From Hydrogenovibrio halophilus DSM 15072 (GTDB taxonomy: Bacteria > Pseudomonadota > Gammaproteobacteria > Thiomicrospirales > Thiomicrospiraceae): a stretch of DNA of 64,000 nt. Both the position numbers and the translations under genes were made by a program. The notes under the pieces were generated by a model. The model was not told the origin of the DNA, did no database searches, and was given only the letters and a program-made list of their open reading frames with translations. The DNA lies in assembly GCF_000384235.1 (NCBI RefSeq), contig NZ_KB913033.1, forward strand, positions 813,164-877,163, in the 5' to 3' direction. Positions 1 to 64,000 of this stretch are shown in pieces; the first letter of the stretch is position 1, and each line of letters opens with the position of its first letter.

Positions 1-1174
1 CCTGCAATGCCTGCGCATGCCCCAACCAGTCTCTGATCGTCGCGAACACTTCGTCGGCGATCTCGCGCAAATAGGCATAGGCGTGATCGCGCCAATCCAT
101 CCGCTCGTCCACCGCGTTTTCCAGCGGCAGGTTGTTCAGATGCCGCAACGCATTGACGTCCATGCCGTCCAGATCGGTCTGCAACAGACACTGCACACTG
201 CCCAGATTGTTCAAGCGCACCGACAGCGCCAGCGTCAAGGCCTCGCCTCTGAAATCGGAAACGCGGACCGAAGGCAGGTCAAACTGCCACAGACGAAACG
301 GGTCGGACAGAGACAGGTCCGACAACACATCGGCCGGTTCCGGTTGGTAAAACGCTTCCGCCCCCAGTGCCTGCTCCAGCAAAAGGCGTTTGGGCGCGTC
401 CTGCAAAAAACCCGACAGACAATCCACCGACAAGGCATTCAGGGTGGCATAAAAAGCCGTGCTCCATTGCCCCGAATGAATCACCAGTTTGTCGGTGGAG
501 GGCTGACGCAAGATGGCCACGCTGGCCCAGTGCGCCCTGAGCATGGAGGCAAACACGCGTTGCGACCGGTTTTTTAACCAGGCCTGGTACAAATCGGATT
601 CGACCTGATCCCAATCGGCTTCCGACACCCCCTGGCCCTGATCGCGTCGCTGCAGGGTTTCACTGAGCACGAGCATGGCCTGCAGGTAAGCCTGCCAGGC
701 ACTCAGTTGCGATTGGCAGGCCGCCGTTTCGGCCAACCAGCTCAGTTGCTCACGGCAGGCGTCGGCGCACTGGGCAAAGGCATTGTTGTGCATGCCGCGA
801 TCCACATCCACCGAGGCCACAGCCAGCTGATGATGCAGACACACACAGTCCTGTGGCCGCAAAGCCGCATCCCACACCTGTGCCAGACACTGTTCGCCCC
901 AAGCAAACAGGGCTTTGGCGTCAATAAAATCATAACTTTGTTCAATCTTCAGGCGCGCGCCGAAATAAGCCAGCCAGTAGGCGGCGACCAGCGCTTCGTC
1001 CGAGCCGGACAGGTTGGCCATTTGCTCGACCTGCGGCCGCTGATGCGCCGAGTCCACAGAACAGCCCAACGCCTGCAGACGCGCCTGCATCTGCTCGCGC
1101 CCGACTTCAAACGCTTCGTCCTGATCCAGACGCTGGCCCAGTTCGTTGACGTTCCCCCGTTCATGAACGCTCAT
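1..1174 (-). CDS. Unrecognised protein, truncated by the left window edge
   Basis: An uninterrupted frame of about 391 codons runs from ATG at 1174 off the left edge. The C-terminus is therefore missing. The ATG overlaps the TGA of the upstream acetyltransferase gene (ATGA), which supports both the start and translational coupling. The visible part is soluble-looking, rich in Leu, Ala, Gln and Trp, with no signal peptide or membrane segment. It has several Trp/Cys-containing helical stretches but no motif I can name. A copy of the ACCAGGCCTGGT palindrome lies inside it (577-588) and is read as Tyr-Gln-Ala-Trp-Leu. I do not recognise the family. Its position as last gene after trpC and a GNAT gene does not reveal a function. 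Confidence 0.7.
   Translation of the reverse strand, partial: MSVHERGNVNELGQRLDQDEAFEVGREQMQARLQALGCSVDSAHQRPQVEQMANLSGSDEALVAAYWLAYFGARLKIEQSYDFIDAKALFAWGEQCLAQVWDAALRPQDCVCLHHQLAVASVDVDRGMHNNAFAQCADACREQLSWLAETAACQSQLSAWQAYLQAMLVLSETLQRRDQGQGVSEADWDQVESDLYQAWLKNRSQRVFASMLRAHWASVAILRQPSTDKLVIHSGQWSTAFYATLNALSVDCLSGFLQDAPKRLLLEQALGAEAFYQPEPADVLSDLSLSDPFRLWQFDLPSVRVSDFRGEALTLALSVRLNNLGSVQCLLQTDLDGMDVNALRHLNNLPLENAVDERMDWRDHAYAYLREIADEVFATIRDWLGHAQALQ
577..588. repeat. ACCAGGCCTGGT palindrome, copy 1 (inside a gene)
   Basis: Exact copy of the 12-bp palindrome, preceded by a T run and followed by ACAAAT. It lies within the unrecognised minus-strand gene and is read there as Gln-Ala-Trp. Confidence 0.9.
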
Positions 1175-1800
1175 AAGGAAAACACGCTATGTGGGCAGCG
1201 CGCAAGCGCCTGCATCTGCCAGACAAACCGCGGGTCTGCCTCCTTAAGGCCATAACTGCTCAGAAACAGTTCGCGCACAAACGCCGTCACCGCCGCTTTA
1301 TCAATCTGTTCCACGCCGGCATGAGGATGAATCAACAGGCCCATTCTTTCGGAACCGCTGGCATGGAATTCGGGAATCCGAAAATCGAAATCCAGCACCC
1401 GGAAGCCCAGATGCCGATAAAACGGCCACAATTTGGGAGCGGCCTCGAGCCAGAAATAAGGATGACGGCGACTCAAATAGGTCGCCAGTTGCGCGCGCAC
1501 CAGTTCGCCTGCCAGGCCTTTCCCCTCATAGGGTTTGGCCGTCGCCAGATACGAGAGCAAGGTGCCCTGTTGCAGATATTCGACCATGGAAAACGCTGCC
1601 CAGTCGCTGTCGGGCGTCATCAAACCCAATATCACGGCCTGATGGTCGCGTAAGGATTGTTCGATCCCGCTCAAAGGGGCCAGTTCCTGATAGGGAAAAC
1701 GCCGATGGTACAAGGCCGCCCAGCGACGAAACCGCATGCTGTCGGGATGGCTCAGCAACACGGGGGTCAGCCCGTCGGCCCGCTCAAACAATCGCTCCAT
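1171..1800 (-). CDS. GNAT-family N-acetyltransferase
   Basis: A 209-residue protein with a GNAT-like acetyl-CoA site. A Lys-Pro-Tyr-Glu-Gly-Lys-Gly-Leu-Ala segment at about residues 89-97 matches the motif A loop, and Phe-Tyr-Arg-His-Leu-Gly-Phe near residues 127-133 is the usual motif B ending. The start is preceded by GGGGGAG six bases or fewer upstream, a strong ribosome site. It lies 45 bp after trpC on the same strand and overlaps the next gene by ATGA, so it is probably the penultimate gene of the rpe-trp transcript. The substrate cannot be predicted. The C-terminal 60 residues after the GNAT core are unassigned. Confidence 0.8.
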   Translation of the reverse strand: MERLFERADGLTPVLLSHPDSMRFRRWAALYHRRFPYQELAPLSGIEQSLRDHQAVILGLMTPDSDWAAFSMVEYLQQGTLLSYLATAKPYEGKGLAGELVRAQLATYLSRRHPYFWLEAAPKLWPFYRHLGFRVLDFDFRIPEFHASGSERMGLLIHPHAGVEQIDKAAVTAFVRELFLSSYGLKEADPRFVWQMQALARCPHSVFSL

Positions 1801-1845
1801 TGTCTCCCCCTTTGTTGTTTTCGCCCGATCGCCAGACGGCCGCCC

Positions 1846-2652
1846 TTACTGAAAAATGGCCTGCAGAGCCGCGCCCGGATCCTCCGCGCGCATAAAGGCT
1901 TCGCCGACCAGAAAGCTGTTGACCTTGTGCGCACGCATCCGCGCCACATCGTCCGGCCCCAGAATCCCGCTTTCGGTGATCACAATCCGGTCTTGCGGAA
2001 TCCGGTCCAACAGCCCCAAGGTCGTGTCCAAAGACACCTCGAAACTGTGCAGATCGCGGTTATTGATGCCGATCATGGGCAGCGGCAAACGCAAGGCGCG
2101 TTCCAGTTCTTCTTCATTGTGGACCTCGATCAACACGTCCAGACCCAGTTGCATCGCGGTTTCGGTCAGCTCATACATCTGCGCATCGCCAATGGCGGCC
2201 GCAATCAGCAAAATGCAATCGGCCCCGATCAATCGGGCCTCGTACACCTGATAATCGTCGACAATGAAGTCCTTGCGGATGATCGGCAAATCCACCGCGG
2301 CATGCACCTGTGTCAGATATTCATTAGAGCCTTGAAAAAAGTCGCGGTCGGTCAGCACCGACAGACAGGCCGCGCCATGTCGGGCGTAGCTTTGCGCAAT
2401 CGCCACCGGATCAAACGGATCACGCAGCACCCCTTTGCTGGGCGAGGCTTTTTTGATCTCGGCGATCACCGCCGATTCGCCCGCATCCAGTTTGGCTTGC
2501 ATGGCATCGGCGAACCCGCGCGTGGGCGAGGTGGTCATCATCAACGCCTTTTGCTTGATCTCGCGCAGCGGCAGTTTCTCGCAGGCCGCCTGAATCTCGT
2601 CGAGCTTGCGAAAAATGATTTTTTTCAGAATATCGGGGGTTTGTGTTGGCAT
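1846..2652 (-). CDS. trpC: Indole-3-glycerol phosphate synthase
   Basis: Tryptophan biosynthesis: converts 1-(2-carboxyphenylamino)-1-deoxyribulose 5-phosphate to indole-3-glycerol phosphate in the cytosol. The 268-residue chain has the single-domain TrpC beta/alpha-barrel pattern: Ile-Lys-Lys-Ala-Ser-Pro-Ser-Lys-Gly around residues 66-74, Arg-Lys-Asp-Phe-Ile-Val-Asp downstream, and a Gly-Ile-Asn-Asn-Arg-Asp strand. It is not fused to TrpF. I start at ATG 2652, which fits family N-termini; an in-frame ATG at 2688 would add 12 unlikely residues and lie inside the palindromic hairpin. It follows trpD by 51 bp, a gap filled by that hairpin. Confidence 0.95.
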
Positions 2653-2679
2653 AAGGATTCCGTGAACTGAATGCGATCC

Positions 2680-2705
2680 GAAAACCACCAGGCCTGGTGG
2701 TTTTC
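2680..2705. terminator. Palindromic hairpin on ACCAGGCCTGGT core, copy 2 (trpD/trpC)
   Basis: A 26-bp perfect palindrome whose core ACCAGGCCTGGT is at 2687-2698, flanked by AAAACC and GGTTTT. It starts within the stop codon region of trpD and ends 28 bp before the trpC start. On the minus strand it looks like a GC stem with a short T run, so it may reduce read-through from trpD into trpC. The T run is short for an efficient terminator. Confidence 0.6.
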
Positions 2706-3726
2706 AGGAAAAGGACTGGGTCAGAGTGATAAAGTCTTCAAAGCGCTGGCGTACCTGGCCGCCGGCCAGAAGTTCGCGGGCTTTTTCCACACCTTCGGCA
2801 TAGGAGTCGGCCAGCCCGGCCACATAAATCGAGGCTCCGGCGTTGAGACAGACAATGTCGGCGGCGGCCGAATGGTCATTGTTAAACACCGCTTTGATGA
2901 TGTTGAGGCTGTCCTGGGAGGAGTCAATGCTCAAATCCGACAGATCGGGATGATCCATGTCGTAATCGGACGGATCGATCTGCCAGCGTTTGATCCGCCC
3001 GCCCTTGAGTTCGGCCACTTCGGTCACGCTGGAAATACTGATTTCATCCAGCCCATCCTGAGCGTGTACCACCATCACATGCTCGGAGCCAAGCGAACGC
3101 AGGACTTCTGCAAACGGGTCCAGCAGGCTCTCGTCAAACACGCCCAGCACCTGCGCCGGGGCATTGGCCGGATTGGCCAGCGGTCCGAGAATATTGAAAA
3201 TGGTGCGCACACCCAGGGTCTTGCGCACGCCCATCACGTGCTTCATCGCCGAATGATGCGCCGGCGCGTACATAAAGCCCACGCCCAATTGTTCGATGCA
3301 TTGGGCCACGGCTTCCGGGGTCAGATCCAGATTGACCCCGGCTTTTTCCAGCACATCGGCGCTGCCGGACGAACTCGACACCGAGCGCGCACCGTGCTTG
3401 GCCACTTTGGCCCCGGCCGCGGCCGCCACAAACGCACTGGCCGTGGAAATATTAAAGGTGTTGGCCCCATCGCCGCCGGTACCACAGGTATCGATCAAAT
3501 GGGTCTTGTCATGAATCGGCACATGCGTGGCCAGCATGCGCATCACCGAAGCGGCGGCGGCAATTTCCTCGGTGGTTTCGCCCTTGGTGCGCAAAGCGAC
3601 CAGAATGCCGGCCACCTGAATCGGCTCGGCCTCGCCCGACATCAGCGTGTGCATCACCCACTCCATCTGCTCGGCGGTCAGGTTCTTGCGCTGGATCAGT
3701 TGATTGAGTGCGTCTTTGAGTTGCAT
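2704..3726 (-). CDS. trpD: Anthranilate phosphoribosyltransferase
   Basis: Transfers phosphoribose from PRPP to anthranilate, the second committed step of tryptophan synthesis. Length is 340 residues, normal for stand-alone TrpD. The diagnostic Cys-Gly-Thr-Gly-Gly-Asp-Gly loop is at residues 81-87, followed by Asn-Ile-Ser-Thr and a Lys-His-Gly-Ala-Arg-Ser-Val-Ser-Ser segment, the PRPP and anthranilate binding parts. ATG 3726 has GGAG five to nine bases upstream. It is not fused to the TrpG glutaminase, which is the separate gene upstream. Part of the trpE-G-D-C block. Confidence 0.97.
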   Translation of the reverse strand: MQLKDALNQLIQRKNLTAEQMEWVMHTLMSGEAEPIQVAGILVALRTKGETTEEIAAAASVMRMLATHVPIHDKTHLIDTCGTGGDGANTFNISTASAFVAAAAGAKVAKHGARSVSSSSGSADVLEKAGVNLDLTPEAVAQCIEQLGVGFMYAPAHHSAMKHVMGVRKTLGVRTIFNILGPLANPANAPAQVLGVFDESLLDPFAEVLRSLGSEHVMVVHAQDGLDEISISSVTEVAELKGGRIKRWQIDPSDYDMDHPDLSDLSIDSSQDSLNIIKAVFNNDHSAAADIVCLNAGASIYVAGLADSYAEGVEKARELLAGGQVRQRFEDFITLTQSFS

Positions 3727-3771
3727 GCTTCGCTCCTTTTCGCCGCAGGCGGCGGCTACTGACTGAACCTT

Positions 3772-4359
3772 TCAGCCAGCGTGTTGTGTCAGAAAATTGG
3801 ACAGCATTCGATGCCCCTGATCGGTCAGAATCGATTCGGGATGAAACTGCACCCCTTCGACCGGCAGAGTCTTGTGGCGCACGCCCATGATTTCGTCCAG
3901 CGCACCCGCCTCATTCTGAGTCCAGGCCGTCACCTCCAGAGAGTCGGGCAAAGCGTCCTGTGCCAGCACCAGCGAATGGTAACGCGTGGTCTCGACCGGA
4001 TTGGGCAATCCCTGAAAAACGCCCAGATCGTGATGATAGACCGGCGAGGTTTTGCCGTGCATCACCTGTTTGGCGCGCACCACTTCGGCCCCGAACGCCT
4101 GACCGATGGCCTGATGGCCCAGACAGACGCCCAGAATCGGCACTTTCCCGGCAAAATGTTCAATCGCCGCCACCGAAATCCCGGCCTCGGTCGGCGAGCA
4201 GGGACCGGGCGAAATCACCAGATAGGTCGGTGCCAGCCGCTCGATCTCTTCGATCGTAATCTGGTCATTGCGATGCACCGCCACCTCCTGGCCCAGTTCA
4301 CCGAAATACTGCACCAGGTTGTAGGTAAACGAATCGTAGTTGTCGATCATTAACAGCAT
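3772..4359 (-). CDS. trpG: Anthranilate synthase component II (glutamine amidotransferase)
   Basis: A class I glutaminase of 195 residues supplying ammonia to TrpE. The Asp-Asn-Tyr-Asp-Ser-Phe-Thr N-terminus is typical. The nucleophile elbow Gly-Val-Cys-Leu-Gly-His-Gln places the catalytic Cys at residue 79, and Val-Gln-Phe-His-Pro-Glu-Ser near the C-terminus supplies His and Glu. It lies 9 bp after trpE. This type of subunit may also serve para-aminobenzoate synthase (PabA); the operon context favours TrpG as the main role. Confidence 0.95.
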
Positions 4360-4368
4360 GTCGAATCC

Positions 4369-5898
4369 TCAGCTCGGGCGCGATGACGCATCATGGGGAT
4401 GCGATGTCTGCAGCCCGCGGTTCACAAACGCGGCCGCCTTGAAAATGGCGCGGCCTTTGTTCAGGGTTTCGTCCCATTCGGACTGGGGATCGGAATCGGC
4501 CACCACCCCGGCACCGGCCTGCACAAACAGACGACCGTCCTTGATCACGGCGGTGCGAATCGCAATGGCCGTGTCCATGTTGCCATGCCAGCCCAGATAA
4601 CCGACCGCTCCGGCATAGACCCCGCGTTTGACCGGCTCCAGCTCATTGATGATTTCCATCGCCCGGATTTTGGGCGCCCCCGAGACGGTCCCGGCCGGGA
4701 AGGTCGCCCGTAGCACGTCCATGGCCGATAAGCCGTCTTTGACCCGTCCATCGACATTGGACACAATGTGCATCACGTGTGAATAGCGTTCCACCAGCAT
4801 TTTTTCGGTCAGTTCGACACTGCCGGTCTGGGCGATGCGCCCCACGTCGTTGCGCCCCAGATCGATCAGCATCAAGTGCTCGGCCAGTTCCTTGGGATCG
4901 GCCAACAGGTCTTTTTCCATGGCCAGATCCTGTTCCGGCGTCTGGCCACGGCGACGGGTCCCGGCGATTGGGCGAACGGTCACCTTGCCCGCTTCCAAAC
5001 GCACCAGAATCTCGGGCGAAGAGCCCACCACCTGAAAATCGCCCAGGTCCAGAAAAAACATGTAGGGCGAAGGGTTCAGGTAACGCAAGGCCCGGTACAG
5101 CGCCAGAGGCGAGTGCGCGAAAGGGGCCGACATCTGCTGGGAAATCACCACCTGCATCGCGTCACCGGCCAGAATGTATTCCTTGATCTGGGCGACCGCC
5201 TGCTTGAAAGCGCTCTCACCAAAACTGGACACAAAATCCGATTCCTGCAGCTCCTGTGACTGCGCCGGTGGCTGGGCCTGAGACAAGGGCGCATGAATCC
5301 GGTCGGCAATCGCATCCAGACGCTGTTGTGCTTTTGACCAGGCCTGGTCATTTTCCAGGTCGGCGTGCACAATCACGTGTACCTGGCCGCTGAGATTGTC
5401 GAATACCACCAGTTCGGTGGACACCATCAACACAATGTCCGGCGCGCCGATGTCGTCCCGCTCGGGCGTGGTGTCGCGCAGGCGCGGTTCCACGTATTCG
5501 ATGCTGTCGTAACCGAAATACCCGACCAGTCCGCCGGTAAACACCGGCAGCCCAGTTTTTTTCGGCACCTTGAAGCGCGCTTGAAAGGCTTCCAGCCAGG
5601 CCAAAGGGTCCCGGGTCGATTGCTGTTCTGTCAGCGTTTCCTCGCCACTGGCGTTCAGATCGTACACTGACACCACCGACCCCGACACGGTTACCCGCTG
5701 CTGACACGGCAAACCGATGATGGAGTAACGCCCCCACTGGTCGCCGCCCTGCACCGATTCCAGCAGATAGGAATAGGGGGCATTGGCCACCTTGTGATAC
5801 ACGCTCAGCGGTGTATCGTAGTCCGAGAGAATGGTGCGCATCACCGCGACCTTGTCATAGCCTTGCTCGGCCAGCCGTTCAAATTGGGTCTGATCCAT
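4369..5898 (-). CDS. trpE: Anthranilate synthase component I
   Basis: Chorismate to anthranilate, the entry step of tryptophan synthesis. With ATG 5898 the protein has 509 residues. Leu-Leu-Glu-Ser at 45-48 is the usual tryptophan feedback-binding motif. Gly-Thr-Arg-Arg-Arg-Gly at 313-318, Asp-Leu-Gly-Arg-Asn-Asp at 346-351 and [10 protein letters not shown] near 401-410 form the chorismate-binding core. A longer frame back to 5979 overlaps gph and adds a basic, non-homologous-looking leader, so I reject it. The gene contains an exact ACCAGGCCTGGT copy (5337-5348), read as Asp-Gln-Ala-Trp-Ser. The 43-bp gap to gph shows no leader peptide or trp attenuator. Confidence 0.97.
5335..5350. repeat. 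ACCAGGCCTGGT palindrome, copy 3 (inside trpE)
   Basis: The exact 12-mer is at 5337-5348; two further flanking bases on each side are also complementary. It lies in a variable, Gln/Ala-rich segment of trpE around residues 184-188, away from catalytic motifs. Confidence 0.9.
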
Positions 5899-5941
5899 AT
5901 CCGTTTCCAGCTTCAGCTTGCGGTCTCCAAAAGAATGGGTA

Positions 5942-6628
5942 TTACGACGCCGCTTCGATCCAGTTTGACAGTTCGGCAAACGAATCCATCACCGCATCCG
6001 GTTCGTAATCACGAATGTCTTCCCCATGATTATAGCCGTAAGTCATGCAGTAAATGTAAAACCCGGCCGCTCTGGCGGCTTTGACGTCGGAACGGGAATC
6101 GCCGATCATCAGCGCGTTTTCGGGCGACACACCCAACTGTTCCGCCGCATAAAGCAACGGCATTGGGTGCGGCTTTTTCTCGGCGCAGGTGTCACCGCTG
6201 ACGACCACTTCAAAATAGTCAAACAGACCCTTGTCCTTGAGCAACGGCAGGGTAAAGTCCGCGGCCTTGTTGGTCACGCAGGCCAGACGGTAGCCCTGTT
6301 GCTTCAGCCAGTCCAGCCCCTCAATCACCCCGTCGTACACACAGCTGCGTTTCGAGGTGTTTTGCTTGTAAAGCTCGATGAAAATCGGATAGGCCTTTTG
6401 CATCAGGTCGGTCTCGGGCATGCCTTCCAGATCGTTGGTCAGGGCCCTTTCCACCAGACGCTGTACGCCATTGCCGACCCAGTTGCGCACCGCGGCTTCG
6501 CCTCGGGCAGGCATGCCCAGTTGTTTCATCATTTCATCGGTACAAAACGCCAGGTCGGGCACACTGTCAATCAGCGTGCCGTCCAGATCAATCAGAATAA
6601 AGCCGGGAGCAATTTTGGTTGTTAACAT
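5942..6628 (-). CDS. gph: Phosphoglycolate phosphatase (HAD family)
   Basis: Dephosphorylates 2-phosphoglycolate, the by-product of Rubisco oxygenation and of DNA end repair. The 228-residue HAD hydrolase has motif I Asp-Leu-Asp-Gly-Thr-Leu at 14-19, motif II Val-Thr-Asn-Lys near 120, and motif III/IV Met-Ile-Gly-Asp-Ser-Arg-Ser-Asp near 175. ATG 6628 places motif I at the usual distance from the N-terminus; ATG 6667 would add 13 residues. It sits between rpe and trpE, a common gammaproteobacterial arrangement, and in an autotroph would serve photorespiratory salvage. Confidence 0.93.
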
Positions 6629-6668
6629 TCGGTTCTTCCTGGGCGCATCGCCCGCTATTACAAACACA

Positions 6669-6692
6669 AAGCGCCAGCAACAGCCGGCGCTT
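6669..6692 (-). terminator. Hairpin between rpe and gph
   Basis: An inverted repeat with arms built on AAGCGCC and GGCGCTT, a short AACA loop and one internal mismatch. It is followed on the minus strand by a T-rich stretch (TTTGTGTTT). It lies in the roughly 100-bp gap after rpe and could act as a partial terminator or an mRNA-stability stem between rpe and gph-trp. Confidence 0.45.
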
Positions 6693-6729
6693 CCAAATTT
6701 AGCCAGAAACGGTCTGGGCGTTAGACTTG

Positions 6730-7434
6730 TTACGCTTTGGCCAGCTCGTCTCGCATCTGCTGAATCACCGTGTCATAGCGGTTGGCGTCGCTTTGCTGCG
6801 CCTTGCCGAAAATGCCCGAGCCGGAAACAAACGTATCGCAACCAGCCGCGGCCACTTCCGCAATGTTATCCACTTTCACGCCGCCATCGATTTCCAGACG
6901 GATATCACGCCCGGAGGCGTCGATCATCTGACGCGCCGCTTTCAGCTTATCCAGCGCCTGCGGGATGAAGGACTGGCCGCCGAAACCGGGGTTGACCGAC
7001 ATGATCAGAATCATGTCGATGCGGTCCAGCACATGATCCAGGTAGCTCAAAGGGGTGGCCGGGTTGAAGACCAGACCGGCTTTGCAGCCTTCGTTCTTGA
7101 CCAACTGCAGGGAACGGTCGATGTGCTCGGAGGCTTCCGGGTGGAAGGTGATGTAATCGGCCCCGGCGCTGGCAAAATCGCCGATGATGCGGTCCACCGG
7201 CTTGACCATCAGGTGCACATCCATCGGTGCCTTGACGCCTTCACGGTCCATGAAATTCTTCAGGGATTCCGCCACCAGTGGCCCAATGGTCAGGTTCGGC
7301 ACGTAATGATTGTCCATGACATCAAAATGCACCACGTCCGCACCAGCCGCGATCACATCTTTCACGTCCTTGCCCAGCTGCGCAAAATCCGCTGACAGAA
7401 TCGACGGTGCAATCCAGTTTTCTTGTTTTGCCAT
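6730..7434 (-). CDS. rpe: Ribulose-phosphate 3-epimerase
   Basis: Interconverts ribulose 5-phosphate and xylulose 5-phosphate in the Calvin cycle and pentose phosphate pathway. The chain is 234 residues from ATG 7434, which has AAGGAG at ideal spacing; the frame continues upstream to 7575 but only through the promoter region. Motifs include Ala-Pro-Ser-Ile-Leu-Ser-Ala-Asp-Phe at 9-17, His-Phe-Asp-Val-Met-Asp-Asn-His near 41 (metal ligands), and [10 protein letters not shown] near 150. First gene of the rpe-gph-trpEGDC-GNAT-orf1 series. Confidence 0.96.
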
Positions 7435-7469
7435 GTCTGGCTCCTTATTTTTGACTGTAAATTCCGCAC

Positions 7470-7500
7470 ATTTTAGCAGATAGCGCATGATTTTGAACAA
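7470..7500 (-). promoter_or_regulatory. Candidate promoter for the rpe-trp operon
   Basis: On the minus strand there is an extended -10, TGC-TAAAAT (TAAAAT at 7475-7470), and a weak -35 TTGTTC (7500-7495) with a 19-bp spacer. It ends about 36 bp before the rpe ATG and just ahead of the AAGGAG ribosome site. Confidence 0.5.
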
Positions 7501-7538
7501 GACTTTCATAGGCAGGCCGTCCTTTCGATGCCTTTTTG

Positions 7539-7550
7539 ACCAGGCCTGGT
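7539..7550. repeat. ACCAGGCCTGGT palindrome, copy 4 (divergent promoter region)
   Basis: Exact 12-mer between T-run and A-run flanks, placed in the 218-bp region between the divergent rpe and psiE-like genes, upstream of both candidate promoters. A terminator role makes no obvious sense here, which is a reason to look for another function of the repeat. Confidence 0.9.
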
Positions 7551-7568
7551 AAAAATCGGAATGAACGG

Positions 7569-7597
7569 TTTTCAAACCCGCCCAATTCCGCTAATAT
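7569..7597 (+). promoter_or_regulatory. Candidate promoter for the psiE-like gene
   Basis: TTTTCA (7569-7574), a 17-bp spacer and TAATAT (7592-7597), about 55 bp before the ATG. A reasonable but weak sigma-70 match. Confidence 0.35.
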
Positions 7598-7652
7598 CCA
7601 AGCAATAGAGCGAATCTGCCTTTCTTTCACGACAACCACTAAGGGATTCCCC

Positions 7653-8117
7653 ATGCACGAAGACCATTTTCCCGGGCTTTACTCCGTCAAACGCGGCATC
7701 CGCATTGTCGAAGTCATCGGCCTGATCGTCATCGCCATTGCCACTGTGATCGCGTCACTCAAGGAAATCTGGAGCATGGTCGAAGCCATGGACGTCACCC
7801 TGGGCGACCTGCTGCTGATGTTTCTGTATCTGGAGGTGCTGGCCATGGTGGCCATCTATCTGGATTCGGGCAAGCTGCCGATCCGCTTTCCGATGTACAT
7901 CGCCATCATCGCCCTGGCGCGTTACCTGATACTGGAAATGAAAAACCTGTCGGAATGGGAAATGATTGTGGTGGCCCTGACCATGTTGACCGTCGCGGCC
8001 GCCGTGATTGTCTTGCGCTACGGCCACTTGAAACTGCCCTATGACGACCGAAAAAGACTGGAAGAAAATCTGCGCAAGCTGCCGGAAAAGAACCCCGTCA
8101 ACCCCAAATCGGAGTAA
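7653..8117 (+). CDS. PsiE-like membrane protein
   Basis: A 154-residue integral membrane protein resembling the phosphate-starvation-inducible PsiE family. It has four hydrophobic segments (roughly residues 17-38, 52-70, 82-98 and 107-125) and the family-like run Leu-Asp-Ser-Gly-Lys-Leu-Pro-Ile-Arg-Phe-Pro between helices two and three. The N-terminus carries several His and Asp residues and the C-terminus is basic. ATG 7653 has AAGGGA upstream; the longer frame starting at 7536 covers the promoter. It ends 3 bp before purC, suggesting co-transcription. PsiE function is poorly known, so no reaction is assigned. Confidence 0.75.
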   Translation: MHEDHFPGLYSVKRGIRIVEVIGLIVIAIATVIASLKEIWSMVEAMDVTLGDLLLMFLYLEVLAMVAIYLDSGKLPIRFPMYIAIIALARYLILEMKNLSEWEMIVVALTMLTVAAAVIVLRYGHLKLPYDDRKRLEENLRKLPEKNPVNPKSE

Positions 8118-8120
8118 GCC

Positions 8121-9008
8121 ATGCACGCCCTCTATGAATCCAAATTGACCAGCCTGCCCTTGCTCAACCAGGGCAAGGTGCGCGACCTTTACGATCTGGA
8201 CGACCACCACATGCTGATCGTCACCACAGACCGGATTTCGGCGTTTGACGTGGTCTTGCCCACCCCGATTCCGGGCAAAGGCAAACTGTTGACCGAAATG
8301 GCCCGTTTCTGGATGCACCAGACCGAGTCCATTCTACCCAACCAGCTGGCCGACGACTTGGTGCTGGCCGACTATTTGACCCACGACGAACTGGCGCAGC
8401 TGGATGGTCGTGCCATGGTGGCACGAAAGCTCAAACCGCTGCCGGTGGAAGCCATAGTGCGCGGTTATCTGGTCGGCTCCGGCTGGCAGGAATACCAGAA
8501 AACGGGTCAGGTTTGCGGCCACACACTGGACAAAGGACTGCAACTGGCGCAAAAACTGCCCGAACCTTTGTTTACGCCTTCGACCAAGGCCGAAGTGGGC
8601 GATCACGATGAAAACATTGATTTCGACGCAGTGGTCAGGCTGCTCGGACAAGAAAAAGCCGAGGCGGTGCGCGACTTGAGCCTGCAACTTTACCGCTATG
8701 CCGCCGACTATGCGCAGGAACGCGGCATCATCATTGCCGACACCAAATTCGAATTCGGCGAAGACGCGGACGGTCGCATCCATTTGATCGACGAAGCCCT
8801 GACGCCGGACAGCTCACGCTTCTGGCCAGCCGCGACCTATCAGGTCGGCAGCAACCCGCCCAGCTTTGACAAACAATACATCCGCGATTACCTTTTGAGC
8901 CTCGACTGGGACAAGACGGCCCCCGGCCCGGAATTGCCGCCCAAAGTGGTAGAAAAGACCCTGGAAAAATACCAGGAAGCCGAGGCCAGACTGATGGACA
9001 ATGCCTGA
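8121..9008 (+). CDS. purC: Phosphoribosylaminoimidazole-succinocarboxamide synthase
   Basis: Purine biosynthesis: ATP-dependent joining of CAIR and aspartate to give SAICAR. The protein has 295 residues, the longer PurC type rather than the roughly 240-residue E. coli type. It has Lys-Val-Arg-Asp-Leu-Tyr at the N-terminus, Thr-Asp-Arg-Ile-Ser-Ala-Phe-Asp near 35-42, Glu-Ala-Ile-Val-Arg-Gly-Tyr near 110, and the [10 protein letters not shown] segment near 228. A GGAG ribosome site precedes ATG 8121. It overlaps bioD by 8 bp. Confidence 0.97.
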
Positions 9009-9705
9009 CCTGCCTCCTTCCCTCCGTGACTGGCTGGACAGCCTGCAACAAAGTCAGGCGCACGGGGTCTTTGTCACCGGCACCGACACCGATGTTGGCA
9101 AAACCTACGTATCCGCCCGTCTGCTGTCCTACCTCAGCCAATCAAAGCGACCACTGGCACCTCGCAAGCCCGTCGCATCGGGCTGTGAGCGAGGCCCGGA
9201 TGGGCAGCTTATTTCCGAAGACGTACGCCAACTCTATCTGGCGTGCCGCAAACGGGTCGCCATGCGCACCATCGGCCCCCATCTGTACCAACCCGCCATT
9301 TCTCCGGCCCGGGCGATTGCACAGGCAGGCGACGACCTGAATCTGACCGATTTGCTGCGTGCCTGTGAGGTCGATGCGGCAGCCTCTGCAAAGCCATTGC
9401 TCTGGGTCGAAGGGGCAGGCGGCTTTTATTCCCCCCTGACCGCCGACACCCTCAACGCCGACCTGGCCAAGGCACTGGGCTTACCCGTCCTGCTGGTCGT
9501 CGGCAATCGTCTGGGTTGCCTGAATCATGCCCGTCTGACCCTAGAGGCCATTGCCCGCCACCGACTGCCTTTGGCAGGCGTCGTGCTCAATGACACCCAT
9601 CCAGACGCCGACCCGGAAAACGAGATGGATCTGATCGACATCCTGCCAGACGAGGTGCCTTTCGCTCACTTGCCTTATTCACCGGAACCCGTTTTTCAGA
9701 CATAA
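9001..9705 (+). CDS. bioD: Dethiobiotin synthetase
   Basis: Biotin biosynthesis: ATP- and CO2-dependent ring closure of diaminopelargonate to dethiobiotin. The 234-residue P-loop protein has Gly-Thr-Asp-Thr-Asp-Val-Gly-Lys-Thr at about residues 27-35 and [10 protein letters not shown] near 140, the usual BioD motifs. It overlaps the end of purC and is away from other bio genes. ATG 9001 gives about 22 residues before the P-loop strand, slightly more than usual, so a later start is possible. Confidence 0.9.
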
Positions 9706-9730
9706 AAAAACCGGGCAGAGCCCGGCTTCT
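9704..9730. terminator. Bidirectional terminator between bioD and fba
   Basis: Stem CCGGGC/GCCCGG (9711-9716 with 9720-9725) around an AGA loop. On the minus strand it is followed by seven Ts, a strong terminator for fba; on the plus strand the tail is only CTTCTTC, so bioD termination may be weaker. Confidence 0.8.
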
Positions 9731-9776
9731 TCATCGGCTGGCCGCCGAAGCGACCATGCATTTCGTCCGCTTGGAC

Positions 9777-10841
9777 TTATTTCACGCGCTGATCCAGATC
9801 GCCCGCCGCATAACGACGCTGCATTTCTTCCAGACCCAGAGATTTGATCTTGGAAGCATGCCCGGCACAGCCAAACGCTTCAAAACGATGCTTACAGATG
9901 TCAGACATCGCTTCTTGAGCGGATTTCAGGAACTTGCGTGGGTCAAAGTTGGATGGGTTTTCCGCCAGGTGCTTACGCACCGCACCGGTAGACGCCATAC
10001 GCAGGTCGGTATCGATGTTGACCTTACGCACACCATGCTTGATGCCTTCAACGATCGCATCCACAGGCACACCAAAGGTCTGACCCATGTCACCACCGTA
10101 GTTGTTGATGATTTCCAGCCACTCTTCCGGAACAGAAGAAGAGCCATGCATCACGATGTGGGTGTCAGGAATGCGCTCGTGGATTTCCTTGATGCGGTCG
10201 ATACGCAACACGTCGTCAGACGGCTTGGAGGTAAACTTGTAGGCACCGTGAGAGGTCCCAACCGCAACCGCCAGAGCGTCCAGATTGGTTTTCTTGACGA
10301 AATCCGCCGCTTCTTCCGGATCGGTCAGAAGTGCGTCCATGTCCATTTTCTCATCGGAACCGTGGCCGTCTTCTTCGCCCATCATGCCGGTTTCCAGAGA
10401 GCCCAGACAACCCAGTTCGCCTTCCACGGAAACACCGGCAGAGTGCGCGATGTCAACCACGGTACGGGTGACGTCAACATTGTATTCGTAGCTGGCGGGG
10501 GTTTTCATGTCCGCTTCCAGAGAACCGTCCATCATCACCGAAGTGAAGCCGGACTGGATCGCACGGGTACAAACGCCTGGATCGGAACCGTGGTCCTGGT
10601 GCATGACCACCGGAATTTCCGGGTACATTTCGGTGGCCGCTTCGATCAGGTGACGCAGGAAAGGTTCGCCCGCATATTTGCGCGCACCGGCAGACCCTTG
10701 CAGAATGACCGGTGAATCAACCGCTTTGGCCGCATCCATGATCGCGCGGACCTGCTCCATGTTGTTCACGTTGAATGCGGGCATGCCGAAACCATGTTCC
10801 GCCGCATAATCCATCAGTTCACGTAGTGTAATCATCGCCAT
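9777..10841 (-). CDS. fba: Fructose-bisphosphate aldolase, class II (Calvin-cycle subtype)
   Basis: Joins dihydroxyacetone phosphate with glyceraldehyde 3-phosphate or erythrose 4-phosphate, so it works in gluconeogenesis, glycolysis and the Calvin cycle. The 354-residue zinc aldolase has His-Gln-Asp-His-Gly-Ser-Asp-Pro-Gly near 80, then Ser-Val-Met-Met-Asp-Gly-Ser, Val-Glu-Gly-Glu-Leu-Gly and His-Gly-Ser-Ser-Ser-Val-Pro, the pattern of the longer subtype found in autotrophs. ATG 10841 has GAGGAG upstream. Last gene of the tkt-gap-pgk-pyk-fba run, with a strong terminator after it. Confidence 0.95.
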
Positions 10842-10957
10842 ATGCGAGACTCCTCTATTAGTTTAAAAAAATATTCCAGCCATTCTAGCAATGTCCAGTG
10901 GCTTTACAACCCTGAACAATGCTGAAATTCTGTGCGTCTCATTCTTTAAAATCCCGC

Positions 10958-12400
10958 TTATGGGACTTTGACAATCTCCATCTGGTTAGTGCCACCCATT
11001 TTGCCTCGGGCCTGACCGCGCGTCACCAATACCTGGTCGCCCGTTGACACCACGCCTTTTGATTTAAGCTCATTCAGAATACCCGCCTGCACTTCGTCAT
11101 CCGACAAACCACTGTAATCCACACTGGTCGGGTAGACCCCACGATATAGGGTCACTTTGCGGCGGGTGTCGATGTGCGGTGTCAGCGCAATGATCGGAAT
11201 GCCCGAGCTGATACGTGACATCAACAATGGGGTGTTGCCGGATTCGGTCAGGGCCGCGATGCACTTCACATCAAAATGGTTGGCCGCGTACATCGCTGAC
11301 ATGGCGATGGTTTCATCAATGGCGGTAAACGACTCATCAATACGGTGCGTGGATTCACGCGTGCTACGGGTCTGTTCCGCTTCGTGAGCAATGCCAGACA
11401 TGGTCTCAATCACCAGACTCGGCGAATGACCGGTGGCGGTTTCACCAGATAGCATCACCGCATCCGAACCATCCATAACCGCATTGGCGACGTCAAACAC
11501 TTCCGCCCGGGTCGGGATCGCATTCTCAATCATGGTTTCCATCATCTGAGTCGCAGTGATGGTGATCCGATTCAACTGTCGCGCACGCTTGATCATTTTT
11601 TTCTGCAGGGCGGGTAGCTGGGCGTCGCCCACTTCCACACCCAGGTCGCCACGGGCAATCATGATCACATCCGAGGCCAGAATGATGCTGTCCAGGGTAA
11701 AGTCATCATTGACCGCTTCGGCGCGTTCAATCTTGGACACAATGCTGCAAACCAGACCGGCCTCTTCGGCCAGAGAGCGGCATTCTTCCACGTCCTCGGC
11801 ACTGCGCGGGAAAGACAACGCCAGATAATCGCACTGAATTTCCGCCGCGGTCAGAATGTCCTGCTTGTCTTTTTCGGTCAGCGCCGCCGCCGACAGTCCG
11901 CCGCCCATCAAGTTGATGCCTTTGTTGTTGGACAGATCGCCTCCAACCACAACGGTGCAGTTGACGCGTTCGCCTTCGACATTGTCGACATCCAATACCA
12001 CTCGGCCGTCGTCCAGCAACAGACGATCACCGGGCTTGACGTCGTGGGGCAGACTCGGATATGTCAGCCCGACTTCGTTCTGATTGCCTTCGTTGGGATC
12101 CACATTGTTGTCCAGAGCAAATTTGTCGCCTTTTTCCAGAAACACCTTGCCTTCGGAAAAGCGGGCAATGCGAATCTTCGGCCCCTGCAAATCGACCAGT
12201 ATCCCGACTTCACGGTCCAGTCGCGCAGACAGTTCGCGCGCCTGACGGGCACGCTCAAGATGGTCTTCGGCATTGCCGTGGGACATATTGATCCGCACCA
12301 CGTCCACGCCGGACTTGATCATTCGGGCCAGTTCGCCTTCCCGATCCGTGGCCGGACCCAGTGTGGCAACAATTTTTGTTCTTCTTAAACCTGAGGGCAT
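10958..12400 (-). CDS. pyk: Pyruvate kinase
   Basis: Phosphoenolpyruvate plus ADP to pyruvate plus ATP. The 480 residues from ATG 12400 begin with the family N-terminus (Arg-Arg-Thr-Lys-Ile-Val-Ala-Thr-Leu-Gly-Pro). They include Asn-Met-Ser-His-Gly near 40, Lys-Ile-Glu-Arg near 222, Met-Ile-Ala-Arg-Gly-Asp-Leu-Gly-Val-Glu near 245, and the Glu-Val-Ser/Asp-Val-Ala-Asn-Ala region with Leu-Ser-Gly-Glu-Thr-Ala. The frame could be extended to 12484, but that region is low-complexity and has no ribosome site. It lies about 200 bp after pgk, with a terminator between them, so it may have its own promoter. Confidence 0.96.
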   Translation of the reverse strand: MPSGLRRTKIVATLGPATDREGELARMIKSGVDVVRINMSHGNAEDHLERARQARELSARLDREVGILVDLQGPKIRIARFSEGKVFLEKGDKFALDNNVDPNEGNQNEVGLTYPSLPHDVKPGDRLLLDDGRVVLDVDNVEGERVNCTVVVGGDLSNNKGINLMGGGLSAAALTEKDKQDILTAAEIQCDYLALSFPRSAEDVEECRSLAEEAGLVCSIVSKIERAEAVNDDFTLDSIILASDVIMIARGDLGVEVGDAQLPALQKKMIKRARQLNRITITATQMMETMIENAIPTRAEVFDVANAVMDGSDAVMLSGETATGHSPSLVIETMSGIAHEAEQTRSTRESTHRIDESFTAIDETIAMSAMYAANHFDVKCIAALTESGNTPLLMSRISSGIPIIALTPHIDTRRKVTLYRGVYPTSVDYSGLSDDEVQAGILNELKSKGVVSTGDQVLVTRGQARGKMGGTNQMEIVKVP

Positions 12401-12561
12401 AGTTGTGTGGTTCCTTTTCCTGTTTCTTCTGTCTGAATGGTTTGGGGAAGAAAGCAAGATGTCTCGCAAAATAAACTTCGTCATCCGGGCATCGCCTGCA
12501 GTTTATTTACCGAGCCATCCTCATGTTTTCTTCCATCATCAGACGCAATCCAATATAAAAT

Positions 12562-12585
12562 CGGGCCGGGCAAACGCCCGACCCG
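12562..12585 (-). terminator. Terminator after pgk
   Basis: Ten-bp arms (12562-12571 and 12576-12585) with one mismatch and an AAAC loop. On the minus strand the stem is followed by ATTTTAT. A second small inverted repeat, CGTGTC/GACACG at 12584-12601, overlaps the end of pgk. Confidence 0.65.
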
Positions 12586-12604
12586 TGTCACTCAAGACAC
12601 GCGA

Positions 12605-13786
12605 TTATTTCTGCGCGGCTTTTTCCAGCATGTCCACGGCTGGCAGTTTCTTGCCTTCCAGGAATTCCAGGAAAGCGCCGCCGCCGGTCGAGATATAAGA
12701 TACCTTGTCGGCAATGTCGTACTTATCGATGGCCGCAAGTGTGTCGCCGCCACCGGCGATGGAGAACGCATCGGATTCGGCAATGGCCATGGAGATCGCT
12801 TTGGTGCCTTCACCAAACTGATCGAACTCGAACACACCGACCGGACCGTTCCAAACCACGGTACCGGCTTCCTTGATGATTTTGGCCAGTTCAGCCGCAG
12901 AATCGGGGCCGATGTCAAAGATCATGTCGTCATCCACTACCTCGGCGACAGGCTTGGTTTCTGCTTTGGCATTCTCAGAGAATTCCTTGCCGCACACCAC
13001 GTCGGACGCCAGCGGAATGGCGGCACCACGTGATTCCATGATTTCGTTCAGTTTCTTACAGGTCGGCACCAGATCGGTTTCAGACAGGGAATTGCCCACA
13101 TTGTGACCCGCCGCTTCGATGAAGGTATTGGCAATGCCGCCGCCCACAACCAACTGATCCACTTTTTCGGACAGGGATTCCAGGACGGTCAGTTTGGTGG
13201 AGACTTTGGACCCACCGACGATCGCCACCATCGGACGTTTGGGTTCGTGCAGGGCCTTGCCCAGCGCTTCCAGTTCCGCCGCCAGCAAAGGACCCGCACA
13301 GGCCACAGGGGCGTACTCGCCAGCACCATGCGTGGAGGCCTGAGCACGGTGCGCCGTACCAAACGCGTCCATCACATAGATGTCGCACAGGGCCGCGTAT
13401 TTCTTGGACAGTGCCACGTCGTTTTTCTTTTCACCGACGTTGAAACGCACGTTTTCCAGCAGGACGATTTCGCCTGCGGCCACGTCCACATCGCCATCCA
13501 GATAGTCCTTGATCAGGCGAACGTCCTTGCCCAGCTTTTCTGACAGATCCGCCGCGACCGGGGCCATCGAAGATTCCTGGTCGAACTCGCCTTCGGTCGG
13601 ACGCCCCAGGTGCGACATGATCATCACTTTGGCACCGGCTTCGGCGGCCATTTTCATGGTCGGCAAAGAAGCACGGATGCGCGCATCCGAGGTGACCTTG
13701 CCGTTTTTAACCGGCACATTCAAGTCTTCGCGAATCAATACGCGCTTACCTGCCAAATCCAGGTCAGACATTTTCAATACAGACAT
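12605..13786 (-). CDS. pgk: Phosphoglycerate kinase
   Basis: 1,3-bisphosphoglycerate plus ADP interconverted with 3-phosphoglycerate plus ATP; in a carbon-fixing cell it consumes ATP. The 393-residue chain has Arg-Glu-Asp-Leu-Asn-Val-Pro near 18-24, His-Leu-Gly-Arg-Pro near 59, the Gly-Gly-Ser-Lys-Val-Ser-Thr-Lys segment near 192-199, and the C-terminal Gly-Gly-Gly-Asp-Thr-Leu-Ala-Ala nucleotide loop. GAGGA precedes ATG 13786. Between gap and pyk in the carbon cluster. Confidence 0.97.
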
Positions 13787-13901
13787 ACTTCGTCCTCTTT
13801 TTAACGTTTGAGCCCTGTCGGGCCGGGAATCATTGTGATTGTGTTCACTTATGGAGACGACATCGTCCTTTCATCCACATAAGCGAGCACAAGCATAAAA
13901 A

Positions 13902-13933
13902 CCCCTCTGAACCCGAAAATGGGCACAGAGGGG
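13902..13933 (-). terminator. Terminator after gap
   Basis: Arms CCCCTCTG...CCC and GGG...CAGAGGGG (13902-13914 and 13921-13933, one mismatch) around a short loop. On the minus strand they are followed by five Ts. It lies just after the gap stop codon and separates gap from pgk. Confidence 0.8.
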
Positions 13934-13947
13934 CATCACAAAAACGC

Positions 13948-14955
<1,008 letters not shown>

Positions 14956-14967
14956 TTACTCCTGAAA

Positions 14968-14985
14968 TTCACCAGGCCTGGTGAA
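14968..14985. repeat. ACCAGGCCTGGT palindrome, copy 5 (tkt/gap gap)
   Basis: The exact 12-mer at 14971-14982 is extended three bases by symmetry. It sits about 16 bp before the gap start codon and 41 bp after the tkt stop. It has no T run long enough for a good terminator and would be part of the gap leader if the genes are co-transcribed. Confidence 0.85.
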
Positions 14986-15022
14986 AAACCGGCCCGGCTT
15001 TGGGTTACGTTAAAAAAGTTGT

Positions 15023-17014
15023 TTATCCGATCAGCGCCTGAGCACGCTTGACCACGTTTTCGGTGGTGAAGCCAAACTCTTTGAACAGGTCTGGTCCCGG
15101 TGCGGACTCGCCGAAGGTGGTCATGCACACAATGTCGCCATCCATGCCCACATACTTCCACCAGGAATCGCCAGTACCGGCTTCGATCGCCATGCGCTTG
15201 GTGCCAGGGGTCAGAACCGAATCACGGTAAGCCTGATCCTGCTCGTCAAACGCGTCCGTAGACGGCATGGAAACGACACGGACTTTCTTGCCGGACATTT
15301 CCGCAGCCGCGTCCATGGCCAGACCGACTTCGGAGCCGGTCGCAATCATAATCAGATCCGGCGTGCCGTCACAATCCTTGAGGATGTAGCCGCCTTTTTC
15401 GATGTTCTTGACCTGTTCCGGGGTGCGCTCCATTGGCTCAAGCCCCTGACGTGAGAACACCAGTGCCGTCGGCGCGTCACCACGCATCACGGCCATTTTC
15501 CAGGAAACCGCGGTTTCGACCGCGTCACACGCGCGCCAGGTCTGGAAGTTTGGAATCACACGCATGGTCGCCATCTGCTCGACCGGCTGGTGTGTCGGCC
15601 CGTCTTCGCCCAGACCGATGGAGTCGTGGGTGTATACATAGATGGTGCCGATTTTCATCAACGCCGACATACGCAGGGCGTTGCGCATGAATTCCATAAA
15701 CATGAAGAAAGTGCCGCCGAAGACCTTGAAGCCACCGTGCAACACCATGCCGTTCATCATGTGCGCCATACCAAATTCGCGCACACCCCATGACAAGTAG
15801 TTGCCATTGGCATGGGCATGGTTGACCTTTTTGGTGCCCGACCAGTTGGTCAGGTTGGAACCGGTCAAATCGGCAGAGCCACCAAACAGTTCCGGCAACA
15901 GGCCACCTACATGCTCAATGGCGCTCTGAGAGGCTTTACGCGACGCGACTTTGGGCATGTCTTTCTGCGTATTGGCAATGAACTTGTCCATTTCCACTTC
16001 AAAGTTGGCTGGCAGATCGCCGTTGATACGACGCTCAAACTCGGCCGCTTCTTTGGGGAATTCCTTGCGATAGGCTTCGAACGCTTCGTTCCAGGCCGCT
16101 TCGTCCTTGGCACCCTGTTCCGAGTGGTCCCAACCGGTATAAATGTCTTCCGGTACGTGGAAAGGTTCGTGTTCCCAGCCCAGGTTTTCGCGGGTCAGTT
16201 TGATTTCTTCGTCGCCCAGCGGCGCGCCGTGACAGTCGTGTGAACCACACAGGTTTGGCGAACCGAAACCGATGGTGGTACGAGTACAGATCAGAGTCGG
16301 CTTGTCCGTGTCGGCTTTGGCTTCTTCAATCGCTTTGTTGATGGCATCGGCATCGTGACCGTCCACGTCACGAATCACCTGCCAGCCATAGGACTCGAAA
16401 CGACCGGCCGGATCTTTTTCCATCCAGTCATCAATGTGGCCGTCAATCGAGATGTTGTTGTCGTCCCAGAAAGCGATCATTTTGCCCAGACCCAGAGTCC
16501 CGGCCAAAGCCGCCGACTCATGCGACAGGCCTTCCATCAGACAGCCATCGCCCATGAACACATAGGTGTTGTGGTCAACAATGGTGTGGCCCGGCTTGTT
16601 GAACTGGGCCGCCAGGGTGCGCTCGGCAATCGCCATCCCGATGGCGTTGGCCAGCCCCTGACCCAGCGGACCAGTGGTGGTTTCGATGCCATCGGCGTAG
16701 CCGTATTCCGGGTGACCGGCGGTTTTGGCGTGCAACTGACGGAATTGCTTGAGGTCGTCGATCGACAGATCAAAACCGGTCAGGTGCAGCAAAGAGTACA
16801 GCAACATCGAACCATGCCCATTGGACAGAACAAAACGGTCACGGTCGGCCCAGTTGGCATTTTTCGGGTTGTACTTCATGTGGTCGTTCCACAGCACTTC
16901 CGCAATGTCGGCCATGCCCATTGGGGCACCCGGGTGACCGGATTTGGCTTTCTGAACGGCATCCATGCTCAAGGCACGAATCGCATTGGCTAGTTCTCTA
17001 CGGGTTGACATCAA
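15023..17014 (-). CDS. tkt: Transketolase
   Basis: Thiamine-diphosphate enzyme that moves two-carbon units between sugar phosphates in the Calvin cycle and pentose phosphate pathway. The 663-residue protein has the N-terminal His-Pro-Gly-Ala-Pro-Met-Gly segment, the Gly-Asp-Gly-Cys-Leu-Met-Glu-Gly ThDP motif near 154, the [10 protein letters not shown] region and the Gly-Glu-Asp-Gly-Pro-Thr-His-Gln-Pro motif near 470. AGGGGAG lies before ATG 17014. First gene of the minus-strand carbon block; upstream is the window's only intergenic stretch longer than 300 bp. Confidence 0.97.
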
Positions 17015-17073
17015 ACAACTCCCCTAAGTTATAAAAAATTCGGTATGACGATCGGTCTCAGGCGACGCGCAAA

Positions 17074-17089
17074 CCGTGATCACACACGG
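17074..17089. promoter_or_regulatory. Inverted repeat upstream of tkt (possible operator)
   Basis: CCGTG and CACGG arms with a 6-bp spacer; the left part contains the palindrome GTGATCAC. It is about 60-75 bp upstream of the tkt ATG, a normal place for an activator or repressor. No regulator can be named. Confidence 0.35.
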
Positions 17090-17369
17090 CTTTGATGGCG
17101 CTAACTGCTTCTTTTTATTGACAGAGTGCACGGTTTTTGACGCAGACACCGATCATAAATTGGAGCAACATTCTCTCTTAAAAAACCACTTTCATCAAGT
17201 TTTCTTATCTTTTGCACCCCAAACACCATGGCAAAAAGCGCACGTTTGCGGGCCTTTTCTGACCGATAACAGGCACCATAATCGGCTCAGATGACACCTG
17301 TATGAACTTTGCCTGATCATGAAAATTGTGTGAAAAACTACGAGCGCCCCGCCGCCCGTGAGGCGATTG

Positions 17370-17378
17370 TGCTAGGAT
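17370..17378 (+). promoter_or_regulatory. Extended -10 promoter of the rhodanese gene
   Basis: TGC-TAGGAT, an extended -10 box, 48 bp before ATG 17427. No good -35 is visible, which is compatible with an extended -10 promoter. Confidence 0.45.
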
Positions 17379-17426
17379 AAAATTCGCCAAAAGAACACTT
17401 TCCTCACCCAACAAAGGAGTCCCTCA

Positions 17427-17867
17427 ATGCCGATCAAGCTCAAAGACTTTGTCCAAACCGCCAAAAACCACGTCAAAGAAATCACCTGCGATCAGGTGGA
17501 AGATTACCAGGCCCGCGGCTACAAATTGCTGGACGTGCGAGAGGCCGCCGAATACCTGGGCGGCACCATTCCCATGTCCCTGCACATCCCCCGCGGCCTG
17601 CTCGAACCCAAGTGCGACCCCGACTTTCCCGGTCACGAACCCCAGCTTTCCAACCCCGACCAGCCCTGGCTGATATTTTGCCAGGCCGGAGGTCGGGGCG
17701 TTCTGGCGGCCTACACCATGCAGCAGATGGGCTTTACCGACGTGGTCAACCTCGCCGGCGGATTTGGGGCCTGGAAAGAATTCGGCGGCGAAATGGAATG
17801 CCCTCCGACCGAAGACGGCCTGATGCGTTGCGATCACCCCTGGAATCCGGGTTACGTCAGCGAATAA
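17427..17867 (+). CDS. Rhodanese-domain sulfurtransferase
   Basis: A single-domain rhodanese of 146 residues. The active loop Cys-Gln-Ala-Gly-Gly-Arg-Gly puts the persulfide-forming Cys at residue 85, and Leu-Asp-Val-Arg-Glu-Ala-Ala-Glu-Tyr at 35-43 is the usual CH2A motif. No signal peptide, so cytosolic. After the fold there is a short tail with two extra Cys. AAAGGAG precedes the ATG. It stands alone between divergent tkt and convergent RND genes. Sulfane-sulfur transfer would fit a sulfur oxidiser, but the substrate is unknown. Confidence 0.88.
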   Translation: MPIKLKDFVQTAKNHVKEITCDQVEDYQARGYKLLDVREAAEYLGGTIPMSLHIPRGLLEPKCDPDFPGHEPQLSNPDQPWLIFCQAGGRGVLAAYTMQQMGFTDVVNLAGGFGAWKEFGGEMECPPTEDGLMRCDHPWNPGYVSE

Positions 17868-17893
17868 GCCTCACCCTGCCATTGATCAACCCA

Positions 17894-17917
17894 AAAAGCA
17901 CCAGGCCTGGTGCTTTT
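17894..17917. terminator. Bidirectional terminator on ACCAGGCCTGGT core, copy 6
   Basis: A 24-bp perfect palindrome, core 17900-17911, flanked by AAAAGC and GCTTTT. It lies between the convergent ends of the rhodanese and RND permease genes, so it can terminate both. Confidence 0.7.
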
Positions 17918-17934
17918 GTGTGTCAAACACTTTC

Positions 17935-20900
17935 TCACACCGCCACGGATTCTGCGCGGCGATCCGCGCGCGTCTGACGCCCGTTTTCATAAAACGACAG
18001 AGCCGCCGGAATCACCATCAGAATCAACAGGGTCGAAAAGCCAAGGCCAAAGGCAATGGAAGTGGCCATCGGAATCAGGAACTGCGCCTGCAACGAGGTC
18101 TCGAACAACAGGGGCGTGAGCCCGGCGATGGTGGTCAGCGAGGTCAGCAATACCGCACGCACCCGCTGCACCGACGCCTCTTCCAATGCCTCATCCACCT
18201 GCATGCCCTGCTCGCGCAATTGCTTGTAAAAGGTGACCAGGATGATCGAATCGTTGACCACGATCCCCGAAAGCCCGAACAGACCAAACAGCGACAGAAT
18301 GGTCAGATCAATATTGAGCAGCCAGTGTCCGGTGATCGCACCGATCAGCCCGAACGGAATCGCCATCATCACCACCAGCGGCCACACATAGGACCCGAAC
18401 ACCCAGGCCAGCACAATGTAAATCATCGACAACCCGATCACCAGACCGATTTTCATGTCGCCCATGGTATCGGATTGCTGCGCTTTCTGGCCCTCCAGTG
18501 AATACTGCAATCCATACTGTTGCGTCAGCTCGGGCAAGGTGCTCTGCTCAAGCTCGGCCAAAATGCGGTTGGCGTTGTTCAACGTCTTGTCGACCTCGCC
18601 CACCACCGTCACCGCCAGACGCCCATCCACATGGCGCACCACATCAAACCCGCGCTGGGTGCGCCAGTCGGCAATGGTGCTCAAAGGCACTTTTTCACCA
18701 GACGGCGTGGTCACCCGAAAAGTGGACAAGGTACCGAACGATGCCTGTTCGGCCTGCGGCAGTTGCAAGCGCACCTCCACCTCGTCCACGCCGTCGGTGA
18801 AAATCTGCACCAATCGTCCGGAAAACGCATCGCTCAACTGACGCCCCAGAGACGCATACGTCATGCCCAGCGCCTTGCCCTGCGGCGTGAGTTCATACAC
18901 CAACTGATCACGCCCATAGGGCAGATCATCGCGCACACCCGAGACGCCTTTGATCTGATCCAGCACCGCTTGCAGATCCAGCGCCGCCCGTTTGAGTTGA
19001 CGCGGTTCGGCCCCCCAGAGCCGAATATCAATGTCGCTGCCCGGCGGCCCCATCCGCGGCGATTCAATCGTCAGCACATCCAGGCCTGGTACTTTTCCGG
19101 CCCGTTTTTCCCATTCACGAATCAGGTCTTCGTTGCGCGTTTCGCGCTGATCGGAATCGACCATCTCAATGTTCACGCTGCTGAAATTCGACCCCTGCTG
19201 TCGCGCGGTTTCGTTGTAATGCACCACCGCGGTTTTGACAATGCCCGGCTCCAGCGCCTGCTCGGCTTCCAGAAGCGATTGATACAGACGCTCGGCATAA
19301 CGTGCACTCACCTCGGGCGGGGTCCCGGCCACAAAGCGCGCGTCGGCATTGAGCTTGGTCGATTCCGGCGACGGGAAAAACACAAAGGCCAAGCGACCGC
19401 CCACCAGCAAGCCCACCACCAGAATCATCATCGCCAGCGTGGACGCAATCGCAATGCCTCGATGGGCCAGCACCCAGCGCACCGCGCAACGGAAAGGCCC
19501 ATTGCGCCATCGATCAAAACCGGATTCCAGACGATGGCGGACACTGCCGGGCTTGACCGGCTTGACATTGGTCAACGCCATGCGCAAATGCCCGGGCAAC
19601 ACCACAAAACTCTCAATCAGCGAAGCAAAAATCACGGCAATGATCACCAACGGAATCGCAAACAGAATGTTGCCCACTTCGCCGCCGACCAGCATCAACG
19701 GCAGAAACGCCCCCACCGTGGTAATGGACGCGGCCGTCACCGGCGGCAGCATCCTGTGGGCCCCGCCTTCGGCCGCCATCAGCGCCGACTCGCCCCGTTC
19801 ATGATGCGCGAGCGCGTCTTCGCCCACCACAATCGCATCGTCCACAATGATCCCCAACGCCATGATCAGGGCAAACAGGCTCATCATATTGATGGAGCCG
19901 CCGGCCAGATACATCACCATCAGCGTCATCATAAACGACACCGGAATGCCCACCGCCACCCAGAAGGCGACGCGCCCGTGCATGAACAGATACAGAATCA
20001 GCACCACCAGAATCAGGCCGCCGATGCCATTGTTGACCAGCAGCATGATGCGCTCATTCACCAGTGACCAGGTCTCGTCATACACTTTGAGTTCCAGCTG
20101 GGGCGGCAAGGCATCGCGTGTTTGCGCCAGCCATGACTGCATCACCTCCGAAGACACCAGGGTGTCGCCGTCTTCATCCCGCATCAGCCGCATTTCAATC
20201 GCCGGCGCCCCATCCACCATCAATTGCGGGCTGTTTTTCATCACCCGGCGTTCAATCCGGGCCAACTCGCCCAGACGTACGCGGTCGTATTCGCTCTCCA
20301 CCCAGCTCAACCGGGCAAATTCCTTGGGCGTGCGCGCCTGCTCAATCGCGCGGATGTCCCGCGCCGAGTCCTTGTCGCCCAGGGAACCCGCCGGCATGTC
20401 CACACTCATGCCATTGATGCGCTCGGCCAGCTGTTCAAATGTGATCTCATGGCTCTCCAGCTGCCCCTGTGACACTTCAATCGCCACCTCTTCACTGGGC
20501 AGGCCGGTAAAATTGATCTGATCGATCCCCGCGTCCAGCAACTCTCGCTCAAACTGGCGCACCCAGGGACGCAAGGCTTCGCGATCACCACCATGATGGA
20601 TCACCAACATCCGTGCCACCGGCTCATATCGCACCACCCGCTGCACAATCGGCTTTTCCGCGTCCTGCGGCAGATTGCGCAACTCACTGACCCGCTGATT
20701 GACCTCATCCATGACCTCGATCATGTCGGTGCCTTCCTGGAATTTCAGTGAAATGGACGCCATGCCCAGCGACGAGGTCGAGGTCATTTCATCCAGCGAT
20801 TGCACATTGCGCAGCACCCGCTCCAGCGGTTCTGTAATGGAGGTTTCCACGTCTTCGGCATTGGCACCCGGCCAGACCACCTGCACCGTGGCCACATCCA

Positions 20901-21084
20901 GCTCAAAATTGGGGAAAAACTGCACATTCATTTTGAGCAACGCCACCACCCCGGACAGGATCATGATGATCATCACCAGGTTGGGCGCAACCGGATGCCG
21001 GGCAAAACGACCGATCAGACCGTAGGAGCCTTCCTTCTCCGACGGCCGGGTGCTGGCCTGAGCCTCGTGCCTGGACTCGCTCAT
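17935..21084 (-). CDS. RND-family efflux permease
   Basis: Inner-membrane proton-driven pump subunit of 1049 residues. It has the RND layout: a first membrane segment near 36-56, a large periplasmic loop, a bundle near 340-540, a second segment near 570, a second loop, and a bundle near 870-1030. Conserved pieces include Gly-Ile-Ile-Val-Asp-Asp-Ala-Ile-Val-Val in the fourth-helix region (Asp-Asp relay residues) and Gly-Ile-Val-Val-Asn-Asp-Ser-Ile near the end. The start overlaps the adaptor stop by ATGA. No outer-membrane factor gene is adjacent. The sequence suggests the HAE-like branch; substrate unknown. Confidence 0.93.
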   Translation of the reverse strand: MSESRHEAQASTRPSEKEGSYGLIGRFARHPVAPNLVMIIMILSGVVALLKMNVQFFPNFELDVATVQVVWPGANAEDVETSITEPLERVLRNVQSLDEMTSTSSLGMASISLKFQEGTDMIEVMDEVNQRVSELRNLPQDAEKPIVQRVVRYEPVARMLVIHHGGDREALRPWVRQFERELLDAGIDQINFTGLPSEEVAIEVSQGQLESHEITFEQLAERINGMSVDMPAGSLGDKDSARDIRAIEQARTPKEFARLSWVESEYDRVRLGELARIERRVMKNSPQLMVDGAPAIEMRLMRDEDGDTLVSSEVMQSWLAQTRDALPPQLELKVYDETWSLVNERIMLLVNNGIGGLILVVLILYLFMHGRVAFWVAVGIPVSFMMTLMVMYLAGGSINMMSLFALIMALGIIVDDAIVVGEDALAHHERGESALMAAEGGAHRMLPPVTAASITTVGAFLPLMLVGGEVGNILFAIPLVIIAVIFASLIESFVVLPGHLRMALTNVKPVKPGSVRHRLESGFDRWRNGPFRCAVRWVLAHRGIAIASTLAMMILVVGLLVGGRLAFVFFPSPESTKLNADARFVAGTPPEVSARYAERLYQSLLEAEQALEPGIVKTAVVHYNETARQQGSNFSSVNIEMVDSDQRETRNEDLIREWEKRAGKVPGLDVLTIESPRMGPPGSDIDIRLWGAEPRQLKRAALDLQAVLDQIKGVSGVRDDLPYGRDQLVYELTPQGKALGMTYASLGRQLSDAFSGRLVQIFTDGVDEVEVRLQLPQAEQASFGTLSTFRVTTPSGEKVPLSTIADWRTQRGFDVVRHVDGRLAVTVVGEVDKTLNNANRILAELEQSTLPELTQQYGLQYSLEGQKAQQSDTMGDMKIGLVIGLSMIYIVLAWVFGSYVWPLVVMMAIPFGLIGAITGHWLLNIDLTILSLFGLFGLSGIVVNDSIILVTFYKQLREQGMQVDEALEEASVQRVRAVLLTSLTTIAGLTPLLFETSLQAQFLIPMATSIAFGLGFSTLLILMVIPAALSFYENGRQTRADRRAESVAV
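19079..19090. repeat. Near-copy of ACCAGGCCTGGT (one mismatch) in the RND permease gene
   Basis: TCCAGGCCTGGT, with the first base changed. It is read as Val-Pro-Gly-Leu-Asp on the minus strand and may be a chance or degenerate copy. Confidence 0.5.
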
Positions 21085-22442
21085 AAATCGCTCCCAGCGT
21101 CAGCGGCCTTTTCCGAAGCCCCTTCAACGCCCCCATCAGCCGATTGGGCGGTTTCCTTCACTGAAATTTTCAGCCCGCCCACGGCGTTGGGCAGATGCGT
21201 GGTCACCACCCGGTCGCCTTCGGCCAGATCGCCCGCAATCAGTGCCAGAGTCTGACCGGAACGAACCGTTTGCCCCAGCAGTGTCACCGAGCGCATGGCC
21301 AGACGTTCGCCCTCGGTGACATAAACCCGGTCCGTGCCGTAAAGCGCCGAATAGGGCACCGCAAACACGCCCTCCTGTTTGGGCAGGTGCAAGGTCACCG
21401 ACAGCAGGTCGCCCGGGCGCAGTGACAGCAGGGCCTCGGGCAGTGCAAAAAACCCGTCAACCCCGCTGGCGGTGCCTTCCCCATCCAGCCGCAACAGCGG
21501 CAGGGTCACGCTCTGTCCCGACTGTTCATAGGTGGCCACCAGGGACTGGCCCGAACGCTGGGCCGCATACAGCTGGCTCAACTGATCCCTCGGCAACTTG
21601 GCACGCAACACCAGAGAGTCCAGATCATAAAAACGCATCAAGGTCTCGCCGACATTGACCCGATCACCGGGCGAAACGTCTGCTGAGGCCACCCGCCCGT
21701 TAAACGGCGCGTCGATCTGACCGCGTTCCCAGTGCAACCTGGCTTCACGCACATTGGCCTCGGCACGTTTTTTCTGCGCCTGCAAACGTGCCATACGGGC
21801 CTCATATTCTTCCACCGCCAGTTGCGCCGTCACCACCGAAAACTCCTGACGCGCCAGCGCTTCTTTGGCCTGATCCACGGCCGATTCCGAAACCATGTCG
21901 CGCTTGAGCATGTTCTGGTTACGCGCCAGTTCCGAACGTTTGAGCGCCAGAATCTTCTGTTCCCGTACCAGTTTCTGCTCGTTGGCTTTCTGGGTGAGAC
22001 GCTGTGACGCCAACTGGGCTTCCACATCGGCCAGTTCCGCCTCCGCCCGGGTCAAAGGCACCTCCAAATCCGCCATCGACATGGCCAGCAGCCGTTCGCC
22101 CTGTTCAAAGGTGTCACCAGCCAAAACATGACGCGTCGCCACTTCACCTGCCACCGGTGCCGCCACCGACACCATCCGGTCGGACTCGACCCGCCCGAAC
22201 AGCGTCTGTGACGGAGACAGGGCCTCGGATTTGAGGGGTTTTACGGCCACCGGCCAGACTTTTTCTTCGACTTGAGCCGACGGCGCTTGCGGCTTGGTCT
22301 GTTTCAGCACCACAAAAATGACCAACGCCGACAACAGGATCACCAGCGGCCACAGCAGGGGCTTGAGGCGGACAAAAAAACGGAAAAACAGCGAATTGGG
22401 CACAGACGATTCCTTGAACGGCAGACAGGATAAGCCTGTCAT
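21081..22442 (-). CDS. RND periplasmic adaptor (membrane-fusion protein)
   Basis: Periplasmic adaptor for the adjacent pump, 453 residues. It has one N-terminal membrane anchor near residues 27-47, a lipoyl-like half before and after a long coiled-coil hairpin (about 110-200, rich in Glu, Gln, Arg and Leu), then beta-barrel and membrane-proximal domains. The pattern is HlyD/AcrA-like. I choose ATG 22442, with GAGGAAG about 10 bp upstream, over ATG 22472. A/S-rich C-terminal tail of about 30 residues after the last domain. Confidence 0.9.
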   Translation of the reverse strand: MTGLSCLPFKESSVPNSLFFRFFVRLKPLLWPLVILLSALVIFVVLKQTKPQAPSAQVEEKVWPVAVKPLKSEALSPSQTLFGRVESDRMVSVAAPVAGEVATRHVLAGDTFEQGERLLAMSMADLEVPLTRAEAELADVEAQLASQRLTQKANEQKLVREQKILALKRSELARNQNMLKRDMVSESAVDQAKEALARQEFSVVTAQLAVEEYEARMARLQAQKKRAEANVREARLHWERGQIDAPFNGRVASADVSPGDRVNVGETLMRFYDLDSLVLRAKLPRDQLSQLYAAQRSGQSLVATYEQSGQSVTLPLLRLDGEGTASGVDGFFALPEALLSLRPGDLLSVTLHLPKQEGVFAVPYSALYGTDRVYVTEGERLAMRSVTLLGQTVRSGQTLALIAGDLAEGDRVVTTHLPNAVGGLKISVKETAQSADGGVEGASEKAADAGSDL

Positions 22443-22566
22443 TATAAGGACTTCCTCAACGCAAACAATCATCCTGCCATCGACAGCGCATCAGAAATTC
22501 CTATCCGCGCCCATCAAAACTTTCGCCAACACAGCGCTTGCAACCGTCTTATTCATAAATACAATC

Positions 22567-22611
22567 TATAATAGGATTAGTCAAAATTTGATCAAGTGAC
22601 CTTACTTGATC
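22567..22611 (+). promoter_or_regulatory. Promoter -10 and inverted repeat upstream of the DUF3365 gene
   Basis: A consensus TATAAT at 22567-22572 with no clear -35 at 17 bp. Downstream, a perfect 8-bp inverted repeat GATCAAGT/ACTTGATC (22590-22597 and 22604-22611, 6-bp spacer) would lie in the early transcript, as an operator or leader hairpin. Confidence 0.5.
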
Positions 22612-22640
22612 TGATCACCAACGCAATATTAGGAGGCGTT

Positions 22641-23195
22641 ATGAAAAAAACACTGATGACAGTGGCCATTCTGGCCGGATTCGGCAGTCAGGCCTGGGCT
22701 GCGCCCAGCAACGACGAAGCACGTGAACTGGTGAAAAGCTACATGGGACAGCTGAAACCGGAACTGAAAAAAGGCATGAAAAATGGCGGACCGGTCAATG
22801 CGATCGAAGTCTGCCACAGCAAAGCCCCGCAGATTGCCGCCGAACTGAGCGAACAGAGCGGCTGGCACATTAACCGGGTCAGCTTGAAACCCCGGGCCGA
22901 ATCGGGCCAGCCCGATGCCTGGGAAGAAGAGGTGCTGGAGAAATTCAATCGGCAGCTCGAAGACGGCGCCAACCCCAAAAAAATCGAATTTTCACAGACG
23001 GTGGTCATGAACGGCGAAAAACAGTTCCGTTACATGAAAGCCATTCCGACTGGCAAAGTCTGTCTCGCCTGTCATGGCACGGATGTCAAAGCCCCGGTCA
23101 AGGAAGCGATTGCAGAGCACTATCCGAAAGACAAAGCCACCGGTTACCACAAAGGCGAACTGCGCGGTGCCTTCAGCTTCAGCAAATCTCTGTAA
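22641..23195 (+). CDS. Periplasmic DUF3365 (Tll0287-like) haem protein
   Basis: A 184-residue exported protein. The signal peptide covers residues 1-20 and ends at Ala-Trp-Ala. A single Cys-Leu-Ala-Cys-His (141-145) is a c-type haem attachment site, and a further Cys-His is at 58-59. The arrangement Lys-Ala-Ile-Pro-Thr-Gly then Cys-x-x-Cys-His-Gly matches the DUF3365 family, thought to bind haem and sense or transfer electrons. AGGAGG lies at ideal distance from ATG 22641, so the longer frame from 22596 is rejected. Electron donor and acceptor are unknown. Confidence 0.85.
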   Translation: MKKTLMTVAILAGFGSQAWAAPSNDEARELVKSYMGQLKPELKKGMKNGGPVNAIEVCHSKAPQIAAELSEQSGWHINRVSLKPRAESGQPDAWEEEVLEKFNRQLEDGANPKKIEFSQTVVMNGEKQFRYMKAIPTGKVCLACHGTDVKAPVKEAIAEHYPKDKATGYHKGELRGAFSFSKSL

Positions 23196-23218
23196 GTCCC
23201 TGCCCGGTCAAACTTTTC

Positions 23219-23245
23219 AAAACGCGCTACGGCGCGTTTTTTTTT
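23219..23245. terminator. Terminator between the haem protein and CDF genes
   Basis: Stem AACGCGC/GCGCGTT (23221-23227 and 23232-23238) with TACG loop and a nine-T tail on the plus strand. On the minus strand the A/T tract is shorter, so it mainly serves the plus-strand gene. Confidence 0.85.
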
Positions 23246-23267
23246 ATCCCGAAGAGAAATATTCGGG

Positions 23268-24230
23268 TTATGAGCACTTGTCACAGCAGCCGCCACACTG
23301 GCCACGGCAACAGGGCTTGGATTCGATTTCCCACTGGTGATGCCCGGGCTGATTCCGAAAGCTCAATGGTTCCTGATGCACACTGATATCGGCCTGTTCA
23401 AAACGGGCATGCAATGCGTCGGTCACTTCCTCGGCGATGTCATGGGCCTTGTGCAGACACATCATGTCTTCCAGCTCCAGGTCAAACTGAATCATGACCT
23501 TGGGACCCGAACGAAAGGTGCGCAAGTCATTAAATCCTTCCACCGCAGGATGCGCCAGAATGATCTCGCGGATGCTTTCCCGGTCGGCTTCGGGCAATTC
23601 ATGGTCCAGCAATTGGTTGGCGCTGTTGAGCGCCAGCCGCACTGCCTGATAACCGACCAGTGCCCCGATCACCAGCCCGAGCGTGGCATCCACCCAGCCG
23701 TACGCTGCCAGCAGCAACCCTACCAGCACCGCGGCATTGGCCCCCAGATCGGTCAGATAGTGCCAGGAATCGGCCATGACCGCCGTCGAACCGGTCACCC
23801 GCACCACATAACGCTGAAACGTCACCAGCACCAGGGTCAACACCATGGCGGCGATCATGATCCAGACCCCGAATTCCGGTGCCTGCATCGGTTGCGGGTC
23901 CATCAGTCGATCCAGCGCGTACACCATCAGATACAAAGCCGACCCGGCAATGAAAATGCTCTGGGCAAACGCCGCCAACGGCTCGGCTTTGCCGTGGCCA
24001 AAACGATGTTCGTTGTCGGGCGGTTGCTGCGCCAGCCGAACCGCCAGCAGAATCGTGACCGAAGCCACAATGTCCACGGCGGAATCCAGCAGGGTCGCCA
24101 ACAGCCCCACCGATCCGGTGACCCACCAGCCCCAGAGCTTAAGCAGCAACAGGAACACCGCCACTCCGACCGAGGCATAGGTGGCCCAGCGGGTCAGGCG
24201 GGCTTTCTGTAGCGGTGTCCAACTTGCCAT
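23268..24230 (-). CDS. Cation diffusion facilitator with cysteine-rich C-terminal tail
   Basis: Inner-membrane divalent-metal/proton antiporter of 320 residues, FieF-like. Six hydrophobic segments occupy about 12-200. Asp-Ser-Ala-Val-Asp (near 49-53) and His-Tyr-Leu-Thr-Asp (near 155) give the four-ligand transport site (D-x-x-x-D and H-x-x-x-D). A cytoplasmic C-terminal domain follows. The last 14 residues hold six Cys (307, 308, 312, 315, 316, 319), a tail not usual in FieF and possibly for soft-metal sensing. ATG 24230 has AAGGA upstream and follows the cca stop by 1 bp. Confidence 0.9.
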   Translation of the reverse strand: MASWTPLQKARLTRWATYASVGVAVFLLLLKLWGWWVTGSVGLLATLLDSAVDIVASVTILLAVRLAQQPPDNEHRFGHGKAEPLAAFAQSIFIAGSALYLMVYALDRLMDPQPMQAPEFGVWIMIAAMVLTLVLVTFQRYVVRVTGSTAVMADSWHYLTDLGANAAVLVGLLLAAYGWVDATLGLVIGALVGYQAVRLALNSANQLLDHELPEADRESIREIILAHPAVEGFNDLRTFRSGPKVMIQFDLELEDMMCLHKAHDIAEEVTDALHARFEQADISVHQEPLSFRNQPGHHQWEIESKPCCRGQCGGCCDKCS

Positions 24231-24231
24231 G

Positions 24232-25512
24232 TCAATCCTTCTGGCTCGGCTCTGCCGCGCCAACGTAAGTACGATGAAAATCGTGGATGGCTTGACGGCG
24301 GGCCTGGGTCAACGCTTCGCCCAGTGCCGCGCCCTGAAATCCGTGGTCGATCAGCGGCTGTGGTGACACAGCGGCGACCACGGCTTGCACCGCCAACCAA
24401 TAGTCGGTCTGAGGGTAAGCAACCTGCTCAAAGCCGGTACGACCGCGCGCATCGGCCTGACACACCTGCAAAAGCGCGCGCAGAGTCTCGACCTGTTTCA
24501 ATGCCCCGGCGGCTTTCAGTGTTTTCAGAACCGTTTTGGGACGCAATGCCGGTTTGCCGTCGGCATCCAGCCCTTGATGCACCAACCCATGATACCCGGT
24601 CACCAGTGTTGCAAAGGCAGTGAGTTTTTTGGACAGACGATAACGTTGACCCAGCGCTTCGACCAGCGGCACACCGGCCTGCTCATGGCCATGGTGTCTG
24701 GGCCACAGTTCGGGCGGCGTCACCCCCTTGCCAAGATCGTGCATCAGCGCGGCCCACCTTACGGACAGGGCGTCGCTCAACTGACAAGCCTGATCAAGCA
24801 CCATGCGGGTATGTGTCCACACATCCCCTTCTGGGTGATATTTCGACGGTTGGGTCACGCCTTTGAGCGCGGCCAGTTCCGGGAACAGAGGCTTCAGAGC
24901 ACCGACCTCGTCCAGCAGTTCGAAAAAACGCCTGGGGCAAACGGTTTTCAGGGCTTTGGCCACTTCCTGCCAGACCCGCTCCGGGGTCAGAGCATCCAAT
25001 TCGCCCGAAGCGCTCATCTGTTGCATTAAAACCCGGGTGTCGTCGGCCAGGTGAAAATCAAATTCGGCCAGTTTGGCGGCGAATCGGGCCACGCGCAGCA
25101 CCCGTAACGGGTCTTCGGCAAAGGCCGGAGACACATGGCGCAGCACCCGATCTTTCAAATCCTGGCGGCCGCCATACGGATCAATGATGTCGCCCTTGGA
25201 CGATTCCGCCATGGCATTGATGGTCAAATCGCGGCGAAGCAGATCTTCCTCCAGCGTCACATCGGGGGAAAACTGCACCGTAAAGCCGTGATAGCCGCGC
25301 CCCTGTTTGCGCTCCTGGCGCGCCAGCGCGTATTCCTCTTTGGTCTCGGGATGCAAAAACACCGGAAAGTCCTGCCCCACCGGCACATAGCCCTGGGCAC
25401 GCATGGATTCAGGCGTGGCACCGACCACCACCCAGTCCCGATCGGACTGGGCCCAGCCCAACAGACGGTCGCGGACTGCGCCGCCAACCAGATACACGTT
25501 TGCTTGCTTCAT
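24232..25512 (-). CDS. cca: Multifunctional CCA tRNA nucleotidyltransferase
   Basis: Adds or repairs the 3'-CCA end of tRNA. The 426-residue protein is class II: N-terminal Tyr-Leu-Val-Gly-Gly-Ala-Val-Arg-Asp, then Arg-Asp-Trp-Val-Val-Val catalytic region, Arg-Arg-Asp-Leu-Thr-Ile-Asn-Ala motif near 100, Arg-Val-Leu-Arg-Val-Ala-Arg-Phe motif, and a C-terminal HD phosphohydrolase (His-Asp-Leu-Gly-Lys-Gly near 253). That HD domain marks the gammaproteobacterial multifunctional type. I prefer ATG 25512, where GGATC is correctly spaced, to ATG 25521. Confidence 0.95.
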
Positions 25513-25618
25513 GTGATCCATTTTATGTCAGCCAGCCGCCGGACTGAAACGCTCAAAGCAAAAAAAGTCTGATTGGAGCCGTTTTTGTCCCAGACTGACC
25601 CGAAGAGCCGCCCCAAAC

Positions 25619-25649
25619 AAAAAAGCCGCCTGACAGAAGTCGGCGGCTT
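25619..25649 (-). terminator. Terminator after the NDUFA9-like gene
   Basis: Arms AAGCCGCC (25623-25630) and GGCGGCTT (25642-25649). On the minus strand the stem is followed by TTTTTTG. It separates the upstream dehydrogenase-like gene from cca. Confidence 0.75.
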
Positions 25650-25681
25650 GATGGCAAACAAGGGGACAAAAGAAAAGCGCA

Positions 25682-26656
25682 TCAACCCTGATCGCCGCGC
25701 CCCGCCTCCTGACGAAACGCCGGGTAACGTTCCCGCATGTGCGCCGGTGCCACCTGGGTTGCCAGCGTCTGCTCAATGCTTTTGGGCGCAAACCCGAACT
25801 GGGCTTCAAAATCCGCGTCTGCGGTTTTGTCCGCGCGCAGGGTTTTGAGCTGAAATGCAGAGACCGAACGAATCGGTGCCAACTCGCCCAGTGCGACCAT
25901 CAAACGGGCATTCAGCCGACACATCGGCAACACAATGGCCTGATCTTTTTCCATCAAATCGGCCACTGTGTGCGCCACATCCTTCAGAGTCATACGCTCC
26001 GGGCCCACAACCGTCACCTTCTTGTCAAACCCGTCCGGGCGCTGCAAAACCTGCACCAACGCCTGGGCAAAATCTTCCACAGCCAGAGGCTGAACGGTCA
26101 GCGACGCTTGATAGACCGGCAGCAACGCCATGCGTTTGAGCTGCGCCTCGTAACAGCTACTGACCTGATCATTCGCCCCCAGAAGCAGGCCGGTGCGCAT
26201 GACCGTGGTTTGCGCCTGGGTAATGGTGTGGGTAATGGCATCGGCCTCGCCCAACTGGTACAACCAGTTGTCCCGGGCATTATTGGCGTCTGCGCCAATG
26301 TGTGACAGAGCCACTACTCGCGGAACCCTGGCGGTTTCCACCGCTTTTTTGATTTGCTGGGTCGCGCCGACCAACGCTTCCTCATCCAGTGTTTCGGGCC
26401 CGGCAGTCAGATCCGCCAGCAGATTCACCACGGCTTTCGCCCCCTTGAAGGCATCCGCAAGAAAGGCCGAATCGTCCAGCGAGGTCAACGGCAGAACCCG
26501 AACGCCGGCATAAAGCCGATAATCCCGGAATCGAGCCGGGCGTCGCACCAGCACGTCACACGCCATACCCTGTTTGGACAGAGCATTGATCACAGCGCGT
26601 CCGACCATGCCGCCGCCGCCGAGAATCACAGTTTTGGGTTTTTTCGATTCTGACAT
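25682..26656 (-). CDS. NAD(P)-binding, NDUFA9-like atypical short-chain dehydrogenase
   Basis: A 324-residue Rossmann protein: Gly-Gly-Gly-Gly-Met-Val-Gly-Arg at 13-20 binds the dinucleotide. The order of motifs (Val-Asn-Leu-Leu-Ala, Ser-His-Ile-Gly-Ala, Arg-Thr-Gly-Leu-Leu-Leu-Gly) resembles complex I NDUFA9-type proteins of the atypical SDR group. The catalytic Tyr-x-x-x-Lys of classical SDRs is not clear, so it may be structural or bind NADPH without reduction. It stands alone, upstream of cca. Function is uncertain. Confidence 0.75.
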   Translation of the reverse strand: MSESKKPKTVILGGGGMVGRAVINALSKQGMACDVLVRRPARFRDYRLYAGVRVLPLTSLDDSAFLADAFKGAKAVVNLLADLTAGPETLDEEALVGATQQIKKAVETARVPRVVALSHIGADANNARDNWLYQLGEADAITHTITQAQTTVMRTGLLLGANDQVSSCYEAQLKRMALLPVYQASLTVQPLAVEDFAQALVQVLQRPDGFDKKVTVVGPERMTLKDVAHTVADLMEKDQAIVLPMCRLNARLMVALGELAPIRSVSAFQLKTLRADKTADADFEAQFGFAPKSIEQTLATQVAPAHMRERYPAFRQEAGRGDQG

Positions 26657-26806
26657 ACCGTTTCCTGTTAAGTTGTGTATGTTGTGCTGGCGTTTTCAGG
26701 GCACCACGCCAATCGACCCGAACTAAAGAACAAACAGCGGATAAGAATAATGAAATTGCCCCATCAGGTCAAGCGCACCACGCTCCCCTCTCAACCGGCC
26801 AGTGGA

Positions 26807-26835
26807 TTCCGTCCATCCTGCGGACATGCTAGAAT
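26807..26835 (+). promoter_or_regulatory. Promoter of ycgL
   Basis: TTCCGT (26807-26812), 17-bp spacer, TAGAAT (26830-26835) with TG at the extended -10 position, 28 bp before the ATG. The preceding 26657-26806 shows nothing else. Confidence 0.5.
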
Positions 26836-26863
26836 GGGGTTTTTTATACGCTGAGACGAACTG

Positions 26864-27151
26864 ATGGAAGTATCCGCTTACAAAAGCCCCAAAAAAGCCG
26901 AATTGTATTTGTTTGTGCCCAGAGCGCAGGGGCTGGATGACCTGCCCGATGAGCTCTACGTCATGTTCGGCACCCCCGAGCATGTGGTCGATTTTGAGAT
27001 TGGCCCCGGGCGCACTCTGGCCCGCGCCAGCGCAGAAGAAGTCAAAGCCGCGCTGGAAGGCAAAGGCTATTACCTGCAGATGCCGCCCAATGAAAACGAA
27101 GTGCTTTCAGACATGCCACCGCCACCGGAGCATCTGGACAACATTTTTTAA
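26864..27151 (+). CDS. ycgL: YcgL-domain protein
   Basis: A 95-residue soluble protein of the YcgL family, with the N-terminal Tyr-Lys-Ser-Pro-Lys-Lys-Ala-Glu-Leu-Tyr-Leu segment and a C-terminal Lys-Gly-Tyr-Tyr-Leu-Gln-Met-Pro-Pro run. The function of the family is unknown. It is a stand-alone gene. The stop codon shares a base with the following palindrome. Confidence 0.9.
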   Translation: MEVSAYKSPKKAELYLFVPRAQGLDDLPDELYVMFGTPEHVVDFEIGPGRTLARASAEEVKAALEGKGYYLQMPPNENEVLSDMPPPPEHLDNIF

Positions 27152-27162
27152 CCAGGCCTGGT
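27151..27162. repeat. ACCAGGCCTGGT palindrome, copy 7 (after ycgL)
   Basis: Exact 12-mer, its first base being the last base of the ycgL TAA. Six Ts precede it and GAATTC follows; the same flanks occur at the copy inside the alcohol dehydrogenase gene (38958), so the two share about 23 bp. Confidence 0.9.
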
Positions 27163-27175
27163 GAATTCCTGATCA

Positions 27176-27216
27176 AAACACTCGGGCATTGCAATAGCCT
27201 CACGAGTGTTTACAAT
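27176..27216 (+). promoter_or_regulatory. Superoxide dismutase promoter within a 9-bp inverted repeat
   Basis: Promoter TTGCAA (27189-27194), 16-bp spacer, TACAAT (27211-27216). Perfect arms AAACACTCG (27176-27184) and CGAGTGTTT (27203-27211) enclose the -35 and touch the -10. A smaller palindrome, ATTGCAAT (27188-27195), lies at the -35. The layout suggests an operator, but no known box is matched. Confidence 0.6.
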
Positions 27217-27287
27217 AGAACCGGACTGAAGAAACTTGTTAGCTGCCCCACCAACGGGGCACTTAATTCAAATGGAGCGAGATCACT

Positions 27288-27896
27288 ATGGCATTTACTC
27301 TGCCCGATTTACCCTATGACTACAATGCATTGGATGCGGCGATTGACGCCCAGACCATGGAAATTCACCACACCAAACACCACCAGACCTACATCACCAA
27401 ACTCAATGATGCGATCAAAGACTCACCCAATGCGGACAAGTCTCTGGACGAGTTGATTGCCAATGCCGGCAGCATCTCCACCGCCGTGCGCAACAATGGC
27501 GGCGGTCACTGGAACCACAGCTTTTTCTGGGAAGTGATGACCGGCGACAGCATGGGCGCCCCTTCCGGTGCTCTGGCGGACGACATCAAAAACACCTTTG
27601 GCAGCCTGGAAGAGATGAAATCCCAGTTCAACAACGCCGGTGCCACCCGCTTCGGTTCCGGCTGGGCCTGGCTGACCGTATCGCCAGAAGGCAAACTGGA
27701 AATTTCTTCCACGCCCAATCAGGACAACCCGCTGATGGACGTGGCCGAAGTCAAAGGCACGCCGATTCTGGGGCTGGATGTGTGGGAACACGCTTATTAT
27801 CTGCGTTACCAGAACCGTCGCCCGGATTACATGCAGGCCTGGTGGGACGTGGTCAACTGGAACAAAGTCGAAGCGCTTTACAACCAGGCCAAGTAA
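27288..27896 (+). CDS. sodA: Superoxide dismutase, Mn-type or cambialistic
   Basis: Converts superoxide to hydrogen peroxide and oxygen in the cytosol. The 202-residue chain has metal ligands His27, His77, Asp164 and His168. Gly-Gly-Gly-His-Trp-Asn-His (71-77), Gln145 in Asn-Gln-Asp-Asn-Pro and Tyr-Gln-Asn-Arg-Arg-Pro-Asp-Tyr (174-181) are manganese-type signatures. Fe-SODs usually have Ala-Gln near position 70 and Arg-Asn-Ala-Arg-Pro. Metal use needs testing. GGAGCGAG lies before the ATG. Confidence 0.92.
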
Positions 27897-27911
27897 TCCC
27901 ATTCGCCCATC

Positions 27912-27936
27912 AAAACCCCGCTCTGCGGGGTTTTTT
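27912..27936 (+). terminator. Terminator after superoxide dismutase
   Basis: AAAACCCCGC/GCGGGGTTTT arms with a TCT loop and a TTTTTT tail on the plus strand. Confidence 0.88.
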
Positions 27937-27975
27937 GTGTCTGAGATTCATAAAAAAAAACGATAAGGAGACAAC

Positions 27976-28533
27976 ATGGTCAGCTTAACCACCCCCGTGT
28001 GCGACTTCGGACGCCCGGCCATGGATTTTGAACTGCCCGGTGTGGACGGACAAACCTGGACACTGGACAAGGCCAAAGGCCCGAACGGTCTGCTGGTGAT
28101 GTTTATTTGCAATCACTGCCCGTACGTCAAAGCGATTCAGGAACGACTGGTCCGCGACACCCGTACATTGCGCGATGACTACGGCGTTCACAGCATTGCG
28201 ATCATGTCCAACGACCCCAACGAGTACGAGGAAGACTCGTTTGACAACATGAAGGCAGTGGCCGAAAAATACGATTTCCCTTTCCCGTATGTGCTGGATG
28301 AAACCCAGGAAGTCGCCAAAGCTTATGGTGCGGTCTGCACCCCGGACTTTTTTGGTTACAACGCCGATCTGGCACTGCAATATCGCGGGCGACTGGACGC
28401 CTCTCGCAAGGAAACCGCCGCGGAGGATGTCAGACGGGATTTGCTGGAAGCCATGATTCAGGTCGCGGAAACGGGCAAAGGCCCGCAAGAGCAGATTCCC
28501 AGTATGGGTTGCTCGATCAAGTGGAAAGCTTGA
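27976..28533 (+). CDS. Thioredoxin-fold peroxiredoxin-like protein
   Basis: A 185-residue AhpC/TSA-type thioredoxin-fold protein without signal peptide. Phe-Ile-Cys-Asn-His-Cys-Pro-Tyr gives a Cys45-x-x-Cys48 pair at the position of the redox site; Gly-Ala-Val-Cys-Thr-Pro-Asp-Phe-Phe near 112-119 carries the cis-Pro and another Cys. The family is annotated as thiol reductase or peroxiredoxin-like. Its place after superoxide dismutase suggests oxidative-stress defence. AAGGAG precedes ATG 27976. Confidence 0.85.
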   Translation: MVSLTTPVCDFGRPAMDFELPGVDGQTWTLDKAKGPNGLLVMFICNHCPYVKAIQERLVRDTRTLRDDYGVHSIAIMSNDPNEYEEDSFDNMKAVAEKYDFPFPYVLDETQEVAKAYGAVCTPDFFGYNADLALQYRGRLDASRKETAAEDVRRDLLEAMIQVAETGKGPQEQIPSMGCSIKWKA

Positions 28534-28570
28534 CCCGGCACCAAAGGTTTAAAAAGGCCGACCGGGTGTT

Positions 28571-28999
28571 ATGACGGTTTATGCCTCCCTGTTTGCCGTC
28601 TCTTTTCTGGCGGCAACGCTTTTCCCGACCGGTTCGGAAGCGTTGCTGCTGGCGCTGGCCAGTCAGGGACACAACCTCTGGTGGCTATGGGCCGTGGCCA
28701 CCCTTGGCAACAGCCTGGGGTCGGTTGTGAACTACCTGATCGGGCGCTACCTGTTGCACTTTCAGGATCGCAAATGGTTCCCTGTCAGCCCGCAGCAACT
28801 CCATCGCAGTCAGGACTGGTTTCAGCGCTACGGGCTCTGGGCTCTGTTGTTGGCCTGGTTGCCCATTGTCGGCGACCCTCTCACCCTGATCGCCGGGGTG
28901 ATGCGAACGCCTTTCTGGTTGTTTGCATTACTGGTGACTCTGGGCAAAGCCCTGCGCTATGGAGTATTGCTCGGCCTGTTGCAACTCTGGACTGGCTGA
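28571..28999 (+). CDS. YqaA-like small DedA/VTT-family membrane protein
   Basis: A 142-residue membrane protein with hydrophobic segments near 4-27, 36-57, 87-105 and 115-138. The pattern Phe-Pro-Thr-Gly-Ser-Glu (18-23), Thr-Leu-Gly-Asn-Ser-Leu-Gly-Ser (near 44-51) and Pro-Ile-Val-Gly-Asp-Pro-Leu-Thr matches YqaA, a short relative of DedA/SNARE-associated proteins thought to act on lipids or in flippase-like roles. It lies 37 bp after the thioredoxin-fold gene, probably one transcript. Confidence 0.85.
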   Translation: MTVYASLFAVSFLAATLFPTGSEALLLALASQGHNLWWLWAVATLGNSLGSVVNYLIGRYLLHFQDRKWFPVSPQQLHRSQDWFQRYGLWALLLAWLPIVGDPLTLIAGVMRTPFWLFALLVTLGKALRYGVLLGLLQLWTG

Positions 29000-29028
29000 G
29001 CCAAGTCCCTGCCAGGTCCCACGCCAAC

Positions 29029-29406
29029 CTACTTTCCTAGCAACACGCTGGAATCCTGCAGATACTGACGCGCTTGCTTCAAAACCGCTTCATACTCACC
29101 GTGCTCGGACCCCTGATGGACTTCCTCCAAGACCTCTTCGATGCGCTCCATTTCTTCTTCCATTCGTTCCAGCGAATTTTCAAGAGTGTAGGTCAGTTGA
29201 TGCACCTCGCCCATTTCCGCCGGTGTCACCTTGCCGTCTTCCACGATCGCAGCCAGCTTGGCATTGTACTCCGCCATAAAGGCCTGAGCCTCGGCAAAGC
29301 TGGCCGGTTTTTTGCCTTCAAAATGCTCGTCGTCACTGGCCAGAACCGCATTCGACGCCAGCCCACCGGCCAAAATCATTGTCATCATTTGCTTTTTTAA
29401 TTTCAT
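29029..29406 (-). CDS. Small exported acidic helical protein
   Basis: 125 residues: a signal peptide to about residue 23 (Val-Leu-Ala before Ser-Asp-Asp), then an acidic, probably helical and coiled-coil region with a Glu-rich stretch at 75-95. It resembles gammaproteobacterial secreted proteins of the DUF6746 type, but I am not certain. No catalytic motif. GAGGA precedes the ATG, which overlaps the diguanylate cyclase stop by ATGA. Function unknown; coupling suggests it works with the cyclase. Confidence 0.65.
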   Translation of the reverse strand: MKLKKQMMTMILAGGLASNAVLASDDEHFEGKKPASFAEAQAFMAEYNAKLAAIVEDGKVTPAEMGEVHQLTYTLENSLERMEEEMERIEEVLEEVHQGSEHGEYEAVLKQARQYLQDSSVLLGK

Positions 29407-30527
29407 ACTTCCTCTCCTGTTTTTGAATCACTTTGAACCAAAACCCGATTTCTCCCGGCCGCTTTGGCCGCATAGAGCAAATCGTCTACGGCTTTCAGCG
29501 TATTTTCCACGGGTTCACCGTGGTAAGCCACCACTCCGAAACTGGCGGTCACGGACCAATCAACGGCAAAGGGCGTCAGCTCGATTTTGTGGCGCAACTG
29601 TTCGGCCAGACCCTGAGCCTGAGACAAGGTCAGACCGGGACAAAGCACCACAAATTCCTCACCGCCCCAGCGGCCAATGGAAACGCCTTCCGGCAAGACG
29701 TCTTTCAGTAGCGTGGCGATTTTTCTCAGCACCTGATCCCCAGCTTGATGCCCCAGGCGATCATTGATGGTTTTAAAATGATCCAGATCCACCATCAACA
29801 GCGACAGTGGCGTACCCGCTTCCTGAGCCCCCTGCGACTGCTTTTCAAGCAAATGGGTCAGATAACCGCGGTTATAAAGCCCTGTTAAAGGGTCCTGCTG
29901 ACTCAGACGGTGCAACTCTTGATTCTGCTGCTGCAACAAATTGCGTCCGATCGATTTGATTTTTTCATTATGGTAGGTCAGAAACATCACCAGAAAATAC
30001 ACAATCACCGACTGGCGCAGTTCGTCCCAACTGTAGGGCAAAGGCAGGACATCCGCCAGACTGAGCCCCACCAGACTGAGCACCACCACAGAATAGGCCA
30101 GCACCCAGCGAATCGCCTCTCGCGAAGGGAACAGCAACATGGTGAACAATGGAATGAACAGCAACCAGAGGTAACCGGTATTGCCGAGCCCACCTGACAC
30201 AAAAATCAGCAGACTCATAAAGTAGACGGAAATCACCAGAAAACGCAGCCCGAACAGCAGCAGGCCGAAACGCCTCACGATCCACAGATTGAGTAGCTGC
30301 GCCAAACCGAGAACCATCTCGAAAAGGCCCAACTCCAGCTTTGTGTCCGAGATCACATAGTTGGCTCCGAACAGCAGAAATACCAGCGCGGTGGCAATGG
30401 AAAAATGATGCAACAGTCCCAGCGATACCTGATGCCGCACCGCCTGAATGGCTCGGGTGGGCTCATACAGATCGGAATCGCGAGGCGTGCGTTTGGAAAA
30501 AGGATCGGGCTCAATCGGGGTGGTCAT
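29403..30527 (-). CDS. Membrane-anchored diguanylate cyclase
   Basis: Makes cyclic di-GMP from two GTP. The 374-residue protein has an N-terminal membrane region of five to six segments (about 42-180), a short coiled coil and a GGDEF domain (about 205-365). The active motif Gly-Gly-Glu-Glu-Phe is at 288-292; Asp-Leu-Asp-His-Phe-Lys is at 247-252. The residues at the usual I-site (R-x-x-D five residues before GGEEF) are not Arg/Asp, so product inhibition is probably absent. ATG 30527 has GGAG upstream. The downstream small exported protein is coupled to it. Confidence 0.9.
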   Translation of the reverse strand: MTTPIEPDPFSKRTPRDSDLYEPTRAIQAVRHQVSLGLLHHFSIATALVFLLFGANYVISDTKLELGLFEMVLGLAQLLNLWIVRRFGLLLFGLRFLVISVYFMSLLIFVSGGLGNTGYLWLLFIPLFTMLLFPSREAIRWVLAYSVVVLSLVGLSLADVLPLPYSWDELRQSVIVYFLVMFLTYHNEKIKSIGRNLLQQQNQELHRLSQQDPLTGLYNRGYLTHLLEKQSQGAQEAGTPLSLLMVDLDHFKTINDRLGHQAGDQVLRKIATLLKDVLPEGVSIGRWGGEEFVVLCPGLTLSQAQGLAEQLRHKIELTPFAVDWSVTASFGVVAYHGEPVENTLKAVDDLLYAAKAAGRNRVLVQSDSKTGEEV

Positions 30528-30612
30528 TGTTATGGTCTCCTAACCGTTCCCTCAAAACCGAACGGCAACAGAAAAAACTATAGCACAAACCACCCTCCGT
30601 GACAGCCACCCA

Positions 30613-30624
30613 ACCAAGCCTGGT
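30613..30624. repeat. Near-copy of ACCAGGCCTGGT (one mismatch) after the MBL-fold gene
   Basis: ACCAAGCCTGGT. It ends exactly at the stop codon of the minus-strand metallo-beta-lactamase-fold gene, followed by a T/A-rich stretch. Possibly a degenerate copy. Confidence 0.6.
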
Positions 30625-31706
30625 TAATTTTTGGCATCGGCGATCAGTGTTTCATACACACTCAACGCATTGGGTTTGGCCAGTTGTTCGAACACCGGGC
30701 GGTCAGCATACTCGGACTGATCCACCTGTTGCGCCGCATGCGCATCGCCGCCTTCATCGATCACTGCCTGCACCTTTTCCACCAGATCGGCAAAATAATC
30801 GTAGGTGCGGGCTTTCAGCGTCGGCAAATCCGAAGGGGTGCCATGCCCGGGGATCACCGTCACGTCGTCCGGCACCATCTCCATCATCCGCTCGAACGAC
30901 GCCATCCATTCCAGCACATTAGACCCGTGCAACAGCCCCGGCAAACGTTCATTAAAGCCCAGATCACCGGTAAACAACAGATTGCGCGAAGGCACATAAG
31001 CCCCGGTCATGCTGGGCGTGTGGCCACCGCCGAAATTGTACAGTTCCACGGTTTCACCACCGCCGACATCGATCACTTTTCTGTCTTCAAACGTGGTGAA
31101 ATGCTCGGTCACATCCCGTGCCGAATCGGTAATGGCTTTGCCGCGTGCGGTAGCGTAACGGGCCTTGTCTTCGGGAAAACTCCGCTCCCAGTTTTCATTG
31201 GCCAGACGCTGCGAGTAAAGATTCCTGACGCCCACGTCCCACCAGTAGCTGCTGCCCAGATAGGCATGGCCCTGATTGTTTTCCACCGCCAGCCACTTCA
31301 CCGACTTGTCGGTCAGGCGTTTGATCTGCTGATGAAAACTGTACGCCACCGCCGGATTGGGCCCGGCGTTGTAGACAAACACCCCGTCGTCAAACATCAC
31401 AGCTGTCAGGTTGTTATTCAGGCCGAAATTTTCACGCGTGCCCCAGATAAAACTGCCCACAACCGTATAGACGCCTTCCTGCACTTTCTGTGCCTTCGGA
31501 ATCGGCAGTTCCGGACCTAGATAGCCTTGCTGCTTTATCACACTCGCCACTTCTTCTGCATAGGTTGTATACCAGTCCGCCTGGGCTTCCTGAGCATAGG
31601 TTTTGGCGCTCTGCACAAACGGATCTTCCGATGCCGCCGCGTTCTGGCCCCAGGCCAATAGCGGGAACATCAGCGCCGGCAGTGTCAACAATCTTGCTTG
31701 TCTCAT
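30624..31706 (-). CDS. Exported metallo-beta-lactamase-fold protein with altered first metal motif
   Basis: A 360-residue protein with a signal peptide (residues 1-25, Gly-Gln-Asn-Ala-Ala-Ala). The beta-lactamase fold motifs are Gly-Gly-Gly-His-Thr-Pro (226-231), Phe-Thr-Gly-Asp-Leu (245-249) and Pro-Gly-His-Gly (286-289). Where H-x-H-x-D-H is expected there is Glu-Asn-Asn-Gln-Gly-His-Ala-Tyr (142-149), lacking most Zn1 ligands. Zinc loading may be reduced or the substrate different. AAGGAG precedes ATG 31706. The substrate is unknown. Confidence 0.8.
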   Translation of the reverse strand: MRQARLLTLPALMFPLLAWGQNAAASEDPFVQSAKTYAQEAQADWYTTYAEEVASVIKQQGYLGPELPIPKAQKVQEGVYTVVGSFIWGTRENFGLNNNLTAVMFDDGVFVYNAGPNPAVAYSFHQQIKRLTDKSVKWLAVENNQGHAYLGSSYWWDVGVRNLYSQRLANENWERSFPEDKARYATARGKAITDSARDVTEHFTTFEDRKVIDVGGGETVELYNFGGGHTPSMTGAYVPSRNLLFTGDLGFNERLPGLLHGSNVLEWMASFERMMEMVPDDVTVIPGHGTPSDLPTLKARTYDYFADLVEKVQAVIDEGGDAHAAQQVDQSEYADRPVFEQLAKPNALSVYETLIADAKN

Positions 31707-31779
31707 AAAACGCTCCTTTGAATCACCATTTAACGTCATTTTAACGCCAACGCGACGTTATTTTTTTGCAACAAAAAAG

Positions 31780-31816
31780 CAGTTTGCACCCGAGGGCGAC
31801 AGCAAACTGTTAAAAT
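31780..31816 (+). promoter_or_regulatory. Exonuclease-gene promoter with 8-bp inverted repeat
   Basis: An extended -10, TGT-TAAAAT (31808-31816). A perfect inverted repeat CAGTTTGC (31780-31787) and GCAAACTG (31802-31809) spans the spacer region, so it could be an operator. On the minus strand the same repeat is followed by C then TTTTTT and could be a terminator instead. Confidence 0.5.
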
Positions 31817-31848
31817 GCGTTTTTTTGCAACCATCATTCTGACCCCTT

Positions 31849-32928
31849 ATGAGCAACGCCCAGCTGATTCTGATCGACAAACGCAATCAACCCATCAAAG
31901 AGTACATCGTCGCGGTCGCCGCGTCCGATGGTCTGGACATCAAAGGCATGCAGGTCATCGCCTCCCCTGCCAAAGGCGAAAAAGCCCTGCTCACCGCCAC
32001 CTTGCGCATTCCGCCTCTGGAAACCCTGAACTTTGACACCCGCAAAATCGTGGAGCGTATGCTCGAGCAGTTTCTGGTCAAGGACGAGGTCCTGACGGTG
32101 GATCAGCTGATCGAACGAGCCAGCGACGACGACGCGGTGCGTCAGGCCCTGACCCGTTCGGTGAAAAAACTGCGTGAAAAACTGACCGAACTGGTCAAGG
32201 AATTCACCCGCTCGGAAGTGATCAACCTGATCAATGAGCGCCGCAATGACGCCCTGTTCAAACTGAAAGAAACCGATCAGGAACTCAAAGGCAAAAACGT
32301 GGTCTGCATCGACATCGAAGCCACCGACATTGCCACCAAAGACAGCGCCGACATCATTCAGGTGTCTCTGTGCGATCTGGACGGCAACAAACTGTACGAC
32401 CAGTTGATCAACCCCGGTTACGACATCCCGGAAAACGACAAACACAACATCACCACCGAAATGGTGGCCGAAGCCCCGTTTCTGACCCAGGCCTGGGACG
32501 ACATTCACCGCCACTTGCACGAGGCCGATGTGGTGCTGGCCTATTCCACCGAGTCGGATTTTGCCTATCTGGAAAAAAGCGCGAGCAAGAAAATGCTCAC
32601 CTTTGAACTGGACTACAACAACTGGCTGGACGTGGCCGTGCTCACCAAGGATCTGGTCGGGGCCCTGCGCTGGCAGTCGGAAAAAATGTACTGGTTCTAC
32701 AAAACGCCCAAACTGACCGACGCCTATGAAAAGGTGCTGGGCAAACCTTTTCCCGGCGACGCACACGATGCGCTGGCCGATGCCCAGGCGACCGCCGAAC
32801 TGTTTCGGGCCCTGCTGGAAAAAGGGCGCAAATCGCAAATCTCGCTCAAGACCAAACCGGCAGAAAAAGAAAGCATTTCCAACAACCCGTTTGCCCAGGC
32901 TTTTGCCGCCGCCAAACGACGCAAATAA
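31849..32928 (+). CDS. DEDDh 3'-5' exonuclease with unassigned N-terminal domain
   Basis: A 359-residue protein. Residues 150-325 form an RNase T/DnaQ-type exonuclease: motif I Asp155-x-Glu157, motif II Asp237, motif III His306 and Asp311, i.e. the full DEDDh set. The first 140 residues form no domain I recognise: a beta-rich start followed by helical, charged segments with possible coiled coil (96-140). The C-terminus ends in a basic tail. No clear ribosome site before ATG 31849. The next gene is hisI, 17 bp later. The substrate could be DNA or RNA. Confidence 0.8.
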   Translation: MSNAQLILIDKRNQPIKEYIVAVAASDGLDIKGMQVIASPAKGEKALLTATLRIPPLETLNFDTRKIVERMLEQFLVKDEVLTVDQLIERASDDDAVRQALTRSVKKLREKLTELVKEFTRSEVINLINERRNDALFKLKETDQELKGKNVVCIDIEATDIATKDSADIIQVSLCDLDGNKLYDQLINPGYDIPENDKHNITTEMVAEAPFLTQAWDDIHRHLHEADVVLAYSTESDFAYLEKSASKKMLTFELDYNNWLDVAVLTKDLVGALRWQSEKMYWFYKTPKLTDAYEKVLGKPFPGDAHDALADAQATAELFRALLEKGRKSQISLKTKPAEKESISNNPFAQAFAAAKRRK

Positions 32929-32945
32929 CCGTCAGGGAGCCGACC

Positions 32946-33389
32946 ATGTCCGAGCCAACGCTTACTTTCAAAGCCTTGGAAAGCGCCGAAAAAGACCAAT
33001 GCTTTGACTGGGACGCGGTGCAGACTCAAATCGGTTTCAGTGAGCAGGGATTGGTGCCGGCGATCGCCCAGCAATACGATTCGGGCGAGGTGCTGATGCT
33101 GGCGTGGATGAACCGCGACGCTCTGGCCGAAACCCTGCAGACGGGGCGCGTGTGCTATTGGTCGCGGTCACGTCAGAAACTGTGGCGCAAGGGCGAAAGT
33201 TCGGGGCAGGTACAAGTTCTGAAATCCCTGCGACTGGATTGCGACGGCGATGCCTTGCTGCTCATCGTCGATCAGACCGGCCCGGCCTGCCACACTGGCC
33301 GCAAAAGCTGCTTTTACACAGAAGTGCAAGGCGATCAGGCCAGAATCCTGAGCGATCCTTTGATCGACCCCAAAGACCTGTATCGCTGA
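32946..33389 (+). CDS. hisI: Phosphoribosyl-AMP cyclohydrolase
   Basis: Opens the purine ring of phosphoribosyl-AMP in histidine synthesis. The 147-residue chain is stand-alone HisI, not fused to HisE. It has Trp-Ser-Arg-Ser-Arg near 76, Cys-Asp-Gly-Asp-Ala at about 98-102 for metal, and Cys-His-Thr-Gly-Arg-x-Ser-Cys-Phe with the other ligands. It is outside a his operon and probably co-transcribed with the exonuclease. Confidence 0.95.
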   Translation: MSEPTLTFKALESAEKDQCFDWDAVQTQIGFSEQGLVPAIAQQYDSGEVLMLAWMNRDALAETLQTGRVCYWSRSRQKLWRKGESSGQVQVLKSLRLDCDGDALLLIVDQTGPACHTGRKSCFYTEVQGDQARILSDPLIDPKDLYR

Positions 33390-33412
33390 TCCTGGATACA
33401 ACCTGCCAAACC

Positions 33413-33424
33413 ACCAGGCTTGGT
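33413..33424. repeat. Near-copy of ACCAGGCCTGGT (one mismatch), hisI/truD convergent junction
   Basis: ACCAGGCTTGGT, lying between the convergent ends of hisI and truD and sharing a base with the truD stop. Same position class as the terminator-type copies. Confidence 0.65.
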
Positions 33425-34461
33425 TAAAACTGGATCAATTCCCGCAATAGTGTGGTGGCGTAGGTGCCAGCCGGCAGCGTAAACGCCAGTTCCAGCGTAT
33501 CGTCCCCAACCCAGTGCCAGCTCAGATTTTCAGGCAGCAGACGCAAAGCGCGCCGCGCCTGTTTCATCCCGGCCTTTTCCAGTCCCGCCTGCCAGACAGG
33601 GTGACGTGCCATCACGGCCTCTTCCCAATGCCTCGGTTCGCCTTGCGTCATCAGGCGGCCACGCCCGCTGAGCAAGCCTGTGGGTTGCAGCTCCCCGGCC
33701 GCCACCCGTCGCATGATCGCCTCATCGAGCTCTTCCATCACAAAGCAGCCGCCCGAATCGGTCATAAGCACATCGCCGACAATGGCCTGATCCCACCGCT
33801 CATCGGCCACGCGCTGACTCAGGCAATCGTTGAAAATGGCCGAACGCATCGCCGACAGATACAGTCCGCGCAAATGGCGGGGCAAACGGCGTTTGGGATG
33901 AGCCAGCCAATCCGAAGCCGCCGCCAGGTTCTGTCCGTTGTGCCCAAAACGCTGCGGCCCGAAATAATTGGGAACACCGTTTTGCGCCAGTCGCTGCAAG
34001 CGCTGAGCCAGCACATCACGGTCGCCGCAAAACCGACGCAGCCGCAATCCGAATCGGTTGGCACGGAGCCCGCCGGTCTGCAGCTTACGGCGATGGCGCC
34101 TGGCTTCCAGCACCTGTACGCCGGGCAGAGACACGGCCTGCCAGTCAGGGTCGTCGCAACCGGGCAGATGCACACTGACCCACTGACGGGTGACCGCCTG
34201 TCGGTCCTTCTTGCCGGCATAGCCAAACGCTTTCTGCGGCAACTGCCACAATTTGGCCAACTCACGCACCACCCATTCGGTGTTCTGACCGGTTTTTTCC
34301 AGCCACAACCACAGATGCTCGCCGTCCCCGTCCAGCTCATAGCCCAGCTGTTCGGTCACCTGAAAATCTTCCGGCAAGGTCTTGAGTTGCGCCTCGGCCA
34401 CGGGCCCGTCCCAGGCATAAGTCCAATCCGGCAATGGCGAGGAGACGGTTTGCGTCATCAA
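33424..34461 (-). CDS. truD: tRNA pseudouridine synthase D
   Basis: Makes pseudouridine at position 13 of tRNA-Glu type tRNAs. The 345-residue protein has the TruD motif Gly-x-Lys-Asp-x-x-Ala-x-Thr (Lys-Lys-Asp at 84-86, likely catalytic Asp86), Asn-Tyr-Phe-Gly-Pro-Gln-Arg-Phe-Gly and the C-terminal Pro-Ala-Gly-Thr-Tyr-Ala-Thr-Thr. The start overlaps the upstream lipoprotein gene by ATGA. Confidence 0.95.
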   Translation of the reverse strand: MMTQTVSSPLPDWTYAWDGPVAEAQLKTLPEDFQVTEQLGYELDGDGEHLWLWLEKTGQNTEWVVRELAKLWQLPQKAFGYAGKKDRQAVTRQWVSVHLPGCDDPDWQAVSLPGVQVLEARRHRRKLQTGGLRANRFGLRLRRFCGDRDVLAQRLQRLAQNGVPNYFGPQRFGHNGQNLAAASDWLAHPKRRLPRHLRGLYLSAMRSAIFNDCLSQRVADERWDQAIVGDVLMTDSGGCFVMEELDEAIMRRVAAGELQPTGLLSGRGRLMTQGEPRHWEEAVMARHPVWQAGLEKAGMKQARRALRLLPENLSWHWVGDDTLELAFTLPAGTYATTLLRELIQF

Positions 34462-34925
34462 AGGTCCCGAAACAGTTTTTCAGCGATCGGGCGCACTTTG
34501 TTGTCAGGCGTCGGCTCCTGCTCATACACCTGAACCAGCAACTGATCAATGTTGCCGGGCACCATGTATTCCTTGATCATTTCCCGCGCACCGGGGGGCG
34601 AGTCCTTGTGAATGTAGTTGTAAATAATGCGCAGATGACACGGATTGTCGGGATCAGAAGCCAGTGGCCGAATCGACGAACCGCCGTCCAGCTTGTACGC
34701 CTGCTTGGTCATGATCGTAACCTTGTGCCAGTAATCGGCTTCAATCGGCTCGGCAAAACAGATTTTCAGCAACCGGTCGAAATTGCCCGACCCGGAATCC
34801 ATGTCGGTCACAATCTGCGCCGAAGCAATGGTCACAGGCGGTTTTTCGCACCCGGCCAACAATCCGAACGCCACAAGCAGCCACGCCAGGCGACCCAATC
34901 CATGCTCAATGTTCCACGTTTTCAC
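34458..34925 (-). CDS. Lipoprotein of unknown function
   Basis: 155 residues: an N-terminal hydrophobic segment and lipobox Leu-Leu-Ala-Gly-Cys with Cys26 as the lipidated residue, followed by Glu-Lys-Pro-Pro. The rest is a mixed soluble domain with one further Cys-His and one Cys-Phe. No conserved motif I can name. It is coupled to truD by ATGA, though a functional link is not obvious. Confidence 0.7.
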   Translation of the reverse strand: MKTWNIEHGLGRLAWLLVAFGLLAGCEKPPVTIASAQIVTDMDSGSGNFDRLLKICFAEPIEADYWHKVTIMTKQAYKLDGGSSIRPLASDPDNPCHLRIIYNYIHKDSPPGAREMIKEYMVPGNIDQLLVQVYEQEPTPDNKVRPIAEKLFRDL

Positions 34926-35035
34926 ACCCTTCTCCTTCTTCCCGCTTACAGGCCTCTCAGCCCCCTGTTCCAGCAGCGATTGACTTAAGTCCGACAGGCG
35001 GCTAGCGAGGAATGTGCCAAACCCCTTTCGTCACC

Positions 35036-35063
35036 AGTTTAGCGCGCCTTGTGCACAAATCAA
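35036..35063 (-). promoter_or_regulatory. Promoter for the lipoprotein-truD pair
   Basis: TTGATT (35063-35058), 16-bp spacer, TAAACT (35041-35036) on the minus strand, about 110 bp before the lipoprotein ATG. The 34926-35165 gap holds nothing else except the divergent CHAD promoter. Confidence 0.5.
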
Positions 35064-35117
35064 AAACGTCCAGCCTCAATCCTTCAAAGAACCGTCATAC
35101 CCGACTCAAAATGTTCG

Positions 35118-35126
35118 TGTTAGAGT
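35118..35126 (+). promoter_or_regulatory. Extended -10 promoter of the CHAD gene
   Basis: TGT-TAGAGT, 40 bp before ATG 35166, with AGGAGG downstream at about 35150. No clear -35. Confidence 0.4.
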
Positions 35127-35165
35127 AGAAGAGTTGACGCATTCCAATCAGGAGGCATCCTACCC

Positions 35166-36026
35166 ATGTTCAGCACCCACGAAGCAACGGCCATTATTCG
35201 ATTTGCCCGGTCTCAGGCGCTGGAAGCGATTGAAGCCGAAAACCGGCGTCTGCACGAACACGGACTGACCCACGATGCCGTGCACGACATTCGGGTCCTG
35301 ACCAAGCGCCTGCGTGCCTGGGCCCGCCTGCTCAAACCTTTCGATCACGATTTCTACACGCGCAGTGAGGCCAACCTGAAAGCCATCGGCAAACAGCTGT
35401 CTGGCCATCGCGACCAGAAAGTCCAACAGGAGGCTCTGGCCAAAATCCAACCGACTATGCCAACGGCACTGGCCGACACCCTGGACGATATGATAGAGGC
35501 ACTGAACGTCGACGAACCCGACACCAACGAACATAAGCAACCAACCCACGACAAGCTGCACCACTCACTGGAAAACGCGCTGGACCTGGAATGGGCGCAT
35601 TGGCATCAATTCCGCACCGAGCAGATTCAAGACCCGCGCAAACTGGGCAAGCGTCTGCGTAAAACCCAAAAACGGGTACGCGAGCTGGCACGCAGCCGCC
35701 GCCATGCGGACGCGACCGACCAACATCATCAGTGGCGCAAATGGGTCAAGCGCTTGATGTTTCAGCAGCAATTGCTGCAGGACGCGCGCGTGATCGACGA
35801 ACCCGACAGCATCAAGGCACTGAAAAAGCTGGGCAGTCAGTTAGGCAAGGAACACGATTTTGCCATGCTCGAAAACGCGGTACACCACTCCCGTCCGCCT
35901 TTCCACCGGCTAAACCAGGCTCAGCAGCATCAATTGCTGAAACACCTGAAAGCGCAGCGCCATCACCATCTGAAAAAAGCCAAAAAACACCACAAACGGA
36001 TCAAGGCGTCATTGAAAGCAGCGTGA
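35166..36026 (+). CDS. CHAD-domain protein
   Basis: A 286-residue helical, very basic and His-rich protein. Ala-Val-His-Asp-Ile-Arg-Val-Leu-Thr-Lys-Arg-Leu-Arg (near 38-50) and the second His-x-x-Arg-Lys-Trp-Val-Lys-Arg (near 189-197) are the paired CHAD motifs, which bind polyphosphate. It has no adenylate-cyclase-like CYTH domain. Strong AGGAGG upstream. Probably associates with polyphosphate granules; a role in metal or phosphate storage is inferred. Confidence 0.88.
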   Translation: MFSTHEATAIIRFARSQALEAIEAENRRLHEHGLTHDAVHDIRVLTKRLRAWARLLKPFDHDFYTRSEANLKAIGKQLSGHRDQKVQQEALAKIQPTMPTALADTLDDMIEALNVDEPDTNEHKQPTHDKLHHSLENALDLEWAHWHQFRTEQIQDPRKLGKRLRKTQKRVRELARSRRHADATDQHHQWRKWVKRLMFQQQLLQDARVIDEPDSIKALKKLGSQLGKEHDFAMLENAVHHSRPPFHRLNQAQQHQLLKHLKAQRHHHLKKAKKHHKRIKASLKAA

Positions 36027-36034
36027 CAGGCGTC

Positions 36035-36046
36035 ACCAGGCCTGGT
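36035..36046. terminator. ACCAGGCCTGGT palindrome, copy 8 (CHAD/methyltransferase junction)
   Basis: Exact 12-mer between the convergent CHAD and methyltransferase genes, with an A run on one side. It has little flanking symmetry, so it is a weaker hairpin than the other junction copies. Confidence 0.55.
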
Positions 36047-36068
36047 CAAAAACCCATCTGACCGGCCT

Positions 36069-36662
36069 TCAGTCTTGTCTCACACAGCGAGAAATCGTAT
36101 AGTCTTTGCCCTGCTTGACCTTTTCGTAATTGCCAAACACTTCCATAAAATTGCGCTTCATATACTGACGCAAGCCATTGATGGTCACCACCACAAATTG
36201 CCCGTCCGGTTGCAGGTGTTCCCGCACATCCTGCAACAGAATGGTCAGCATTTCCTTGCCCACTTTGGCCGGAATGTTGGACACCACGGTAGAAAAGCGG
36301 GTGTCGGCAGGCACATGACTGAGGCCATTGGAAAGATAGGCCCGGGCATTGTCCAACCCGTTGCGCCGCGCGTTTTCCGCCGCATAATCCACCGCCACAA
36401 AATCCTTGTCCACCAGATGCACCTCGGCCTGAGGGCATTGTGCCGCCATGGCCAGCCCCAGCGGGCCGTAACCACAACCGATGTCGAGCATGGCGGTCTC
36501 CTGTTCCAGCCGCAGATGCTTGAGCAGCAATTGGGTGCCCGCATCGATGTCTCGCGGGCTGAACAGCCCCCAGGTGCTGTGAAAAGTCAGATCGTGCTCC
36601 AGTAAACGGGCGCGAATCACCCGGTCGTTTTTCAGCGGATTTTGTCGGGAATCTTGTGGCAT
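36069..36662 (-). CDS. RsmC/MTS-type SAM-dependent methyltransferase
   Basis: A 197-residue class I methyltransferase of the single-MTS-domain type. Leu-Asp-Ile-Gly-Cys-Gly-Tyr-Gly-Pro-Leu-Gly (59-69) is motif I; Asp at about 85 follows. Instead of the Asn-Pro-Pro-Phe of RsmC/RlmG, motif IV reads Asn-Ile-Pro-Ala-Lys (about 128-132). The target may be RNA, but the altered motif leaves it open. It lies divergent from rep. Confidence 0.8.
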   Translation of the reverse strand: MPQDSRQNPLKNDRVIRARLLEHDLTFHSTWGLFSPRDIDAGTQLLLKHLRLEQETAMLDIGCGYGPLGLAMAAQCPQAEVHLVDKDFVAVDYAAENARRNGLDNARAYLSNGLSHVPADTRFSTVVSNIPAKVGKEMLTILLQDVREHLQPDGQFVVVTINGLRQYMKRNFMEVFGNYEKVKQGKDYTISRCVRQD

Positions 36663-36737
36663 GTCGACCTCATTGGCAGGAGAATTTTGCTATTATAGGC
36701 GATCCCTTTTCAGGATGCGAAAGAGCCAGAACCGCCC

Positions 36738-38780
36738 ATGTTTGGATTGAATGACCGACAACGCCAAGGCGTGCGCCACATCGACACCCCGGCTCTGATT
36801 CTGGCGGGCGCCGGCTCGGGCAAAACCCGCGTGATCACCGAGAAAATCGCCTACCTGCTGCGCGAAAAAGGGGTGCAACCCCACAATATTTTTGCCCTGA
36901 CCTTCACCAACAAAGCCGCCCGCGAAATGAAAGAGCGGGTCAGCCAGCTGCTCAAGGACACTCCGACCAAAGGCCTGCATGTGTCCACCTTTCACAATCT
37001 GGGGCTGACCATTCTGCGCCGCGAAATCAAGGCACTGGGCTACAAACCCGGCTTTACCATTATGGACGCCACCGACAGCAAGCAGATCATCAAAGAGCTG
37101 GTCAAAAAACAGCAAATGCCGGAGGACCAGCTGGATGGCGTGCAATGGGTGATTTCCAGCTGGAAAAACGCCCTGATCACCCCGGAACAGGCGCTGGCCG
37201 AGGCCGAAGACGCGCTGGCACAAAGCCAGGCGGTGCTGTACGACTATTACCAGAAACAATTGCATGCCTACAACGCGGTGGATTTTGACGATCTGATCGG
37301 CCTGCCGGTGCATTTGTTTCAGACCCACCCGGAGATTCTGGACCAATGGCAGAATCGGGTGCGCTATCTTCTGGTGGACGAATACCAGGACACCAACGCG
37401 GTACAGTACCAGCTGGTCAAACAGCTGGTCGGGGTCTCGGCGCGCTTTACCGTGGTTGGCGACGACGACCAGTCGATTTATGCCTGGCGCGGTGCCCAGC
37501 CGGAAAACATGCAGTTGTTACAGCAGGACTTTCCGCATCTGCAGGTGATCAAACTGGAACAGAATTACCGTTCCAGCAACCGGATTCTGCATGCCGCCAA
37601 CCATCTGATCGCCAACAATCCCCACATTTTCGAGAAAAAACTCTGGTCGGAAATGGGCCTCGGTGATCGCTTGCGCGTGATTGGTTGCGAGGATGAAAAC
37701 GGGGAAGCCGAGCGTGTGGTATCGGAGCTGATGATGCATCGCATGCGCCACAACGCCCAATACCGGGATTACGCGATTCTGTATCGCGGCAATTTCCAGT
37801 CCCGGCTGTTTGAACGCGCTTTGCGCGAACAGGACATTCCCTACCGTCTCTCTGGCGGCCAGTCGTTTTTTGACAAAGCCGAAATCAAGGACGTGCTCAG
37901 TTACCTGAAATTGCTGGTCAACCCGGACGACGACGCCGCGTTTCTGCGCATCGTCAACACCCCGCGCCGGGAAATCGGCGCCAGCACCCTGGAAAAACTG
38001 GCCACTTATGCCACCCGACGCGGCATCAGCCTGTTTGATGCCTCCCAGGAAATGGGGCTGAGCACCGTGCTCGCCGACAAACCGCTCAAACGGGTGCAAG
38101 TGTTCGGCCAGCAACTGCTGGACTGGATCAAAGCCGCAGACGAAAAAACCGGCGAGGAAGTGATCGAGTTTGTGCGCCAGTTGCTGGAGACGCTGGAATA
38201 CGACAACTGGCTGCATGAAACCGCCGCCACCCCGCGCCAAGCCGAGAAACGCATCGAAAACGTGCGTGATCTGCTGCTGTGGATCGAACGACTGATCAAA
38301 AAGGCCAAAGACGAGGACGGCGATGAATTGCCGCTGGAAAAAGTGGTGGCGCACATGACCCTGATGGACATTATGGAGCGTCAGGAAAACGAAAAAGAAG
38401 ACGAAATGAACCAGGTCACCTTGATGACCCTGCATGCCTCCAAAGGTCTGGAATTTCCGCATGTGTTTCTGATTGGCATGGAAGAAGAGCTGCTGCCGCA
38501 CAAACAGAACCTGGAATCGCCCGGTCTAGAAGAAGAGCGCCGTCTGGCCTACGTCGGCATCACCCGCGCCCAGCGCAGCCTGACCATGACCTACGCCAAA
38601 AAACGGCGCAAATACGGCGACACCATCCGTTGCGAACCCAGCCGCTTTCTTGAAGAGCTGCCGGAAGAACATTTACACTGGGAAGGCAAACCCGGCACCG
38701 AAATGAGCCCGGAAGAACGCAAAGCCAATTCCCTGGCCCATATCGACCGCTTGAAAGCCATGCTGGAGACGGGCGGCTAG
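36738..38780 (+). CDS. rep: ATP-dependent DNA helicase Rep
   Basis: Superfamily 1A 3'-5' helicase, 680 residues, that removes proteins ahead of replication forks. Motif I Ala-Gly-Ala-Gly-Ser-Gly-Lys-Thr at 23-30, motif II Asp-Glu-Tyr-Gln-Asp-Thr-Asn near 214-220, motif III Gly-Asp-Asp-Asp-Gln-Ser-Ile-Tyr-Ala-Trp-Arg-Gly, and motifs IV-VI (Gln-Asn-Tyr-Arg-Ser; Thr-Leu-His-Ala-Ser-Lys-Gly-Leu-Glu; Tyr-Val-Gly-Ile-Thr-Arg-Ala). Length and motif order match Rep better than UvrD. A TATTAT-type -10 lies in the 75-bp gap upstream. Confidence 0.93.
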   Translation: MFGLNDRQRQGVRHIDTPALILAGAGSGKTRVITEKIAYLLREKGVQPHNIFALTFTNKAAREMKERVSQLLKDTPTKGLHVSTFHNLGLTILRREIKALGYKPGFTIMDATDSKQIIKELVKKQQMPEDQLDGVQWVISSWKNALITPEQALAEAEDALAQSQAVLYDYYQKQLHAYNAVDFDDLIGLPVHLFQTHPEILDQWQNRVRYLLVDEYQDTNAVQYQLVKQLVGVSARFTVVGDDDQSIYAWRGAQPENMQLLQQDFPHLQVIKLEQNYRSSNRILHAANHLIANNPHIFEKKLWSEMGLGDRLRVIGCEDENGEAERVVSELMMHRMRHNAQYRDYAILYRGNFQSRLFERALREQDIPYRLSGGQSFFDKAEIKDVLSYLKLLVNPDDDAAFLRIVNTPRREIGASTLEKLATYATRRGISLFDASQEMGLSTVLADKPLKRVQVFGQQLLDWIKAADEKTGEEVIEFVRQLLETLEYDNWLHETAATPRQAEKRIENVRDLLLWIERLIKKAKDEDGDELPLEKVVAHMTLMDIMERQENEKEDEMNQVTLMTLHASKGLEFPHVFLIGMEEELLPHKQNLESPGLEEERRLAYVGITRAQRSLTMTYAKKRRKYGDTIRCEPSRFLEELPEEHLHWEGKPGTEMSPEERKANSLAHIDRLKAMLETGG

Positions 38781-38828
38781 CAGCCTGCCAGACAATTCAT
38801 TCAACCATGCAAAAACGGGAAACGTTTT

Positions 38829-40022
38829 ATGATCCCCCATTTTCAGATTGCCCAGCTGCCCGCCCTGCATTTCGGTCACGGCCTGCGCGAACAACTGGCT
38901 TCACTGCCCCGACAGCAGAACTGGCAACGCATTCTGATTCTCAGCAGCCGCTTTTTAACCAGGCCTGGTGAATTCGGACACACCCTGAGCCAACAATGGC
39001 AGAAACAGGGGCTGGCGGTGACGCTGAGCACGGTCAGCGGCGAGCCTTCGCCCGACTCTGTGGACGCGCTGGTGGCCGAGCACCGGTCAACACAACCGGA
39101 TGCGGTGATCGGACTGGGCGGGGGCAGCGTGCTCGACACCGCCAAAGCCGTGGCCGGATTGCTGCCCTCCGGGCGCTCGGTGATGGATTTTCTTGAAGGC
39201 GTGGGCAAAGGCCATCCGTTTCACGAAACCACCACGCCGTTTGTGGCGGTGCCCACCACCGCCGGCACCGGCAGTGAAACCACCAAAAACGCGGTGCTGT
39301 CGCGCTTGGGCGAATTCAAAAAATCGTTTCGCAGTGAACGTCTGCTGGCGCACAGCGTCTGGCTGGACCCGGACCTGCTTCGCACCTGCCCGGAAACCGT
39401 GCTCTACCCCACGGCCATGGACGCGTTCACACAACTGCTGGAATCCTACACCACCGCCAAAGCCAACCCGGTGACCGACGCACTGGCCTGGCAAGGCCTG
39501 ACCCTGTGCCGGGAAGCCTTTGAAAAACTGGACCAACCCGAAACACGCGAGGATGCGCTGGGGCCATTGTTGCTGGCGGCAAGCCTTTCCGGCATCACCC
39601 TCGCCAATGCCGGACTGGGTGCGGTGCATGGCCTGGCCGGACCGGTCGGCGCTTTTTTCGAGGCTCCGCACGGCGCCGTCTGTGCCCGCCTGCTGGCTCC
39701 GATCATCCAGGCCAATATTGATGCCCTTGAAACTCAAACCGACACGCCACAAGCGCCAAACCTGTTGCACAAATACGCCCAGGTCGGTGCCTTGCTCAAC
39801 GATCAACGCCGGGATGACAGCGAAATCGCCCAGCGACAGGCCCTGATCCAGGCACTGGAAAACCTGACTCAGCGCTATGTGCCCCAGGGATTGGGGCAAT
39901 ACGGCCTGACACCCGACAACCTGTCGCCCGTGCTGGAAAACTGCCGCTCCGGCAGCATGACCGGCAACCCCGTCAACCTGACCGATGACACATTACAAGA
40001 CGCCATGCTCGCAGCGCTTTAA
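38829..40022 (+). CDS. Iron-type alcohol dehydrogenase family protein
   Basis: A 397-residue group III dehydrogenase. NAD-binding Gly-Gly-Gly-Ser at 97-100; metal-site residues Asp198, Gln202, His267 and His281. The usual second ligand is His, and here it is Gln202. The overall pattern Ala-Met-Asp-Ala-Phe-Thr-Gln (196-202) occurs in a subgroup of this family. The substrate is unknown. The exact ACCAGGCCTGGT copy at 38958-38969 encodes part of Phe-Leu-Thr-Arg-Pro-Gly-Glu-Phe at 42-49, in a variable N-terminal loop. Confidence 0.85.
   Translation: MIPHFQIAQLPALHFGHGLREQLASLPRQQNWQRILILSSRFLTRPGEFGHTLSQQWQKQGLAVTLSTVSGEPSPDSVDALVAEHRSTQPDAVIGLGGGSVLDTAKAVAGLLPSGRSVMDFLEGVGKGHPFHETTTPFVAVPTTAGTGSETTKNAVLSRLGEFKKSFRSERLLAHSVWLDPDLLRTCPETVLYPTAMDAFTQLLESYTTAKANPVTDALAWQGLTLCREAFEKLDQPETREDALGPLLLAASLSGITLANAGLGAVHGLAGPVGAFFEAPHGAVCARLLAPIIQANIDALETQTDTPQAPNLLHKYAQVGALLNDQRRDDSEIAQRQALIQALENLTQRYVPQGLGQYGLTPDNLSPVLENCRSGSMTGNPVNLTDDTLQDAMLAAL
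38958..38969. repeat. ACCAGGCCTGGT palindrome, copy 9 (inside the alcohol dehydrogenase gene)
   Basis: Exact 12-mer with a five-T run before and GAATTC after, as at 27151. Here it is read in a different frame from the trpE and methyltransferase copies (Thr-Arg-Pro-Gly rather than Gln-Ala-Trp). Confidence 0.9.
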
Positions 40023-40067
40023 TTCATGTTTGGCGTCTGTACAAACAAATCGGTACGAATATGCCAT

Positions 40068-40757
40068 TTAACCAACCGTTACTGTGTAAGCCAAATACCA
40101 TTGCCACAAGCCCATCACGATCACGCCCAGGCCTGCGCCGCGTTGGACCCAGCGATTGCGTGACAGACGCGTGAACACGAACGCAAACGACCCCATCAGC
40201 AACAGATTCGGCAGTGTCCCCAACCCGAAAGCCAGCATCACACCCGCCCCTTGCAGTGCGCCTCCGGCCGACAACGCCATGATCAGCATGCTGTAGACCA
40301 GTCCGCAGGGCAACCAGCCCCAGACAAACCCAAACCCCCAGGCCTGGTGAAAATGGCGCACCGGCAGCATTTTCTGTCCCCAGGGCCGAATCCGCTGCCA
40401 CACGCCCTGACCCAGTTTTTCAACATGGACCAGTACCTGCCACCAACCGCCCAGATACAGCCCCAGTAAAATCATGAACCCACCGGCCAACCACTGCAGT
40501 GTCTGCTGAACCGGCAGCAGATCGGTCAGGCCGATCATGGTGTGGCCGAGATAACCGAAAATGGCGCCCATCAGGGCATAGCTGCTGATCCGCCCCAGGT
40601 TGTAGCCCAGTTGATAAGGCAGCATGCGCCAGAAACTGGTCTGCGCCCTGGGTTCCAACTGAAAGGTCAGCGTCCCCACCACACCGCCGCACATGCCCAG
40701 GCAATGCACGCCACCAAGCAGACCCACAATCAGAGCGGTCAAATACACCGATTCCAT
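40068..40757 (-). CDS. Sulfite exporter TauE/SafE-type membrane protein
   Basis: A 229-residue membrane protein with about six hydrophobic segments. Gly-Gly-Val-His-Cys-Leu-Gly-Met-Cys-Gly-Gly (near 13-23) is typical of the SafE-like subfamily related to the DsbD membrane domain and often found near cytochrome-oxidase genes, where it may handle copper or thiols. ATG 40757 shares its A with the comM stop (TGATG), so I prefer it to the ATG 18 bp upstream. The substrate is not predictable. Confidence 0.82.
   Translation of the reverse strand: MESVYLTALIVGLLGGVHCLGMCGGVVGTLTFQLEPRAQTSFWRMLPYQLGYNLGRISSYALMGAIFGYLGHTMIGLTDLLPVQQTLQWLAGGFMILLGLYLGGWWQVLVHVEKLGQGVWQRIRPWGQKMLPVRHFHQAWGFGFVWGWLPCGLVYSMLIMALSAGGALQGAGVMLAFGLGTLPNLLLMGSFAFVFTRLSRNRWVQRGAGLGVIVMGLWQWYLAYTVTVG
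40337..40348. repeat. Near-copy of ACCAGGCCTGGT (one mismatch) in the SafE-type gene
   Basis: CCCAGGCCTGGT; read on the minus strand as His-Gln-Ala-Trp-Gly. The Gln-Ala-Trp frame matches copies 1, 3 and 12. Confidence 0.55.
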
Positions 40758-42301
40758 CACGAATTGGCACCCCAACGGTCCAGACGCCGATAAGACAGGG
40801 CTTCACTCACTTCTTCGATCCCAATGTCTTTGCGGCCCTGCATGTCAGCCAGCGTCCGGGCCACACGCAAAATCCGGTGATAGCCGCGCGCGGACAACCC
40901 CAGACGATCCATGGCTTTTTCCAGCAAAGCATGAGTGGCGTCATCCAGTGGCCATTGCTTCTGCATCGCCGGCACCGGCATCTGCGCATTCAGGCACCCC
41001 TGTCTGGCCTGCTGACGCGCCTGACAATCGGCCACTCGGGCACGAATCACGGAAGACGGTTCGACGCTCGCTTCTGTGTTCTGCCCGGCCAGTTCGGCGT
41101 ATTCCACTGCGGGGACTTCCAGATGGCAATCAATCCGGTCCATCAATGGACCGGACAGCTTACGCTGATAACGGGCAATCTGTTCGGGGGTGTCTTTGCA
41201 GCGACCTTGCGGGTCATCGGCAAAAAAACCGCTTGGCGTTGGGTTCATGGCGCAGAGGAGTTGCACTTTGGCCGGGAACTGCACCTTCTGGTTGACGCGG
41301 GTGATCTGTACCGTACCGGTTTCCAGCGGCTCACGCAGGGCTTCCAGCACGGGCCGCTGAAATTCGGGCAATTCATCCAGAAACAGCACCGAATGATGCG
41401 CCAGCGAAATCGCGCCCGGCTGAATCACACTGCCCGACCCGCCGCCGATCATCGCGGCGGCGGTGGCGCTGTGATGCGGGCTTTCAAAATGGCGGCGATA
41501 AAAGCCTTCCGGGCCGCGCTCTTTGCCGGCCACCGAATGGATCGCCGCCAGCTCCAACGCCTGATCTTCGGCCAGCGGCGGCAAAATGGTCGGAAAACGT
41601 TCTGCCAGCATGCTTTTGCCCGAACCGGGCGGCCCCACCATCAACAGCGAATGCCCGCCACTGGCGCAGATTTCCAGCACCCGTTTGGCTTGCAACTGCC
41701 CCTGAACATCGGCCATGTCCTGCGCATACGCCGGTTCGGGGACCTGCTTCATCGTTGCATCGGGTTGATCCAACTCCGCCTGGCCCAACAGAAAACCACA
41801 GACGTCATTCAGATGCGAGGCCCCAAGCACCTCAGCGCCCGAAACCTGTGCGCATTCGGCCAGGCTTTCATTGGGAACGACCACACAACGGCCCTGCTGA
41901 CTGGCATGAATCACCGCCGGCAGCATGCCCGGTACCGGACGCAAACGCCCGTCCAGCGACAATTCTCCCAAAAACTCAAATCCCTGCAAGTCACGGGAAA
42001 ACGTCAAGGTGCCGGTGGCGGCCAACACCCCCAGTGCAATCGCCAGATCGTAACGGCTGCCCTGCTTGGGGAGGTCAGCCGGGGCCAAATTCACGGTAAT
42101 GCGTTTGGGGGGCAAGGCAAACCCATTGGCCGCCAGCGCACTGCGAACCCGGTCACGCGACTCCTTGACGCTGGTTTCGGGCAACCCCACCAGCGAGATA
42201 TTGGGCAAGCCATTGCTGCTGTGCACTTCCACCTGGATTTCCGGGGCCGACACCCCTTGCAGGGCACGACTGAACACACAGGCATAGCGGGCCTGACTCA
42301 A
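40757..42301 (-). CDS. comM: ComM/YifB-type AAA ATPase
   Basis: Magnesium-chelatase-like AAA+ protein of 514 residues. In naturally transformable bacteria ComM promotes branch migration during uptake-DNA integration. It has an N-terminal lon-protease-like domain (1-180) with Leu-Val-Gly-Leu-Pro-Glu-Thr-Ser-Val-Lys-Glu-Ser, Walker A Gly-Pro-Pro-Gly-Ser-Gly-Lys-Ser at 223-230, Walker B Leu-Phe-Leu-Asp-Glu near 318, and a C-terminal Mg-chelatase helical domain. The start overlaps the ubiK stop by ATGA, and the following SafE gene overlaps its stop. Presence of comM alone does not prove competence. Confidence 0.93.
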   Translation of the reverse strand: MSQARYACVFSRALQGVSAPEIQVEVHSSNGLPNISLVGLPETSVKESRDRVRSALAANGFALPPKRITVNLAPADLPKQGSRYDLAIALGVLAATGTLTFSRDLQGFEFLGELSLDGRLRPVPGMLPAVIHASQQGRCVVVPNESLAECAQVSGAEVLGASHLNDVCGFLLGQAELDQPDATMKQVPEPAYAQDMADVQGQLQAKRVLEICASGGHSLLMVGPPGSGKSMLAERFPTILPPLAEDQALELAAIHSVAGKERGPEGFYRRHFESPHHSATAAAMIGGGSGSVIQPGAISLAHHSVLFLDELPEFQRPVLEALREPLETGTVQITRVNQKVQFPAKVQLLCAMNPTPSGFFADDPQGRCKDTPEQIARYQRKLSGPLMDRIDCHLEVPAVEYAELAGQNTEASVEPSSVIRARVADCQARQQARQGCLNAQMPVPAMQKQWPLDDATHALLEKAMDRLGLSARGYHRILRVARTLADMQGRKDIGIEEVSEALSYRRLDRWGANS

Positions 42302-42555
42302 ACCGACGACTCCAGTGATGCCTCCAGTTCGGCCACTTGTTTTTCCAGCGCTTCCAACTTCATTCGGGTTTTGAGCAGAACTTGCGTCTGCTGATCAAAC
42401 GTTTCCCGCGACACGCAGTCCAAATGACTCAACTGCTGCGACAGCACAGCCTGCAAATGCGGTTTCAGCGACTCGGGCAGGGCACCGGCCTGCTCCGGCA
42501 ACGCCGCGAGAGCGCGTTGCACCAACGCTTCCATTGATGGGGTCCTGGTCATCAT
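42298..42555 (-). CDS. ubiK: Ubiquinone-biosynthesis accessory factor UbiK (BMFP family)
   Basis: An 85-residue helical protein with a C-terminal leucine-zipper-like coiled coil (about 50-80), typical of UbiK/YqiC, which assists the aerobic ubiquinone-biosynthesis complex. It has the N-terminal Leu-Val-Gln-Arg-Ala-Leu-Ala and the Val-Ser-Arg-Glu-x-Phe-Asp-Gln-Gln core. AGGAGGAA precedes the ATG. Coupled to comM. Confidence 0.88.
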   Translation of the reverse strand: MMTRTPSMEALVQRALAALPEQAGALPESLKPHLQAVLSQQLSHLDCVSRETFDQQTQVLLKTRMKLEALEKQVAELEASLESSV

Positions 42556-42679
42556 TTCCTCCTGTCAGCTATTTCGTTACTATAATCCATCGTAAGCTGT
42601 ATTACCATCAACCACCTGACACCCGCTGAAACAAGGTGTAAAATATTCGCATCGCATCACACCGAACCGAGAGGCTTCC

Positions 42680-43735
42680 ATGGTACTGGACATCAAAGAC
42701 GCACCCGAAAAAGCGCAACGCATTTTCAAGCAACTGGTCGAGGTGTTCGACGAACAGGGCATCAACCCGACTCCGCTCAACTATTACATCTGGTACCAGT
42801 ATTACAAAGGCAACCACCCCAGGTTCCGCCAGGAAATGGACGCAGCCCTCAATGACCCTTTTGGCTACAACGATCGATTGGGACGGCGTCTGTATGACGA
42901 ATACTTTTCCGATGACGAACCCACCAACGAGTTCGACCGGGCTTTCAAACGACTGATCAACCTGGTCATTCAGAAAATGAATGTCTGGAGCGACAAGCTG
43001 GAAAGCCATACCGAGACCCTGAGTCAGTGTACCGACAGCCTCAACTCGGAAGATGTGGACGCCGAACGTCTCAGAGAACTGACCCAGTCGGTGCTGAGCA
43101 CCGCCTCTTCCATGAAGGAATCCAGTGAAGCCTTTCAGCAGGACATGCTTCAGAGCAATGAGGAAATCAGCCACCTGCGCCAACAGCTGATCGAAGCCAA
43201 GGCCGAAACCATGACCGATGAGCTGACCGAAATCGGCAACCGCAAGGCCTTCAACCACAGTGTCCGCGATGCGGTCGAGGCACACAGCGATCAGCCGGAG
43301 TCATTGATTCTGATCCTGTCCGACATTGACCACTTCAAACGCTTTAACGATACCTTTGGCCATCTGGTGGGGGACAGTGTGCTGCGTTACTTTGCCAACA
43401 TGATGAAAAAAACACGGGGCGAAAACGAAAGTCTTTGTCGGTTTGGTGGCGAAGAATTTGCGATTCTGCTGACCCACAGCGATCTGGACGCCGGGATGGA
43501 ACGGGCGGAAACCATACGCGAGACCCTGCAGCAGGCCCGGCTCAAACGCAAGGACTCCACCAAAAACCTGGGCGAAATCACCGCCTCATTCGGCGTGGCG
43601 GCCTTTGCCGGTGAGGAACAGGAAAGCATCGAGGACTGGATTCATCGTGCGGATGAAGCGCTCTATCAGGCCAAAAACAGCGGTCGCAACAAAGTGGTTG
43701 CCGCCGAACCTTTTCAACCGGCAACCGACGGTTAA
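42680..43735 (+). CDS. Cytosolic diguanylate cyclase
   Basis: A 351-residue soluble GGDEF protein. The N-terminal 165 residues are helical and tyrosine-rich at 35-43, with a coiled coil at about 140-175; no PAS, GAF or membrane segment. The active site Gly-Gly-Glu-Glu-Phe is at 256-260. The residues at the I-site position are not R-x-x-D, so feedback inhibition is unlikely. Stop codon TAA (43733-43735) overlaps the stop of the convergent SPOR gene. Confidence 0.9.
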   Translation: MVLDIKDAPEKAQRIFKQLVEVFDEQGINPTPLNYYIWYQYYKGNHPRFRQEMDAALNDPFGYNDRLGRRLYDEYFSDDEPTNEFDRAFKRLINLVIQKMNVWSDKLESHTETLSQCTDSLNSEDVDAERLRELTQSVLSTASSMKESSEAFQQDMLQSNEEISHLRQQLIEAKAETMTDELTEIGNRKAFNHSVRDAVEAHSDQPESLILILSDIDHFKRFNDTFGHLVGDSVLRYFANMMKKTRGENESLCRFGGEEFAILLTHSDLDAGMERAETIRETLQQARLKRKDSTKNLGEITASFGVAAFAGEEQESIEDWIHRADEALYQAKNSGRNKVVAAEPFQPATDG

Positions 43736-44472
43736 TCCGCGCTCCGGTCCTTGATCACCAACGTGTCCACACCCAGACGGCGCAGTTCATTACGCTGTTT
43801 GTTCAACGCCAGCCGATCGGTGAAAGGGCCCATGCGCAACCGGTAATAAGTCCTCTGATCGGTGGTCAGTTCGGACACCGTCAGAGCTTGGTCGTGTCGC
43901 TGCAGACGCTTCTGTTCGGCCATGGCATGGCGTTTGGCACCGAAAGACCCAGCCTGAATGTAATGCGGCACCGCCAGCTCCACCGACAACGGCATGGCTT
44001 CGACCACCACTTCCGCTTCGGCCAAGCCCCGGTAGAAGGTGTAGTGGACTTCTTCCGGTTTGGCCGCTGGCTGGGAAGCGTGCGGATTGGGCAAAGCCTC
44101 CACCACCCTGTCCGAAGAAGCACGGGCATCGCCAGCGTCCGTTTCTCCTGCCAGGCCTCGCGGCGTCACCGCCTTCTCACTCTCCGCCGGAGTCAACCCT
44201 GCCTCGGAGGGCGCGCTGATGGACGCTTCGCTCGAATCGTCCGTGGTCTGCGCCTCCTCAACCTTTTCGGACTTGACCCCCTGCTGCGCAAAATGGGTCA
44301 CCACCCAGTAAGCACCCAGCAAAGCCGCACTCAATCCCAGCGCCAGCAGCCAACCGCCAATCGGTCTGGCCCGACGCCGACCGGCCGTGTCTGCGGAATC
44401 GGCCTCAACCCGTTGCGACTGACGCTGATAAGGCTGTGAACGGGCCGGACCGTGGCGATAATCCCGGGTCAC
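43732..44472 (-). CDS. SPOR-domain membrane protein
   Basis: 246 residues: a short cytosolic N-terminus, one membrane segment at about 41-64, a low-complexity Ser/Glu/Ala linker and a C-terminal SPOR domain (about 165-240) of the Ile-Gln-Ala-Gly-Ser-Phe type. Such proteins bind denuded septal peptidoglycan. The start overlaps the argS stop by ATGA, an arrangement common in Gammaproteobacteria. Confidence 0.88.
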   Translation of the reverse strand: MTRDYRHGPARSQPYQRQSQRVEADSADTAGRRRARPIGGWLLALGLSAALLGAYWVVTHFAQQGVKSEKVEEAQTTDDSSEASISAPSEAGLTPAESEKAVTPRGLAGETDAGDARASSDRVVEALPNPHASQPAAKPEEVHYTFYRGLAEAEVVVEAMPLSVELAVPHYIQAGSFGAKRHAMAEQKRLQRHDQALTVSELTTDQRTYYRLRMGPFTDRLALNKQRNELRRLGVDTLVIKDRSAD

Positions 44473-46226
44473 ATCCGCTCCGGGGCGTCCACACCCAGAA
44501 TGGCCAGACCGTTTTGCAGTACCTGTCTGACCGCGCAGATCAGAGTCAGGCGCGCCTGACGCAATTCGGAGGCTTCGACCACAAACTGGCAGGCATTGTA
44601 ATAAGCGTGCAAGCCCTGCGCCAGATCCTTCAGATAGTAGGCAATCTGATGAGGCTCATAAGCCGTGGCGGCACGGGCAATCAACTCCGGGTACTTGGCC
44701 AGCAAGATCGCCAAATCCTTCTCGGCTTCGGCCTCCAGTAAGTCACAATGCGCCAACCCGACTTGCGTCTCCACGGCCCAGCCTTTTTCGGCGGCCTGAT
44801 TCAGAACCTGGCAGATGCGGGCATGCGCATATTGAATGTAATAGATCGGGTTTTCATTGCTTTGCGACTTGGCCAGATCCAGATCGAAATCCATGTGCTG
44901 TTCCGACTTGCGCTGCACATAGAAAAACCGCGCCGCGTCCGTGCCCACGTCATGGCGCAGCTGGCGCAGGGTCACAAACTGGCCGGAGCGCGTCGACATC
45001 GCCAGTTTTTCACCACCGCGCCACAGGGACGCAAACTGAACCAGCAGCACCTGCAGCGCATCGGGATCGGTATTCAGCGCCGCCATCGCCGCTTTGACCC
45101 GGGGCACATAACCATGGTGGTCCGCGCCCCAGACATCGATCAGAATGTCGAATTCGCGTTCCAGCTTGTTGAAATGGTAGGCAATATCGGAAGCAAAATA
45201 GGTTTTCAGACCGTTGTCGCGTACCACCACCCGGTCTTTTTCATCGCCGTATTCGCTGGAACGGAACCACAGAGCCCCGTTCTGCTCATAGATTTTGCCA
45301 GCCTGTTGCAGCTTCTCGATCGCCGCATCCACCAGCCCGGAATCCATCAGCGAACGCTCGGAAAACCATTCGTCAAAGGTGACCCCAAATTCGGCCAGGT
45401 CTTCCTGAATGTCCTGCAAAATCGCTTTCAATGCGGCTTGAAACACAATCTCAAAATCGTCTTTCAGCAGTGTTTTGCTGCGCTCGATCAAGGCATCGAT
45501 AAAGGCTTCCTTGTCGCCGCCATCGCTTTCGTCTGCGGGCAGACCGGCCTGCACCGTCTCCGCCGGATGCGCCAATGAGTTGCCATGCGCCTCAACCAGC
45601 GCATCGGCCACGTCGTAAATGTAATCGCCCTGATAGCCATTGGCCGGAAACGCCACCGACTCGCCGCAACGCTGCAAATAACGCACCCAGGTCGACGCCG
45701 CCAGAATGTCCATCTGGCGTCCGGCGTCGTTCACATAGTATTCCTTCTGCACCTTGAACCCGGCCAAAGCCAGCAGATTGGCCACACTGGCACCATAAGC
45801 CGCGCCGCGTCCATGCCCCACATGCAGCGGACCGGTGGGGTTGGCCGACACAAACTCCACCAGCACGCGCCGACCCTGCCCGACCTGACAGCGACCGTAG
45901 TCGTCTTTCTGCGCCAGCACCTGCGCCACCACATCAAACTTGGCCGTATCCGCCATGAAAAAGTTGATGAACCCTGGCCCGGCGATCTCCACTTTGGCAA
46001 TTTCCGCGCGCTCCGGCAAGCGGTCAATAATGGCCTGAGCCACTTCTCTCGGCGGCTGGCCCACCATTTTGGTCAGCATCATCGCCAGATTGGTCGCCAG
46101 ATCGCCATGGGCCTTGTCTTTGGTGTTTTCAATGTGCATTTTGGGCGAGGCCGACTCGGGCAAAAGGCCATCGGTTTTGAGTTGATCAACGGCCTGATGC
46201 AGGCATTGTTCGATAATGGTTTTCAT
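44469..46226 (-). CDS. argS: Arginyl-tRNA synthetase
   Basis: Charges tRNA-Arg. From ATG 46226 the protein has 585 residues, normal for bacterial ArgRS. The class I HIGH motif appears as His-Val-Gly-His near 126 (Pro-Thr-Gly-Pro-Leu-His-Val-Gly-His), and the KMSKS position reads Ala-Met-Ser-Thr-Arg, as often in ArgRS. The C-terminal anticodon-binding DALR domain ends in Pro-Glu-Arg-Met. I reject the frame extension to 46262, which runs into the palindromic hairpin. Confidence 0.95.
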   Translation of the reverse strand: MKTIIEQCLHQAVDQLKTDGLLPESASPKMHIENTKDKAHGDLATNLAMMLTKMVGQPPREVAQAIIDRLPERAEIAKVEIAGPGFINFFMADTAKFDVVAQVLAQKDDYGRCQVGQGRRVLVEFVSANPTGPLHVGHGRGAAYGASVANLLALAGFKVQKEYYVNDAGRQMDILAASTWVRYLQRCGESVAFPANGYQGDYIYDVADALVEAHGNSLAHPAETVQAGLPADESDGGDKEAFIDALIERSKTLLKDDFEIVFQAALKAILQDIQEDLAEFGVTFDEWFSERSLMDSGLVDAAIEKLQQAGKIYEQNGALWFRSSEYGDEKDRVVVRDNGLKTYFASDIAYHFNKLEREFDILIDVWGADHHGYVPRVKAAMAALNTDPDALQVLLVQFASLWRGGEKLAMSTRSGQFVTLRQLRHDVGTDAARFFYVQRKSEQHMDFDLDLAKSQSNENPIYYIQYAHARICQVLNQAAEKGWAVETQVGLAHCDLLEAEAEKDLAILLAKYPELIARAATAYEPHQIAYYLKDLAQGLHAYYNACQFVVEASELRQARLTLICAVRQVLQNGLAILGVDAPERM

Positions 46227-46253
46227 GCTCTCAATCTCTGATTTAATTAAGGC

Positions 46254-46282
46254 AAAAACCACCAGGCCTGGTGGTTTTTTGC
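46254..46282. terminator. Terminator on ACCAGGCCTGGT core, copy 10 (topA/argS)
   Basis: A 26-bp perfect palindrome (46254-46279; core 46261-46272) with AAAAACC and GGTTTTT flanks. On the minus strand it lies after topA and before argS and has a five-T tail. Confidence 0.75.
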
Positions 46283-46314
46283 AACGGTCCGGGGATGTTT
46301 ATGATCACCGGATT

Positions 46315-48834
46315 TTACGATGAATCCTTTGCCGGCTTTTTGGCAGGTTTGCGCGCAGGCGTCTTTTTGGTCGTTTTCTTCGCTGCGGGCTTCTTGGCCG
46401 TGGTTTTTTTGGCGGTGGTTTTCTTGGCCGTGGACTTCGCGGCCGCCTTTTTGGCCGGCGCCTTTTTCGCGGCCCCGCGTCGGCCGCGTTTTTTCGGTTC
46501 CGGCGCTTCGTCCAGACGCTGCTGGCATTCTTCCAGACTCAAAGCCTCGGGGTCTTCGTCCTTTTTGATTTTGGCGTTTTTGCGCGTGCTCACATCGGTG
46601 ATATACGGCCCCCAACGCCCTTTGAGGATTTTGACGTCCGTGCCCTGAAACACCCGGATGATTTTTTCCGCTTCCGTCTGAATTTTGGCTTCCACCAACG
46701 CCACCGCATCGTCCAGCTCAATCGAGAGCGGGTCAAAGCCCTTGATCGGCGCATACATTTTGGGGCCGTATTCCAAGTAAGGCCCAAACGGCCCTTGCTT
46801 GGCGATCAGCTTCTGACCTTTTTCCACCCCAAACTGGGTGCCATCCACCGCCGTGGCATGATAGCTTTCGGGCATTTCCCCGACTTCGCGCGGCAGCTTA
46901 AACAGTTCCAGCGCGTCTTCCAGCTTGAGAGTGTCCATTTTCTGACCGGGTTTGAGGCTGGCAAAGGTCGGCTTTTCGTCGTTTTCGCCATCGCCTTTCT
47001 GCACATAAGGGCCGTAACGCCCGATTTTGACAAAAATCGGTTCGCCGGTTTTGGGGTGTTCGCCCAAAGGCCGGGCCTGCCCCGCTTCTTCCCGCGACAC
47101 ATCTTCGGCGGCGACCACTCTGGGGTGAAACTGCCGGTAAAAGTTTTCCAGCATCTGACGCCAGGACTCTTTGCCTTCGGCAATGGTATCAAACTCCGAT
47201 TCCACCAGCGCGGTAAAACGGAAATCGAGCACATCACCAAAATGTTTCACCAGAAAATCCGTGACCACCCCGGCAATGTCGGTGGGAAAGAGTTTGCTTT
47301 TTTCGGTCCCGGTTTTTTCGGTGAGGGTCTCCGCCTTCAGCCCTTCGGGGGTCAAAACCCACTGACGCACTTCGCGCGGCGTGCCTTCCCGGTCTTCCTT
47401 GACCACATAGCCGCGCTGCTGAATGGTGTCAATCGTCGGCGCATAGGTCGAAGGCCGGCCAATCCCCATTTCTTCGAGCGTGCGCACCAGACTGGCTTCG
47501 TTGTAACGCGCCGGTGGGCGGGAAAAACTCTGTTTGGCCAGCAACTCAGCGACCTGAAGGGCCTGGCCCACGCTCAACGGCGGCAGTTGCCCGTCCAGCT
47601 TTTCGTCGTCCAGATCATAGGCTTTCAAAAAGCCTTCAAAAGTGACCACCTCGCCTTTGGCCGTGAGTTTGTCCGCAGGCAGCTCGCTGATGGCCACGTC
47701 CACCGTGGTGCGCAGAATCTGGGCTTCGGCCATTTGCGATGCGATGGCACGACGCCAGATCAGCTGATACAACCGTTGTTCGTTGCGCTCGCCGGTGACG
47801 GTTTTGGCCGAAAAATCGGTGGGACGAATCGCTTCGTGCGCTTCCTGCGCATCGGCGTTTTTGGTTTTGTAGCGGCGCGGTTTGGCATAATCGGCCCCAT
47901 AATCCGCGCTGATCGCGGCTTTGGCCTTGGCAATCGCCTCTTCCGACAGATTCAGCGAGTCGGTCCGCATGTAAGTGATCTTGCCGGCTTCATACAAGCG
48001 CTGCGCAATGGTCATGGTCTGCTTGACCGAAAAGCCAAGCTTGGCGGCCGCTTCCTGCTGCAGAGTCGAAGTGGTAAAGGGGGGCTTGGGCGCTTTTTTG
48101 GCCGGTTTTTCCTGCAAATCGGCCACCGACAGGGCGCTCTTCTGCACGCTTTGCAAATAGGCCTGGGCTTCCTCTTCGGTTTTGAAGGCCTGAGTGCGTT
48201 TGACCGCGACTTCGCCGATCACGTTTTTCTGGTCGTCCAGAATGTCCAGTGTCCCCTGAATCCGGTAACTGGCTTCGGATTCAAATTTTTCGACTTCGCG
48301 TTCGCGTTCCACAATCAGACGCACCGCGACCGACTGCACCCGCCCGGCAGACAAACCGGTGCGGATTTTTTTCCACAGAATCGGCGACAGTTCAAACCCG
48401 ACAATGCGGTCGAGAATGCGTCGTGCCTGCTGGGCCTCGACCAGGTCCATGTCCACGGTGCGCGGCTTGGCAATCGCCTGCTGAATCGCGTTTTTGGTGA
48501 TCTCGTGAAACACAATGCGCTTGGTGTCGGCCACGTCCAGTTTCAGCGCCTCGGCCAGATGCCAGGCAATCGCCTCCCCTTCGCGGTCCTCATCCGTCGC
48601 CAGCCAGACCGAATCGGCCGATTTGGCCAGTTTGCGCAGTTCGGTCACCGTCTTTTTCTTGTCCGGCGACACTTCGTAACGCGGTTCAAAGCCTTGGTCG
48701 ATGTCGATGCCCATGCCTTTTTTCTGAATATCGCGAATGTGGCCGTAACTTGAGCGCACGGTGAAGCCGGGGCCCAGGAACTTTTCAATGGTTTTTGCCT
48801 TGGCAGGCGACTCCACGATCACCAGATCGGTCAT
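46315..48834 (-). CDS. topA: DNA topoisomerase I
   Basis: Type IA enzyme relaxing negative supercoils, 839 residues. The Toprim domain (Val-Glu-Ser-Pro-Ala-Lys-Ala, then Asp-Glu-Asp-Arg-Glu-Gly-Glu-Ala-Ile near 78-86) and the catalytic Tyr in Tyr-Met-Arg-Thr-Asp (near 300) are present. The C-terminal half carries several Gly-Arg-Tyr-Gly-Pro-Tyr-type repeats instead of Cys4 zinc fingers. The last 59 residues (781-839) are a Lys/Ala/Thr repeat tail, as in some actinobacterial and proteobacterial TopA. No ribosome site is obvious. Confidence 0.96.
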   Translation of the reverse strand: MTDLVIVESPAKAKTIEKFLGPGFTVRSSYGHIRDIQKKGMGIDIDQGFEPRYEVSPDKKKTVTELRKLAKSADSVWLATDEDREGEAIAWHLAEALKLDVADTKRIVFHEITKNAIQQAIAKPRTVDMDLVEAQQARRILDRIVGFELSPILWKKIRTGLSAGRVQSVAVRLIVEREREVEKFESEASYRIQGTLDILDDQKNVIGEVAVKRTQAFKTEEEAQAYLQSVQKSALSVADLQEKPAKKAPKPPFTTSTLQQEAAAKLGFSVKQTMTIAQRLYEAGKITYMRTDSLNLSEEAIAKAKAAISADYGADYAKPRRYKTKNADAQEAHEAIRPTDFSAKTVTGERNEQRLYQLIWRRAIASQMAEAQILRTTVDVAISELPADKLTAKGEVVTFEGFLKAYDLDDEKLDGQLPPLSVGQALQVAELLAKQSFSRPPARYNEASLVRTLEEMGIGRPSTYAPTIDTIQQRGYVVKEDREGTPREVRQWVLTPEGLKAETLTEKTGTEKSKLFPTDIAGVVTDFLVKHFGDVLDFRFTALVESEFDTIAEGKESWRQMLENFYRQFHPRVVAAEDVSREEAGQARPLGEHPKTGEPIFVKIGRYGPYVQKGDGENDEKPTFASLKPGQKMDTLKLEDALELFKLPREVGEMPESYHATAVDGTQFGVEKGQKLIAKQGPFGPYLEYGPKMYAPIKGFDPLSIELDDAVALVEAKIQTEAEKIIRVFQGTDVKILKGRWGPYITDVSTRKNAKIKKDEDPEALSLEECQQRLDEAPEPKKRGRRGAAKKAPAKKAAAKSTAKKTTAKKTTAKKPAAKKTTKKTPARKPAKKPAKDSS

Positions 48835-48875
48835 GTTTGACTCACTTTATAAATTACTTGTTTGGTCGAATGCAT

Positions 48876-48907
48876 TCCCTTTTTTACCAGGCCTGGTAAA
48901 AAAGGGA
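48876..48907. terminator. Terminator on ACCAGGCCTGGT core, copy 11 (dprA/topA)
   Basis: A 32-bp perfect palindrome (core 48886-48897) with six-T and six-A runs then CCC/GGG. It is the longest extended form in the window. On the minus strand it is after dprA and before topA, so if dprA and topA share a transcript it would be in the topA leader. Confidence 0.75.
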
Positions 48908-48931
48908 TAAAGCCCCTTGCACGAGGTCAAT

Positions 48932-48960
48932 AAGATACACGAGAAACTTTCGACAGACAA
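48932..48960 (-). promoter_or_regulatory. Possible topA promoter
   Basis: TTGTCT (48960-48955), 17-bp spacer, TATCTT (48937-48932) on the minus strand. If real, the following palindrome would lie in the topA leader. A closer TATAAA (about 48846-48851) is an alternative -10 but leaves almost no leader. Confidence 0.3.
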
Positions 48961-49034
48961 AATTGATCGCGCATTCTACTATGCAACCCTCTGATTTTCC
49001 AAGCCTGAACTCCGAATCGGCCTCACCGGACGCT

Positions 49035-50147
49035 TCAGGCCGGGCCGATTCGTCGCCAGCGTCCGGCGGAAAGCGCTTCCACCCGGCCTTCAAGCTCCAG
49101 CATCACCAGCTGGCTCTGCAAATCGGCCACTGACCAGCCACTGGCCTGGGCCAGTTCGTCCAGCGAGACCGGTTCGTATCCCAGCCATTGCAAAAGCGCC
49201 GGCTCCTCGTCCGGCGACACAGCTGTCCGCTCTGAGTCGGCGGTGTCAGCCGTTTCCAGTGCCAGCGACGGCTGCAACCAGGGCACCAGCTCTTCCAGCA
49301 CATGTTCGGCGGTTTCCACCAGCTTGGCGCCTTCCCGAATCAGTTGATGACAGCCCTTGGCCTGAGGGTCGTGAATGGAGCCGGGCATGGCAAACACTTC
49401 CCGCCCCTGCTCCAGCGCCTGCTTGGCCGTGATCAGGGAACCGCTTTTCAGCGCCGCTTCCACCACCAGAGTCCCATGGCACAATCCGGCAATGATCCGG
49501 TTTCTGGCCGGGAAATGCCGTGCCAGCGGCCGGGTGCCCAATGGGTATTCCGATACCAGCGCCCCCTGTTCGGCAATGGCTTTGGCCAGAGCGTGATTGC
49601 TCGCCGGATACACCCGATCCAGCCCCGTGCCCACCACCGCCACCGTCTGCCCGGCTTTGAGCGCGCCTTCGTGCGCCGCTCGATCAATCCCCGAAGCCAG
49701 ACCGCTGGTAATGGTCAGCCCTTTTTCGGCCAGCGCCTGCGAAAACGCCTCCGCCGACGCCAGACCGGAACGCGAGGCACGCCGCGCACCCACCACCGCC
49801 AGTTGCGGGTCGGACAACAAATCCACCGAACCGCGCACATACAACAGCCAGGGCGGATCGGCCATTTCCCGCAACAGCGGCGGATAATCCGGGTCCCAGT
49901 AATGCAGCAGGCGCTGGTCAGACGCTTCCTGCCAGGCCAGCGCCTCTGCCTGCCAGCTTTTTTGCTGCGACGCCAGCAACCGTTCCAGCTGGTGATCGGT
50001 CAGGCAACGGCTGGCCTGCCAGCGACGACGGTCCGCCCCCAGTGCGGTTGGCAAATCCCCAAACACGTCCAGCACTGTCTGCAAACGCTGAAACCGCACC
50101 CCGGCGAAATGAAACGGCAACAAGTTTTCCAGTGAGGGCTCGGACAT
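49035..50147 (-). CDS. dprA: DNA-processing protein A
   Basis: In transformable bacteria DprA loads RecA onto incoming single-stranded DNA. The 370 residues from ATG 50147 show the Rossmann-like DprA core: Ala-Val-Val-Gly-Ala-Arg-Arg-Ala-Ser near 115-123, Thr-Ser-Gly-Leu-Ala-Ser-Gly-Ile-Asp near 144-152, Gly-Thr-Gly-Leu-Asp-Arg-Val-Tyr-Pro. A C-terminal winged-helix domain (about 300-365) follows. AAGG precedes ATG 50147; the ATG at 50183 has none. No LysM gene lies between dprA and def. Presence is common also in non-competent species. Confidence 0.95.
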   Translation of the reverse strand: MSEPSLENLLPFHFAGVRFQRLQTVLDVFGDLPTALGADRRRWQASRCLTDHQLERLLASQQKSWQAEALAWQEASDQRLLHYWDPDYPPLLREMADPPWLLYVRGSVDLLSDPQLAVVGARRASRSGLASAEAFSQALAEKGLTITSGLASGIDRAAHEGALKAGQTVAVVGTGLDRVYPASNHALAKAIAEQGALVSEYPLGTRPLARHFPARNRIIAGLCHGTLVVEAALKSGSLITAKQALEQGREVFAMPGSIHDPQAKGCHQLIREGAKLVETAEHVLEELVPWLQPSLALETADTADSERTAVSPDEEPALLQWLGYEPVSLDELAQASGWSVADLQSQLVMLELEGRVEALSAGRWRRIGPA

Positions 50148-50263
50148 ATCGGGCCTTAATTCGTTTATAATGGTCGGATTCATACACCCTTCGGGCTGGC
50201 TTTCATTGTCAGGGCCTGTGCCCTCAAAAGCAAGCTTGTTCGCAATAAACCGTAAGAAACGCT

Positions 50264-50764
50264 ATGACTGACAAACTCGACATTGTGCTTTACCCGGACG
50301 ATGGGCTTCGTGACGTCTGCGCCCCGATTGAGGCCATGAACGACCGCTATGACCGTCTGATTGACGAAATGTTCTACACCATGTACGACGCCCCGGGCAT
50401 TGGCCTGGCGGCCCCGCAGGTCGCGGTCCAGGAGCGGTTGATTGTGCTGGATGTCTCCGACAATCAGGATCAGCCCCTTGCCCTGATCAACCCGGAAGTG
50501 GTGCAGGCCAAAGGCGAAATCACCTACGAAGAGGGCTGTTTGTCCCTGCCCGGCGTTTACGCCAAGGTCAAACGCCCGGCGCATGTTCTGGTGCGTGGCC
50601 TCAACCGGGATGGCGAACCGGTGGAACTGGAAGCCGATGACCTGCTGGCCATTTGCCTCCAACACGAGATCGACCACCTCAACGGCAAGCTATTTGTGGA
50701 CCATTTATCGCAACTGAAACGCAACCGCGCCCTGCAAAAATACCGCAAGGAAATGGCGGAATGA
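50264..50764 (+). CDS. def: Peptide deformylase
   Basis: Removes the formyl group from nascent N-terminal Met. The 166-residue enzyme has the three PDF motifs: Gly-Ile-Gly-Leu-Ala-Ala-Pro-Gln (near 44-51), Glu-Gly-Cys-Leu-Ser (near 88-92) and Gln-His-Glu-Ile-Asp-His-Leu-Asn-Gly (near 131-139), giving Cys and two His metal ligands. Divergent from dprA and upstream of fmt. Confidence 0.97.
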   Translation: MTDKLDIVLYPDDGLRDVCAPIEAMNDRYDRLIDEMFYTMYDAPGIGLAAPQVAVQERLIVLDVSDNQDQPLALINPEVVQAKGEITYEEGCLSLPGVYAKVKRPAHVLVRGLNRDGEPVELEADDLLAICLQHEIDHLNGKLFVDHLSQLKRNRALQKYRKEMAE

Positions 50765-50834
50765 AAGGCCTCGTCCTGAGCCAGTACGCCAGACCGCCTT
50801 TCCTGCCCATCGCCTTGCCTGACTTCGGAACCTT

Positions 50835-51818
50835 ATGATCGACACTGCGACCGACACCAACCCCGCTCAGAACACACCGCTCAACCTCGTCTTTGCCGGC
50901 ACACCGGACTTTGCGGTGCCCGCCCTGACCGCGCTAATTGACAGTCCGCATCGCATTGCGGGCGTCTATACTCAGCCGGACCGGCCCGCCGGGCGGGGGC
51001 GCAAACTGACCCCCAGTCCGGTCAAAACCACCGCACTGGCGCATGACCTGCCGGTCTATCAACCGGAAAATTTCAAGCAGGCATCCGACCGGGACGCTCT
51101 GCAAGCCCTGAATCCCGATCTGATGGTGGTGGTGGCCTATGGCCTGATTCTGCCGCAGTCGGTGCTCGACATTCCCACCCATGGCTGTCTGAACATTCAT
51201 GGGTCGCTGCTGCCGCGCTGGCGGGGTGCCGCGCCGATTCAGCGCGCCATCGAAGCCGGCGATTCGCACACCGGGATCACGATCATGCAAATGGCCGCCG
51301 GACTCGACACCGGCCCCATGCTCACCACTCTGTCCACCCCGATTGCACCGGAAGACACCGCGCAGACACTGCATGACCGTCTGGCCGAACTGGGCGCGCA
51401 GGCCTTGCAGGAAACACTCACCCAGCTAATCGGGCCGGGACTGACACCGACCCCACAAAATGAAGCCGAGGCCACTTACGCGCCCAAACTGAGCAAAGCC
51501 GAAGCCGCCATCGACTGGTCCCAACCGGCACAACAGCTTGCGCACAAAATTCAGGCCTTCAACCCTTGGCCGGTGGCCACAGCGTCGCTGGGCGAGCAGA
51601 CACTGCGGCTCTGGCAAGCTCTGGCTCTATCGGAAGGCGACGAACGGTCCGGTTCCGACCGGCCCGGCACCGTGCTGGCCGTGACGCCCGAGGGCGTGGA
51701 CGTCGCAACGGGCCACGGCATCCTGCGTTTGCTACAAGTGCAGCCGCCCGGCAAGAAAGCCATGCCCGCCTACGATTTTGCGCAATCGCGCCAACTGACC
51801 GGACAGGAACTGACATGA
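50835..51818 (+). CDS. fmt: Methionyl-tRNA formyltransferase
   Basis: Formylates initiator Met-tRNA. 327 residues: Phe-Ala-Gly-Thr-Pro-Asp-Phe-Ala-Val-Pro at 18-27, Asn-Ile-His-Gly-Ser-Leu-Leu-Pro-Arg-Trp-Arg-Gly (near 120-131) with the catalytic Asn and His, and the C-terminal OB-like domain. A second possible start is about 14 residues downstream. It overlaps rsmB by ATGA. Confidence 0.96.
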   Translation: MIDTATDTNPAQNTPLNLVFAGTPDFAVPALTALIDSPHRIAGVYTQPDRPAGRGRKLTPSPVKTTALAHDLPVYQPENFKQASDRDALQALNPDLMVVVAYGLILPQSVLDIPTHGCLNIHGSLLPRWRGAAPIQRAIEAGDSHTGITIMQMAAGLDTGPMLTTLSTPIAPEDTAQTLHDRLAELGAQALQETLTQLIGPGLTPTPQNEAEATYAPKLSKAEAAIDWSQPAQQLAHKIQAFNPWPVATASLGEQTLRLWQALALSEGDERSGSDRPGTVLAVTPEGVDVATGHGILRLLQVQPPGKKAMPAYDFAQSRQLTGQELT

Positions 51819-53149
51819 GCCAATCCCCCAATCCGCGTTTTGCCGCCCTGAAAATGCTGCTGGCCGTCATTGACGAGGGCCGCTCGCTCAGTCGAGTGCT
51901 GCCGCCCGGTCTTGCCCAGTTTGAACAAAAACGCGATCGCGCTTTCTGCCAGAACCTGGTCATGGGCACACTACGCTGGCACAACCAGCTGGCGGCCATT
52001 CGTGACCGCCTGCTGAAAAAACCGCTCAAACCCAAAGACGAAGACGTCAACCAACTGATTCTTCTGGGCCTGTTTGAATTGCGTCATGCCGACACCCCGT
52101 CCCACGCGGCGGTCTCGGAAACCGTCGCTCTGGTCAAAAAGCTGAAAAAACCCTGGGCCAGAGGGCTGGTGAATGCGGTCTTGCGACGCGATCAACGCGA
52201 AGCGGCGACCCTCGACAGCTGGATCGCCGAGCAGCCTGCTCTGAAACACGCCCACCCGGAGTGGCTGGTGGCGCGTTTGCAGAGCGCCTACCCGGACCAC
52301 TGGGAAAGCGTTCTGAGCGCCAACAACCTGCCCGCCCCGCAAACCCTGCGCATCAACCGTCTGGCCGTCCGCCGCGAAGACTACGCCCGGACACTGGCCG
52401 ACCAGGGCATTGTGGCCCACCCTCACCCCCATGCACCGGACGCGCTGGTACTGGAAAGCAACCAAGTCATTCCGCGCTTGCCCGGTTTTGAGGAAGGTCA
52501 CTTCAGCGTTCAAGATGCCTCGGCCCAATTGGCCGCACCGCTTCTGGGGCCACTGCCGGGCGAGCGGGTGCTGGACGCCTGCGCCGCACCGGGCGGAAAA
52601 ACCACCCATTTGCAGGAATGGGCCGACAATCAATTGCACTGTCTGGCACTGGAAAAAGCGCCGGAGCGGATGGAACGTTTGAGCGAAAACCTGCACCGGC
52701 TGCAACTGGACGCCCAGTTGGAAAATGGGGACGCCGGATGTCCCGACGACTGGTGGGACGGCCAACCCTTTGACCGAATTCTGTTGGACGCCCCTTGTTC
52801 CGGCACCGGCATCATCCGTCGCCAGCCCGACATCAAATGGCACCGCACCACGGAAGACATCGCCCAACTGGTGCAGACCCAGCAACGCCTTCTGCAAGCA
52901 CTGTGGCCACTGCTTAAACCCGGCGGCACCCTGGTGTACGCCACCTGTTCGGTCCTGCCGGAAGAAAACGGCGAGCAGATACAGGCGTTTGTCGAACAGA
53001 CGCCGAACGCCCACCTCCTGCCACTTGAGGTAGAATGGGGCCTGACACAGCCTCTGCCGGGACGTCAGATTCTGCCCGGTCAGCCACAGGCTCCGGACAT
53101 GGACGGTTTCTACTATGCACGACTCAAAAAATCTGCGGCCAATGTCTGA
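51815..53149 (+). CDS. rsmB: 16S rRNA m5C967 methyltransferase
   Basis: Methylates C967 of 16S rRNA. 444 residues from ATG 51815, whose TGA overlap with fmt (ATGA) fixes the start; the frame is open to 51566 only because it overlaps fmt. An N-terminal NusB-like domain (1-140) is followed by the RsmB/F core: Asp-Ala-Cys-Ala-Ala-Pro-Gly-Gly-Lys-Thr-Thr-His (near 252), Asp-Ala-Pro-Cys-Ser-Gly-Thr-Gly (near 325) with the catalytic Cys, and a second Cys in Tyr-Ala-Thr-Cys-Ser. Confidence 0.95.
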   Translation: MSQSPNPRFAALKMLLAVIDEGRSLSRVLPPGLAQFEQKRDRAFCQNLVMGTLRWHNQLAAIRDRLLKKPLKPKDEDVNQLILLGLFELRHADTPSHAAVSETVALVKKLKKPWARGLVNAVLRRDQREAATLDSWIAEQPALKHAHPEWLVARLQSAYPDHWESVLSANNLPAPQTLRINRLAVRREDYARTLADQGIVAHPHPHAPDALVLESNQVIPRLPGFEEGHFSVQDASAQLAAPLLGPLPGERVLDACAAPGGKTTHLQEWADNQLHCLALEKAPERMERLSENLHRLQLDAQLENGDAGCPDDWWDGQPFDRILLDAPCSGTGIIRRQPDIKWHRTTEDIAQLVQTQQRLLQALWPLLKPGGTLVYATCSVLPEENGEQIQAFVEQTPNAHLLPLEVEWGLTQPLPGRQILPGQPQAPDMDGFYYARLKKSAANV

Positions 53150-53783
53150 TCTGCCTCACTGGTTCGGCCTTCTGTGTCTGCTCATCGGTTTCTCGGGGCC
53201 GACCTGGGCACAGGCCAAAACGCCTGCGGACACAACACAGGAAACAGCAACCACCTCTCCGGCGGCCCCCGGCCGGATCGAAGTTCTGTCCCTGTACGAT
53301 TATCAGGACAATCAACAGCTGATTCTGGACGCCAGAATCCGTCTTTCCCTGCCCCCGGCGGTGATGGACGCATTGCAGCATGAAATCCCCATGACCTTTC
53401 AGACCGAAATCACCCTGGACGAATCCCGTTCCCTGCTGGGCATCCCCTATCAACGCAACCGGGTTCAGATTCGCTACCAGACCCGGCTGCAGTATTACCG
53501 TTTTAACCAGGCCTGGGTGTTGCACAACCTGCGCAACGAGAAGGTGCAGAGCTTTTCTTCTCTGGAAGAAGCCCTTGAGACACTGGGCACCCTGTCCGGC
53601 TTTGCCCTGACCAATCTGGCCACATTGCACCCCAATACCGAATATCATATGGGAGTGCGCATGTTTCTGGATCGCTGGACCCTGCCCAGCCCGATGATGA
53701 TCGACGCCCTGTTTTCACCGGCCTGGCAATTGGACAGCGGCTGGGAAAGCATTCGGATCCAATCACCCAAAAGCTGGCTATAG
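53142..53783 (+). CDS. DUF4390 exported protein
   Basis: 213 residues: a hydrophobic signal segment near residues 5-24 (Leu-Leu-Cys-Leu-Leu-Ile-Gly-Phe), a Thr/Ala-rich stretch, then a beta-rich DUF4390 domain (Leu-Asp-Ala-Arg-Ile-Arg-Leu-Ser-Leu-Pro; Tyr-x-x-Arg-Leu-Gln-Tyr-Tyr). In Gammaproteobacteria it usually precedes an NtrY-like kinase, as here. ATG 53142 overlaps the rsmB stop by 8 bp; ATG 53115 is also possible. It contains a near-copy of the palindrome (53506-53517). Confidence 0.83.
   Translation: MSDLPHWFGLLCLLIGFSGPTWAQAKTPADTTQETATTSPAAPGRIEVLSLYDYQDNQQLILDARIRLSLPPAVMDALQHEIPMTFQTEITLDESRSLLGIPYQRNRVQIRYQTRLQYYRFNQAWVLHNLRNEKVQSFSSLEEALETLGTLSGFALTNLATLHPNTEYHMGVRMFLDRWTLPSPMMIDALFSPAWQLDSGWESIRIQSPKSWL
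53506..53517. repeat. Near-copy of ACCAGGCCTGGT (one mismatch) in the DUF4390 gene
   Basis: ACCAGGCCTGGG, with the usual T-run before it; read as Asn-Gln-Ala-Trp-Val. One base from the full palindrome. Confidence 0.55.
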
Positions 53784-53824
53784 AGGGTTATCGCCAGCAG
53801 CGACCCACTTTGACGAGGTAACCC

Positions 53825-56059
53825 ATGAAATCCCTGTGGCGCAACCCACTGACATTTTTTCGTCAATACGGCGTCCTGATTGCCATCGCCAGTGTGTTGC
53901 TGATGATTCTGGTCATGATGAGCCAGATCCTGCAAAACGCGTCGCAATTTGCCCAAACCTATTCAATTCTGCTGTTCATTTCATTCGGCGGCATTCTGCT
54001 GCTGCTGGTGATGCTGGGCCGAACCCTTTACCGACTGCGCCGTGAATACCGGGAAAAAGTCCCCGGCACCCGCCTGACCCGCCGACTGGCCGGGCTTTTC
54101 AGCCTGATCATCGGCTTGCCACTGACTGTGATGTTTTATTTTTCCTACACCTTTGTGCAACAAAGCATTGACCAGTGGTTCGATGTCAAAACCGAAACCG
54201 CCCTCAACCACGCGGTCGAACTGGTTCAGGTCACCCTGAATGACCAGACCCGACGCTCACTCAACGCCACCGAACAGCAGCTCAACCAGCACCACACCGA
54301 ATTGCTGAGCACGCCGGTACTGACCTTGAGCAAAATGAGCCAGCAACTGGGCATCCGCGAAATGGCCCTGTATCAGTCTGATGGCCGTCTGGTGGCCTAC
54401 AGCGCCACCAGCAACTCACGCATTCTGCCGCCCAAACCCGAACCGCGCCTGTTTCAGAATGTCCGCAATGACCGCAATTACGCTGCGATCGAAACCCGGG
54501 TCGGAGCAAACAACGCCTACCAGGTGATCAGGGTCATGCTGCCGGTCAAGGATCTGGTCAACAACCAGACCTACGCCCTTCAGGCCATTTTCCCGCTGCC
54601 GGAACAGGTCAGCCAGCTGGCCAACAAGGTGCGCATCGCCGCCAACCAGTATCAGGAACTGTCCTACCTCAAAGGCCCACTGAAAACCTCCTTCACCGTG
54701 ATTCTGGGACTGGTGTGGTTACTGGGGCTGATTGTCGCCATTCTGTTCACCCTGCAGGCGTTGCAGAACATGGTCCGCCCGATCCGCACCCTGGCCGAAG
54801 GCACCCGAGCCGTAGCGCAGGGCGATTACAGCGTCACAATTACCGAAACCTCCGAAGACGAAATGGGGCAACTGGTCACCTCCTTCAACGACATGATCCA
54901 GCAGATCGCCAAAGCCCGGCATGAAATCAAATTCGGTCACCAGCAGACCGAAATCCAGAAACTCTACCTGCAGGCCATCATCAAAAACCTCAGCAGCGGC
55001 GTGCTGACACTGGACACCCAGATGCGCCTGAAAACCATCAACGACGCCACCAATGCCATTCTCGACACCCAGCTGTTCACCCAACAGGGCAACCCCATCG
55101 AGGACATCCTCAAGCGGGACGCGCATGAGCATCTCAGGCCCTTTTTTGACGAGGTGTTGCCGTTGCTGACCCAGGACAACAAACCCTGGCATCACCAGAT
55201 GACCTTTGACACCCCCAATGCCCAGAAAATCCTGTTGATTCATGGCTCCACCCTGCCCAGTCTGGACCAGAAAATCGGCGGTTACGTGCTGGTGGTCGAG
55301 GACATCACCCAGCTGGTTCAGGCACAACTGCATGCGGCCTGGACCGATGTGGCCCAACGACTGGCCCACGAAATCAAAAACCCGCTGACCCCGATTCAAC
55401 TTTCCGCCGAGCGCCTGCAGTTCAAACTGTCACGACATCTGGGCAGCGACGAGGCGGCCCTGTTGCAGAGGCTGACCGACACCATCATCGACCAGGTATC
55501 GACCATGCAATCGCTGGTGCAGGCCTTTACCGAGTATGCCAACACCCCCGAACTGGCTCTGAACGAGCTCAATCTCAATCAACTGATCGAAGACGTCGCC
55601 GGCATGTACCAGGCTCAGGATGCCAACTGGCAACTGCGCTACGAACTCAACCCCCGCTGCGACAGCGTCATCGCCGACGGGGCCAAACTGCGACAGCTGT
55701 TGCACAACCTGATCAAGAATGCGCTTGAGGCCTGCGAAGACCAGACGGACGCCGAAATCTGCATTGAAACCCGGTGTGACGCCGACCCGGCGAAACCTGT
55801 TATACTGAAAATCTGTGACAATGGCCCCGGCATCCCGGAAAACGCCAGAAACTGGGTGTTCGAACCCTATGCCACCGACAAACCCAAAGGCACCGGATTG
55901 GGGCTGGCCATTGTCAAAAAAATCGTTGACGAACACCACGGACGCATACGGGTCATGTCCAAAGCCGCGCCGTCGCACGGCACCTGCTTTGAAATCACCC
56001 TGCCCAGACACACCGGCCATGCGTCCGAGACCACAATGGACAACACCGAAACCTTATGA
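53825..56059 (+). CDS. ntrY: NtrY-like sensor histidine kinase
   Basis: A 744-residue membrane kinase. Segments near 17-36, 46-65 and 88-110 and a periplasmic part to about 285, then a segment near 290-310, HAMP (about 312-365), PAS-like region (about 375-495), HisKA with Ala-His-Glu-Ile-Lys-Asn-Pro-Leu-Thr-Pro (phospho-His at 515) and HATPase (N-box near 628-636, Asp-Asn-Gly-Pro-Gly-Ile at 665-670, Gly-Thr-Gly-Leu-Gly-Leu at 689-694). It overlaps ntrX by 4 bp. In several bacteria NtrYX responds to redox or nitrogen status; the signal here is unknown. Confidence 0.93.
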   Translation: MKSLWRNPLTFFRQYGVLIAIASVLLMILVMMSQILQNASQFAQTYSILLFISFGGILLLLVMLGRTLYRLRREYREKVPGTRLTRRLAGLFSLIIGLPLTVMFYFSYTFVQQSIDQWFDVKTETALNHAVELVQVTLNDQTRRSLNATEQQLNQHHTELLSTPVLTLSKMSQQLGIREMALYQSDGRLVAYSATSNSRILPPKPEPRLFQNVRNDRNYAAIETRVGANNAYQVIRVMLPVKDLVNNQTYALQAIFPLPEQVSQLANKVRIAANQYQELSYLKGPLKTSFTVILGLVWLLGLIVAILFTLQALQNMVRPIRTLAEGTRAVAQGDYSVTITETSEDEMGQLVTSFNDMIQQIAKARHEIKFGHQQTEIQKLYLQAIIKNLSSGVLTLDTQMRLKTINDATNAILDTQLFTQQGNPIEDILKRDAHEHLRPFFDEVLPLLTQDNKPWHHQMTFDTPNAQKILLIHGSTLPSLDQKIGGYVLVVEDITQLVQAQLHAAWTDVAQRLAHEIKNPLTPIQLSAERLQFKLSRHLGSDEAALLQRLTDTIIDQVSTMQSLVQAFTEYANTPELALNELNLNQLIEDVAGMYQAQDANWQLRYELNPRCDSVIADGAKLRQLLHNLIKNALEACEDQTDAEICIETRCDADPAKPVILKICDNGPGIPENARNWVFEPYATDKPKGTGLGLAIVKKIVDEHHGRIRVMSKAAPSHGTCFEITLPRHTGHASETTMDNTETL

Positions 56060-57411
56060 AAACCGCCAAGATTCTGGTCGTCGATGACGAAAAAGACATC
56101 CGCAACCTGATGCAGGAAATCCTCAGCGAAGAGAATTACGACGTCATCACCGCCGCCAATGGTCAGCAGGCCCGCACGGCCTGGCGGGACCAGGCTCCGG
56201 ACCTGGTGTTTCTCGACATCTGGATGCCCGACATTGACGGCATCACCCTGCTCAAAAGCATGATCGACGAATCCTTGCTTGAACACAGTCGGGTGATCAT
56301 GATGTCGGGCCACGGCACCATTGAAACCGCGATTGAAGCCACGCGTCTGGGCGCTTACGACTTTCTGGAAAAGCCCCTGTCACTGGCCAAGCTGCTGATC
56401 ACCGCCGAACGGGCCATTTCCGATCTACATCTGCACACCGAAAACCGGCACCTCAAACAGAAACTGCCCGAACAGATACTGCCCATTGGCAAAAGCAAGC
56501 GCGTGGTCGAACTGCGCGACACCATTGAACGTCTGGCCAAATACACCATGCCATTGCTGATCAAGGGCGAATCCGGCACCGGCAAACACCGGGTCGCCGA
56601 AGCCATCCACAAACTGAGCGTGCGCCATAAAAAGCCTCTCTACGAAATCCACGCCGACGATTTCGACAAACTGGAAACCGTGATTCTGGGACAGAATCAG
56701 ACCGGCACCACCCAGCTGGGCGAACTGGTCCGGGCCGATGGCGGCACCCTGGTTGTATCCAATATCGACGCCCTATCGGAACGTGGCCAGAATTTTCTGG
56801 CGCAGCTGATTTTCGACCAGAGTTTCGTCCGTCCCGGCGACAGCAAAAAAATCGCCATTGATCTGCGCCTGATCGCCCTGACCCGGGGCGGACTCGACGA
56901 TCAGGCCGCCCTTGGACACTTCCGAGAAGATCTGTTGCAGCGCCTCAAAGTCATGCCGGTCGAGCTTCCGGCCCTGCGCCAGCACACCGAAGACATTCCC
57001 GAACTGACCGACCATTTTCTGGATTACTTTCTGACCCACGAAGGGCTGAATTACCGTGAATTCGACGTGGCCGCCCAGAACGTCCTGCGCCAATACGCCT
57101 GGCCCGGCAATTATCGGGAACTGCAGAACCTGATCCAGCGACTGCTGATTCTGGGCGAAGGCAAAATCACCGACGACGAAGTCAAACGCGCTCTGGAGCA
57201 AAGCAAAACCGACCAGATGTCGGCCTGCAGCGTCGACACCTCCATTGACCTCAAAACCGCCAAAGAACGGTTTGAAGCGGCCTATCTCAGTCACCTGCTG
57301 CGCGAAACCGGCGGCAATGTGACCGAAACCGCCAAACGCTCCGGGGTCGAACGCACCAATCTCTACCGCAAACTCAAAACCCTGAACATCGATCCCAAAG
57401 ACCCTAAATAA
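56056..57411 (+). CDS. ntrX: NtrX-like response regulator with degenerate AAA+ domain
   Basis: 451 residues: receiver domain (1-120, phospho-acceptor Asp54), AAA+ domain (about 140-370) and C-terminal Fis-type helix-turn-helix (about 405-445). Walker A Gly-Glu-Ser-Gly-Thr-Gly-Lys (171-177) is intact, but the GAFTGA loop that contacts sigma-54 is absent. The Walker B place reads Gly-Gly-Thr-Leu-Val-Val-Ser-Asn-Ile-Asp (229-238) with no Asp-Glu. It may regulate without sigma-54 activation. Upstream in the same operon is the kinase. Confidence 0.92.
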   Translation: MKTAKILVVDDEKDIRNLMQEILSEENYDVITAANGQQARTAWRDQAPDLVFLDIWMPDIDGITLLKSMIDESLLEHSRVIMMSGHGTIETAIEATRLGAYDFLEKPLSLAKLLITAERAISDLHLHTENRHLKQKLPEQILPIGKSKRVVELRDTIERLAKYTMPLLIKGESGTGKHRVAEAIHKLSVRHKKPLYEIHADDFDKLETVILGQNQTGTTQLGELVRADGGTLVVSNIDALSERGQNFLAQLIFDQSFVRPGDSKKIAIDLRLIALTRGGLDDQAALGHFREDLLQRLKVMPVELPALRQHTEDIPELTDHFLDYFLTHEGLNYREFDVAAQNVLRQYAWPGNYRELQNLIQRLLILGEGKITDDEVKRALEQSKTDQMSACSVDTSIDLKTAKERFEAAYLSHLLRETGGNVTETAKRSGVERTNLYRKLKTLNIDPKDPK

Positions 57412-57461
57412 TTCATTTTCAAGACTTTTTCGGGCTCGTGCGGCGGGTTCCAATAAAGCGG

Positions 57462-57490
57462 TTATGTTTCGTGGCTTTTGGCGCTACAAT
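57462..57490 (+). promoter_or_regulatory. Promoter of trkA
   Basis: TTATGT (57462-57467), 17-bp spacer, TACAAT (57485-57490), 33 bp before the trkA ATG. It makes separate expression of trkA from ntrYX possible. Confidence 0.5.
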
Positions 57491-57522
57491 GGGCGCATGT
57501 CTTTCTACATTGTGCAGGTTTT

Positions 57523-58920
57523 ATGAACATCATCATCCTCGGAGCCGGGCAGGTCGGCAGTTCTCTGGCCGAACTGCTGGCCAAAGAAAACAACGATGTC
57601 ACCGTCGTCGATCTGGACCGAACGCATTTGCAGCGCCTGCAGGATCGCCTCGACATCCGCACGGTCAACGGGCACGCCTCCAACCCGGACATCCTCAATC
57701 AGGCCGGATTGGAAGAAGCCGACATGCTGATTGCAGCCACCCAGGTGGACGACACCAATATCGTCGCCTGCCAGTTGGCCCACATCATGCACAAAACCCC
57801 GACCAAAATCGCGAGGGTTCGCTCCGAGAGCTACCTGAATCACCCGGAACTGTTTGACCGCAACCTCAACACCAATGCGATCCCGATCAATGTGCTGATC
57901 AGCCCCGAATCCTTGGTCAAGGACTACATTCTGCAGCTGATCAGTTACCCCGGTTCGCTGCAGGTGGTGGATTTTGCCGAAGGCCGGGTGCGGCTGGTGG
58001 CGATGCGTGCCTATTCCGGCGGCCTGCTGGTGGGCAAGAAAATCCGCGAAATCAAACACTACCTGCCCGAAAGCGCACACAACCGGGTGGTCGCCATCTA
58101 CCGCCGCGACGAAGTGGTCATCCCCACCGGCAATGTCACCATTCAGGTCGGGGACGAGGTGTTCTTTCTGGCCGAGCCCGACAGCATCCCGATGATTGTG
58201 CAGGAATTGCGCCGCGACAAGCTGCGCCCCTCGCGCAACATCATGATCGCCGGCGGCGGCAACATCGGTTTCAACCTGGCAAAAGAGCTGGAAAAACAGC
58301 ATCAGGTCAAGATCGTCGACCACAATATCACCCAGGCCCGGCAGATTTCAGAGAGTCTGGAGCGCACCATTGTCATCAATGGCGATGTGTCCGACCGCGA
58401 CCTGTTGCTGGAAGAAAACATCGACGAAATCGACCTGTTTGTCGCGGTCACCAATTCGGATGAAGCCAACATCATTTCCGGGATGATGGCCAAGAAACTG
58501 GGCGTGCGCCGGGTCATTGCACTGGTCAACAACCAGTCCTATGTGGACCTGATCCACCTCAACAGCATTGACGTGGCGCTTTCCGCCGACCAGATCACCA
58601 CCAGTCGCCTGTTGCACTACATGCGACAGGCCGACACGGTCAAAGCCTTTACCCTGCGGCGCGGTGCAGCCGAAGCCATGGAAGTCATTGTCCATGGCAG
58701 TGAAAACACCTCCGACCTGATCGGGCGCAAAATCAGCGAGATTCGCTGGCCCATGGACATCACCATCGGCTGCATCATTCGCGATGACAAGGTCAAGTTT
58801 GCCCATCGGGACCTGACCATCGAAGCCGAAGACCATGTGATTCTGTTCCTCAACGACCGTACGCGGGCCGCCGAAGTCACCGAGCGCTTTTTGCCCCGTG
58901 ACAAGAAAACCCTGTTTTAG
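57523..58920 (+). CDS. trkA: Potassium uptake regulatory subunit TrkA
   Basis: Cytosolic NAD-binding subunit of the Trk K+ system, 465 residues. Two RCK repeats: Gly-Ala-Gly-Gln-Val-Gly-Ser-Ser near 7-14 and Gly-Gly-Gly-Asn-Ile-Gly-Phe-Asn in the second half, each followed by a TrkA-C region. ATG 57523 gives the standard N-terminus; the frame back to 57478 overlaps the promoter. Followed by trkH with 9 bp between. Confidence 0.96.
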   Translation: MNIIILGAGQVGSSLAELLAKENNDVTVVDLDRTHLQRLQDRLDIRTVNGHASNPDILNQAGLEEADMLIAATQVDDTNIVACQLAHIMHKTPTKIARVRSESYLNHPELFDRNLNTNAIPINVLISPESLVKDYILQLISYPGSLQVVDFAEGRVRLVAMRAYSGGLLVGKKIREIKHYLPESAHNRVVAIYRRDEVVIPTGNVTIQVGDEVFFLAEPDSIPMIVQELRRDKLRPSRNIMIAGGGNIGFNLAKELEKQHQVKIVDHNITQARQISESLERTIVINGDVSDRDLLLEENIDEIDLFVAVTNSDEANIISGMMAKKLGVRRVIALVNNQSYVDLIHLNSIDVALSADQITTSRLLHYMRQADTVKAFTLRRGAAEAMEVIVHGSENTSDLIGRKISEIRWPMDITIGCIIRDDKVKFAHRDLTIEAEDHVILFLNDRTRAAEVTERFLPRDKKTLF

Positions 58921-58929
58921 GACCGCACT

Positions 58930-60381
58930 GTGCACACACGCATTATTCTGAAAGTTCTGGGACTGTTGCTGATGCTGTTCAGCATCACCCTGATCCCGCC
59001 GATCATCGTCTCCCTGATCTACAAGGACGGCGGCACCTACGCCTTTACTTCGGCCTTTGTCTGGATGCTGCTGGTGGGCACAACGTTCTGGTTTTTCACC
59101 CGCCACGAAACCCATGACCTCAAGATCCGCGATGGTTTTGTGATCGTGGTCATGTTCTGGACCGTGCTGGGCCTAGTCGGGGCGATTCCACTGTATTTTG
59201 CCGCCGCCACCGACATTTCGGTGACCGATGCGATTTTCGAATCCTTTTCCGGTCTGACCACCACCGGAGCCACGGTGTTGAACGGTCTGGATCACCTGCC
59301 CCATGCCCTGCTCTGGTATCGCCAGCAACTGCAATGGCTGGGCGGGATGGGGATCATCGTGCTGGCCGTGGCCATTCTGCCGATGCTCGGCATCGGTGGC
59401 ATGCAGCTTTATCGGGCCGAAACGCCTGGGCCGGTCAAGGACAACAAGCTCGCCCCGCGCATCTCCGAAACCGCAAAGACCCTTTGGTACATCTATCTTG
59501 GCATCACCATCGCCTGCGCGATCAGCTTCTGGGCCGCCGGAATGAGCTGGTTTGATGCCATTGGTCACAGCTTTTCCACCGTGGCCATTGGCGGTTTTTC
59601 CACCCATGATGCCAGCATCGGTCATTTTGACAGTGTCCACATTGAAATGATTACCATGCTGTTCATGTACATTGCCGGCATTAACTTTGCCCTGCATTTT
59701 ACCGCTTACCGTCACATGTCCGTTCAGCGCTATCTGTCTGACCCCGAATACAAGGCGTACACCTTCATTCTGCTGGGCGGCATTGCGATTGTCAGCTTTT
59801 ACCTTTACGCAACCCAAACCTACCCGACCTGGGCCGAATCCCTGCGTTATGGAAGCTTTCAGGTGATGTCCATTGCGACCACCGCCGGGTTTGCCAGCGC
59901 CGACTTCAGCAGCTGGCCAGTGTTTTTGCCGATATTCCTGATTTTGATGAGCTACATCGGCGGCTCGGCGTACTCCACCGGCGGCGGGATGAAAGTCATC
60001 CGGGTCATGCTCCTGTTCAAGCAAGGGCTGCGAGAAATCCAGAAACTGCTGCACCCCAATGCAATGATGCCGGTCAAACTCAACGGCAAGCCCGTGTCAG
60101 AAAAAATCATGGCAGCGATCTGGGGCTTTTTCTCCCTGTATGTGTTTACCGTGGTGGTTTCCACCCTGATTTTATTGGCCATGGGCCTGGATCCGATGAC
60201 GGCCTTTTCTTCGGTCACCGCCACCATCACCAATCTGGGCCCCGGTCTGGGCGACGTTGCTTCCAACTTTTCCAGCCTGTCCGATCCCGTGAAATGGTTC
60301 CTGACCTTTTTGATGGTGCTGGGACGACTGGAACTGTTCACCATTCTCATCCTGTTCTCCGCCGCCTTCTGGCGCAAATAA
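58930..60381 (+). CDS. trkH: TrkH-type potassium transporter
   Basis: Membrane-spanning K+ channel subunit, 483 residues, with a GTG start. The Trk/Ktr pattern of repeated membrane-pore-membrane units is visible. Selectivity-filter Gly residues lie in Thr-Thr-Thr-Gly-Ala-Thr-Val, Val-Ala-Ile-Gly-Gly-Phe-Ser-Thr, Thr-Thr-Ala-Gly-Phe-Ala and Ile-Thr-Asn-Leu-Gly-Pro-Gly. Works with TrkA. Confidence 0.95.
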   Translation: MHTRIILKVLGLLLMLFSITLIPPIIVSLIYKDGGTYAFTSAFVWMLLVGTTFWFFTRHETHDLKIRDGFVIVVMFWTVLGLVGAIPLYFAAATDISVTDAIFESFSGLTTTGATVLNGLDHLPHALLWYRQQLQWLGGMGIIVLAVAILPMLGIGGMQLYRAETPGPVKDNKLAPRISETAKTLWYIYLGITIACAISFWAAGMSWFDAIGHSFSTVAIGGFSTHDASIGHFDSVHIEMITMLFMYIAGINFALHFTAYRHMSVQRYLSDPEYKAYTFILLGGIAIVSFYLYATQTYPTWAESLRYGSFQVMSIATTAGFASADFSSWPVFLPIFLILMSYIGGSAYSTGGGMKVIRVMLLFKQGLREIQKLLHPNAMMPVKLNGKPVSEKIMAAIWGFFSLYVFTVVVSTLILLAMGLDPMTAFSSVTATITNLGPGLGDVASNFSSLSDPVKWFLTFLMVLGRLELFTILILFSAAFWRK

Positions 60382-60402
60382 CAGGGCGACACTGAGGTCC
60401 TT

Positions 60403-60996
60403 ATGACACCAGCGGAAAAATGGGATCAACGTTACGCTAATACCGACCCGACCGCGCCGGTGGCGGCAAGCTGGGTGCTGCAAAACCATCTGGATCAATT
60501 GCCGTTTCGCGGTCAGGCACTGGACCTGGCCTGCGGTCTGGGCGGCAACGCCCGTTTGCTGGCCCAATGCGGCCTGCCGGTTGACGCCTGGGACATCAGC
60601 GAAGAGGCCCTCAAGCACCTCAACAACTGGGCCGCAGTCCATCGCCTGCCGATTCAGGTCAGCATCGCCGATCTGGAACAGATGCTGTTTCCGTTTCAGC
60701 GCTTTGATGTGATCACCGTGACCCACTACCTCCATCGCGCCCTCTGGCCGCAAATCGTCCAGGCGCTCAAGCCGGGCGGAAAGCTGTTTGTGCAGACCTT
60801 TCTTGCCCCGGTTCAGCCAAACGGCCCCGGCAATCCGGACTTTTACCTGCAACCGGGCGAATTGCAGCGTTTGCCCCAGCAAGCAGGGTGCGAACCCCTG
60901 ACCCTGAATCTCTATGGACAAGGCTGGCTCCCTGATAACAAAGACGATGACAAAACTTACCAGGCCTGGTCCATTTACCAGCGAAAGCCGCGCTGA
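60403..60996 (+). CDS. TehB-like SAM-dependent methyltransferase
   Basis: A 197-residue class I methyltransferase: Asp-Leu-Ala-Cys-Gly-Leu-Gly-Gly-Asn-Ala (near 43-52) motif I, Val-Asp-Ala-Trp-Asp-Ile-Ser (62-68), Val-Thr-His-Tyr-Leu-His-Arg motif IV. It resembles TehB-like, tellurite- or thiol-methylating proteins. It is 21 bp after trkH. The last 13 codons include an exact palindrome copy. Confidence 0.85.
   Translation: MTPAEKWDQRYANTDPTAPVAASWVLQNHLDQLPFRGQALDLACGLGGNARLLAQCGLPVDAWDISEEALKHLNNWAAVHRLPIQVSIADLEQMLFPFQRFDVITVTHYLHRALWPQIVQALKPGGKLFVQTFLAPVQPNGPGNPDFYLQPGELQRLPQQAGCEPLTLNLYGQGWLPDNKDDDKTYQAWSIYQRKPR
60959..60970. repeat. ACCAGGCCTGGT palindrome, copy 12 (3' end of the methyltransferase gene)
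   Basis: Exact 12-mer inside the coding sequence, 26 bp before its stop, read as Tyr-Gln-Ala-Trp-Ser. Flanks are AAAACTT and CCATTT. Confidence 0.9.
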
Positions 60997-61021
60997 CGCC
61001 TGTACACCCTCTGCCATTTGC

Positions 61022-61050
61022 TTGCCTTTCAAGCACTTATTCACTAGAAT
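61022..61050 (+). promoter_or_regulatory. Promoter of the SulP-USP pair
   Basis: TTGCCT (61022-61027), 17-bp spacer, TAGAAT (61045-61050). The start codon is 146 bp downstream, so the mRNA has a long leader with a small hairpin CGCTTC/GAAGCG near 61130-61149, and no good ribosome site is visible close to the ATG. Confidence 0.6.
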
Positions 61051-61195
61051 GCGCGCTTCATTGATTCTTTCCCACTGATACAAAGGAAGCCGTTTTGTCT
61101 TTTACGCCGCCATAGTGAACCATCCGCTTCTCTCAACCGAAGCGTCACACAACCGTCATCGCATTTTCATTCGTTTTCGATAGGGTTACCTTACT

Positions 61196-62692
61196 ATGCT
61201 GTTATCACAAACCAAAAAAGACTGGCTGGGCAATGTGCGCGGCGACCTGCTTGCGGGCATTGTCGTGGCGCTGGCCCTGATTCCCGAGGCCATTGCCTTT
61301 TCCATTATTGCCGGCGTCGATCCCAAAGTCGGACTTTACGCTTCCTTTGCCATTGCCGTGATCATCGCCATCGTCGGCGGGCGTCCGGGCATGATCTCCG
61401 CCGCCACCGCCGCCACCGCACTGCTGATGGTGACGCTGGTCAAAGAGCACGGGCTGGAGTACCTGTTGGCCGCCAGTATTTTTGCCGGTGTCTTGCAGAT
61501 TGTGGCCGGGTATCTGAATTTGCAGACCCTGATCAGCTACATTTCCCGCTCGGTGATGGTCGGTTTTTTAAACGCCTTGGCGATCCTGATATTCATGGCT
61601 CAGCTACCGGAACTGACCAATGTGACCTGGCACGTGTATGCGCTGACCGCACTGGGGCTGGCGATCATCTACGGGTTTCCCTACATTCCCAAAATCGGTC
61701 ACATGCTGCCCTCACCGCTGGTCACCATCATTGTGATCACGCTGATCGCGGTACTGATGGGGCTGGACAATGTCCGCACCATCGGCGACATGGGCGACTT
61801 GCCCGACACCCTGCCGATTTTTCTGTTCCCCGACATTCCATTGAATTTTGAGACGTTGTGGATCATTCTGCCCTACTCGGTCGCCATTGCCATTGTCGGC
61901 CTGCTCGAATCCCTGATGACCGCGCAGGTACTGGACGAAATGACCGACACCGACAGCGACAAGCAGCGCGAATGCAAAGGCCAAGGCATCGCCAACATCG
62001 GTTCGGGCTTTCTGGGCGGCATGGCCGGCTGTGCGATGATCGGCCAGTCGATCATCAACGTCAAATCCGGTGGGCGCGGACGCTTGTCCACCTTCTCCGC
62101 AGGCCTGTTTCTGCTGATCATGGTGGTGTTTGTGGCCGACTATCTGTCGGTGGTGCCCATGGCCGCATTGGTCGCGGTGATGATCATGGTGTCCATTGGG
62201 ACCTTTAACTGGCACTCGCTGGCCGAAATCAAAACCAACCCGCCCAGCGCCACCATCGTGATGCTGGCCACCGTGATCGTCACCGTCTGGACCCACAACC
62301 TGGCGTTCGGCGTGATCACCGGCGTGGTATTGGCCGCCTTGTTCCTGGCCGGACGTCTGCGCGAATTCATGACGGTGCAGAACCACTTTGACGACGCCAC
62401 CGGCACCCGCACCTACACGGTGATCGGTCAGGTGTTCTTCAACTCGTCCGATAAGTTCATAAGTTATTTTGATTTTAAAGAGGCTGTGGACAAGGTTATT
62501 ATCGACGTCCATCGTGCCCATTTCTGGGACATCAGCGCCATTTATGCGCTGGACAAAGTGGTCATCAAACTCAAACGCGAAGGGGCGGATGTGGACATCA
62601 TCGGACTCAATGAAGCCAGTGAGACGCTGGTAGACAAATACGCCGTACACGACAAACCCGAACACATCGAAAAAGTCATGGGAGGTCACTGA
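61196..62692 (+). CDS. SulP-family anion transporter with STAS domain
   Basis: A 498-residue inner-membrane transporter: about 10-12 hydrophobic segments to residue 400, [14 protein letters not shown] in the conserved core (near 280-293), and a C-terminal STAS domain (about 405-490). SulP proteins carry sulfate, bicarbonate or dicarboxylates; BicA is a bicarbonate example. In a probable autotroph bicarbonate uptake is plausible but not shown. Its TGA overlaps the next ATG (TGATG). Confidence 0.9.
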
Positions 62693-63558
62693 TGCAAGCC
62701 TTGGAACAAAAATGGGTCCTGTCCTGCATTGATGGTTCCTACATCAGTGATGCCGTGGCCGACTATTCGGCCTGGATCGCGGGTCGTGTCAACTCGCCGC
62801 TGGAACTGGTTCACAGCATTGAACATTCGATGCTGCTGGAACACACCAACCGTTCCGGCAACCTCACGCCCAATATGCGTGAGCATCTGTCCAAAACCCT
62901 GGCCGAAGACGAGCAGAAAGAAAGTAAAGCGCTGATTGCCGCCGGCAAGGAAATGCTGGCAAAAGCCAAAGCCCGCATTGACGGTCAGGCCCTGAAAGAA
63001 GTGATCACCCGTCAGCGTCACGGCGGCGTGGCCGAAGCGATCAAGGATCTGGAAGACGAAATCCGGGTACTGGTGATCGGCGTGCGCGGTGAAGACCACG
63101 AACAGGACGAAAACCACATCGGTGCCCAGATCGAAGAAACCATTCGCAGCCTGCACCGCCCGATCTTCATCGTCAACGGCGACTTCAAGGAACCCAAGTC
63201 ATTGATGCTGGCCTACAACCGCTCCGAAGGCGCGGACAAGGCGCTGAAAATGGTGGCGGAAAGCCCGCTTTACAAAGGCATGGACGTGCATGTGGTCACG
63301 GCGGGCGACAAGCCGTCAGAGGCCAGATCGCTGCTGGACAAGGCCGGTGAAACCCTCAAAGCCGCGGGCATTGAGCCGACTCTGGCCCATGTCGAAGGCG
63401 ACGCCCAACAGGCCTTGCTGGATTACCAGAACCAGCACGATCTGGACATGACCGTCATGGGCGCGTTCAATCATGGCAAACTGCGCAGTCTGTTTTTCGG
63501 CAGCTTCACCCTGAAAATGCTGGCCAACAACCGCAAACCACTGATCCTGATCCGCTAA
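62692..63558 (+). CDS. Tandem universal-stress-protein
   Basis: A 288-residue soluble protein with two USP-type halves (about 5-155 and 163-288). The second half ends with Val-Met-Gly-Ala-Phe-Asn-His-Gly-Lys-Leu-Arg-Ser-Leu-Phe-Phe-Gly-Ser, matching the ATP-binding glycine loop of USPs; the first half has a weaker Val-Ile-Gly-Val-Arg-Gly. Coupled to the SulP transporter, so it is likely to regulate or stabilise it. No membrane segment. Confidence 0.85.
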   Translation: MQALEQKWVLSCIDGSYISDAVADYSAWIAGRVNSPLELVHSIEHSMLLEHTNRSGNLTPNMREHLSKTLAEDEQKESKALIAAGKEMLAKAKARIDGQALKEVITRQRHGGVAEAIKDLEDEIRVLVIGVRGEDHEQDENHIGAQIEETIRSLHRPIFIVNGDFKEPKSLMLAYNRSEGADKALKMVAESPLYKGMDVHVVTAGDKPSEARSLLDKAGETLKAAGIEPTLAHVEGDAQQALLDYQNQHDLDMTVMGAFNHGKLRSLFFGSFTLKMLANNRKPLILIR

Positions 63559-63583
63559 GATCGGATCGCCAATAAGCCCATGC

Positions 63584-63610
63584 AAAAACCACCAGGCCTG
63601 GTGGTTTTTT
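63584..63610. terminator. Bidirectional terminator on ACCAGGCCTGGT core, copy 13
   Basis: A 26-bp perfect palindrome (63584-63609; core 63591-63602), flanked by AAAAACC and GGTTTTTT. It lies between the convergent USP gene and the acyltransferase gene, with a seven-T tail on the plus strand. Confidence 0.8.
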
Positions 63611-63643
63611 TGTCTCTGAAAGGCGACTTAAGATGGTTTGGGT

Positions 63644-64000
63644 TTATGATTTGGATTTATAAGGGTTGGCGACACCGGCTGGCGGGTGTTTGTAGCGTTT
63701 GTAGCTCCATTGATATTGCGCCGGAAATTGGCGCACGAGCGTTTCCACCGTCTGGTTCAGTGCCGTGGCCGCTTCCTGTGATTCCGCGCTGGCAATGGGG
63801 GTCTCAACCGGTTGCACATGCAACACATAACCCTGCCCCTTGGGCAGACGCTCGGCCAGAATGGTCACCGCGGCGCAATCGGTTTTCGAGGCCAGTTTCG
63901 ACACCAGCAGCATGGTCCGCGCCGGATGCCCGAAAAACGGCGCATGGACACTGCCGCGTTTGCCAGGGTCCTGATCGGGCAGAATCCCGACCAGTTCGTT
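63644..64000 (-). CDS. Lipid A acyltransferase (LpxL/HtrB family), truncated by the right edge
   Basis: An open frame of about 118 codons enters from the right edge and stops at 63644. It shows Ile-Leu-Pro-Asp-Gln-Asp-Pro-Gly-Lys, Ala-Pro-Phe-Phe-Gly and, near the end, Gln-Tyr-Gln-Trp-Ser-Tyr-Lys-Arg-Tyr-Lys, the C-terminal features of LpxL/LpxM-type lauroyl or myristoyl acyltransferases at the inner membrane. The start, HxxxxD motif and membrane anchor are outside the window. The specific acyl chain cannot be told. Confidence 0.85.
   Translation of the reverse strand, partial: NELVGILPDQDPGKRGSVHAPFFGHPARTMLLVSKLASKTDCAAVTILAERLPKGQGYVLHVQPVETPIASAESQEAATALNQTVETLVRQFPAQYQWSYKRYKHPPAGVANPYKSKS

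Follow-up and report, generated by a model that had tools for sequence, protein, structure and literature searches.

An NtrX response regulator of Hydrogenovibrio halophilus without the sigma-54 contact loop and the Walker B acidic pair

The ntrYX locus and the AAA+ domain of NtrX

The window (the whole 64,000-nucleotide stretch of Hydrogenovibrio halophilus DSM 15072 analysed here) holds ntrX in a cluster with the order rsmB-DUF4390-ntrY-ntrX-trkA-trkH. The DUF4390 protein (53115-53783, + strand; Pfam) is a homologue of PlrP, a proposed third component (PMC13001219), and its gene sits 5' of the kinase gene, as in the PlrP-PlrS-PlrR three-component systems. According to genetic work in Bordetella, the DUF4390 protein inhibits the phosphatase activity of the kinase (PMC13001219). 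The next gene downstream of ntrX is trkA, encoding a potassium uptake regulator (57523-58920, +, ATG at 57523; Pfam run over 57520-58920), followed by the potassium transporter gene trkH (58930-60381, +), both assigned with Pfam and NCBIfam.

The plrS-like gene ntrY (53825-56059, +) overlaps ntrX by 4 bases and encodes a sensor kinase with NtrY_N (30.8 bits, cut-off 23.2), HAMP, HisKA (with the motif HEIKN) and HATPase_c domains. A neighbouring kinase with NtrY_N, HAMP, PAS and HisKA domains is the mark of the NtrYX family, and ntrY was counted as such a neighbour with its PAS_7 match of 26.2 slightly below the cut-off of 27. Its product is likely the cognate kinase of NtrX.

The plrR-like gene ntrX (56056-57411, +) is a single intact open reading frame of 451 amino acids with an ATG start. 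Its product shows the REC, AAA+ and Fis-type helix-turn-helix (HTH) architecture of the NtrX family, with Pfam matches to Response_reg (residues 6-114), Sigma54_activat (144-302), AAA_lid_14 (308-387) and HTH_8 (404-441); the AAA+ domain is catalytically degenerate, and the HTH spans about residues 400-445 (57253-57390). In Pfam, NtrX carries the label of a sigma-54 interaction domain. The top NCBIfam match is NtrX NF051870, with 359 bits, below the equivalog cut-off of 600. This model seems narrow, because only 61 of 199 genomes of the phylum exceed its cut-off. In the receiver domain, alignment places the expected phospho-acceptor at Asp54 (56215-56217).

The roles of the Walker A and B motifs, the arginine fingers and the glutamate-switch Asn come from work on PspF and NtrC. 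For such AAA+ activators, they are in part given in PMC4132715. Alignment was carried out with five control enhancer-binding proteins (the four canonical activators L001-L004 from the H. halophilus genome and L131 from genome G053), all of which hold GAFTGA and a Walker B Asp-Glu. The NtrX of the window keeps the Walker A motif GESGTGK (residues 171-177, 56566-56586), including Lys177, and both arginine-finger positions, R290 and R296 (56923-56943), while His199 occupies the position of the glutamate-switch Asn. At the L1 loop site (residues 211-231, 56686-56748) the segment LGQNQTGTTQLGELVRADGGT contains no GAFTGA and measures 21 residues, 5 fewer than the 26 of the controls; the predicted model places strands 212-215 and 218-221 there. 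The Walker B strand reads VVSNID (residues 233-238, 56752-56769), with Ser235-Asn236 (56758-56763) aligned to the Asp-Glu of the controls. Thus, among the features by which sigma-54 enhancer-binding proteins are recognised, the Walker A Lys and the arginine fingers are present, and GAFTGA and the Walker B Asp-Glu are absent. The initial annotation had described the intact Walker A, the missing GAFTGA and the Walker B replacement from this protein alone, and all three descriptions hold; Asp54, the two arginine fingers and His199 go beyond it.

A misaligned or shifted GAFTGA was rejected by the alignment with the five other activators and by searches of the whole protein, in which neither an exact nor a one-mismatch GAFTGA was found. 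A pseudogene or a sequencing error was likewise rejected, given the intact reading frame, a closest-pair dN/dS of about 0.05 and the nearest relative (91% amino acid identity), which shows the same Ser-Asn and is also devoid of GAFTGA.

Distribution of the motifs among NtrX proteins

Several sets of NtrX proteins were compared, some of which share species. They comprise 60 other members of the family; 80 named NtrX, a set overlapping the former; 77 class-wide NtrX placed by synteny; and 42 alpha-type NtrX. Relatives were the best 80 of 359, chosen by similarity. The class-wide stretches were hand-picked from 178 DUF4390-positive genomes with the aim of one per family code, leaving out families that had no listed place or whose match lay too close to the end of a contig; from the 80 fetched, L197 and L230 (no receiver match) and L183 (cut by a contig end) were removed. 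The alpha-type set covers 42 of the 61 genomes over the NF051870 cut-off, namely the 30 best (L234-L263) and 12 more (L275-L286).

GAFTGA, or a one-mismatch form of it, was found in 0 of 60 family, 0 of 77 class-wide, 0 of 80 named and 0 of 42 alpha-type NtrX (0/30 and 0/12). The initial annotation was right about its target and too narrow in scope, since the absence of GAFTGA is usual for the alpha- and gamma-type NtrX read. The Walker B Asp-Glu is distributed differently: it is retained in 29 of 30 alpha-type, 33 of 80 named and 22 of 77 class-wide NtrX, and in none of the 60 of the family, where Ser or Ala recurs at its first position (44/60). On a tree of 146 rows built with those columns excluded, the state without Walker B acids requires at least 15 changes (L140, a fragment counted among the 60, and L189 are absent from this tree). 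Judged from these alignments, complete loss of Asp-Glu is common to this NtrX family and to scattered other lineages.

Other parts of the protein are better kept. Asp54 is conserved in all 60 family, 77 class-wide and 80 named NtrX, and ntrX was found in 61 of the 62 genomes of the family, including all 50 near-complete ones. Conservation within the family is 0.58 for the AAA core versus 0.82 for REC and 0.83 for the HTH, and the closest-pair dN/dS is 0.074 for the AAA core versus 0.031, 0.029 and 0.042 for REC, lid and HTH, so that in this pair the AAA core evolves faster than the other domains. Loss of the catalytic motifs together with this lower conservation of the core could be read as a gene decaying towards a pseudogene; this is hardly credible given the presence of ntrX in nearly all family genomes, the invariant Asp54 and the closest-pair dN/dS of about 0.05, a neutral value being what such decay would have predicted.

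The Walker A pattern GxxxxGK persists in 51 of the 60 family members (the stretch is missing in one row), R290 in 52 and R296 in 58, a retention that points to a possible continuing role for nucleotide binding or for contacts within an oligomer. By analogy with Rhodobacter capsulatus NtrC, the AAA+ domain might be a working ATP switch without hydrolysis, in which ATP bound through Walker A would set the DNA-binding dimer or oligomer and couple the NtrY signal to the nucleotide state. This reading, tentatively entertained and on balance doubtful, would fit those counts, which persist despite the Walker B loss, and the recurrent Ser or Ala. However, 8 of the 60 family members and 40 of the 80 named NtrX have Arg in place of the Walker A Lys, which has also been lost in genome G230 of the same class as H. 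halophilus; this makes ATP binding hardly a general requirement, and the Walker B Asp, which helps to hold magnesium, is missing in the window protein. Also in favour of such a switch are the crystal structures of Brucella NtrX with ATP and with ADP, by their titles, and the reported need of R. capsulatus NtrC for ATP binding rather than hydrolysis (PMC10274813). That Walker A and both arginine fingers are mostly kept in the family counts against the explanation favoured below.

Availability of sigma-54 and ancestry of NtrX

The genome of H. halophilus encodes RpoN and the four canonical activators used as controls, so sigma-54 is available; this has been counted against the explanation favoured here. 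Its PF00158 matches are nine, comprising NtrX, the four activators and four weak ones (L006-L009, E 1e-6 to 7e-4). As rpoN was found in 58 of 62 family genomes, the retention of NtrX in genomes without it is uninformative inside the family. Outside it, list comparison by eye yielded six genomes of the class with DUF4390 and no rpoN match (G098, G140, G149, G230, G257 and G299), to which G010, of the same genus as H. halophilus, was added. G230 alone is convincing: rpoN was not detected, NtrX is the sole NtrC-type match at E 1e-30, and both of its Walker motifs are gone. In G149, NtrX was not found at E 1e-30. The remaining five were rejected because activators with GAFTGA or GSFTGA are also present, and rpoN is probably just missing from these assemblies. 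Of 12 alpha-type genomes searched, 3 keep NtrX with no rpoN detected, a proportion that is no rate, given that these genomes were hand-picked, small genomes first, and that Sigma54_DBD alone was sought.

These few genomes, together with the loss of the loop and of both Walker B acids, support at the sequence level the proposal of the initial annotation that the protein acts without remodelling sigma-54. That NtrX has kept the ability to activate sigma-54 promoters by way of a non-canonical contact is highly improbable: rpoN in the genome and the domain name Sigma54_activat would suit it, but no GAFTGA-like motif occurs in any of the partly overlapping alpha and gamma sets, NtrX persists where rpoN was not detected, and a change of Thr to Pro alone, as in GAFPGA, has been reported to inactivate NifA (PMC4641369). 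It is also highly improbable that NtrX is an anti-activator that mixes into and poisons the rings of canonical activators. Its predicted AAA+ fold is near that of active domains (FleQ, Z 27.6 over 243 residues, rmsd 2.1), and the arginine fingers are kept without Walker B and L1, as would be expected of such a role; nevertheless, R296 is retained in only 15 of the 77 class-wide NtrX, G230 keeps NtrX without detectable rpoN, and betaproteobacterial NtrX have no AAA+ domain (PMC13001219).

Regarding ancestry, a tree made by a quick method without bootstrap groups all 81 NtrX rows into a single clade, apart from 11 other enhancer-binding proteins (starred SH-aLRT of 99); the program warned that two long outgroup branches, L003 and L273, come together. 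The tree was drawn from every sixth family, fourth class-wide and fourth alpha row, with L189, L162, L226 and L233 left out. In family f183, of another class, the syntenic NtrX hold GAFTGA in 10 of 29 cases, GAFPGA in 11 and other forms in 8. Among 19 other activators of five f183 genomes, 12 have GAFTGA, one GSFTGA, one GAYTGA, two GAFAGA, one GAFSGA and two GAYAAA. Since 5 of these 19 also lack the Thr, its loss in f183 is by these sequences not special to NtrX; only the Pro form, found in 0 of the 19, is. A regain of GAFTGA is compatible with parsimony.

NtrX appears to have descended from a sigma-54 activator stepwise, losing the contact Thr, the loop, the catalytic residues and, in betaproteobacteria, the whole domain. 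Somewhat favoured is the broader reading that NtrX is a sigma-54 activator seen at every stage of its conversion into a plain sigma-70-type regulator. The series would run from GAFTGA to GAFPGA, to deletion of the loop with the catalytic residues kept (alpha), to piecemeal loss of the glutamate switch, arginine finger, Walker A or Walker B (gamma, with Walker B lost throughout this family), and finally to no AAA+ domain (beta); at the middle stages, this domain would serve as a nucleotide sensor or as a scaffold without catalytic activity. If this holds, the sigma-54 label given to NtrX in databases and regulon studies is wrong.

Proposed mechanism and comparison with known systems

The window gene encodes the response regulator of an NtrY-NtrX (PlrS-PlrR) system. 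Very probably this is a phosphorylation-switched DNA-binding protein that acts at sigma-70-type promoters without sigma-54 engagement or ATP hydrolysis, and it appears to derive stepwise from a sigma-54 activator. As the intact motifs suggest, Asp54 would be phosphorylated by NtrY, which would alter the dimer or the arrangement of the domains, and the Fis-type HTH would then recruit or block RNA polymerase from target operators. Lying between REC and HTH, the AAA+ domain, predicted to be folded, would act as a scaffold, perhaps with nucleotide still bound through Walker A. Loss of the GAFTGA loop should prevent engagement of sigma-54, and loss of both Walker B acids should prevent ATP hydrolysis. 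No NtrX binding site was identified: the pattern GCA-N9-TGC, published as an NtrX operator (PMC7240162), occurs 25 times in the window, below the 36.7 expected.

NtrX without GAFTGA is already in print for Caulobacter and Thioalkalivibrio; the additions made here are the family-wide loss of Walker B and the decay series, of which no prior report was found in the parts of the literature consulted, mainly open and with few subscription journals. NtrX continues to be classed with the sigma-54-dependent regulators, for instance in the Acidithiobacillia (PMC12194929), and a 2023 paper on Ehrlichia, for which sigma-70 and sigma-32 are the only sigma factors known, called the presence of a sigma-54 domain in NtrX puzzling (PMC9937504). 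The alpha- and gamma-type counts would correct regulon predictions and offer a possible answer to that puzzle, the Ehrlichia protein itself lying outside them. Moreover, the graded series makes the order of engine loss in an AAA+ activator testable on natural proteins, and f183 holds both GAFTGA and GAFPGA NtrX within one family.

Other regulators show comparable features. VpsR from Vibrio works with sigma-70 and is not known to be a partner in an NtrYX system. Like the window NtrX, it has an NtrC-like fold (7v2b, Z 24.4), but shares 24% identity with it and is a c-di-GMP binder by its PDB title. The Bordetella locus of PlrR, a betaproteobacterial NtrX, has the same order, rsmB-plrP(DUF4390)-plrS-plrR-trkAH, and belongs to the NtrYX family, whereas its regulator has no AAA+ domain at all (PMC13001219); among the NtrX compared here, a single one without this domain was seen, L189 (223 amino acids). 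The NtrC proteins of R. capsulatus and Caulobacter, NtrC rather than NtrX, are likewise without GAFTGA, show an L1 deletion and are reported to act at sigma-70 promoters, the ATP-binding and hydrolysis residues of the Caulobacter protein being required for ammonium use (PMC10274813). The NtrX of Brucella abortus shares the REC-AAA+-HTH architecture and an aligned stretch without GAFTGA, but, unlike the window protein, keeps the Walker B Asp-Glu (YLDEV). This Brucella protein is reported to be devoid of GAFTGA and to bind ATP without showing ATPase activity. It is the top PDB sequence match of the window NtrX (5m7n, 5m7o and 5m7p; E 1.6e-88) and also its top fold match (Z 29.1), tied with NtrC1 (1ny5, Z 29.0).

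NtrX of H. halophilus and its genomic context

The ntrX gene (56056-57411, forward strand) is an intact ORF that encodes a protein of 451 aa, in which Pfam recognizes the domains Response_reg (residues 6-114), Sigma54_activat (144-302), AAA_lid_14 (308-387), and HTH_8 (404-441). Its top NCBIfam model is NtrX NF051870, with 359 bits, below the 600-bit cut-off; this cut-off is exceeded in 61 of 199 genomes of the phylum, by matches that do not include the window NtrX. The gene follows a DUF4390 gene and ntrY, and precedes trkA and trkH, with def, fmt, and rsmB also nearby (ORFs identified by eye). NtrY holds the phospho-acceptor motif HEIKN, which makes it plausible that it works as the cognate kinase of NtrX.

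The initial annotation attributed to this protein an intact Walker A motif and the loss of both GAFTGA and the Walker B acidic pair. The sequence bears this out: GESGTGK is found at residues 171-177, the L1 segment contains no GAFTGA, and Ser235-Asn236 occupy the place of Asp-Glu. Since the complete genome (2.36 Mb) encodes rpoN and four clear enhancer-binding proteins besides NtrX, each of which has GAFTGA and Asp-Glu, sigma-54 and its activators are not absent, and it is the window NtrX that differs. Outside these four, the genome shows four further weak PF00158 matches (E 1e-6 to 7e-4).

An AlphaFold2 model built with 36 aligned NtrX proteins (mean pLDDT 85.9, pTM 0.55) predicts that the AAA+ fold is kept, with short strands at 212-215 and 218-221, taken for a hairpin, at the site where L1 would protrude. 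The nearest solved structures are three entries of Brucella NtrX (Foldseek ranks 1-6; Z 29.1), a protein that reportedly lacks GAFTGA; one contains ADP, one ATP, and one names no ligand. NtrC1 1ny5 (Z 29.0) ties with them, and NtrC4 3dzd is close (Z 28.4). Full-length fits have large rmsd values (18 to 22), and individual AAA+ domains (FleQ, NtrC1) superpose at about 2 (Z 26 to 28). Compared with a 91% identical relative, ntrX is constrained (overall dN/dS 0.054), the AAA core being the least constrained part (0.074, versus 0.031 for REC, 0.029 for the lid, and 0.042 for HTH).

Loop and catalytic residues across NtrX lineages

The missing GAFTGA and Asp-Glu are not peculiar to the window NtrX. 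The protein was found in 61 of the 62 genomes drawn for the family, which are identical to those drawn for the order. Among the 60 besides that of the window, neither GAFTGA, one-mismatch forms of it, nor Walker B Asp-Glu appears, and both Walker B positions are non-acidic in 44. GxxxxGK is kept in 51 of 60 (the stretch is missing from one row), R290 in 52, R296 in 58, and Asp54 in all 60. Four deep-branching members of one genus hold the reversed pair Glu-Asp, a Sulfurivirga-like genus has also changed the Walker A Lys to Arg, and in five of the 60 the Walker A Gly-Lys is gone and the second Walker B residue is not acidic.

Class-wide, NtrX proteins were picked because they lie next to DUF4390 and a kinase, irrespective of AAA+ similarity (77 usable of 80 fetched, out of 178 DUF4390-positive among 275 genomes). 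GAFTGA is again absent (0/77); Asp-Glu is found in 22, acids at both Walker B positions in 34 and at neither in 10, GxxxxGK in 59, Walker A together with Asp-Glu in 18, R296 in 15, and Asp54 in 77. One member of this set (L189, from genome G268) has 223 aa, in which a receiver is joined to an HTH-like end and the AAA+ domain is absent. In a set of named relatives (the top 80 out of 359), GAFTGA occurs in 0, Asp-Glu in 33, and GxxxxGK in 24; Walker A Lys is replaced by Arg in 40, 27 of which retain Asp-Glu. The 16 Chromatiaceae proteins all carry this replacement (GEAGSGR and similar) and keep Asp-Glu, a mirror image of the window family, whose members mostly keep the Walker A Lys and have lost Asp-Glu. 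Judging from these residues, separate lineages have lost separate parts. On a 146-row tree with the trait columns excluded, the members of the window family group together as a clade (SH-aLRT 96, starred), and the absence of Walker B acids requires at least 15 changes, a count that does not distinguish gain from loss.

From the 61 alpha-type proteins over the NF051870 cut-off, 42 were read, with no GAFTGA or one-mismatch form (0/42 each); the 30 best-scoring keep Walker A Lys (30/30), Asp-Glu (29/30), and both arginine fingers (30/30). The glutamate-switch Asn is retained in 19 of these 30, 10/77 class-wide, 7/60 in the family, and 5/5 canonical controls.

Lineages with the loop and genomes without detectable rpoN

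A family of another class (f183), with the ntrY-ntrX-trkA order of the window and NtrX proteins under the NF051870 cut-off, keeps the loop. Its 29 proteins show GAFTGA (10), GAFPGA (11), GAFSGA (2), GAFAGA (2), GAFVGA (1), GAFVKA (1), AAFPGA (1), and one lost loop; with one more genome (n = 30), Walker A Lys is found in 30, Asp-Glu in 26, and both arginine fingers and the switch Asn in 27 each. Ten proteins of other deep lineages lack GAFTGA (0/10) and keep Walker A Lys and both fingers (10/10 each), with Walker B Asp-Glu in six and Asp-Ala in four; one of the ten (L295), fetched in a stretch without an ntrY match, has GAFPGA. A tree made by a quick method without bootstrap separates all 81 NtrX rows, as a single clade (99, starred), from 11 other enhancer-binding proteins; the program warned of long branches in two rows of the outgroup.

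As a control, 19 other activators from five f183 genomes give a mixed picture: the loop Thr is kept in 14 and is Ala or Ser in five, never Pro; the change of Thr to Pro reportedly inactivates Bradyrhizobium NifA (PMC4641369). We read the series as a decay from ancestors that once had GAFTGA, starting at the contact Thr with the catalytic residues still intact. Parsimony alone permits a regain of GAFTGA, which is unlikely because the whole loop is retained. Two other f183 enhancer-binding proteins (L344 and L355) hold GAYAAA instead of GAFTGA and are candidates for further sigma-54-independent relatives.

The rpoN DNA-binding domain is found in 225 of 275 class genomes. Six have DUF4390 but no rpoN match, one of which, G230 (1.7 Mb, 98% complete), is telling: searches for Sigma54_DBD and Sigma54_CBD found neither, and its sole NtrC-type match at E 1e-30 is NtrX. 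In this protein (L268, L294), GAFTGA, the Walker A Gly-Lys, and the two Walker B acids are all missing; the REC domain is retained, with ntrY upstream and trkA downstream (def-fmt-DUF4390-ntrY-ntrX-trkA by eye). HTH_8 has no Pfam match in it at E 0.001; its C-terminus is HTH_8-like by eye. In three of 12 hand-picked alpha-type genomes, Sigma54_DBD is likewise absent and NtrX lacks GAFTGA; NtrX in Ehrlichia has already been published as a puzzle (PMC9937504).

Proposed mechanism and comparison with described regulators

At the sequence level, the REC and HTH domains and the kinase are intact, and the GAFTGA contact loop and the Walker B acids are gone. NtrY would phosphorylate Asp54 and in this way control DNA binding by NtrX, which would act at sigma-70 promoters and turn over no ATP. 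A GAFTGA-less NtrC has been described to act at such promoters, and R. capsulatus NtrC requires ATP binding, not hydrolysis (PMC10274813); in PspF, normal hydrolysis depends on the Walker B Glu (PMC4132715). Nucleotide binding may still matter in the window NtrX because Walker A and the arginine fingers are kept. The proposed NtrX pattern GCA-N9-TGC occurs 25 times in the window; shuffled sequences give an expectation of 36.7, and 99 of 100 shuffles reach at least the observed count.

In the portions of the literature searched, family-wide Walker B loss, class-wide counts, the GAFPGA series, and an rpoN-less gammaproteobacterial case like G230 were not found. The observation on the window NtrX is correct and mostly explained, and the evolutionary series of loop and catalytic loss that surrounds it is worth testing. 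The absence of GAFTGA itself has been published for NtrX of Caulobacter (PMC10274813) and, in a table, of Thioalkalivibrio (PMC5744179), as has the lack of an AAA+ domain in beta NtrX (PMC13001219).
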